A DNA stretch of 35,664 bases from Bacteroidota bacterium (lineage in GTDB: Bacteria > Bacteroidota > Ignavibacteria > Kapaibacteriales > UBA961). A program made the position numbers and the translations under genes. The stretch's first letter is position 1; every line of letters begins with the position of its first letter. The notes under the pieces were generated by a model, which was given only the letters and a program-made list of their open reading frames with translations, ran no database searches and had not been told where the DNA came from. This document shows, piece after piece, positions 1-35,664 of this stretch. The stretch covers positions 21,619 through 57,282 of the forward strand of contig JAFDZU010000024.1 in NCBI GenBank assembly GCA_018266765.1, written 5' to 3'.

Positions 1-403
1 ATTTTCCAAAAGAAACAGGTTCAGATTTTGGTGGTTCTCCATTCTTAATTCCTTGATAGATATTACTATTTTCATCTACATAATCGATTATACCATCCCC
101 ATTAAAATCACCTGTCTTAATATTTGCACTTCCTTTCTGCCAAGTAAATACGTTTTGAGTATCACCCGGAAAGCGTAATTGCCATGTTTGTACACCATTT
201 GGAGTCCAGACTACAAGTGCACCTTTGCCATTATAGAAGTTATCGAGCCATGTCATGCCGTATTTACCATACTTCATATTATCGGCACGCCACCACTCTT
301 GGAGTTGGGGGATTGTATCTTGAACGGGGTTTTGAGCATAGACGACGGGTGCAACAACGATAAGTAGCACCAAAGCAAGAGAAGCGAGAAAGGGTTTCAT
401 CAT
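1..403 (-). CDS. Secreted FG-GAP/dockerin-like calcium-binding repeat protein, 3' part outside window
   Basis: The reading frame starts at 403 (ATG ATG AAA; the second ATG at 400 is equally possible) and stays open to the window edge, giving 134 residues of the N-terminus. Residues 1-24 form a signal peptide ending in VVYAQ. The mature part has Trp-rich segments (EWWRADN, VFTWQKGS) and an acidic loop GDFNGDGIIDYVDENSN, typical of Ca-binding FG-GAP/VCBS or dockerin-like repeats, so an extracellular beta-propeller-like protein is likely. The function is unknown. It is a close paralogue of the gene at the other end of the window (35068 onward), with roughly four-fifths of mature residues identical by eye, and the roughly 70 bp upstream of both starts is also similar. 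Confidence 0.8.
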   Translation of the reverse strand, partial: MMKPFLASLALVLLIVVAPVVYAQNPVQDTIPQLQEWWRADNMKYGKYGMTWLDNFYNGKGALVVWTPNGVQTWQLRFPGDTQNVFTWQKGSANIKTGDFNGDGIIDYVDENSNIYQGIKNGEPPKSEPVSFGK

Positions 404-488
404 AACATCTTCATAGAAAATAGTAGAACATCGGTTGTTGATTATACTTTAGTACTATGGTTAAGTTCCATTCTCAATTCAATATCTT

Positions 489-2555
489 CTACTTTTCAAT
501 AGGAGTTTCTACTTCTATCACTACCGTTCGATTATAGAACCGTCCTTCGGGAAGTGCATTATCAAAAAGTTGCTCGGAGTCACCCGAACCTTTTACGGTG
601 ATAGCTCCTTTATTGAGTGCTTTTGCAACGGCATTTGCGCGTTGTAATTGAAGAGATTGGTTGCGCTCAAGTGTACCTTTCAAATCGGTATAACCCACAA
701 TACCAATAGTAGATTTATCAGTCGTGCGTCGCCCGATAAAGTCAATAATTCTCTTGTGGTTTGGTGTTATGGTTGCTCTGTCGAAATCAAACAGAATAAG
801 ATTATAGCGGTCAATATATTTATCCTCCCGTTTTTCGGATTGCTTCCGCTCTATTGAAATAAATTCAACAGGAATACTACCCGAAGAAGTAGCTGTTAAT
901 TGTCCGGTTTTGTCAGTTGCGTTGAGTGTATAGTCTATTGGTGTTGATTCTCTTGGCATTGTAGCTTGTTCGTCGTTTATTCTCCAGATGAGCGAGCGAG
1001 GTATTTCGCCATCACCTTTGTATGAACGGTGTATTTTGCCTTGCTGAGAGGCAACTACATTCCACGTTTTAACGCCTGTCTCTACTATCACAGCACTCGG
1101 CAAGAATTTCACCGATGGCGGATTGGTAGTGCGGAGCGTATCGAGAATAATAATCGGGTCTAAGACTTCCAATACTGTAGATGATAGTTCAACTCGGCGG
1201 TTTTCTTCCACTCCGGTTTCAATATTCGATGAAACTTCGGGTAAATTACGAGTTTTGGTTGTAATTCGATTAGGAGCAATATTCCAAGTATTTACAAGGT
1301 AATTTTTTACGGCTTCGGCTCGTGCTTCGGAGAGTTTGAGATTGCCCAATTCTGCATTTAGATTGCTGTTACAACCCGTGAGCGTGAGCTTTGATTTGGG
1401 AAGCCGACTCATTCTAAATCCGACAACATTAAGAATATCATAATAGACTTCGAGTGAGTTTTTATTTTGCAGATTTTTTAATGATTTATCGGTAAATTCC
1501 TGAATTTTACTGTTGTGAAGTACATTGTATCTTGCAGGGATTTCGGCAGAATTATCATCAAAGAAGACATAATTCAACAGCGGATACATTTGCGTGGAAA
1601 TAAACTCCTCTATGCGAAGTCGCTCAAGCGGAACTTCTGTGTCTGTATTGTCCATACCGACTGCTTGTATGTTTACCGTCATTGTTGGTTTTGGAGGATT
1701 TGGCGGTGTTTCTATTTGAACAATGTTCTTTTCGACAATTACTGGTTTTTCTTCGATTTTTTCGGGTTCGATGATTGGTTCTTTGGCAACGGACGGCTGT
1801 GGCTGATAAAACAGAGTAGCACCAAATCGCATTGCATTCACAGTCCATTTCAAATCTTGTACTTCGTTGGTCAGTCCGATTGTATATAAAAATTCGGGTG
1901 CAAGTGTCCATGCTTTGGAAAGCGGAATGTCATAGCTTAACCCTGCAAGTGCGGCTAATCCGATTGAAGAAGACTGTGGAATTGCTCCGTCATTCTGGAG
2001 TTCAACGCGTTTACCATTACCGAATGTTCCCGTTGAAGGAGAAAGTATTGTTTCTTGTTGTGTGTAGTTTTTTTGAAGTGCATAACTAATTGTTGCTCCG
2101 CCATTAATCGCAAGATTTCCCAATACTGAATAGCGGACAATTGGTTCGAATCCTATCACACCCAAAGTTGTTTCGAGCCGATGCTCAAAAATTCCGTCCA
2201 CAACTGTATTCGTATTATCCAAAACAGGGCGAGTTTCGGTATTGGTAAACGTACCCTTATGCGAAGAATACACTCCGCGAAGGTTAAGTGAAAATCCAGT
2301 ACTAAGCGGAATATCATACACTACTCCAAGAAAAAGCCCTGTTCCCGTTCCGTTATCATAGCGCGGACAACATGTTGGGAGTCCGGGCAAACCCCGAAAA
2401 TCAGAACTATGCTGAAACAAACCTACATCACCGAACAAACCAAATCTTGATGTTTTCTGCTCGGTTACTGATTGAGATTTAGCAGTGTACATGCCGAAAC
2501 CTGCCACAAGAAGCAGAGTAATAATTGATGTTGTAACAAGTTTTTTCATACGCAT
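489..2555 (-). CDS. OmpA-family outer membrane protein with N-terminal beta-barrel and two OmpA-like domains
   Basis: 688 residues. An alternative start at 2549 (MKKLVTTS...) fits the signal peptide equally well; no Shine-Dalgarno sequence decides. The signal peptide covers about 1-27. Residues about 30-255 alternate aromatic and polar residues in the manner of an outer-membrane beta-barrel (FGLFGDVGLF, FGATLFYQ at the end). A Pro/Glu/Lys-rich linker (about 255-290) follows. A first OmpA-like domain spans about 325-460 (LSEARAEAVKNYL, ENRRVEL). An intervening beta domain of about 110 residues leads to a second OmpA-like domain at about 585-688 (FDFDRATITPNH, GIVGYTDLKGT, LQRANAVAKAL). OmpA-like domains bind peptidoglycan, so an outer membrane-cell wall tether is likely. 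The C-terminal architecture is shared with the protein at 16052-17977, which has a PD40 propeller instead of the barrel. Confidence 0.85.
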   Translation of the reverse strand: MRMKKLVTTSIITLLLVAGFGMYTAKSQSVTEQKTSRFGLFGDVGLFQHSSDFRGLPGLPTCCPRYDNGTGTGLFLGVVYDIPLSTGFSLNLRGVYSSHKGTFTNTETRPVLDNTNTVVDGIFEHRLETTLGVIGFEPIVRYSVLGNLAINGGATISYALQKNYTQQETILSPSTGTFGNGKRVELQNDGAIPQSSSIGLAALAGLSYDIPLSKAWTLAPEFLYTIGLTNEVQDLKWTVNAMRFGATLFYQPQPSVAKEPIIEPEKIEEKPVIVEKNIVQIETPPNPPKPTMTVNIQAVGMDNTDTEVPLERLRIEEFISTQMYPLLNYVFFDDNSAEIPARYNVLHNSKIQEFTDKSLKNLQNKNSLEVYYDILNVVGFRMSRLPKSKLTLTGCNSNLNAELGNLKLSEARAEAVKNYLVNTWNIAPNRITTKTRNLPEVSSNIETGVEENRRVELSSTVLEVLDPIIILDTLRTTNPPSVKFLPSAVIVETGVKTWNVVASQQGKIHRSYKGDGEIPRSLIWRINDEQATMPRESTPIDYTLNATDKTGQLTATSSGSIPVEFISIERKQSEKREDKYIDRYNLILFDFDRATITPNHKRIIDFIGRRTTDKSTIGIVGYTDLKGTLERNQSLQLQRANAVAKALNKGAITVKGSGDSEQLFDNALPEGRFYNRTVVIEVETPIEK

Positions 2556-2687
2556 TAAGAGTGTTTCACAATTTAATTACTGCAAATTTACCAAACACTC
2601 TCAATATACTATCTACTACTTACTATAAACAGCACTAAAATTTAAAATTGCGGTTGTTTGCTCTGCCGAATTGACCATAAAATAGTA

Positions 2688-3272
2688 TTATTTCGGCGAC
2701 CACTGCGCTTTGGTTAATTCGTAGATAACATGTGTTTGATGCGCTCCGATATGGTCGGGCAATTCATCGTAAAGTGGAAGGAGAACCGCGCCTAACCGTT
2801 CAACTGCTGTCCGCGAGCGAATGTTATTCTCGCCGATTTGGAACACAACGCTCTCGAATGCTGTGAAGGCGTGTTCAATCATCAACCGTTTGAGCGAAGG
2901 GTTATATTTGCCGCCCCAATGTGAACGAGCAAGAAAGGTATAGCCAATAGTTATTGCACGGTTAATCGTTGGAGAAACTGCTTGGTATTTAGTGATTTCT
3001 CCGGGTGTGAGGTAATAATACCGCGAAGAACCGATAAGCTGATTCGTTGTTTTATCGGTTATACCGTATGCCGCCGGAGATTCGAGTGCGCCTTCAAAAA
3101 ATTGCTTGAAGATTGCGTGTTTGTAACGGTCGCGCTCGGGATGTTGCTCCCAAATCAGCGGGTCGGAAGCCACACGGAATAATTGCTCAAAATCGTTTGG
3201 GGTTAAGATTTGAAGAAGCAGAAGCTCATTTTCTAATCGAGAGCTAAATGGAGAATGTGCTATTGACGACAT
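2688..3272 (-). CDS. GNAT-family N-acetyltransferase (RimJ/RimL-like)
   Basis: 194 residues, the usual size for a single GNAT domain. Visible features: an N-terminal strand with LLLQILTPNDFEQLF; the central acetyl-CoA region IGYTFLARSHWGGKYNPSLK, where the Q/RxxGxG/A-type loop is represented by SHWGGKYN; and the C-terminal motif IGENNIRSRTAVERLGA typical of the RimJ/RimL branch that acetylates N-terminal or small-molecule amines. The substrate cannot be told from sequence. It is a single-gene unit with 132 bp before the next gene, and the start MSSIAHSPF follows no clear Shine-Dalgarno sequence. The assignment to GNAT is firm; the exact target is open. Confidence 0.85.
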   Translation of the reverse strand: MSSIAHSPFSSRLENELLLLQILTPNDFEQLFRVASDPLIWEQHPERDRYKHAIFKQFFEGALESPAAYGITDKTTNQLIGSSRYYYLTPGEITKYQAVSPTINRAITIGYTFLARSHWGGKYNPSLKRLMIEHAFTAFESVVFQIGENNIRSRTAVERLGAVLLPLYDELPDHIGAHQTHVIYELTKAQWSPK

Positions 3273-3360
3273 CGTAGTTCTGTTATAATTGTTGAAATAA
3301 ATATAAAGTGTCCGCTAAGAGTTTAAGTACTATTTACAAATTTAGCATCAGTAGTTTTCT

Positions 3361-3449
3361 GTCATCCTGAACTTGATTTAGGATCTCCGTGACTATTACG
3401 TCATGTTTTTCTCGTACTTGCGGAGATGCTGAAATGAATTCAGCATGAC
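3361..3449. repeat. Imperfect inverted repeat (GTCATCCTGAA-type intergenic palindrome)
   Basis: The left arm 3361-3389 begins GTCATCCTGAACTTGATTTA and the right arm 3421-3449 ends GAATTCAGCATGAC. When one arm is reverse-complemented, 21 of 29 positions agree, with a 31-nt spacer. The motif GTCATnCTGAA...TTCAGnATGAC is a well-known type of intergenic palindrome in many bacteria. It fills the gap between the acetyltransferase and SGNH genes. Confidence 0.75.
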
Positions 3450-3521
3450 AAGGTATTAAAAATTGGTTACTACTATTTGAAGTTAATAACCTTGCAATCC
3501 ATTATCTGACAATCAATTGCC

Positions 3522-4220
3522 TTACAATCCATTACTTTTTAATGCTTTTTCGACTTCGGGTAGCCACAACGCATAGCCGCCTGCGTTCAAATGCAATCCG
3601 TCAACAGTAAATTCCGGCTTGAGGTAACCATTGTCGCAAACATAAGGATTAATATCAATAAAAAGAATATTCTCTCGCAGTGCGTAAGCATGAAGTTTAT
3701 TATTCAGAATCGTAACTTCCGCATTCTTTTCTTTTGATGATTCACGTTCGGCGGCTACATAGATTGTTGCTTGCATAACGACTGTGATATTGGTTTTGCG
3801 TAGCTCTTCGATGACTTGAATGTAATTTTTAACTATAGTTTCGACCGGAACATTTGAATACAAATCATTTATTCCACCCATAATAAAGCAGAGTTTGGGA
3901 TGCAACTTCACGACATCATCCAATCGTTGGAGAAAGCCGCCCGTAATATCGCCACGAATTCCACGATTTATAATTCCTTGCCGCGCAAGTGCTTCATTCC
4001 AATTAATTCCAAAGGTATGCGAATCACCAAACATGACCACATCGGCATGAGTTGTTTTATACAAAGCAAAAAATCCTTTCTGATATTCGTAATTAACATT
4101 CTGAAGATAAAGCGGCTCCGTTATGAGCCGTATAGGATTGGACGGATTATTCACAAACCAAACCCAAGCTATTGCTCCAAGAACAGCGACACCAAATATA
4201 ATCGAATAGAGAGTTTTCAT
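3522..4220 (-). CDS. SGNH/GDSL-type hydrolase, membrane-anchored or secreted
   Basis: 232 residues from the preferred start at 4220 (MKTLYSIIFG). A longer frame reaches 4316, but its extra residues translate the interspersed repeat at 4289-4374, so the upstream start is rejected. A hydrophobic N-terminal segment (about 5-24) is a signal anchor. SGNH blocks are clear: block I FGDSHT (Ser67 nucleophile), block II RGIRGD (Gly), block III GGIND (Asn118), block V DGLHLN (Asp207/His210). This fits GDSL-like lipase/acylhydrolase or carbohydrate esterase families acting outside the cytoplasm. The length matches a minimal SGNH domain. The substrate is unknown. No operon partner is close. Confidence 0.88.
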   Translation of the reverse strand: MKTLYSIIFGVAVLGAIAWVWFVNNPSNPIRLITEPLYLQNVNYEYQKGFFALYKTTHADVVMFGDSHTFGINWNEALARQGIINRGIRGDITGGFLQRLDDVVKLHPKLCFIMGGINDLYSNVPVETIVKNYIQVIEELRKTNITVVMQATIYVAAERESSKEKNAEVTILNNKLHAYALRENILFIDINPYVCDNGYLKPEFTVDGLHLNAGGYALWLPEVEKALKSNGL

Positions 4221-4288
4221 GGAATGTGTTAATGTAAGTTGAGTCGGAATAGCCGAGCGGACGTGGAAAGGTGAAGTTAATTGCTGTT

Positions 4289-4374
4289 CATTTCGGCTAC
4301 GCTCAATGACCATCAAAGAAAGATGGAATGTGTCGTATCACGCAGGGCATTGAGCGAAGTCGAAATGCAGTCCT
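4289..4374. repeat. 80-bp interspersed repeat, copy 1, with terminal inverted arms
   Basis: 4295-4374 matches 18230-18309 at 75 of 80 positions by eye. This copy also has complementary arms CATTTCGGCTACGCTCAATG (4289-4308) and CATTGAGCGAAGTCGAAATG (4348-4367), 18 of 20 paired, around a 39-nt centre. That gives a stem-loop element of REP or small MITE type. It abuts the second repeat family, which begins at 4380. Confidence 0.8.
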
Positions 4375-4379
4375 ACAGT

Positions 4380-4518
4380 AAAGTCCAGCCAATGGTAACT
4401 GCCGACTGCCAAATTATAAAGTTATGCAGAAGTTTGGTAATAACTGCTGACCGAATGGGAAAATTGTTTTATATGCAAGTGTTTACAGGCAGTTCTAAGA
4501 ACTGACCTGACGGGAAAA
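4380..4518 (+). repeat. Dispersed palindromic intergenic repeat (family R), full-length copy 1
   Basis: Begins AAAGTCCAGCCA, contains AAATTATAAAGTTATG and CCGAATGGGAAAATTG, and ends in the hairpin module CAAGTGTTTACAGGCAGTT...AACTGACCTGACGGGAAAA. The same order of modules is seen at 23300-23447, with shorter versions at 4915-4999, 20057-20154, 22881-22970 and 18430-18482. No open reading frame spans it. Confidence 0.8.
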
Positions 4519-4532
4519 TGAGTGAAGATCGC

Positions 4533-4844
4533 TTAATATTTACCGAATTTGAGAATAGGCAATACTAATATAAGCTTTATAAATAAAAACAAGATACTTA
4601 ATAATTTTGATTTAGATATACACAATCGGTAATACACAAATAATTCAATGAGTAAAAAAGCAGAGTATAACATTTTCTCTGATTCTTTTTCGAAAAAATT
4701 TTGGGCACATATTTTGAAAAACAGCTCATAAAATGATGCATAAACTCCTATGTGCCTAAAGGTAATGAATTGATATATTGAAAAGACTATAAAAAACAGG
4801 AAAAAGATATAATTTTTAGACGGAATAGTATTAAATAACTTCAT
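4533..4844 (-). CDS. Small hypothetical membrane protein lying between two repeat copies
   Basis: 103 residues with no recognised family. Three hydrophobic segments are visible (about 12-32, 60-75 and 82-98), the middle region is basic and Phe/Tyr-rich, and the tail ends KFGKY. Base composition is clearly more AT-rich than in the flanking genes. The gene sits exactly between family R repeat copies at 4380-4518 and 4915-4999, which suggests it arrived as accessory cargo. No convincing ribosome binding site is seen. It could be a real transferred gene or the remnant of a longer one. Confidence 0.5.
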   Translation of the reverse strand: MKLFNTIPSKNYIFFLFFIVFSIYQFITFRHIGVYASFYELFFKICAQNFFEKESEKMLYSAFLLIELFVYYRLCISKSKLLSILFLFIKLILVLPILKFGKY

Positions 4845-4914
4845 TATGTATTTAAGTTATATTGCAAAATATAGGATGATATATAGTAAGTCAAAAATAA
4901 TTTAGCTCCCTTTT

Positions 4915-4999
4915 AAAGTCCAGCCAATTCTTACAACCGACTACCAAATTATAAAGTTATGAAGAAGGTCGGCTGTAACTGCCGAACGAACGAAAAAAA
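4915..4999 (+). repeat. Dispersed palindromic intergenic repeat (family R), copy 2, 3' module missing
   Basis: Starts AAAGTCCAGCCAATTCTTACAACCGACT, then AAATTATAAAGTTATG, AAGGTCGGCTGTAACTGCCG and AACGAACG. It closely matches the first 85 bp of copy 1 and lacks the terminal CAAGTGTT hairpin module. It ends directly at the stop codon (5000-5002) of the neighbouring leftward gene. Confidence 0.78.
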
Positions 5000-5926
5000 T
5001 TACAGAAGAAGAGTTTGCCATGCTTCATCGGTTGCGCCAATGTCGAGAAAAGATTGTGCAATGCGATGTCGAGTAGTACGGTCGAGTTCATTGTTCTGAG
5101 AATACACCGCCTTCAAAGCACCGAACGGATTCTTGGCTTGAAGTTCAATTTCGAGCGAGTCGGCAGAAGGAGTTGTATTGAAATCAGGGAAGTTTGTGTC
5201 TTTTGCGGGTAATTCCTTGACACCTGCAAGCCGAGCAAGGTTATTTCCGGTCAGTATGTCGCTTGAGCGAATATCCTCCGGCAGAGCGTCGAAACCAATT
5301 CCATTCCAGCGAGGTTTGCTCAGCTCGAAGACTGCATCGCCAAAGGCACGAGCATACCAATTATATCCCATGCGAGCAACTAAATCTAAGCGTTGAGGAT
5401 GCAGTTTGCCATCTTCCATAGCCGATTCGGCAATATGAAAGCGCACAGCTTCGAGGAGCATCAAGTTTCCGTTTCCACCCACACTGCGCCCGAGAGGAAT
5501 ATTCTCGATAAACCTACATTCCATAGAAAATGGCGACTCGGCAACCATCGGCGGACGCACAAGTTCACTTGAACGCTTGGTCAGACCTGACTTGATGAAT
5601 TCGTCCACCCCGCGCTCATATTCGCACGACGCAAGGTTAATTTGTTCGACCATTGAAAATTGAACGGCATTTACCGTACATTCTCCGGTTTCGATAATAT
5701 TCAAATACGTATCTTTGGCTTTGCCGGTAGCGGCACTGAAAGCCGGGCCGATTGCAATAATAGGTGGCTTAGAGCCGAAAGAATTGAAAAAACTAAAGGG
5801 TGAAAGATTTATATTACCGGAAGAGTCCATCGTGGAAACTAAGGCAATCGGACGAGGCGCAACACCCGAAAGCAAAATAGAGTGCATTTCGCGGTGTGGA
5901 ATATCAGCAGGATTAATTGTTATCAT
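5000..5926 (-). CDS. Flavin reductase-like FMN-binding split-barrel protein
   Basis: 308 residues from the preferred start at 5926 (MITINPADIPHREMH). A 9-residue-longer start at 5953 exists, but the family normally begins at this MITI/NPADI segment. The motifs APRPIALVSTMDSSG, NLSPFSFFN and PPIIAIGP are those of the flavin reductase/FMN-binding split-barrel fold that binds FMN in a homodimer. NTVNA-like ECTVNAVQFS and the later ARMGYNWYA segment match the long subfamily of uncharacterised flavoproteins. The C-terminal 70 residues are variable. It is probably a cytosolic flavoprotein oxidoreductase with unknown substrate. The stop codon touches repeat copy 2. Confidence 0.85.
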   Translation of the reverse strand: MITINPADIPHREMHSILLSGVAPRPIALVSTMDSSGNINLSPFSFFNSFGSKPPIIAIGPAFSAATGKAKDTYLNIIETGECTVNAVQFSMVEQINLASCEYERGVDEFIKSGLTKRSSELVRPPMVAESPFSMECRFIENIPLGRSVGGNGNLMLLEAVRFHIAESAMEDGKLHPQRLDLVARMGYNWYARAFGDAVFELSKPRWNGIGFDALPEDIRSSDILTGNNLARLAGVKELPAKDTNFPDFNTTPSADSLEIELQAKNPFGALKAVYSQNNELDRTTRHRIAQSFLDIGATDEAWQTLLL

Positions 5927-5953
5927 AGAATTGTTCACTAATACGTCGTACAA

Positions 5954-6351
5954 AGTAGTTTGTTAATTATATGCGGATTTTTTGATATTTGCCGTAGTGA
6001 AGTAGTGATAATGTATGTGAAATACGTTTTAATCCCCTCGTTCCCCTTTAACAAGGGGATGACTTAGCATTTATATTTACTAGCTTAACCGTTATGGTAT
6101 ATAATTGCTTGTCTTATTCCCTTCTGTTAAAGGAATGAGTTAGCTTATAATTGCTTGTCTTGTCTCCCCCTTGTTAAAGGGGGATTAAGGGGGATTTCTA
6201 CTCTTTCTCTTTCCATAAAATTATCGTGAAGCATTCTTTTCCTTTGGGATATTACCAAACGAAAAAACCTTTACTACGAAGCTAAAAATATCCTATCTAT
6301 TGCATAGCTTTACCAAACTTACAATTTCATTTAGTATCTACAAAGAACAGA
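5954..6351. repeat. Gene-free stretch with three GGGG/CCCC hairpin units
   Basis: This gap between divergent genes contains three related stem-loops: around 6043-6060 (CCCCTTTAACAAGGGG), around 6119-6135 (CCCTTCTGTTAAAGGAAT, weak) and 6165-6184 (TCCCCCTTGTTAAAGGGGGA). The last two are each preceded by the same 16-bp TATAATTGCTTGTCTT (6100-6115 and 6146-6161), so the array grew by local duplication. The unit resembles the common intergenic CCCCCTTnnnAAGGGGG element. The final 150 bp must hold the queA promoter, but I see no clear consensus. Confidence 0.7.
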
Positions 6352-6366
6352 TTGCGAAAACAGCGT

Positions 6367-7635
6367 ATGGAATCCTATATACCCTTGCTTCATCTTCCTG
6401 ATTTTACGTATGAATTGCCTGCAGACCGAATTGCATTTACTCCGCTTCCTGAGCGTGATTCAGTCAAATTATTGGTAGCGCAAAGTAATTCTGGCGAAAT
6501 TAGTCATCATATATTCCGAGACCTTCCTTCAATATTACCCAAAGATTCTTTGCTTGTAGTCAATACTACTCGTGTAATTGCGGCACGGCTGATGATGCAC
6601 AAACAAAGCGGTGGTGCGGTTGAGGTATTTTGTCTTTCGTCTGCCGATTCAACTCCACCTGCGATTGCTCTTTCGGCGCATCAACCGTGTCGGTGGAACT
6701 GTTTGGTGCGTGGCAAAAATCTACAAGTCGGAGCGGTTCTTACCGCAGACCTTGGTAATGAGAATGGATTAGAACTACTGACAGCAATTATCATTGAAAG
6801 AACATATTCCGAAGCAATTGTCGAATTTCATTGGAAGAGTGAAGAGCGTTTTGGGGAAATTCTTGAGCATTTCGGAAAAGTTCCCTTGCCGCCGTATATA
6901 AAGCGTGAAGCAACTCCCGAAGATACTATTCGCTATCAGACTATCTATGCAGATGATGACGGTTCGGTAGCCGCACCCACAGCAGGACTGCATTTCACAC
7001 CGGAAGTATTTGATGAATTACTGAAAAAGAATATTCAACGGGTTGAAGTGAATCTTACGGTAGGTTTGGGAACATTCAAGCCGCTCGAAACCGAAACTGT
7101 AGCGGAATTTTCAATGCACGGTGAGCAAATTATGGTTAGCCGAGAAGCAATTCAGCGAATGCTCACGTGGCTAAGTAGTAGTAGTTCAACCAACAAAGGA
7201 CGATTTGTCTGTGTAGGAACGACTTCCGTCCGAACGATTGAATCGTTGTATTGGTTTGGAGTGCGATTGAATTGTAATGATGGTAATTGCAAACTTCAAT
7301 CTACTTTTTCGCTTGGGCAATGGGATGCTTTCCGTTTGGCGAGTAAAGCAATTTCGCCCGAAGAATCACTGTTGGTAATTATGAATTGGATGGAAACACA
7401 CTCACTCGAAACAATCAGCGGAATAACTGAAATTATGATTGTTCCTTCGTATCAATTTAGGTTGTGCACAGCTCTTATTACGAATTTTCATCAGCCGCAC
7501 AGCACGTTAATTCTGCTTGTAGCCGCTTTTGTAGGCAAATCATTATGGAGGAAAATCTACGATGAAGCATTGGCAAATGACTATCGGTTTTTGAGTTATG
7601 GTGATAGCTCGCTGTTATTTGGGGAGAGAAAATAG
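6367..7635 (+). CDS. queA: S-adenosylmethionine:tRNA ribosyltransferase-isomerase
   Basis: 422 residues from ATG at 6367; a TTG five codons earlier is possible but less likely. QueA transfers and isomerises the ribosyl moiety of SAM onto 7-aminomethyl-7-deazaguanine at tRNA position 34, making epoxyqueuosine. Family signatures in order: YELPADRIA near the N-terminus, VNTTRVIAARL, LPPYIKR, APTAGLHFTPE, VNLTVGLGTFKPL, GTTSVRTIES and TNFHQPHSTLILLVAAFVG. It is longer than the roughly 350-residue E. coli type and resembles the longer Bacteroidota form. It is a monocistronic cytosolic enzyme that ends before a strong bidirectional terminator. Confidence 0.95.
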   Translation: MESYIPLLHLPDFTYELPADRIAFTPLPERDSVKLLVAQSNSGEISHHIFRDLPSILPKDSLLVVNTTRVIAARLMMHKQSGGAVEVFCLSSADSTPPAIALSAHQPCRWNCLVRGKNLQVGAVLTADLGNENGLELLTAIIIERTYSEAIVEFHWKSEERFGEILEHFGKVPLPPYIKREATPEDTIRYQTIYADDDGSVAAPTAGLHFTPEVFDELLKKNIQRVEVNLTVGLGTFKPLETETVAEFSMHGEQIMVSREAIQRMLTWLSSSSSTNKGRFVCVGTTSVRTIESLYWFGVRLNCNDGNCKLQSTFSLGQWDAFRLASKAISPEESLLVIMNWMETHSLETISGITEIMIVPSYQFRLCTALITNFHQPHSTLILLVAAFVGKSLWRKIYDEALANDYRFLSYGDSSLLFGERK

Positions 7636-7641
7636 AATAAA

Positions 7642-7681
7642 TAAAAAAACTCTCATCGGTTTTAAGATGAGAGTTTTTTTT
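7642..7681. terminator. Bidirectional intrinsic terminator between convergent genes
   Basis: A perfect 9-bp stem ACTCTCATC (7649-7657) / GATGAGAGT (7666-7674) encloses an 8-nt loop. It is flanked by seven A residues on the left (7643-7649) and a T run to 7681 on the right, so it works for queA (+) and for the secreted protein gene (-). Confidence 0.92.
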
Positions 7682-7696
7682 AATTCCAAATAGATT

Positions 7697-9544
7697 CTAT
7701 TGTTTGATAAGCTGAAATACTTTCTGACTATTACCACTTTGAATTATTAGTCTATAAGTACCTGCCGCAAGTTTATCGGTAGGTAACTGTGATTCTTGTG
7801 TAGTGCTATTCCCAAATAACACTTTATCACCCAATAGATTATAAAGTGTAAAAGAATATGGAATTGAATTTGAACGAATAATAATAGTATTAGAAGCCGG
7901 GTTTGGATAGAGAATAGCATTCTCATCATCAGTTGTAATTTGGACAGAATTGATACTCTGCTTTTTATAACTTCTCACATCACTATAATCGCCCCAACCT
8001 GTTTTATTTCGTGCCCGAACTCTCCAATAATAATCCTGATTGGCTTTCAAATTAGAATGAATAAAATTGGTATCGGTAAGAGTAGAGTCACTAACCGACA
8101 TTTGAGAAAAAGTAAAATTTTCAGCTATCTGAAGTTGATATCCGTTTGGATTCTGAGAAGATTTATTCCAAAATAAAGTAATTTCGGCATCCTGAATTTC
8201 ACTTCCATTTGCCGGTGCAACTAATAGGCAGGGTGAAGGTATTTGCAAAGGGATGCTATAATGAAATGACCAAACATCACTATAATTTCCCCATCCTGTT
8301 TCATTTTTTGCCCGAACTCTCCAATAATATTCGTTACCGTCAATTACGTTATCAAAAACAAAATAAGTATTATTGGTAGTTTGTGTAGAAATCATATGAG
8401 TAAAGCCAACGTCTGAAGCCAATTCAAGCTCATAGGTGTCGCTACTTGGTTCTTTCGTCCACATTAGCTTTACAGAGTTCTCATTTTGAATACTTCGATT
8501 GTCTGGTGCAGATAAGCTAACCGGTAATGGTAAAGGCAAAGCTGTTGCAATTGGGCCTATATATTTTTTGGCAACAACTATATGATCATATAATACATCA
8601 TTTGCTGATGGATACGCAGTATTATTTGTAGAATAGTTCTTTATCCAAATGTAATTAAACACAACTGACGGATTATTTCTCCATTTAAATCCTTCAAAAG
8701 GAGCACCTGCCCCTTCATTAAAAATAGCTTCATTCCACGTTCCATTCGGAAATCCTTTCCCATAATGAGCAATTAATTGTCCGTTAATCCATAGCTTTAA
8801 TTCTCCCGAACTTTCACTTACCGGATTGTTTAGTTTTATCATAATTTCTATACAATTCCAAGCATTCATATCTATCGAAGCTGATGAATTTGGGCTAATA
8901 AATTCATTGCCATAATATTGACCTGCGTTCGGCCCTGATGTAAACGGTTTCATATCCGCCCAATAATTATAGAATCCAAACTTTGAAAATGCTTGTGCAC
9001 TTTTATTTGCCGCTCCTCTGATTTCTGTTCCCACAACAAAAGCTGAATCACCATTGGTGGGTATACTTCTTCCGGGAATATTGCATGACCAACAAGTATT
9101 TGCCGGGTTTGTTCCACCAATCCATACACCTGTATGATGAAATGTATGTGCATTATTAAATTTTACATAATACCTTACAAAAACCGAATCGGAAATCCCC
9201 GTAGAAAATTTCTTTAGAATATTTGCATCTTCATTTTTGTCGTTAGATGCGTTACTACTTTCAATTGTTGTTAGTTTCAACGATTGTTTCCCTGTACTAC
9301 CGATAGGTACCGAAGGGTCAAAAGTAATATGTGATACCATCTGCGATGTCTGATAGCCGGAAGAAGAGATCATTGTACTGATAGAATTTTGCTCAAACAT
9401 TTCAGAGAATACTACGTTTGGGTCAGATTCAATGTTGATATCACCCGGAAAGCTATTAGCAATTTGCCCCTTTAAAGGAGAAAGTAATACCAAAAACACT
9501 AACATCATAAACGTTAATTGTACAGAATTAGAAGAAGTTTTCAT
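7697..9544 (-). CDS. T9SS cargo: lectin/lyase-like domain, two fibronectin III domains, type A sorting domain
   Basis: 615 residues from ATG at 9544, chosen because GGAGG lies 6 nt upstream; a longer frame to 9619 lacks this support. Domains: signal peptide about 1-26; a roughly 300-residue jelly-roll-like module (VFVRYYVKFNNAHTFHHTGVWIG, LKLWINGQLIAHYGKG) resembling concanavalin A-type or polysaccharide-lyase folds; two fibronectin III repeats, each with the YYWRVRAxNxTGWGxYSDV signature; and a C-terminal T9SS type A sorting domain (ILYPNPASNTIII ... LPTDKLAAGTYRLII). The protein should be exported by Sec, moved across the outer membrane by T9SS and anchored or released. The substrate is unknown; binding or cleavage of polysaccharide is an inference. 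A perfect FNR-type box lies upstream (see 9625-9638). Confidence 0.88.
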   Translation of the reverse strand: MKTSSNSVQLTFMMLVFLVLLSPLKGQIANSFPGDINIESDPNVVFSEMFEQNSISTMISSSGYQTSQMVSHITFDPSVPIGSTGKQSLKLTTIESSNASNDKNEDANILKKFSTGISDSVFVRYYVKFNNAHTFHHTGVWIGGTNPANTCWSCNIPGRSIPTNGDSAFVVGTEIRGAANKSAQAFSKFGFYNYWADMKPFTSGPNAGQYYGNEFISPNSSASIDMNAWNCIEIMIKLNNPVSESSGELKLWINGQLIAHYGKGFPNGTWNEAIFNEGAGAPFEGFKWRNNPSVVFNYIWIKNYSTNNTAYPSANDVLYDHIVVAKKYIGPIATALPLPLPVSLSAPDNRSIQNENSVKLMWTKEPSSDTYELELASDVGFTHMISTQTTNNTYFVFDNVIDGNEYYWRVRAKNETGWGNYSDVWSFHYSIPLQIPSPCLLVAPANGSEIQDAEITLFWNKSSQNPNGYQLQIAENFTFSQMSVSDSTLTDTNFIHSNLKANQDYYWRVRARNKTGWGDYSDVRSYKKQSINSVQITTDDENAILYPNPASNTIIIRSNSIPYSFTLYNLLGDKVLFGNSTTQESQLPTDKLAAGTYRLIIQSGNSQKVFQLIKQ

Positions 9545-9594
9545 ATAACCTCCATAAATGAAAATAAAAAATGATATGATAAATTCGATGATTG

Positions 9595-9602
9595 CAAAAC
9601 TA
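9595..9602 (-). promoter_or_regulatory. Candidate -7 promoter element (TAGTTTTG)
   Basis: On the minus strand the sequence reads TAGTTTTG, a full match to the Bacteroidota -7 motif TAnnTTTG, 50 nt upstream of the start codon at 9544. A good -33 TTTG is not present at the usual distance, as expected for an activator-dependent promoter. Confidence 0.5.
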
Positions 9603-9624
9603 CATCCCCTCAAGAACATAAACC

Positions 9625-9638
9625 TTGATTCAAATCAA
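9625..9638. promoter_or_regulatory. Perfect FNR/CRP-type operator TTGAT-N4-ATCAA
   Basis: TTGATTCAAATCAA is an exact match to the FNR consensus TTGATnnnnATCAA, and the dyad extends to 9624-9639. Its centre (9631.5) lies about 41.5 nt upstream of the start site predicted from the -7 element at 9595-9602, the classic class II activator position. It overlaps the last codon and the stop codon of the adjacent Crp/Fnr-type regulator gene. Confidence 0.65.
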
Positions 9639-10177
9639 GATTTTAATAACCTTGATAAAGTTTCCGGTGCCATCCTCAAATAAGAAGCGATATATTTATT
9701 GGGGATTTCTTGGAAAACATGTGGACTGCGTCGTAATAAATTATAATATCTCTCTTCCGGTGTTTTACACAATAAGTCAATTTCTCTTTCTATATGTTGA
9801 TATAAAGTGACACTCAGGGCAGACATCCAAATCTGTCTTATTTCCTCGTCAATATCAATGATATGAAAAAAATCATCACGGTAAATTTGAACCAGTGTTG
9901 TCTTTTTAATTGCTTGAATACTAAACTTGGTAGGACAATTTCCAATAAACGAATCTAAAGCACTAATAAATGAACTCGGATAACCGAATCGCATAGTTTG
10001 TATATCATGTTCAAGATTTAGAAATACATGTAATGACCCTTTTTTAATAAAATAAAATCCTGTGGAATATTCACCTTCTTGAATGAGGTAATCATGACGG
10101 TGTAGCACTATCTCTTTTTTCCATTTTGTCGGGTAGCGAATATCAATTATCTCTTTTAATTGTTCTATTTGCTTCAT
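9635..10177 (-). CDS. Crp/Fnr-family transcriptional regulator with FNR-like recognition helix
   Basis: 180 residues. The N-terminal part (about 15-120) is a cyclic-nucleotide-binding-like jelly roll (LIQEGEYSTGFYFIKKGSLHVFL). A dimer helix and a short winged helix follow (IPNKYIASYLRMAPETLSRLLKS). The recognition helix reads ETLSR, the ExxSR signature that in FNR reads TTGAT half-sites. The N-terminal cysteine cluster of true FNR is absent (only two scattered Cys), so an Fe-S oxygen sensor is unlikely and the ligand is unknown. The C-terminus stops at the recognition helix, as is common for Bacteroidota members. Its own 3' end carries a perfect TTGAT-N4-ATCAA site in front of the downstream T9SS cargo gene, its likely target. 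Confidence 0.88.
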   Translation of the reverse strand: MKQIEQLKEIIDIRYPTKWKKEIVLHRHDYLIQEGEYSTGFYFIKKGSLHVFLNLEHDIQTMRFGYPSSFISALDSFIGNCPTKFSIQAIKKTTLVQIYRDDFFHIIDIDEEIRQIWMSALSVTLYQHIEREIDLLCKTPEERYYNLLRRSPHVFQEIPNKYIASYLRMAPETLSRLLKS

Positions 10178-10503
10178 TGTTAACTCTACATCAGTATAAA
10201 AATTTAAGTATAGATTAGTATTACTTATTGTATTAAAGACCTATAATGGCTTCTGCTGTATTCTTAGCAAAATGGATTAGTTGCATTGAGTGTTCATTTT
10301 TATCTATAAAGCCGTCGAAAATAGATTTGGTTACAATTCAAACGATAGAAATTAGTTGTTGAAATGTATTAGATTGAGACATAAAGTTTTAAATAAAGTA
10401 ATTTAAAGGATAATACCATTAACCGGTATTTTCCCATTTATTAATGCAATGACCAGTTTTTTTGTTATCCATAAGTACGGCTCATAATGCCATTCGGGTT
10501 ATT

Positions 10504-10682
10504 GTAGGGAAGAGGTATATGGGATTCTGTTTGTAATTTAAATGATATGACCTATAATATTCCTACGACGAAAAGAACAGACCATAACTCATTAGATTCA
10601 TTTTGGGAACCTATATATGACAACGTGGAAAAACCTAGGTGCACATGAAAAAAGCAGACTTTTAACACGTCGTCTTTTTTTT
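10504..10682 (+). ncRNA. Candidate structured small RNA upstream of an orphan terminator
   Basis: The plus strand folds locally: GTAGGGA (10504-10510) pairs with TTCCTAC (10560-10566), and inside it AGGTATAT (10513-10520) pairs with ATATGACCT (10545-10553) with one bulge. About 80 nt further on lies an intrinsic terminator with no coding gene upstream on this strand. Length and context would suit a 6S-like or other regulatory RNA, but I recognise no known family (tmRNA, RNase P and SRP signature sequences are absent). The 5' end is a guess. Confidence 0.3.
10648..10682 (+). terminator. Orphan intrinsic terminator
   Basis: AAAAAAGCAGAC (10648-10659) pairs with GTCGTCTTTTTT (10669-10680) at 10 of 12 positions around a 9-nt loop, with T continuing to 10682. 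No gene ends upstream on the plus strand. Confidence 0.6.
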
Positions 10683-10868
10683 AATGATAAGCTTTAGAGA
10701 TAATTTTACATATTTACATCAAGAACACAGTAAGTAAGGGATAATTTGGAGTGTCACAAATTCAAACCTTTTTCAGTACGTTGGAGGGTTCATACCAAGA
10801 AGCTATTTCGAAAATTTAGCGTATTTTGCAGAAAAAAATAGAAACCGTCATTATTTGATAATAACATA

Positions 10869-11702
10869 ATGCAGACTCAACTTTTAGATTTACGATTACA
10901 AATCGCCGAAGCAGTGGCGGCTTTGCGGCTAAGAACTTCCGCTTCGCCGACCGTTGGGATAATTCTTGGTACAGGACTCGGACGTATGGCACATGAAATT
11001 TCCGCAGAAGCCGTAATTCCCTACGAGGAAATTCCGCACTTCCCGCTTTCAACTGTAGAATCTCATACCGGAAAGCTGATTATCGGTACGCTTTCGGGCA
11101 AGACTGTGGTAGCGATGCAAGGAAGATTCCATTATTACGAGGGATATTCGATGAAGCAAATCACGTTTCCTATCCGAGTAATGAAGGCGTTAGGTGTGGA
11201 AACATTGCTTATTTCGAATGCGTGCGGCGCATTAAACCCGTTGTACCGCAAAGCAGATATCATGCTGATGGATGACCATATCAATTTAATTGGCGATAAC
11301 CCGCTTATTGGTGCAAATGATAATTCGCTCGGTGTTCGTTTCCCTGACATGAGCGAGCCGTATTCACAGCGTTTAATTACAATGGCTGAAGTAATTGCAC
11401 TCGAACAAGCAATAAAACTGCAAAAAGGAGTGTATGTGGCAGTGGCAGGCCCAAATCTCGAAACACGTGCTGAATATCGTTTTCTGCGGACAATCGGCGC
11501 AGACGTGGTGGGAATGAGCACAATCCCCGAGAATATCGTAGCTCGCCATGCAGGAATGGAAGTTCTCGGACTTTCAATTGTAACCGATGAATGTTTCCCC
11601 GACGCTTTGCATCCTGTTTCGGTGGCTGAAATTATAGAAACCGCAGGAAAAGCAGAGCCGCTCCTCACTAAGTTATTAGTAGAACTTGTTGGGAGATTGT
11701 AG
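10869..11702 (+). CDS. punA: Purine nucleoside phosphorylase, trimeric type
   Basis: 277 residues, the normal length. It catalyses phosphorolysis of purine (deoxy)nucleosides to base and (deoxy)ribose-1-phosphate in cytosolic purine salvage. Signatures: the phosphate loop ILGTGLGRM (about 32-40), GRFHYYEGY (85-93), SNACGALNP (116-124), GPNLETRAE (194-202, base-site Glu198), VGMSTIPE (214-221, Met216) and IVTDEC (237-242). The last motif has Asp240 where classic 6-oxopurine-specific enzymes have Asn, so specificity may be wider or shifted toward 6-aminopurines. It is monocistronic, and its end converges on the S8 protease gene with only 43 bp between and no obvious terminator. Confidence 0.92.
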   Translation: MQTQLLDLRLQIAEAVAALRLRTSASPTVGIILGTGLGRMAHEISAEAVIPYEEIPHFPLSTVESHTGKLIIGTLSGKTVVAMQGRFHYYEGYSMKQITFPIRVMKALGVETLLISNACGALNPLYRKADIMLMDDHINLIGDNPLIGANDNSLGVRFPDMSEPYSQRLITMAEVIALEQAIKLQKGVYVAVAGPNLETRAEYRFLRTIGADVVGMSTIPENIVARHAGMEVLGLSIVTDECFPDALHPVSVAEIIETAGKAEPLLTKLLVELVGRL

Positions 11703-11745
11703 GATATCTTTTGTGTTATATCTTTCTAGAACGTTACTTATTCTA

Positions 11746-14643
11746 TTACCTCACAACAAACAACGGTAATACCATTGTTTGTCCGGACGAACGCAAACGG
11801 ACAAAATACGCAGTCTGTGCAATATCCAAATCCATGCTGAATGGTTCGGTGTACTCACCAGCAAGTACGGTTTCATCCTTCAATGTTTTGAGGATAATTC
11901 CCAGTGAATTTACGATGTCAATTTTAACAAATGAATTTTCGGAAAGGGCATATTGTACCATAAATTTACTATCACTCGATACATTCGGATATACAGACAA
12001 CAGTTGAGGAGTTTTTGGCAACGGCTCAAATATAAATCCGTCAGAAAGTTTAGTCTCTTTTGCAGTTTGGCGTGCTTGTGAAATGACCGCACGCAAATTA
12101 TCCGTTTTATCTGCAGCACCGATAGCAAAGCCCACGCGAACAGTTTCACCACGCAGAAGATTCATCGGGCCAGCGCCGATTACCATCGAAATATCGGTAG
12201 GATTAGAAGCCCTTCGCCCTATTCCGCTTGAGAGCATTTGCCATTTAATAGCACGAGTAAACCCTCCGTAGATACTGGGATTGCCCGGAGTTGAGCCGTC
12301 ATTATCTGCGGCAAAAAAGTTTAATTTTTGGTTGCTGAGTAGTGCCACAGCTACAGCCGGAAGCGTGTCGGGTTTTAGGCAATACGCATAACCAAAACCA
12401 TCCTGTTCATCTAATCTGACTATATTGTTTTGTCCTGATGTACCGATGTCCCAATCGAAGTATAATCCGGCGTGAAGCGTGGTAAAATCACGCGGCGAAG
12501 TATTGGTAATATCATAAGTAACTATCACAAAATCATCCTTACCCGTTCCCGAGAATTGATACGCATTATGTTTTACGCTTACGCCGACATCGGTAGAATC
12601 ATCAAGGTCTGCAAACTCAGCCGAACCGTCTTCGAGAGCGACAATTCCGGGCATTTTTACCGTAAATGACTTTTTCAGTTTAAATGAATTGTCTTGTGAA
12701 TTTGCATCAAACGACGACCGCGCCACATTCGAGAGACGGTCTTTGGAAGTGCCAACCATCAATGCACCTTCAAACAGTAGGTTCGATTTATTTTTATAGA
12801 TAAAACCGTCGCCTTGAAAATTTGCAGGAAAATCATTGAACCCGATATTTCCAATGCTGTTGAATGTAACGGTAATATTATTGGCAACCATAGTCCGATA
12901 GGTCGGATTCACCGTAAGAGCAAAAATTGACGTGGAAATACTTCCTATAGAATCCCGGAAATCAAGACGGATTTCCATGTTGTAGTTTTCGGGTGAATTA
13001 GCCGGAACAGTAAAGACTATAGGCACAGCAATATCATGTTCTTCGAGTGTTGCAAAATTCCCTGCATTAATAGTTTTAGGGGAGAAAACAATACCCATGC
13101 CATCAGGAAATTTCGGCTCGATAATAAGGTTTTGAATTGGTGCCAAGATATTTTTGAGAGTCAAACGAACTTCGACTTGCTCGCCAATTTCGAGCAGACC
13201 ATCGCCATTTGCATCGGTAACTTTATATCGTGAAAGAAGAGTTGCACGAGTATTATTTTCGGAAATTGCTCTTAAAGCATTCACTCTTCCACGTCCAATG
13301 TATCCGGCGCGGTCTGGATTGATTGAGTCAATATTATCGGCGGTTGCCTTAATTTGTTCTTTAATTTGAATCGGTGAATAATTCGGGAATTTCTGGCGAA
13401 CCATTGCCGCAACTCCTGCAACACATGGAGTTGCCATCGAAGTTCCACTCATGCTTCCATAACTGTTATTCGGTAATGTAGAGTAAATAGAACTCCCCGG
13501 AGCAGAAACATCTACCGTTCGATTGAAGTTTGAATATCCTGCAATAATATCATCTCTCGTGGTAGCGGCTACTGATAATACTCCCGGATACGAAGCCGGA
13601 TAAAACGCTATATTTATTCCGTCATTTCCTGCCGCCGCCACTATCATTGCTCCAAGTGAAATTGATGTAGCAGTGATTTCTCCTTCAGCTTTTGAAGGAG
13701 TAGAACTTCCCCAACTGCAACTAATTACTTTTGCTCCCATTGTAGCCGCATACAGCATACCGTCGTAACCATTTTCAATAGAGGAACTTCCGTTGTCTTT
13801 ACCGATTTTGACCGGTAGGATGCGTACATATCGGGCAGTTCCTGCTATTCCGATAGCATTATTCACAACTGCGGCGGCAATTCCCGAACAGTGTGTTCCG
13901 TGAGGATGCCCGGGCAAGGATTCGTTATCTTGTCCGCTTGGCGAAGTCGAACTGACAAAATCCCAACCATGCCAATCATCAATAAAGCCGTTCCCATCAT
14001 CATCAATATTATTCGTTTGCTTATCGCGCCCTTGGGAATCGGTGCCTGTCTCTCCCGGGTTTGTATAGATATTTGCGGCAAGGTCTTCGTGATTGAAATC
14101 TACTCCTGTATCAACGATTGCAAGTAAAATCGGCGCAGTATCCGGCGGAAAAGCATCCCATGCTTCGATAGCTTTCACAGCTTGGACATTATATTGCCTT
14201 GCAAGAAATTCCGGGTCATTTGGCTCAAAAACAAGAGTATGTTCGGGCATGGGTTCGGCATATTCAATATTTGGGTTTGCCGCAATTTTCCGTGCAAGTA
14301 GTTCTATATCAATAGAATGTGAACAGTCAATAACAGAAATCAGCGAAAGATTTTCGGATAAAGACAGCGTGGATTTACGTAATGATGATTGCAACTCTGC
14401 TTCGCGTTTGGCTACTGCTTGGAGATTGGAATTGCTCACATAGCCATGAGTGGTATGACTGCCGAGAAGTGTGGTAAATTCCGGTATTTCTCCTGCTCGT
14501 CCGCCTGCCAGCCATTTAATGGCAAGTTCAGAGTTATATTTGAATTTTACGATAAGCACACCCGGTTTTATTGCGGCAAAACCGACCGATGAACTACTTA
14601 TGATAATCGCACAAAGTACAAAAAACAGTCGAGTGATTTTCAT
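11746..14643 (-). CDS. Large secreted subtilisin-like S8 protease with T9SS-like C-terminus
   Basis: 965 residues. Signal peptide 1-24 (ending VGFAA). An N-terminal prodomain-like segment (about 25-140, ANPNIEYAEPM) is followed by the S8 catalytic domain about 150-455. All catalytic residues are present: Asp178 (IVDTGVD), His248 (GHPHGTH), oxyanion Asn340 (AAAGND) and Ser402 (GTSMATP). A run NNIDDDGNGFIDDWHGWDF (about 211-229) is a calcium-binding insert typical of these proteases. Beta-sandwich domains follow (about 480-880). The last 80 residues (SVYPNVSSDSKF ... YALSENSFVKIDIVNSLG) resemble a T9SS type A or FlgD-like C-terminal domain. It is probably exported and degrades extracellular protein. 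It lies downstream of the cytochrome b-like and PD40/OmpA genes on the same strand. Confidence 0.9.
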   Translation of the reverse strand: MKITRLFFVLCAIIISSSSVGFAAIKPGVLIVKFKYNSELAIKWLAGGRAGEIPEFTTLLGSHTTHGYVSNSNLQAVAKREAELQSSLRKSTLSLSENLSLISVIDCSHSIDIELLARKIAANPNIEYAEPMPEHTLVFEPNDPEFLARQYNVQAVKAIEAWDAFPPDTAPILLAIVDTGVDFNHEDLAANIYTNPGETGTDSQGRDKQTNNIDDDGNGFIDDWHGWDFVSSTSPSGQDNESLPGHPHGTHCSGIAAAVVNNAIGIAGTARYVRILPVKIGKDNGSSSIENGYDGMLYAATMGAKVISCSWGSSTPSKAEGEITATSISLGAMIVAAAGNDGINIAFYPASYPGVLSVAATTRDDIIAGYSNFNRTVDVSAPGSSIYSTLPNNSYGSMSGTSMATPCVAGVAAMVRQKFPNYSPIQIKEQIKATADNIDSINPDRAGYIGRGRVNALRAISENNTRATLLSRYKVTDANGDGLLEIGEQVEVRLTLKNILAPIQNLIIEPKFPDGMGIVFSPKTINAGNFATLEEHDIAVPIVFTVPANSPENYNMEIRLDFRDSIGSISTSIFALTVNPTYRTMVANNITVTFNSIGNIGFNDFPANFQGDGFIYKNKSNLLFEGALMVGTSKDRLSNVARSSFDANSQDNSFKLKKSFTVKMPGIVALEDGSAEFADLDDSTDVGVSVKHNAYQFSGTGKDDFVIVTYDITNTSPRDFTTLHAGLYFDWDIGTSGQNNIVRLDEQDGFGYAYCLKPDTLPAVAVALLSNQKLNFFAADNDGSTPGNPSIYGGFTRAIKWQMLSSGIGRRASNPTDISMVIGAGPMNLLRGETVRVGFAIGAADKTDNLRAVISQARQTAKETKLSDGFIFEPLPKTPQLLSVYPNVSSDSKFMVQYALSENSFVKIDIVNSLGIILKTLKDETVLAGEYTEPFSMDLDIAQTAYFVRLRSSGQTMVLPLFVVR

Positions 14644-14792
14644 GGCGAATCTTCCTATTGAAACTAAGAGAAATTTTATAATTTATGTACGGCGAATTAC
14701 TGAAACTATTGCTCAAATTCACAAAAAATACTATTTACTTATTTTTATATCACTTAAATACGGTTTTAAGTTATTATGAACTGCTCGTCCAT

Positions 14793-16004
14793 TCACCGTA
14801 ACAGTCCGCTGATTCCAAACCCAAACGCAAGTATCAGCAGCAAAGCTCCGCTAACCCACATCGTAATTCTTTTGTGTTTAGAACCGACTCCAACAAATGG
14901 AAGCAGAATCCAAAATCCGCACCAAATCACCATAAACAGGGCGGCTAAATCCATCGGGAATACACGCAAAATCTGAAACCCGGGCAGAAAATACCAACTT
15001 GGACGCAAAGTAGCCGCACCACTTATTGCTTTGCTCACATCTGCCGGTAATCGCTCGGCATAATTCCCAAACGGAACAAAGACACTTGCTCCAACTGCCA
15101 ATATTACAACAGCTACGACTAACCTTGATATGTACGAAAATTGACTTGGCGGAGTGTCGGTGCTTAATTTATGTGCTAATCGAACAACCGAACGAAACAT
15201 CCAAATAATGATAATAGGACTAATAAGAATATGCACAATAAACATTCTCGGCAAAGTAGCCGGCCCGAGAATAGTTCCGCCTCGAATAATAGCGGCAAAT
15301 GTTTCCCCCAAAGGAATATAACTAACAGCACTCAGAACAATTTGAGCCGAAACATACCCAAGAATATTCCATGGTAAAACATGACCACTAAAAGCCGAAA
15401 ACAACGCAACAGCAATAATACCAAGTGTTTGAAACCACACTAATTCAAATGGCGCACGATACCCACGCCGAAAGAACACCACCACAAACGCAACAACCAA
15501 ACATCCGATAAAGCAATGAACGCTCAAAATATGGATTCCACGAATAATAGCTCCAAAAGGGATTTGTTGCATAATCCCTCGTTCAACGCTTGCCGTTGCT
15601 GCGCTGACGGTAAGAATTTGCCCTTGTTCGTCGCGCATTATTTGGATGTTTGATAGTTTATCGGCAGGAAATTCAACGCTGTCGGCGGAGCGAATCGGAA
15701 GTAACAGCATTTCATTTGCCATACAAATTGTATCAGAATTAACCACGACAGTTTGTAATGCACGAGCCATCGCAAGCGGTTTGTTCTGTTGGTATTGTGG
15801 CCTGGCTGAAGGTTCGTAATTGAGCGAAAGAAGAATTCCCGTAATAACAAGAACGCCCAGAAATACTCCGGCAAGACGCATCGTATCAAGCCACAAAGCA
15901 GGTAATTGTACAGTTTTACTACTCAGAGGAAATGGAGATTTTCCCAAACGAATGCGCCACCAGAGCTTACTATTACGAAGCGAAGTTTGAAGTGCTGATG
16001 GCAT
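14793..16004 (-). CDS. Aberrant cytochrome b/b6-like membrane protein lacking one heme ligand pair
   Basis: 403 residues with about eight membrane helices, covering both the b6-like N-terminal part and the subunit IV-like C-terminal part. Matches to cytochrome b are clear: IMQQIPFGAIIRGIH, APFELVW, SGHVLPWNILGYVSAQI, GPATLPRMFIVH and PSWYFLPGFQILR. Ungapped alignment to b6 by eye keeps His158 (helix B) and His258 (helix D), one heme pair. The second helix B ligand position is Ala172, and the helix D one is Ser272/Val273, so the other pair is absent. The Qo motif is PSWY (335-338), not PEWY. About 60 extra residues (about 70-132) sit in the loop between helices A and B. No Rieske or cytochrome c gene is adjacent. 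It starts 47 bp after the PD40/OmpA gene, probably in one operon. Confidence 0.85.
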   Translation of the reverse strand: MPSALQTSLRNSKLWWRIRLGKSPFPLSSKTVQLPALWLDTMRLAGVFLGVLVITGILLSLNYEPSARPQYQQNKPLAMARALQTVVVNSDTICMANEMLLLPIRSADSVEFPADKLSNIQIMRDEQGQILTVSAATASVERGIMQQIPFGAIIRGIHILSVHCFIGCLVVAFVVVFFRRGYRAPFELVWFQTLGIIAVALFSAFSGHVLPWNILGYVSAQIVLSAVSYIPLGETFAAIIRGGTILGPATLPRMFIVHILISPIIIIWMFRSVVRLAHKLSTDTPPSQFSYISRLVVAVVILAVGASVFVPFGNYAERLPADVSKAISGAATLRPSWYFLPGFQILRVFPMDLAALFMVIWCGFWILLPFVGVGSKHKRITMWVSGALLLILAFGFGISGLLR

Positions 16005-16051
16005 AAATTTATAGTAAAATGGACTGTGATTACTCTAAATATTACAGTTAG

Positions 16052-17977
16052 TTATGGCTCTCGTCGTTCAGTTGCAATACCGAGATACAGCGGAGCAAAT
16101 TGTTCTATCATCGTTGGAAGTTCCTTTTCTTTTCTTGGAATCACTTTTACTGAAAGATTGAGTTTTTCGGCTCTCGATTTGATTTCTTCGATGGCAATAC
16201 GGCACTGCGGACTTAATTTGCCACTTGCGTCACCGCCGTAAGGTTGGAGAATAATTGCAGTAATGCCGTTACTTCGGACAATATTCTCGACCATCGAAAC
16301 AGTAAGCATCGGCTGAATCACTGGCAATAAATAATTACTTGCTTCCAAAGAATGTGTTTTGGTGCGAATGTGTTGCACAGGAAGAACTACTGTGCGAATA
16401 GCAGCAATATCACCGAGTGTATCGGTTGCCTTGAGCGTTAGTTCAATAGAATCTGAATTGCAGAACGAGCGAAATTCATCACTTTGAATCGAGAATTGAG
16501 CCGGAAGTTTATCATTTTTCGAGGAAGCAATACTTTTGCCTGCTACAAAACATTGCCACGATTTCAATAGCGAACGCGGGCGAGCATCCACTCCAAGTTC
16601 TAATTGTGAAGGAGTAATCTTGATTGCTCCTTGACGCGGGATAATCGGGGCAAGCAGTTTCGGCGAATCGGTCTGTAAATCTACTCGAGCATATTGCCCT
16701 TTGGTGCGAGCTGAAGTAGTGTCCGATGATTCAACCGCATGAATTACCACCCGACTATCGGCAATATTCCACCGTTCCACAAGATACTTTTTCACAGTTT
16801 CGGTGCGTCGTCCGGCAAGTTCGATTGTTTCTGATTTGGTGGACTTATCTGCCCACCCGACAACCGTAAGCGTAGAGGTTGTATCTAATTTCATTCGTGA
16901 ACCAAGTATATCGAGCGTTCGCACATAGAGTGAATCCACATCAGAAGTAAGAGTTCCTTCCGAGAACAGAGAGGTTTTTGGGTAATTGAATTGTAGGGGA
17001 AGTTTATCCGAGTTTTGGGTGAAATAGAGTACGGGAATTATTGGAAAACCTTTGCCACCTTGCTGCTCCTGAACGATAATATTCGGGACGAGAGTCGAAA
17101 GCATTATTTCAAGTGGTTGATTCTGCTCAATTGCCGCCTTGTATTGGGTTTGATACAGATCAAGTTTGCCTGCGCCGCCTGTTCTGTTCGATGCAAACAA
17201 TGCAGTTTCACCGTCTATCAGCGCAAAATCCGAGTCGTCGTATTCTGAATTTATCTCCGAAAGCGGCACAGGCGGTTGCCATAATCCGCCAATTTTAACC
17301 GAAAGGAAAATCTCATATCCACCTTTTCCACCCCATCCGTCCGATGCAAAATAGAGCGAATCTTCTCCTGCGAGAAAAGGAGTGATTTCGTTACCGGATG
17401 AATTAACAGCATCTCCGAGATTTAACGGTTGCGACCAATTACCGTCGGTTTGTTTCCGAGCAATCCAAAGGTCAGTTTCGCCAAATCCGCCCTCTCTATC
17501 TGATGAAAAAACCAAAACCGAACCGTTCCGTGAGATTGTCGGATGTGACGAAAAAGACTCACTCGAAAGCCCCTCGACAAGTGAAGGAGGATTCCACACC
17601 GAACCATTAACGAAACTTCGGAAAATTGCAAGATACGAACGCCGCTCACCAAGTCGAAACGCTGAAAAATATGCTTCGCCTTTGCTTGCTATGGTAAGAT
17701 ACGACTGATTGCCACGCTTGGCATTGAGGACATCATTCAGAACTGCCGGAGTGGAAAACGAAGTGCGGGAATTTTGCGAAGCAATATAAAAAAGTGAGCG
17801 TCCTGACTTGTTGGAATTGAAATGCAAGAGGTTCTGAACTGGATTCCATACGGGGGCAAAATCATCATCAGCCGAATTTAACTCACTGCAATTCCGCACA
17901 TTCCCCCACTGCCCTTGCGCGCGGGATAAGCAGGTAACTATCATAATTAACAGTAGTATAAACAAATATCGTGTCAT
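16052..17977 (-). CDS. PD40 beta-propeller/OmpA-family envelope protein
   Basis: 641 residues. A signal peptide (about 1-21) carries a Cys in LIMIVTCLSR that could be, but poorly fits, a lipobox. Residues about 30-275 contain PD40-type propeller repeats (LVFSSDREGGFGETDLW, LYFASDGWGGKGGYEIF, ALFASNRTGGAGKLDLY). An OmpA-like domain spans about 300-430 (VVGWADKSTKSETIELAGRR, TVKKYLVERWNI). The intervening beta domain and a second, degenerate OmpA-like end (about 545-641, QPYGGDAS) copy the C-terminal layout of the protein at 489-2555. The propeller plus OmpA combination suggests an outer-membrane-associated, peptidoglycan-contacting protein. The cytochrome b-like gene follows at 47 bp on the same strand. 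Confidence 0.85.
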   Translation of the reverse strand: MTRYLFILLLIMIVTCLSRAQGQWGNVRNCSELNSADDDFAPVWNPVQNLLHFNSNKSGRSLFYIASQNSRTSFSTPAVLNDVLNAKRGNQSYLTIASKGEAYFSAFRLGERRSYLAIFRSFVNGSVWNPPSLVEGLSSESFSSHPTISRNGSVLVFSSDREGGFGETDLWIARKQTDGNWSQPLNLGDAVNSSGNEITPFLAGEDSLYFASDGWGGKGGYEIFLSVKIGGLWQPPVPLSEINSEYDDSDFALIDGETALFASNRTGGAGKLDLYQTQYKAAIEQNQPLEIMLSTLVPNIIVQEQQGGKGFPIIPVLYFTQNSDKLPLQFNYPKTSLFSEGTLTSDVDSLYVRTLDILGSRMKLDTTSTLTVVGWADKSTKSETIELAGRRTETVKKYLVERWNIADSRVVIHAVESSDTTSARTKGQYARVDLQTDSPKLLAPIIPRQGAIKITPSQLELGVDARPRSLLKSWQCFVAGKSIASSKNDKLPAQFSIQSDEFRSFCNSDSIELTLKATDTLGDIAAIRTVVLPVQHIRTKTHSLEASNYLLPVIQPMLTVSMVENIVRSNGITAIILQPYGGDASGKLSPQCRIAIEEIKSRAEKLNLSVKVIPRKEKELPTMIEQFAPLYLGIATERREP

Positions 17978-18133
17978 CCTTGATTTCTCTAATGTATCGG
18001 GCTGATGCTTAAATTTTAATATGGAAGTACAGCAGTTCCGGTTTCGTTGTTCAATTTTGACGTAAATTTAACGAATATTCCTTGAATTTTTGTGCAAGAT
18101 GTGGAGAAAACAAGCGGAATGATGGTAATACAA

Positions 18134-18167
18134 GAAAAAGCCCACGAAAAAACTCGCGAGCTTTTTC
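18134..18167. terminator. Hairpin with A- and T-tracts, possible terminator
   Basis: GAAAAAGCCCACGA (18134-18147) pairs with TCGCGAGCTTTTTC (18154-18167) at 12 of 14 positions around a 6-nt loop. No gene ends next to it on either strand, so its use is unclear; it lies about 160 bp upstream of the PD40/OmpA start. Confidence 0.5.
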
Positions 18168-18229
18168 CATAATTTAAGTTAGTCCGTTTTAAAGCGACCT
18201 CCAAGACGGGAAGTTGATATTCATTTTAG

Positions 18230-18309
18230 GGCTCCGCTCAATGAACATCAAAGAAAGATAGAATGTGTCTTATCACGCAGGGCATTGAGCGAAGTCGAAA
18301 TGCTGTCCT
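18230..18309. repeat. 80-bp interspersed repeat, copy 2
   Basis: Matches 4295-4374 at 75 of 80 positions in the same orientation (GGCTCCGCTCAATGAACATC ... GAAGTCGAAATGCTGTCCT). The left palindrome arm is partly decayed here. Confidence 0.8.
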
Positions 18310-18352
18310 GCATTTAAAATCAATGCAAGGAAAAAATTTAGATTGTTCATAC

Positions 18353-18388
18353 AAAAGGCGCATTCATATATTAGGGACGCGTCTTTTT
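18353..18388 (+). terminator. Weak terminator-like hairpin
   Basis: AAAAGGCGC (18353-18361) pairs with GCGTCTTTT (18379-18387), 9 bp with one G-T pair, around a 17-nt loop, followed by a further T. No upstream plus-strand gene is apparent. Confidence 0.4.
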
Positions 18389-18429
18389 CTTGTTGTGGTT
18401 ATCGGGGAATATTTGTAGTTTCGCTGAAA

Positions 18430-18482
18430 ATTATAAATTGCAACTCATGAGGTTGGTTGGTAACAACCGACTGGACGGAAAG
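18430..18482 (+). repeat. Family R repeat, partial copy 3
   Basis: TTATAAATTGCAACTCATGA, then the palindrome GGTTGGTTGGTAACAACCGA followed by CTGGACGGAAAG. It corresponds to the middle and end of the family R unit and ends 10 bp before the start codon of the S41 peptidase gene. Confidence 0.6.
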
Positions 18483-18492
18483 ACCTACACCA

Positions 18493-19507
18493 ATGAAAGG
18501 ATTAACAATAACATTATTTTTGACACTAACCTATTCCATTTCGTTTGGACAATTACTTGTTCCTGTGGACAGCCTTTATACATTTATCAAATTTAACTCA
18601 ATTCACCGAACAATGGCTAACTGGAATCAGATTGACAAATCTTTCCACGAACAAATAAAAACTGCAAGATCTCTCAATGACACAATGAACTGTTTTGTTA
18701 CAGTATTGAGAAGTTTAAATGATGTTCACTCGCAAATATTTCTCAATAATCAATATTATGGACATTATCCAAGCTTTGATGACTCGGTGTTGGTTTGGCT
18801 CAAACCTCTAAATGACAAAGCAACTTCAATGGCTAATAAAATCCATTCTGAAATTCTTATAAATGAGATTGCCTACATAAGAATTCCGTCCTTTCAAGTT
18901 TATAACCCTAAACAAATAAATGCTTACTCCCAATTACTTGCTGACAGCATTAGTAAATTATCAAAGAGATGTAAAAAAGGATTTATTATAGATTTACGGT
19001 TGAATGGTGGCGGTAATTTGTATCCGATGCTTACGGGTCTTAATCAGCTCTTAGGAAATAAAACCGTTGGATATGAGACAGATGTAAATGACAACATTAT
19101 CCGTACTTGGGAAATTAAAAATGGAAACTTTAGTATTGGCGGTTACCAAACAACCGACATAAAAGTTAAGTCAAATTCTAACCCAATAAATGTACCAACT
19201 GTAGTAATTCTTGGTCCAGTTACTAAGAGTGCAGGAAGTATGGTTGCAATTGCTTTTAAAGGCAGGCCCAATACCTAATTTTATTGGTGAGCCGACAGCT
19301 GACGGTTACACAACTTCAAATGGATATTTTCAATTTTCTTCAAATTTGACTTTAAATTTTGCAACAAATTATGTGGCTGACAGAAATAAGAACGTGTATA
19401 AAACTACCGTAAATCCAGACTTAACCATTAATCAAAGAGACAATTTTAACGATCTATTGAATGATGAAAAAATTAAAGCGGCAATCAAATGGTTGACAGA
19501 AAAATAA
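18493..19507 (+). pseudogene. S41-family peptidase split by a single-base frameshift
   Basis: The first frame runs from ATG at 18493 (signal peptide MKGLTITLFLTLTYSISFGQ) to a stop at 19276-19278. The second frame continues the same protein to 19507. Skipping the T at 19276 joins FKGRPNT to NFIGEPTADGYTTSNG, the expected S41 continuation. The joined protein has about 338 residues. S41 landmarks are the strand FIIDLRLNGGGNLYPML, the nucleophile region KSAGSMVAIAFKG and GEPTADGYTT. S41 enzymes are serine proteases that cut C-terminal tails; this one would be exported. The gene is more AT-rich than its neighbours and sits between a family R copy and an attC-like palindrome, so it is likely acquired. 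A sequencing or assembly error could also explain the shift. Confidence 0.82.
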
Positions 19508-19650
19508 CAGCCTATAAGCGTTTGGCTCAATGGCGGGTGACGTGGTAATTGTACATTCTACCTCGCATTAACTTTTGTGTCGGCAGACAGGGACGAAGCC
19601 CGCAATCCCCAACATTTCTACACCTAACCATTGAGGCAATTGTTAGACGG
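19508..19650 (+). repeat. attC-like imperfect palindrome directly after the S41 stop codon
   Basis: The arms TTTGGCTCAATGG (19521-19533) and CCATTGAGGCAAT (19628-19640) pair for 11 of 12 central positions, with one unpaired base inside, as in integron attC sites. The right end reads GTTAGAC (19642-19648), which fits the R' core GTTRRRY. The left end GCCTATA is only a partial match to RYYYAAC. A GGCGGG/CCCGC inner pairing supports a long foldable element of about 140 nt. Position right after a stop codon is that of a gene-cassette recombination site. No integrase gene is visible. Confidence 0.45.
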
Positions 19651-19670
19651 CATTGAACCTATAAAGTCAA

Positions 19671-19693
19671 GCCAGTTCCTTAAACCACCTTTC
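19671..19693 (+). repeat. Family R repeat, short 5' fragment
   Basis: AAAGTCAAGCCAGTTCCTTA matches the start of the family R unit; the rest is missing. Confidence 0.45.
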
Positions 19694-19748
19694 AACATTA
19701 TTCAACATAAAAAATATATAATCCCAAACTACAGCCAGCAACCTTCTG

Positions 19749-19800
19749 TCCTCCCGACTAAGCAAAACCAACTATTTGCACATTCGGGAGGATTTTTTTT
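19749..19800 (+). terminator. Intrinsic terminator, 9-bp GC-rich stem
   Basis: TCCTCCCGA (19749-19757) pairs perfectly with TCGGGAGGA (19784-19792) around a 26-nt loop, followed by eight T. It is the first terminator downstream of the S41 gene. Confidence 0.8.
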
Positions 19801-20056
19801 CTGAATGATTACAATTCCCAGTCAAACCAATTATTATAAACAGCTTATAACAATACTCCAAATAAACTCTCCTATTAATGACAGTGCGCTCCTAACAAAG
19901 CTATGCTTGGTTTTGGCTGTTCACATTTCTACAAACAGCCTGCTCCTAATGGAGCATCTTAAATTTCGTAGGAATGTTCTGTTTGTAGCATAGCCCCCAA
20001 AGAATAATTCCGTAGGAATGATCTATTGTCCTTCATTGAAAATAGAATATCCGTTT
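19801..20056. repeat. Intergenic nested palindrome (CTACAAACAG / TGCTCC-GGAGCA)
   Basis: Within this gene-free stretch CTACAAACAG (19929-19938) is complementary to CTGTTTGTAG (19979-19988), and inside it TGCTCC (19941-19946) pairs with GGAGCA (19951-19956). GTAGGAATG occurs twice, near 19968 and 20011. This resembles GCTCC/GGAGC intergenic palindromes common in many bacteria. No coding capacity is seen. Confidence 0.6.
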
Positions 20057-20154
20057 AAAGTCCAGTCGGTTGTTTACAACAGACTTCAAGTATTTACCAA
20101 CTATAACGTTATGATGAAGGTTGGTTGATGTAGCCCCTCCGAATGGGAAAATTG
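20057..20154 (+). repeat. Family R repeat, copy 4
   Basis: AAAGTCCAGTCGGTTGTTTACAAC, then ACTATAACGTTATGATGAAGGTTGGTTG, then CCGAATGGGAAAATTG. It has the same module order as copies 1 and 2 and ends 4 bp before the stop codon of the leftward membrane protein gene. Confidence 0.75.
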
Positions 20155-20157
20155 CCA

Positions 20158-20799
20158 CTATACTTTATTCCGTAGAGGAAAGAAAGCCCGAAACTCACCT
20201 ACTAAGGAAATGATAAAAATCCAAATTACCATTGGAACTATAAATGAAATACCAATTTGATTGATAAGAGTAATTTGCATCATCCAACTGATAATTCCCT
20301 TCACCGTATCGCCAAACCTATAAATTCCTATACCGTTTGCTTCGGTATAGCCGACAATTATCAACCAAAGCACCGCGGCTATAAATACATGGATAAAAAG
20401 TAATCCTATACCCAGGGATTTCAACCGATGTTTCCAGCCGATAGGTGTAGCAAGCATTAACGCCAAAAACATACTCGTCGGCAAATATCCTTGCAGATGA
20501 GAATTAGCTCCCAATTCTCCAAGCACAGGTCTTCCATCGGTATAGTGATAATTTTTATTATTGATGCGTACAGAGATATTCGTTGCTCGGTGACCGTCGG
20601 CAAGAGTTGTTTGCTGTACATTTTTGAGAACGAATGATATCGCTACGTTTTCCCAATGCGTGCCAAAAAAGAAATTTCCATAGTCACGAAAATACGAGGA
20701 ATACTCATCGCCCAATCCCATAAACAGGAGCGCAACAAACGCGAAATAGATGCAAATAAAATGCAGAACAAAATAGAGTAACTTGTTATAATGCTTCAT
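20158..20799 (-). CDS. Membrane partner of the exosortase (exosortase H-associated type)
   Basis: 213 residues. It has an N-terminal membrane helix (about 7-27), a roughly 75-residue soluble region (about 30-105, YFRDYGNFFFGTHWENVAISF) and at least three further helices (about 106-120, 128-150 and 178-203). The start codon at 20799 lies inside the 3' end of the exosortase gene (14-bp overlap), so the two are translationally coupled. Position and topology fit the small membrane proteins found next to exosortase H genes; the biochemical role is unknown. The family assignment rests on context more than on a motif, and the 3' end abuts a family R repeat. Confidence 0.7.
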   Translation of the reverse strand: MKHYNKLLYFVLHFICIYFAFVALLFMGLGDEYSSYFRDYGNFFFGTHWENVAISFVLKNVQQTTLADGHRATNISVRINNKNYHYTDGRPVLGELGANSHLQGYLPTSMFLALMLATPIGWKHRLKSLGIGLLFIHVFIAAVLWLIIVGYTEANGIGIYRFGDTVKGIISWMMQITLINQIGISFIVPMVIWIFIISLVGEFRAFFPLRNKV

Positions 20800-21373
20800 G
20801 CTGCGGCTGCCTTTCCGTTATCGACACCCATAGCACAAACAGCGCAAGTGCGAGAATTATAAACAATGCCTGCCACACTTCAATGTGCATCAATTCAAAA
20901 TATTCACGCTTATAGATGCCTGTTAGAAAGAGAGTAATGAGCCGGATAATATTAATTGCATACAGCAAAGCCACCCCGCCAAGTACACCCAAAAGCTTCT
21001 TTTTCCAAGGGGCAGGAAATGCAAGCACCACCACGGCAAAGAGGAACGTCGGTTCGAGGGCATCACAGCCATACGCAATATTCATGGCAAATGCTTGACT
21101 ACTGACGGTCGTACCCGAGGTAGCGGTTGCAAACCCGAGAACAGAAAGTGTTGCTGACGTCACCGAAGCCACCACCGAGAGGTAAGCAGGAAGAAACTGT
21201 TTGCTGAAGGTTTCGGTGCCGGTAAGTGCGTAATAGCATCCCATCAAGAGCACAACTATTGCTAAGAATCGAAGCTGAGGCATTCGTTTTTGGAGAGCAG
21301 TACCAATCCTTTTTGGTAAAGATTGGGATGGAGTTTCGTGTTTTTTCTTTTGTTGCTTTTGTTTTGGTTTCAT
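20786..21373 (-). CDS. Exosortase, probable XrtH (IPTL-CTERM-specific) type
   Basis: 195 residues. After a basic N-terminus (KPKQKQQKKKH) come several membrane helices. The three catalytic elements of the exosortase/archaeosortase family are all present: Cys103 in AYGCDALEP, Arg144 in NIIRLITLFLTG and His163 in LMHIEVWQ. Exosortases cleave a C-terminal tripartite signal of exported proteins at the inner membrane and pass the protein onward. The gene just upstream ends in VPSLGEWG plus a helix and a basic tail, the IPTLxxWG-CTERM form, which points to the exosortase H subtype. The compact length also fits a dedicated, single-substrate system. It is cotranscribed with its partner gene (14-bp overlap). 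Confidence 0.87.
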   Translation of the reverse strand: MKPKQKQQKKKHETPSQSLPKRIGTALQKRMPQLRFLAIVVLLMGCYYALTGTETFSKQFLPAYLSVVASVTSATLSVLGFATATSGTTVSSQAFAMNIAYGCDALEPTFLFAVVVLAFPAPWKKKLLGVLGGVALLYAINIIRLITLFLTGIYKREYFELMHIEVWQALFIILALALFVLWVSITERQPQHEAL

Positions 21374-21458
21374 AGAGATTTAGTTGTATCAATCAAATAA
21401 TAATGGACTTTACCGCCCAAGCAATAAAGCCCATTATTTACAATAAATGGTATGTAAT

Positions 21459-22669
21459 TTACGCAATCCGTGTCATATTGCGCTTTGAAATATATCTATA
21501 TCCTGCAAAAAGCAAGACCATACCAAGAATAATCATACCCCATTCGCCAAGACTGGGAACGCTTAAAACACCCGTGACGAAAAAATTATTAACAGGACTT
21601 GTGAAAGTACCTCCGACATAGAAAACACCGCTGTTAAAGAGCAAGCGTGTGTCATTGACATAAACAGGGTTCAAAGCAATCGACCAAGCAGGGTCAGCGA
21701 CTCCTGCACCCGCAGCAGATAGCTTAGCGATATAATTCTTTGCCGCGCCGCCGATATTCCCGAAATTTCCTGTTGCATAGACATCTGTGCCTCTCACTTC
21801 AATGTCGGTGACCCTACCATCCGCATTTGGATTCCATGTGGCATCAGCAGCACCTATACCGGAGTATGATAGCTTAGCAATGTAATTCCTTGCCTGACCA
21901 CCTATATTCAAGAAATTGCCCCCTGCATAGACATCGGTTCCATTCACTACGATGCTATATACACGAGCATCAGCATTAGGATTCCATGTAGCATCAGCTA
22001 CACCGGCACCAGTTGTGGATAGCTTGGCGATGTAATTCCTCGTTGCACCACCAATAGTCGTGAACTCTCCTGCTACAAAGACATCGGTACCGTTTACTAA
22101 AATACGATAAAGACCAGCATTTGCGTTGGGATTCCACGTGGGATCAGCTACACCAGCACCAGTTGTGGATAACTTAGCGATGTAATTCCTCGTTGCGCCA
22201 CCGATACTCGTGAAAACACCTCCTGCATAAACATCTGTACCACTTACTGCAATAGTGGTGATAATATTATCGGCACTAGGATTCCACGTGGGATCAGCTA
22301 CACCGGCACCAGTTGTGGATAACTTAGCGATACAACTCCTTGATAAGCCGCCGATAAAGTTGAAAATTCCACCTACATAGACATCTGTACCACTTATTGT
22401 AATAGTTTGAACATAACCATTGGCATTTGGATTCCAAGTCATGTCAAGAGCGCCTGTCCCTCTATTATACCTTGCAATATAGTTACGCGGAGTGGCTCCA
22501 CACTGTGTAAAATCACCACCTATATAGAGACATAGGTAGGGTCAACTGCTACAGCCCAAACGGTACTGTTTGGTAAATCAACAAAAGCAGGATTGTGTAC
22601 TTGCGCCGTAACTACAGATGCCGATAGACATACACAACAGTAAAAAAGTACAATGAGATATTTCATCAT
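21459..22669 (-). pseudogene. Exosortase substrate with delta-60-type repeats and IPTL-CTERM signal, frameshifted
   Basis: The frame beginning at 22669 encodes a signal peptide (MMKYLIVLFYCCVCLSASVV, cleavage near TAQV) and the first propeller strand (WAVAVDPTYV), then stops at 22520-22522. The adjacent frame continues without loss (YIGGDFTQCGATPRNYIAR...) to the stop at 21459. The frame change falls between 22523 and 22541. The body has five clear 50-residue repeats (GTDVYxGGxFxxIGG, RNYIAKLSTTGAGVADPTWNP) and partial ones at both ends, of the delta-60 or propeller kind. The C-terminus is VPSLGEWG, a membrane helix (MIILGMVLLFAGYRYI) and a basic tail SKRNMTR, an IPTLxxWG-CTERM sorting signal. 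The exosortase gene follows 85 bp downstream. It is either a decayed gene or a sequence error; the start ATGATG resembles other starts here. Confidence 0.8.
21666..22427 (-). repeat. Five tandem 150-bp coding repeats
   Basis: Five 50-residue units in the exosortase substrate. At DNA level stretches such as GGATTCCACGTGGGATCAGC recur almost unchanged in adjacent units, suggesting recent duplication or gene conversion. The fifth unit carries four extra residues (WSIALNP). Confidence 0.85.
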
Positions 22670-22880
22670 GAAGTAACTTTCTGAATAAAAAAAAATGGTT
22701 TTCAATAACTTTATCAATATACAAAATTTAAATCACTATCTGCTATAATTCCCGTAAATATGAATAAATTAAAAATTTGCAAAAAAATAACAATGGGCTC
22801 TATCTCCTATAGGATAAAACCCATTACCGTAAAAGACACTATGGTACGCAAGCAATCCTTGCCGTATTTATTGCGCCTTC

Positions 22881-22970
22881 AAAGTCGAGTCAGTTGTTAC
22901 AACTGACTTCAATTAATTTTCCTGTCCGACCAGTTGTTACCAACTGGTCGTAAACACTTGCCGATAAAAC
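22881..22970. repeat. Family R repeat, copy 5, two hairpin modules in opposite orientation
   Basis: AAAGTCGAGTCAGTTGTTAC (22881 on) is the plus-oriented 5' palindrome. From about 22919 the reverse complement of the 3' module follows (CAAGTGTTTACGACCAGTTG on the minus strand). The stem GACCAGTTG/CAACTGGTC is perfect. Confidence 0.75.
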
Positions 22971-23024
22971 GGTTGCATGATGGATTGCCCGATTGATTGT
23001 TCCTTTCTCAAAGCTCCAACAATT

Positions 23025-23299
23025 TCCTTCCTCTATGACGGAATGGGCAATAGAGTTCGTAAATTTGTAAGTGCAGGAAACAAAACAACGTACTATGTCC
23101 GAGATGCAAGCGGTAATGTGATGTCCACGTATGAAAAAATCGGAGAAAATGGCGTGATAAAACAAATAGAAGTTCCGTTATATGGAAGCGACCGCGTGGG
23201 CATGGCAAAACCCAACATAACTCGTAATAATAACGACAACATAGCCCCGACAGACGAAACGATATTTACCCGCACACTCGGCTTGAAAATGTACGAATT
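23025..23299 (+). pseudogene. RHS/YD-repeat fragment between two repeats
   Basis: The translated segment YDGMGNRVRKFVSAGNKTTY, then YVRDASGNVMSTYEK, VPLYGSDRVG and GLKMYEL, is the core of RHS/YD-repeat proteins just before the hyperconserved end (normally YEL-SNHLGNV). It lacks both the upstream repeat region and the downstream core. Homology stops exactly where family R copy 6 begins (23300), and the frame runs 13 bp into the repeat to a stop at 23310-23312. On the left the frame starts in or just after copy 5. It is a remnant of a large RHS gene, or a fragment captured between repeats. Confidence 0.75.
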
Positions 23300-23447
23300 G
23301 AAGTCAAGCTAGTTTTTAAAACTGACTTTCAATTACTTACCTGATTATAAAGATATGAATAAGGTCAACTGTATTAGCCGAACGAACGGGAAATCGTTTT
23401 ATAGGCAAGTGTTGACGGGCAGTTGTAACAACCGCCCTGACGGGAAG
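23300..23447 (+). repeat. Family R repeat, full-length copy 6
   Basis: GAAGTCAAGCTAGTTTTTAA, then GATTATAAAGATATGAATAA, AAGGTCAACTG, CCGAACGAACGGGAAATCG, and the terminal module CAAGTGTTGACGGGCAGTTG followed by TAACAACCGCCCTGACGGGAAG. The last module folds with GGGCAGTTGT/ACAACCGCCC. Confidence 0.8.
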
Positions 23448-23512
23448 TTCAACGCATTGCAATAGAATGTTATCCACGAACCTACGTTAAGTAAAAAGAA
23501 AAATCACCCAAA

Positions 23513-25537
23513 CTACTGCTTTACAATTGTAAATTCAACTCGTCGGTTGAGTTGTCGTCCTTCGTCAGTATCATTGGTTGAAACAGGTTTCGTTTTTCCA
23601 AAACCCTTTGCAGTCAGTCGCGACGATGCTATACCATGAGAAATGATATATTTCAAAACAGACTGAGCGCGATTATCAGACAACGTCAGATTAGCCGCAT
23701 CATTTCCTACATTATCCGTATGTCCTGAAAGTTGGATCTCAATATTCGGGCTTTCGCTAAGGAATTTCACAACGCGGTCAAGTTCGACAAATGACTCGGG
23801 CTGTAAATCTGCTTTAGCAAAATCAAAGAAAATATTATTGAGACGAAATGTTTGTCCTACTTCGATTGGCGTTAAATAAAGATCTTTTGTAATTTCTTTA
23901 TATTCAGTAAGTTTTGAAGTATTCAGATTTTCACTGATAGCATAATAATTCTTTGCCTCGGCGCGAAAACCAAAATCTTTACCGGCGGGCAGAACTATTT
24001 TATATTCACCGGTAGAAGGATTCGAGCGAGCTGTTCCGCTATTAGAACCGTCGGGCAATGCTTCATATTTAATGGCGGCTTCGATTGGCTGTTTTGTTTT
24101 AGAATTATACACTTTTCCGCTTACTAATACCACCGGCTTTGGCTTTACTGCTTTGGGCAATTCAATTTTAAAAATATCTTCTTCACCATACGAATTGGCA
24201 GAAGACGAAAAATACGCATACTCGCCTGAAGCGGCAAGAGCATAATAGGCATCGAATTTTGGGGTGTTGATTCCTTCGCCGAGATTTTCGGGTTCAGACC
24301 ATTTTGTCCATGTATCATCCAATCTTCGTGTTAGAAATAAATCGTTATTACCATAGCCACTTATTCCATTGGTTGAATAATATAACGACACTCCGTCTGC
24401 GGCAAGAAATGGCCCTATTTCATCACCAATTGTATTAACGGTTGGTCCTAAATTCTTGGGCTCTGTCCATTCTCCGCTTTCGGTAAGAAAGCTCACATAA
24501 ATATCATTTGAACCATAATTATCATCAGTTTGAATTCCACATAGAAGTGCTTTCCCGTCGGGAGAAAGTGCATACTCGGCGTGTCCACTTTTATTTTCAA
24601 AGTTTCGAATATTAAGATTTTCGGGCATACTCCAACCATTGGCAGTGCGATGTGTCATGGATACTCCGCTTCCGGCACTTGAGCCGTCACTTTCATAGCG
24701 GTTGCCAAGGAGCAATGTGTTTCCGTCGGGTGTTATAGAATTAACATAATTATTTCTATCATTATTAATTGGTCTGCCAATATTAACGGCCGTTGACCAT
24801 GTACCGTCGGAGCGCAAGGTAGAATACCACACATCACGTCCGGCATCTACTCCGCCGATGTTTTCAGGATGTTTGTCGCGGCTGATAAAAAGTGTTTTTC
24901 CGTCGGGAGAAATTGCATCAAGAGCGTCACTGTATTTGGAATTAACTGCTGTTCCCAAATTCACCGGTTTCGAATCAAATTTCACCGTTGACGCAAGGCG
25001 AATAGTGGCTTTTACCGAGTCTTTCGAGTCGGAAATTCCAACAGCATCAATTTCATTCCATCCGCTTACTTTGCCGGGTTGAAGCGTAAGAGTAACAGCT
25101 TCTACTTTATAGCTTGTCATCGGTAAAAACAAGTTGAGCATTCTACCTTTTTCGCCTGCACTTTTTGCTTCTGCAGTATAAATTTCGTGTTCGTCTCCGT
25201 CGGTATCAGTCAGAACAACACGTTCAATTGCACCGGGGGCACAATTCTCGGCAATTGCTACTTGTTGAATTCTCATCGGATTTGCATAACCAAGTTTGAG
25301 AGTTGCTTCATCTGTTGATTCGTGATCGTCTTCCTGCTCGACCGCCCAAGCCATTGGAGAATCACCACCTACGGGAAGCGAGTTTGGTTTGCCGAGTGCA
25401 TGCTGGGCTGAACTGTTTTTTTCGGAATATTGCGAAGAATATTTGAGCACTTTCGATGCCCATTGTACATTCTGAGAAAAAGAGTTATTCGCGTTTAAAG
25501 CAAATATACAGGCGGCTGTTACAAGAAATGATTTCAT
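23513..25537 (-). CDS. PD40/OmpA-family outer-membrane lipid- or wall-associated protein
   Basis: 674 residues. Signal peptide 1-21 (ending NNSFSQ). A discoidin-like jelly roll spans about 25-165 (ATLKLGYANPMRIQQVAIAE). PD40 propeller repeats cover about 195-450 (DAISPDGKTLFISRD, YALSPDGKALLCG, PFLAADGVSLYYSTNG). A carboxypeptidase-regulatory-like beta domain follows at about 470-555 (VSGKVYNSKTKQPIEAAI). The C-terminal OmpA domain (about 568-674) is complete: FFDFAKADLQPES, LSGHTDNVGND, LSDNRAQSVLKYI and DEGRQLNRRVEF, including the Asp/Arg pair that binds diaminopimelate. This is the architecture of many Bacteroidota OmpA-family proteins related to T9SS PorE. A promoter-like pair lies at 25596-25629. 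Confidence 0.9.
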   Translation of the reverse strand: MKSFLVTAACIFALNANNSFSQNVQWASKVLKYSSQYSEKNSSAQHALGKPNSLPVGGDSPMAWAVEQEDDHESTDEATLKLGYANPMRIQQVAIAENCAPGAIERVVLTDTDGDEHEIYTAEAKSAGEKGRMLNLFLPMTSYKVEAVTLTLQPGKVSGWNEIDAVGISDSKDSVKATIRLASTVKFDSKPVNLGTAVNSKYSDALDAISPDGKTLFISRDKHPENIGGVDAGRDVWYSTLRSDGTWSTAVNIGRPINNDRNNYVNSITPDGNTLLLGNRYESDGSSAGSGVSMTHRTANGWSMPENLNIRNFENKSGHAEYALSPDGKALLCGIQTDDNYGSNDIYVSFLTESGEWTEPKNLGPTVNTIGDEIGPFLAADGVSLYYSTNGISGYGNNDLFLTRRLDDTWTKWSEPENLGEGINTPKFDAYYALAASGEYAYFSSSANSYGEEDIFKIELPKAVKPKPVVLVSGKVYNSKTKQPIEAAIKYEALPDGSNSGTARSNPSTGEYKIVLPAGKDFGFRAEAKNYYAISENLNTSKLTEYKEITKDLYLTPIEVGQTFRLNNIFFDFAKADLQPESFVELDRVVKFLSESPNIEIQLSGHTDNVGNDAANLTLSDNRAQSVLKYIISHGIASSRLTAKGFGKTKPVSTNDTDEGRQLNRRVEFTIVKQ

Positions 25538-25595
25538 AAATAAATAGAATTATTTTGTGGAAAACACAAAGAAGATAATGATGTCTTTATTGTTG

Positions 25596-25629
25596 CAAAC
25601 ATACCAAATATTTGCAAATAATATACAAG
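25596..25629 (-). promoter_or_regulatory. Candidate Bacteroidota-type promoter of the PD40/OmpA gene
   Basis: On the minus strand CTTG (25626-25629, -33 like) is followed after 22 nt by TATGTTTG (25596-25603), a full match to the -7 motif TAnnTTTG. The gene starts about 58 nt downstream. Confidence 0.5.
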
Positions 25630-25722
25630 TAAATTCCGGCTATTTAGGAAACTGTTTTATTATAGACAATAAGTGACGATTTACAAATTAAGTACACGTT
25701 GATTTAAGCTGGCCAATTACTC

Positions 25723-27354
25723 TTATCTCACAAATCGCTCTAATGTTTTTTCGAGTGTATCGCTTCGGAGTTCTTCTTCGAGTGCTACTATTTTGCCGTT
25801 TGGATCAATCAGTATTGGCTTTGGAATACCGCTTACCTCGAATAATTTTGCGGCTTCGCTTTCCCATACTCCTTCTGAAAAAGTATGTATCCACGGCATC
25901 TTGAATTTTCCTTTGCGGAATTTGGTTACGTCACTTGCTTCGCGGTCGAATGAAACGCTTAACACTACAAAGTTTTTATCCTTAAATTTCTCGTAAATTT
26001 TATGCAGAGCAGGAAGTTCTGCAATACAAGGGCCACACCAAGTTGCCCAATTATCAATCAAAACCCATTTTCCTTTTAGTTCGGCAGGTGTTAATTTAGA
26101 GCCGGTATTCTCCTCGATTCCATCAAAAGAAAAATTCGGAATAGGATTGCCTTGCTTCACTTTACGGTCGGGGTTGAACGCTTTTTCGGCATAGCGTGCG
26201 GCATAGGTTTCGGGGTAATCACTCATCATTTTTTTATAGTATTCTCGTGCAAGTTGGTCGTTTTTATCTTTTGTGGCTTTTTCGAGCATTGAATTGAGTA
26301 CCTCCGACTGCACGTACGGTGATGAGTTTTCTTTTATAACCCGTTTCATATACTCATTATCGCCTACTGCCTCCACTGCAATTGACACAAGTCGCGGATT
26401 ATGTCCCCAAACAGGCGATGAGGGTTGGATTGTTGTCAGAATAGTCTTCACAAAATCAGCATCTAAGCCGGATGTATCCTTCGAGAAAAAGTTAACCGAA
26501 AGATACTGGAGCATTCTGAGTTCTTTGAGGTATTGGTTTGTTTCACTTATGGCTAAATTTTGAACTTTTTCATGAGCTGTAACCGGATTGTAATGTTCCG
26601 GCTTTCCTGCTTTTCTATTAGAGTAAGCCGTGAAGAATTCTTGACGGTCTGCTGTTTCTTCGTTGGCAATGGCTTTGACAGATTTAGAAAATTCATCGGT
26701 AAATTCAGCCGATGCAGTTCCGCTATTTTCGGGTAATTTTTTAGGATCGAATACGATTTTAACTACACCGTTTTTACCTCGAATTATAGAACGGTAGTCG
26801 CCACCGCCGTCGTATTCATAATGATCGCTCATTGTTCCGTTTATGCTATGTTCGCCTTTCTGGTCGCCTCCATAAACCAATACCTGATAACCAATTATCG
26901 GCTTATCAGTCTTAATTTCTGTGCTGAATGTTCCGTCTTTTTGTTTGGTCATCAGCATAGCTTTCGCAAAATTATAGTCATTTATTTCAGAAACTATTTT
27001 TACTGAGTCAACAACTTTCGGTGCAGAGTTTGCCGCAAGCTGTACGTTGAGTTTTACAGGTTCGCCACAACAATAGATTTCCATCGGGAACGATGGTGTG
27101 GGTGCATAATCTACGCCCGAGAACTGAACACGATGCCAGCCGTTCGGAAGTGAAAATGTGAATGTACCGTCTGAGTTTACATCATACGTTACAGCTTTTG
27201 CCTTGATAGAATTTGAGTTGGTGATATGAACATGGGCAATGGATAATGTTTTGCCACCGGCGGCTGTAAGCATTCCACTCACTGTAGTATTTTGCGAGAA
27301 AAGAGTATTTGAACAGCAGAATATCAGTACTGTAACTATGAGGAAAGATTTCAT
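25723..27354 (-). CDS. TlpA/ResA-like thioredoxin-domain protein, exported
   Basis: 543 residues from ATG at 27354, preferred over 27366 because GGAG sits just upstream (27361-27364). The signal peptide spans about 1-21 (FLIVTVLIFCCSNTLFSQ). The N-terminal part has a carboxypeptidase-regulatory/DUF4369-like beta domain (about 22-110). A long helical middle region (about 210-390) includes a TPR-like piece (YYKKMMSDYPETYAARYAEKAF). The C-terminal thioredoxin fold (about 400-543) has WATWCGPC (Cys440 and Cys443), the cis-Pro segment VSGIPKPILID and the PNGKIVA turn. TlpA/ResA proteins are periplasmic thiol-disulfide reductases that serve cytochrome c maturation or surface disulfides. The precise client is not evident. 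It is monocistronic or first in the leftward cluster with the OmpA gene (185-bp gap). Confidence 0.9.
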   Translation of the reverse strand: MKSFLIVTVLIFCCSNTLFSQNTTVSGMLTAAGGKTLSIAHVHITNSNSIKAKAVTYDVNSDGTFTFSLPNGWHRVQFSGVDYAPTPSFPMEIYCCGEPVKLNVQLAANSAPKVVDSVKIVSEINDYNFAKAMLMTKQKDGTFSTEIKTDKPIIGYQVLVYGGDQKGEHSINGTMSDHYEYDGGGDYRSIIRGKNGVVKIVFDPKKLPENSGTASAEFTDEFSKSVKAIANEETADRQEFFTAYSNRKAGKPEHYNPVTAHEKVQNLAISETNQYLKELRMLQYLSVNFFSKDTSGLDADFVKTILTTIQPSSPVWGHNPRLVSIAVEAVGDNEYMKRVIKENSSPYVQSEVLNSMLEKATKDKNDQLAREYYKKMMSDYPETYAARYAEKAFNPDRKVKQGNPIPNFSFDGIEENTGSKLTPAELKGKWVLIDNWATWCGPCIAELPALHKIYEKFKDKNFVVLSVSFDREASDVTKFRKGKFKMPWIHTFSEGVWESEAAKLFEVSGIPKPILIDPNGKIVALEEELRSDTLEKTLERFVR

Positions 27355-27563
27355 ACAATTCTCCATAAAGTATAGGGATAAAAAAGGAATTTGACAGTTC
27401 TACATACGAAATTAGATAATTTTGGGTAATTACTATTAGGAAAAATATGTTTTTAGAACTTTTGGATAAATTATGGAAAAAACTATACAATATTTATATT
27501 ATTTAATTAGATTTATTGACATTGTAAATTTGATTCATTAGTAATAATTAGTAATAAAATGAA

Positions 27564-27602
27564 TAAAAAAAAGCAGAATGGAGTTAATTCACATTCTGCT
27601 TT
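27564..27602 (-). terminator. Intrinsic terminator of the S8 lipoprotein gene
   Basis: AAGCAGAATG (27571-27580) pairs perfectly with CATTCTGCTT (27592-27601) around an 11-nt loop. An A run at 27565-27572 gives a U tract on the minus-strand RNA, 20 nt after the stop at 27622. Confidence 0.9.
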
Positions 27603-27621
27603 AAAGTTTTGTATCAACCCT

Positions 27622-28821
27622 TTATCGATGGGCAATTGGGTCAGGATTCCCGTCCGGGTCGCCTGAAGCATAGCCATTGGTAGAAACTGCTCCCAATAAT
27701 AATATACCGGCAACGTGCGGTGTTGCCATTGAAGTACCACTAATGGTTTTTGTACCGGCATTTTTCCAAAGTGAAAGAATACTAACGCCAGGTGCCGCAA
27801 AATCACAGGGTGGATTGCCATAGTTAGACCATGAAGCCATTACATCTGAGGAGTTAATGGCAGTTACCGTATAAATATTAGCTCCATTAACTCTTGCCGG
27901 TGACGAATTATTTGCATTTGCGCCATCATTTCCTGCGGCAATAGCAAACTTAATACCTTTTGCTGCAGCAGAAATAACTGCATCATCCAACGATGTCGAA
28001 ACACCACCACCAAGACTCATGTTTGCTACATCGCCTGCGGCCGCATTATTACTAACGTAGTTTACACCGGCTATCACACTGGATGTCGTCCCACTTCCGT
28101 TTGAATTAAGTACTCTGACAGCAACGACAGTCGCTCCGGCAGCTACCCCGACAACGTAAGATGTATTATCTTTAGCAGCTATTATTCCCGCAACATGTGT
28201 ACCATGGCCATTACCATCATCGGGATTATTTCCACTAATAAATGCTTTACTTTTTGCAGTATTGACTGTTAAATCAGGATTGTCAAGATCAATACCTGTA
28301 TCTATAATCCATCCCGTTTTTCCTACCCCATTACCTGCTCCTCCGACACGGCTTATTCCCCATGGCGTTGTTTGGGACAGCACAGTGGGTTCAGATTTTG
28401 ATGAGGAATTACTGACTTCTAATGGGTCTAACGTAATAACTTTATCCTGCTCGATATATTTGATTCGAGGGTCTTTGATAAGCATACCTACTTTCTGAGC
28501 ATCTATCTTTACAGAAAACCCCTGAATAGCAGATTCGTAGATAAACCCTAATGATTGTTGTGGAATAGCGTAATCACTAAGAATTGAGTTTACCCTAGCC
28601 GTTACCATTGAAATATTGCTTTGAATACCGGATTCCGGTTTTAGAACAATGATGTATTGATTAGGTATCGGTGTTCCGGATTTTGTAGAACCATCAAGTA
28701 ATACATCATTTTGATTATCCGTTGCAAGTTGTATTGGATTTTCAGAAGTATTACTGCAACCATTGAAGAAAACGGCTGTCGCTATTGCGACAATTGCTAA
28801 ATGAGAAACATATCGTTTCAT
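27622..28821 (-). CDS. Subtilisin-like S8 protease, probable lipoprotein
   Basis: 399 residues, with AAGGAG 8 nt before ATG. The N-terminus MKRYVSHLAIVAIATAVFFN leads to Gly-Cys22, a plausible lipobox, so it is probably anchored to a membrane. An I9-type prodomain spans about 52-130 (NQYIIVLKPESG ... IKYIEQDKVI), and the S8 domain about 150-385. Catalytic residues are Asp174 (IDTGID), His206 (GHGTHVAG), Asn298 (AAGNDG) and Ser364 (GTSMATPHVAG). It belongs to the proteinase K-like branch and ends soon after the catalytic Ser (DPDGNPDPIAHR) with no C-terminal sorting domain, unlike the S8 enzyme at 11746-14643. A TATTTTTG -7-like element lies at 28874-28881 on the minus strand. Confidence 0.92.
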   Translation of the reverse strand: MKRYVSHLAIVAIATAVFFNGCSNTSENPIQLATDNQNDVLLDGSTKSGTPIPNQYIIVLKPESGIQSNISMVTARVNSILSDYAIPQQSLGFIYESAIQGFSVKIDAQKVGMLIKDPRIKYIEQDKVITLDPLEVSNSSSKSEPTVLSQTTPWGISRVGGAGNGVGKTGWIIDTGIDLDNPDLTVNTAKSKAFISGNNPDDGNGHGTHVAGIIAAKDNTSYVVGVAAGATVVAVRVLNSNGSGTTSSVIAGVNYVSNNAAAGDVANMSLGGGVSTSLDDAVISAAAKGIKFAIAAGNDGANANNSSPARVNGANIYTVTAINSSDVMASWSNYGNPPCDFAAPGVSILSLWKNAGTKTISGTSMATPHVAGILLLGAVSTNGYASGDPDGNPDPIAHR

Positions 28822-29068
28822 AGCTACACTCCTTAGTTATTGTTAAAAATACTACTTCGACTAAAGTTATTTTCAAAAATAAGTAATTTTCAATCACAAG
28901 ATATTGAGAATTATTAAAATCTATCTTGAATTTTCGGTAAAGAAAAAAAATACTTGATTTTTGGGGTACTTGTTAATATTTTTAAGTGTTTTTGGGGTGT
29001 CGTTTTATCTGTAATTATTATAAATATATATTGCTGACTAACTATACAAAACAATGATTTCTAATTTT

Positions 29069-29359
29069 TCACCGCACAATTATCTCACGTACTACTTCTC
29101 CGCCGCATCGTTCATTAATTTTACGACGAATATCCTCTCGGCGAAGCAATAATTCCGAACGCCAGACAGAGGCACGCACTTCGACAAACAGCTGTCCATT
29201 TTCAAAATATTTCACCACTGAAACTTTATTTACTTGCTCGCCTACAATATCTCGCCAATACTGTGGCACAGAAAGCTCTTTCATTTTTTGCTCTAATCCC
29301 CGCTCTCGCAAAAATTTATTGAGTAAAACCGAAAGCGATGTAAAATTTTCATTATTCAT
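29069..29359 (-). CDS. DUF721/DciA-like protein
   Basis: 96 residues from ATG at 29359, chosen because AAGGA lies about 8 nt upstream; a 13-residue-longer start would overlap recF. Family hallmarks: LSVLLNKFLRERGLEQKMKELSVPQYWRDIVG at the N-terminus and the conserved core GQLFVEVRASVWRSELLLRREDIRRKIN. DciA-type proteins help load the replicative helicase in bacteria without DnaC. The gene directly follows recF (20-bp gap), a usual arrangement, so the pair is one operon for replication and repair. Confidence 0.88.
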   Translation of the reverse strand: MNNENFTSLSVLLNKFLRERGLEQKMKELSVPQYWRDIVGEQVNKVSVVKYFENGQLFVEVRASVWRSELLLRREDIRRKINERCGGEVVREIIVR

Positions 29360-29378
29360 ACTAAAATCCTTGATTGAT

Positions 29379-30524
29379 TTACGATATTCGCTCGGCAATT
29401 CCCGATGTTACCCGAAAGAATGCAACGTCAATTCCACCGGGAAGTGAACGCCGTAATGATTCTGATTCGGTGGTAGTAATAAATGTTTGCGCGCCGGAAT
29501 TGAGAATATTTCTAAATACCCGCTCAGTGCGCATTTTATCAAGTTCACTAAAAATATCATCAAACAGCATAATCGGCATTTCATTCTTTGCGTTGCGAAG
29601 ATACTCGAATTCAGCGGCTTTGAGGGCAATAAGCAGTGATTTATGCTGACCTTGCGAGGCATATTCACGAGCATTTCCACCATTAATTCCAATATACATA
29701 TCGTCTTTTTGCGCTCCAAAAACCGTAACACCGCGCCGTAATTCTTCTGTTTTTCTGCGTTTAGCCACTGCCAAATATGCGGCTTCGAGGTCAGCGATTG
29801 ACGGCGAGACGGCGGTAATTTCAGGTGGAAGTGAATCCGGTTCGTAGCGAATTTCTACTCGTTCATCCACACTTGTTACTTGACGGTATGCCTCCAAAAA
29901 ATAAGGAGCGAACTCACTAATAAAATGAAGCCGACGGTGAGCAATTTCCGCACTTGTTTCTATAAATGAACCTGTCCAAACTTCGAGAATATCTTCGTTG
30001 ACCGTTCCATGCTGTTTTGCTTGTGATAATATATTATTCCGTTGTTTGAGAATACGTTTTAAATTAAGCGACTCTTCGGCATAGCGTTTACTTGCTTGCG
30101 ATAGCATCATGTCAATAAATCTACGGCGGTGGTCAGGCGAGCCAAACGTTATTTCTTTAAAGTCGGGTGAGAGAATAATCAGTGGCATCTCGCCAATAAT
30201 TTCCTTCGGTGATAGATTTTCACCAATCGAAGAACCAATCATTTTTCGGCTTCCTGCGGCATATTGTACTGCAATTTTATACGGAACTCCCAAATCAGTC
30301 AGCGCAGCGGCTGATGCTCTGTAAAAATCGGCAGTCTTACGAATCATCAATGTTTCGGTGGTCGGTAAAAAGCTTTTCGACAATCCACAGATTGCAATTC
30401 CCTCCAAAATCGTGGTTTTACCTGCGCCGTTTGCACCTTCGATAATATTCAATACGGGCGAAAATTCCACGTCGGTTTGGTCGTGGTTTCGGAGATTCAT
30501 CAGCGATAACGAGCGAAGGTGCAT
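29379..30524 (-). CDS. recF: DNA replication and repair protein RecF
   Basis: 381 residues, normal length. It is an SMC-like ATPase that binds gapped DNA and helps RecO/RecR load RecA. Walker A is GANGAGKTT (30-38), an N-terminal RNH motif is LRNHDQT, the family region LILSPDFKEITFGSPDHRRRF follows, then the signature YASQGQHKSLLIALKAAE and Walker B MPIMLFDDIFSELD. Start MHLRSL at 30524 with no strong Shine-Dalgarno sequence; a TATTTTTG -7-like element lies 50 nt upstream on this strand. The DciA-like gene is downstream in the same operon. Confidence 0.95.
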   Translation of the reverse strand: MHLRSLSLMNLRNHDQTDVEFSPVLNIIEGANGAGKTTILEGIAICGLSKSFLPTTETLMIRKTADFYRASAAALTDLGVPYKIAVQYAAGSRKMIGSSIGENLSPKEIIGEMPLIILSPDFKEITFGSPDHRRRFIDMMLSQASKRYAEESLNLKRILKQRNNILSQAKQHGTVNEDILEVWTGSFIETSAEIAHRRLHFISEFAPYFLEAYRQVTSVDERVEIRYEPDSLPPEITAVSPSIADLEAAYLAVAKRRKTEELRRGVTVFGAQKDDMYIGINGGNAREYASQGQHKSLLIALKAAEFEYLRNAKNEMPIMLFDDIFSELDKMRTERVFRNILNSGAQTFITTTESESLRRSLPGGIDVAFFRVTSGIAERIS

Positions 30525-30573
30525 AGTTTGAATTTCTTAAGTAACGAAGGTTTGTTGCAACTCAGTTTTGCTT

Positions 30574-30641
30574 CAAAAATACGGAAGAATCGCTGAGTAA
30601 GAGAAATAGAACTTTTATTCTGAATCGGATTCTTTATTTTT
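30574..30641. promoter_or_regulatory. Divergent -7 elements for recF and the DUF2520 gene
   Basis: CAAAAATA at 30574-30581 reads TATTTTTG on the minus strand (toward recF). TATTTTTG at 30634-30641 is on the plus strand (toward 30708). Both match TAnnTTTG. The -33 partners are weak (TTTT or TTTA about 17-18 nt upstream for the plus one). Confidence 0.4.
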
Positions 30642-30707
30642 GCAGGTACTTATTTCGGCGAAGGATATTCAATAGTATATAATTTTTTAGAAAATCACCC
30701 ACGATTT

Positions 30708-31595
30708 ATGGCTGTTTCCTCAAATGCAAATTCGTCTCCATCAGTTGGAATTATCGGTGCGGGAAAATTAGGCAGTGTGCTTATTTCTGCATTCGGTAAG
30801 CGAGTTGCATGGATTGTATGTCATTCTCAAAATCAAGCCGAAGAGATTCATAAACAATTCCCCACAACACTTATTTATACTTCACTCAAAGAAATAACTA
30901 CTCTTTCTGATGTAATTATTCTGACTGTACCAGACAGAACGATAAAAGAAGTTGCAGAGGAATTGTCTACTCAATTTGGAACAAATGACAGTAACAGCGT
31001 TGTCATTCACTGTTCGGGTGCGCTTGGTGTGGACGAACTTATTTCCTGTCATGAGGTCGGAATGCGAACGGTTGCGGCACATCCCTTTCAAACATTTACA
31101 GGAAATAACATTGAGGCACTTCAAGGGATTGCTTGGGGGATTGAGTGCGAACCAAATGATGAAACCTTTGTGGAGGAATTGGTGCATGATTTGGGTGGAA
31201 TACCCGTGATACTTTCGGAGATAACACGAAAAAACAAAGCTGTCTATCATGCTTCGGCGGTTGTTGCTTCTAATTTTGTAACAATGCTTGTAGAAGTTGC
31301 AAAGGAATTTGCACAAGTTGCCGGAATTAACGATGTTTTTCTTACGCCGATTATTCACCAAGCAGTCAAAAATTCACTTACAGCAGTTCATATGAATACT
31401 CCGCTGCCGCTTACCGGGCCAATTGCACGAGCGGATATTTCCACACTTAAACTTCACCGTTTAGCACTCGAAAACACGCCACTTTGGGAACTATATTCAA
31501 TTCTTAGCAAAGCAACTGCAATTGTTGCATTTCGTAATTCTATTATTACTTTTGAAGAATTCGAGAATATCAAAAATGTTGTTAAAGATGAGTAG
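30708..31595 (+). CDS. Rossmann-like/DUF2520 domain oxidoreductase
   Basis: 295 residues. The N-terminal NAD(P)-binding fold has VGIIGAGKLGSVLISAF (13-29), VIILTVPDRTIKEVAE (about 69-84) and VIHCSGALGVDEL. The C-terminal all-helical DUF2520 half includes HPFQTF, the KAVYHASAVVASNFVTML helix, PITGPIAR-like LPLTGPIARADIS and LHRLALENTPLWELY. The fold is that of 6-phosphogluconate/ketopantoate reductase relatives, so a cytosolic NAD(P)-dependent enzyme is likely, with unknown substrate. It is divergent from recF and lies 150 bp upstream of the DUF2723 gene, possibly cotranscribed. Confidence 0.88.
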   Translation: MAVSSNANSSPSVGIIGAGKLGSVLISAFGKRVAWIVCHSQNQAEEIHKQFPTTLIYTSLKEITTLSDVIILTVPDRTIKEVAEELSTQFGTNDSNSVVIHCSGALGVDELISCHEVGMRTVAAHPFQTFTGNNIEALQGIAWGIECEPNDETFVEELVHDLGGIPVILSEITRKNKAVYHASAVVASNFVTMLVEVAKEFAQVAGINDVFLTPIIHQAVKNSLTAVHMNTPLPLTGPIARADISTLKLHRLALENTPLWELYSILSKATAIVAFRNSIITFEEFENIKNVVKDE

Positions 31596-31745
31596 ATTAG
31601 CATCTGTTATTCCTAAAAAACTGTTAAAACCTTCACACAAAAGCAACCATAATGATAGATAGAAAGCGATTTTATCGTAAATTTGAGTTAATAAAGAAAA
31701 ATCAAACTATAGTAATATTATTTTTTCAACCTTAATTGGAAGGCA

Positions 31746-34700
31746 ATGAACACAAAATCTTTGCATCGTGCATTTGGGCTAATGGCTTTTGCTATTGCTC
31801 TCGTAACATATTTAATGACAGTACAGCCGTCGGTTCCATTTTGGGATTGCGGTGAATTCACAGCCGCCGCTGCAGAACAACAAGTAGGCCACCCGCCCGG
31901 TGCGCCTTTGTTTTTGATGGTTGGTAAATTATTCCATTTGATTCCTATTGGCGACCCGGGCTGGAGAGTAAACTTAGTATCGGTAGTGGCAAGTGCAGTT
32001 ACGGTATTTTTGCTCTATCTTATTACAGTACAAGTAATTCGCAATCTCCGTAAAGACCCGATTGAATCATTTGGTGACGCAATTGCAGTCTATGGTTCGG
32101 CATTTGTGGCCGCCGCCGCCTATACATTCAGTGATACTTTTTGGTTCAATGCGGTAGAATCGGAGGTGTATGCATCATCTACTCTGTTTGTAGCATTGAT
32201 TGTATGGCTGATGATGCGCTGGCACGAGGAAGCCGACAACAAAGGCAATGAACGATATCTGCTCTTAATTGCTTATTTAGTCGGGCTTTCGACAGGTGTT
32301 CACTTGTTTAGTATTCTCACATTGTTTTCAATTGTTTTGGTTGTTTACTTCCGTCGTTACAAATTTACCATTGGTTCGTTTTTACTAACGGGTGTAATAG
32401 GAATTGTCATTTTTGGAATAATCTATCCCGGTGTGGTGAAAATTCTTCCTGCTATGATAGGCGGAGATTTTCTCCGAACAGAAGCACGTGAATATGCCTA
32501 TAACGACAGTATATTTGTCTCTATGATTGCTTATCTCATCATTGCCGGCTCCGCTTTTGGCGTGTGGTATGGTATGAAAAACAAGAGGCCGATACTCAAT
32601 TTAGCATGTTCGGCTTTTCTACTTATTATCCTTGGATATAGCAGTTATACGCATATTCTTTTGCGTTCAAATGCCAATCCGCCGATGAACGAAAACAATC
32701 CTAAAACATTATCGGCTCTTACAGCATATCTTAGCCGTGAACAATATGGAGACGCTCCCGGATGGCCACGCCGCTATCAAACAAGCAACCCTTATGAACA
32801 ACACCATCTTCGCTATGGTAAATGGGAACGCCCACCATATAAAGTAGTAACTCGCGAAAGCGGAGCTCAATTCCAAGTGCCTGATTACAGCAGAATGAAA
32901 GTGAATATGAGCGGAGAAATGAAATTCCTCTGGCTCTATCAAATCCAACACATGTATTTGCGCTATTTCGGTTGGAATTTTATAGGGCGCGAAGGTGATA
33001 TTCAAGATGCACACACAGCATTTTTGACGGATAAAAAAGACAAAGACTACCTCGCTTATAATTATCTTTCGGGATATAAAGACCATTTCCCGATTCGTTT
33101 CTTTGCGTTGCCATTTATTTTTGGTCTTATTGGTTTATATTTTCATTTTAAGCAAGACCCCAAAATGGCATTTGTCTATCTGACGATGTTTCTGATGATG
33201 GGTGTTTTGGCGGCTTATGCCCAAAACCAACAAAGTCCGCAACCACGCGAACGTGATTATTTCTATGTAGGTTCATTCTTTGTGTGGTGCTTGTGGATAG
33301 GAATGGGCGTGTATGGAATTATCGAAACTCTTCGAAAGGAAAACGCTGTTTCGACAGCTCTCGCGGGTGGTGTTGTTGCCGCTTCGATTATACTTGTGCC
33401 GCTTAATATGGCAAATGGCGGATGGAAAATACACAGCCGTGCAGGAAATTATATTCCGTTTGATTATTCGTATAATGTTCTTCAAAGTTTAGATAAAGAT
33501 GCTATCGTTTTCACGTATGGCGATAATGATACATTCCCGCTCTGGTATATGCAAGACGTAGCGGGTATTCGGCGTGATGTACGGGTAGTTAATCTTAGCT
33601 TAGGGCAAACCGGCTGGTATATTGACCAACTCAAAAACCGAGATCCGTGGGGAGCAAAGCGTCTTCCGCTTAGTTTCACTGATGAATCGCTCCAAGTGGA
33701 CGAAAGCGACCCAAAGGCACTTTCGCCTGAATATAATGAAGCGCAAGAAGTTACCGTTACCGTTCGTCCGGAAATCATGAAAAAATACACGGACAATCCC
33801 GCCTATATTCAGTCGGGTGCGATGAAATTCCTTTTTGTCGGTTCGGGTGAAGCACAGCAAAATGGCAGTGGAAAATCAGTCTATTTTATGGGTAATCAAC
33901 ATAAATTAGTAAAAGATATTGTTGAGCAAACTCACTTTGAGCGTCCTGTTTATTTCTCGGCAGGCGGTAATGAAAATTACTGCGGACTCGATGACTATCT
34001 CCGTTGGGAAGGTCTTGCTCTTCGAGTATGTCCTGTTCCACAACGTCAGATGGGCTCACAAACAGATGTATTCGATACTAAAATTATGGATGCTTGTTTG
34101 CTCAATACATTGCCCGATGATGAAGTTCATACTGAACCGCATTATGGCTTCAAGTTCCGTAATCTCAATAATATGAATGTATATTACGACGAAGTTCATC
34201 GTCGATTTATGGATAGTTATCGCATGATTTATCTTCGTTATGCTATTCATTTTATATCAGAAACAAAGGATAATGCAAAATGCGTTGCTATTCTCGATGC
34301 AATGGATAAAAATATTTCTGCGGTTCAATTTCCGATGTCATACGCGCTCGAATTTCAAATTGCCGATATGTATAAACGTGCCGGAGCATTCGACAAAGCC
34401 AAGAAATATGCACAAATGGTTATCAAATCAACGCAATATTTGATTGATAATCCTTCGCTGTTAGAGGTGGAACGTTATTCAGACCGCTTGAGTCCGTATG
34501 ATGCCTCGGCAAGAGCGTATGTACTTGCGGGTGATATTGCAGGCGCGAAACAGAAAATGCGCCAAAACCCTGCCAATGCCGGCGACGAAGTCAAGGTAGA
34601 AGCTCAGATTGATCAAATGGAAATCGGTGCGCTCGAAGATGAAGGAAAATTCTCCGAAGCCGCCGCGCTGACTGATAAAGTTATTCAAAAATATCAGACT

Positions 34701-34814
34701 TCCAATAATAAAGATTATATGAGTTTATTGCCGATGCTTCAGTCGAAGTCTGCCGAATTGAAAGCAAAAGCAAATCCTAATGCCGCGCTCGATACATCGA
34801 AAAAAATAAACTAA
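31746..34814 (+). CDS. DUF2723-family multi-spanning membrane protein (GT-C-like, protein O-mannosyltransferase-related)
   Basis: 1022 residues with GGAAGG just before ATG. The N-terminal DUF2723 domain (about 1-180) has the acidic loop VPFWDCGEFTAAAAEQQ (Asp34/Glu37) and GHPPGAPLFLMVGKLF, the motif that links DUF2723 to PMT/GT-C glycosyltransferases. About twelve membrane helices extend to residue 560. The conserved QPRERDYFYVGSFF segment follows, then the extracytoplasmic VFTYGDNDTFPLWYMQDV domain (about 590-690) and a helical, TPR-like tail (about 850-1000) ending NAALDTSKKIN. A transfer of sugar from a lipid carrier to secreted protein is the usual suggestion; the donor and target are not evident. 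The gene ends at a strong terminator. Confidence 0.92.
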   Translation: MNTKSLHRAFGLMAFAIALVTYLMTVQPSVPFWDCGEFTAAAAEQQVGHPPGAPLFLMVGKLFHLIPIGDPGWRVNLVSVVASAVTVFLLYLITVQVIRNLRKDPIESFGDAIAVYGSAFVAAAAYTFSDTFWFNAVESEVYASSTLFVALIVWLMMRWHEEADNKGNERYLLLIAYLVGLSTGVHLFSILTLFSIVLVVYFRRYKFTIGSFLLTGVIGIVIFGIIYPGVVKILPAMIGGDFLRTEAREYAYNDSIFVSMIAYLIIAGSAFGVWYGMKNKRPILNLACSAFLLIILGYSSYTHILLRSNANPPMNENNPKTLSALTAYLSREQYGDAPGWPRRYQTSNPYEQHHLRYGKWERPPYKVVTRESGAQFQVPDYSRMKVNMSGEMKFLWLYQIQHMYLRYFGWNFIGREGDIQDAHTAFLTDKKDKDYLAYNYLSGYKDHFPIRFFALPFIFGLIGLYFHFKQDPKMAFVYLTMFLMMGVLAAYAQNQQSPQPRERDYFYVGSFFVWCLWIGMGVYGIIETLRKENAVSTALAGGVVAASIILVPLNMANGGWKIHSRAGNYIPFDYSYNVLQSLDKDAIVFTYGDNDTFPLWYMQDVAGIRRDVRVVNLSLGQTGWYIDQLKNRDPWGAKRLPLSFTDESLQVDESDPKALSPEYNEAQEVTVTVRPEIMKKYTDNPAYIQSGAMKFLFVGSGEAQQNGSGKSVYFMGNQHKLVKDIVEQTHFERPVYFSAGGNENYCGLDDYLRWEGLALRVCPVPQRQMGSQTDVFDTKIMDACLLNTLPDDEVHTEPHYGFKFRNLNNMNVYYDEVHRRFMDSYRMIYLRYAIHFISETKDNAKCVAILDAMDKNISAVQFPMSYALEFQIADMYKRAGAFDKAKKYAQMVIKSTQYLIDNPSLLEVERYSDRLSPYDASARAYVLAGDIAGAKQKMRQNPANAGDEVKVEAQIDQMEIGALEDEGKFSEAAALTDKVIQKYQTSNNKDYMSLLPMLQSKSAELKAKANPNAALDTSKKIN

Positions 34815-34837
34815 TTCGTTAGTTTGAATACATATAG

Positions 34838-34874
34838 AAAGACCTGACAGACACGTTCCGTCAGGTCTTTTTTT
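34838..34874 (+). terminator. Intrinsic terminator of the DUF2723 gene
   Basis: A perfect 11-bp stem AAAGACCTGAC (34838-34848) / GTCAGGTCTTT (34860-34870), an 11-nt loop, and a T run to 34874. Confidence 0.93.
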
Positions 34875-35067
34875 ATATGCGCCGGTCGGAAGTTTGGAAA
34901 ATTCTTGGTTGGCATGTCATATTCTCGTAGTTTCGAGAAATGGACTGTAGCTGAGCAAAGAGAAGAAACAGCAGAAACTTTGGAAGTTCTATGATTTTCT
35001 ATGGAACTGAATCATAACACGTACAGTATAACATTCGATATTATTCTATTTCCTCGAACGTGATATT

Positions 35068-35664
35068 ATGAAATCCTTTATTCTTTATCTGGCTCTATTA
35101 TTTGCCGCCCCGCTTTTTGCTCAAAACCCCGTTCAAGATAAAATCCCCCAACTCAAAGAGTGGTGGCGTGTAGATAATATGCAGTATGGTAAATACGGCA
35201 TGACATGGATTGACAACTTCTATAATGGCAAGGGTGCACTCGCTGTTTGGACACCGCAAGGTGTAAAAACGTGGTTGCTTCGTTTTCCCGGCGATACTGC
35301 CGATGTCTTTACTTGGCAGAAAGGTGGTTCCTATATCAAAACGGGTGATATAAACGGGGATAAGATTACAGATTATATTGATGAAAATAGTAATATCTAC
35401 GAAGGAGTTAAGAATGGAGAACCACCAAAACCTGAACCTGTTTCTTTTGGAAAATATTATTCAGAAGCGATAGCTGACATCAACGGAGATGGATATGACG
35501 ATTTAATAAATACTCCGACACTTGATTATGTAGTATCTGCAACTCAAATTACTGTTTGCTTTGGTAAACAAGGGTTAAAGGATATGAGTTGGCAGAATTT
35601 CAAAATAAAAGATATAGATAGCAACAATACAGTAATAACGTGCTACACAACTCCAAATAAAGAA
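35068..35664 (+). CDS. Secreted FG-GAP/dockerin-like repeat protein, paralogue of 1-403, 3' part outside window
   Basis: ATG at 35068; the frame is open to the window edge (199 codons). Signal peptide MKSFILYLALLFAAPLFAQ. The mature region begins NPVQDKIPQLKEWWRVDN and has two Ca-loop motifs: DINGDKITDYIDENSN (about 100-115) and DINGDGYDDLINT (about 136-148). These match FG-GAP/VCBS repeats, often part of extracellular beta-propellers. Function unknown. It is a clear paralogue of the leftward gene at 1-403: the segments QNPVQD, YGKYGMTW, DNFYNGKGAL, LRFPGDT, YxDENSNIY and NGEPPK are shared. The opposite orientation makes the two a long-range inverted repeat. Confidence 0.82.
   Translation, partial: MKSFILYLALLFAAPLFAQNPVQDKIPQLKEWWRVDNMQYGKYGMTWIDNFYNGKGALAVWTPQGVKTWLLRFPGDTADVFTWQKGGSYIKTGDINGDKITDYIDENSNIYEGVKNGEPPKPEPVSFGKYYSEAIADINGDGYDDLINTPTLDYVVSATQITVCFGKQGLKDMSWQNFKIKDIDSNNTVITCYTTPNKE

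Follow-up and report, generated by a model that had tools for sequence, protein, structure and literature searches.

The gene at positions 14793..16004 (-) of the window (the whole stretch of DNA analysed, 35,664 nucleotides) encodes a cytochrome b homologue of 403 aa that keeps both histidine ligands of one haem and has lost both ligands of the other. A one-haem architecture together with a Rieske partnership is very likely for this protein and its relatives in the order, hereafter the mono-haem family, with the haem content being inferred from sequence. On balance we lean towards an overall reading in which the protein would belong to a Rieske/haem-bL complex that lacks haem bH, performs no Q cycle and works at the Qo site only; here both the haem content and the activity are inferences.

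The open reading frame is a full-length cytochrome b, matching the Pfam N-terminal models PF13631 (3e-18) and PF00033 (1e-17) and, weakly and just above cut-off, the C-terminal model PF00032. In a phmmer search against PDB chains, helix B and helix D both matched chain 8smr_I, a Pseudomonas aeruginosa cytochrome b, with no gaps. In the resulting alignment His158 (15531..15533; this and all further features of the gene lie on the (-) strand) and His258 (15231..15233) stand opposite the first ligands of the two helices, while Ala172 (15489..15491) stands opposite the second helix-B histidine and Val273 (codon 15186-15188), at +15, opposite the second helix-D histidine. The original prediction, which had been made by eye and had placed the kept ligands at His158 and His258 and the lost ones at Ala172 and Ser272/Val273 (15186..15191), therefore held at all of these sites, codons included. 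Replacement of H212, the second helix-D histidine in R. capsulatus, is reported to give a bH knockout (PMC4330944), so that the kept pair here is that of haem bL and the lost pair that of haem bH. Haem bL is the periplasmic haem, beside the quinol-oxidation site Qo, and haem bH the cytoplasmic one, beside Qi.

Conservation was assessed in an alignment of 41 mono-haem homologues from the order and 13 canonical proteins. All eight haem residues are present in 13/13 canonical cytochromes b of the same phylum. The two bL ligands, as well as the glycines of helix A and helix C that pack on this haem (Gly56, 15837..15839, and Gly207, 15384..15386), are each found in 41/41 mono-haem homologues, and Arg155 (15540..15542), the arginine of the RxxH ahead of the bL ligand, in 35/41. 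The bH site presents the opposite picture. Histidine occurs in 0/41 homologues at position 172 and in 0/41 at position 273 (canonical 13/13), and the glycines that would pack on haem bH are mostly gone as well, being retained in only 4/41 at the helix-A site (Met42 here, 15879..15881) and 7/41 at the helix-C site (Thr193 here, 15426..15428), as against 13/13 canonical proteins at either site. The bH glycines formed no part of the original observation and were not used in picking the sequences; their parallel loss is thus independent support for the loss of the haem. Position 172 is variable (Trp 11, Leu 9, Ala 5, Ile 5, others), with tryptophan or leucine the most frequent residues, possibly as though occupying the space of the haem. 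The suggestion that one haem had been lost coherently and not by random decay is strongly supported, since both ligands and the glycines of bH are gone across the order and all four bL elements are invariant. Ala172 itself is not conserved among homologues, but no histidine is ever found at 172 or 273 in the 41, and the finding of close homologues with four ligands, which would have refuted the prediction, did not materialise (0/41 has either bH histidine).

An ordinary di-haem cytochrome b, with haem bH still bound through other residues, would also have overturned the prediction. The only point in its favour is that the window's own protein has further histidines, H163, H208 and H278. All three lack conservation across the family, both bH-packing glycines are gone, and tryptophan is common at the helix-B position, making this alternative very unlikely. 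Of the two replacement ligands that had been named in advance, H163 was rejected because it lies 5 residues past H158 and is not conserved, and H278 because it is not conserved even inside the genus.

Structure prediction, like the Pfam matching, returned a cytochrome b, as had been anticipated. An AlphaFold2 model of the window protein, calculated with the 41+13 alignment as input, has a pLDDT of 92.2 and a pTM of 0.90, and its closest PDB folds in Foldseek are bc1 cytochromes b (TM about 0.6, E 6e-12). The model predicts seven long helices, the C-terminal part consisting of three transmembrane helices as in b6f subunit IV, in place of the four of canonical bc1. Comparison inside the genus gave a dN/dS of ~0.09-0.14 (dS is partly saturated), which points to purifying selection on the gene. 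The alternative of a decaying pseudogene or a misalignment is all but excluded by the intact reading frame, a dN/dS of about 0.1, the high-confidence model and the repetition of the pattern in 41 homologues; we found nothing in its favour.

A protein search found homologues, canonical ones among them, in 44/123 genomes of the order, and after profile searches the mono-haem type was counted in 48 genomes. Two same-genus relatives, at 69% identity, come from Ignavibacteriae/Ignavibacteria MAGs, one of them groundwater-derived. In a maximum-likelihood tree computed without the ligand columns and without the lineage-specific insert described below, the 41 mono-haem proteins are split from the canonical ones at a single 100/100 branch. 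A single loss of haem bH is the simplest reading of this tree, although it remains unproven as the root is not known. In a 395-genome sample of the phylum we found no case of the same loss outside the order: four ligands were present wherever both helices could be read, weak matches included. The nearest four-ligand homologues available are canonical cytochromes b of the Bacteroidota group, such as those of family f7 in the same order. These are also Rieske-linked, but they have all eight haem residues and no insert, and stand on the other side of the 100/100 branch. Two f7 genomes (G057:C7, locus L069, and G090:C71, locus L070) carry, besides a canonical one-piece copy elsewhere, a second cytochrome b with a Rieske gene, split into separate N- and C-terminal reading frames in the manner of b6 and subunit IV.

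The evidence for a Rieske partner comes from gene position, co-occurrence and conservation. The Rieske gene directly adjoins the mono-haem gene in families f4 and f9; in other families it lies on a separate contig or some kb off, and in the window's genome it is found at G000:C13 (locus L052), 9675-10133, with the motifs CTHAGC...CRCHGG. With the canonical family f7 left out of the count, the Rieske type is present in 46/48 mono-haem genomes and in 1/21 genomes without a mono-haem gene (Fisher p 4e-14, a value that ignores kinship, so that its true weight is lower). Both exceptions among the mono-haem genomes have a truncated or divergent Rieske gene directly adjoining the mono-haem gene. The cluster ligands C93, H95, C111 and H114 and the disulfide cysteines C98 and C113 are invariant in 13/13 aligned partner proteins, which thus show the CxH..CxxH pattern and the disulfide expected of a high-potential-type Rieske partner. 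In the window's own genus and in family f8, where the Rieske gene lies apart from the cytochrome b gene, the partnership rests on co-occurrence, without data on physical association. We also observed that mono-haem cytochrome b and Rieske gene are absent together from G109, G118, genus g10 of f4, and families f2, f6 and f10, and that in one genome (G033, 86% complete) a Rieske gene is present and cytochrome b was undetected. The partner gene, taken with the Qo motif of the cytochrome, suggests quinol chemistry on the p side, as an inference from sequence. The motif reads PSWY here (14991..15002) against canonical PEWY, and P and W are each kept in 40/41 homologues, the glutamate in 9/41.

Apart from the Rieske gene, no redox gene is conserved across families as a neighbour at the loci examined, and no CxxCH gene (c1/f-like) directly adjoins the cytochrome b genes there. 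The neighbours checked included peptidase, OmpA/PD40, alanine dehydrogenase, UDP-glucose dehydrogenase, RF-1, SUI1, lysine decarboxylase-like and SpoU genes, among others, none of which is common to different families. The frequent placement of the gene among unrelated genes, and the low turnover expected without bH, could point to a role in redox sensing or signalling, with the state of the menaquinol pool read out via haem bL and the Rieske cluster; this is unlikely, as neither a signalling domain nor a regulator is linked to the gene at any locus examined. Elsewhere in the window, two overlapping reading frames (18457-19278 and 19211-19507, together 18457-19507 (+)) look like one frameshifted S41-type peptidase. 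The reading frame at 20786-21373 (-) appears exosortase-like by eye, and a plausible substrate for it is encoded next to it at 21459-22442 (-), a repeat protein with an IPTL-CTERM-like tail (VPSLGEWGMIILGMVLLFAGYRYISKR).

In the window's genome the only PF00033 match is the window gene, and there is no other cytochrome b. The same genome contains an alternative complex III cluster, with NrfD-like, molybdopterin/Fe-S-like and pentahaem subunits, which also includes cytochrome c, COX1, COX3 and SCO1 genes (an aa3-type oxidase). Given this cluster, the role that a bc complex usually plays is probably filled by another enzyme, and we infer from gene content that the main quinol:cytochrome c work is likely to fall to alternative complex III. 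Further COX1-family matches beyond the main oxidase were seen on G000:C35, G000:C3 and G000:C66, one of them interrupted by stops (C3:6683-7075).

A canonical cytochrome b binds two haems b, each between two of four histidines on helices B and D; in the mono-haem family only the bL pair of histidines is present (41/41). The family shares with canonical bc1 and b6f the fold, the bL ligands and glycines, the P-x-W of the Qo motif and a Rieske partner gene with its ligands and disulfide. It differs from them in having no bH ligands, few of the bH glycines, mostly no PEWY glutamate and no adjoining c1/f gene, and its A-B loop carries a beta insert. Without haem bH electrons would have no path to Qi, which would rule out both a Q cycle and electron transfer across the membrane; the original claim that the protein could not sustain a normal Q cycle is supported by known chemistry and by the Rhodobacter bH knockouts (PMC4330944). 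In those knockouts antimycin-insensitive reduction of haem bL persists without Q-cycle turnover, and they are poor enzymes (PMC4330944). Linear electron flow has been described for the antimycin-blocked complex and for a chloroplast cytochrome b6 mutant that lacks a bH ligand (PMC10715153, citing Malnoe et al. 2011).

We postulate that the complex, having permanently lost haem bH and kept bL, the periplasmic haem, alone, would oxidise menaquinol on one side only, as a Qo-only dehydrogenase. Electrons would pass singly to the Rieske cluster, and haem bL would serve as a temporary store for the second electron until the Rieske protein could hand that one on as well to a c-type cytochrome. The reaction of an antimycin-blocked bc1 complex would thereby have been turned into a stable enzyme. 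This linear mechanism, for which activity is inferred from sequence and analogy, we consider as apt to prove wrong as right. Several observations count against it: the PEWY glutamate is mostly replaced, which might slow or alter quinol oxidation; the laboratory bH knockouts perform poorly; and we saw no way for electrons to leave haem bL, the acceptor remaining unidentified in the absence of an adjoining c1/f-like gene. The original suggestion of a quinone-linked electron relay accordingly holds only in part, fitting the Rieske gene and the P-x-W motif and lacking an identified exit from the bL haem, whose presence is itself inferred.

One way out would be on the periplasmic side, with the quinol electrons still split and the second passing from haem bL to an unidentified acceptor docked on the insert, so that both branches would end in the periplasm. 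The loss of bH removes the normal exit, and the insert is lineage-specific. It is predicted to form beta structure (strands 75-106 and 120-122) within the A-B loop (15594..15821), and the A-B loop of cytochrome b sits on the p side. Against this, the family alignment shows no conserved Cys, His or Met in the insert with which it could hold a cofactor, some members have almost no insert, and the Rieske gene is the only conserved redox neighbour of the cytochrome b gene; we consider this alternative unlikely and reject the insert as a cofactor carrier. Searched alone, the insert has no sequence match in the PDB.

The engineered R. capsulatus bH knockout H212N (PMC4330944) offers a parallel to the Qo-only reading, as it, too, has haem bL alone in cytochrome b (by inference, for the family) and an intact Rieske protein. 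It is, however, a laboratory point mutant of a di-haem protein, whereas in the natural family the entire bH pocket has been remodelled and an insert acquired. A natural parallel is the 'deranged' bc1 of Acidiphilium and Acidocella, in which both haem bH histidines are lost (PMC10715153). In these acidophilic Acetobacteraceae the Rieske protein is missing or ligand-less, and the complex was judged non-functional (PMC10715153). The hosts are Alphaproteobacteria, a lineage unrelated to the mono-haem family, which differs from the deranged complex in its intact Rieske ligands, the order-wide extent of its loss, its strictly conserved bL site and its lineage-specific insert.

The same precedent underlies what remains a possible alternative, namely that the protein is a non-catalytic structural relic stabilising another respiratory complex, for example complex I, as was proposed for the deranged bc1 (PMC10715153). 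The loss of most PEWY glutamates would agree with such a role, as would the location of the gene in genus g16 of family f5 (L149, 6848-9797, and L150), downstream of the complex I 49-kDa subunit gene with only a SpoU methylase gene between. On the other hand, the Acetobacteraceae precedent has lost its Rieske ligands too, while those of the present family are all invariant and its haem bL elements are 41/41, none of which a purely structural role would need.

We found no description of the mono-haem family in the open-access literature searched, which leaves out most subscription journals. Natural loss of both bH ligands is already known from the Acetobacteraceae (PMC10715153); what is likely to be new is its combination with intact Rieske ligands, order-wide bL conservation and the insert. 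A bolder reading, for which the case for and the case against seem to us evenly matched, is that the order harbours a natural class of catalytically active single-haem (bL) Rieske/cytochrome b complexes whose menaquinol oxidation would involve neither bifurcation nor a Q cycle, activity and haem content again being inferred. The two-haem wiring of cytochrome b across the membrane is regarded as what defines the Q cycle and cannot be separated from it. If the bolder reading is true, the Qo-Rieske half of the bc complex would be selectable as an enzyme by itself. A lineage without bH but with bL and an intact Rieske protein would be a natural experiment on the Qo half alone, on the control of short circuits and on the reason for retaining bL, and questions so far approached only through antimycin and point mutants would become testable on an evolved protein.
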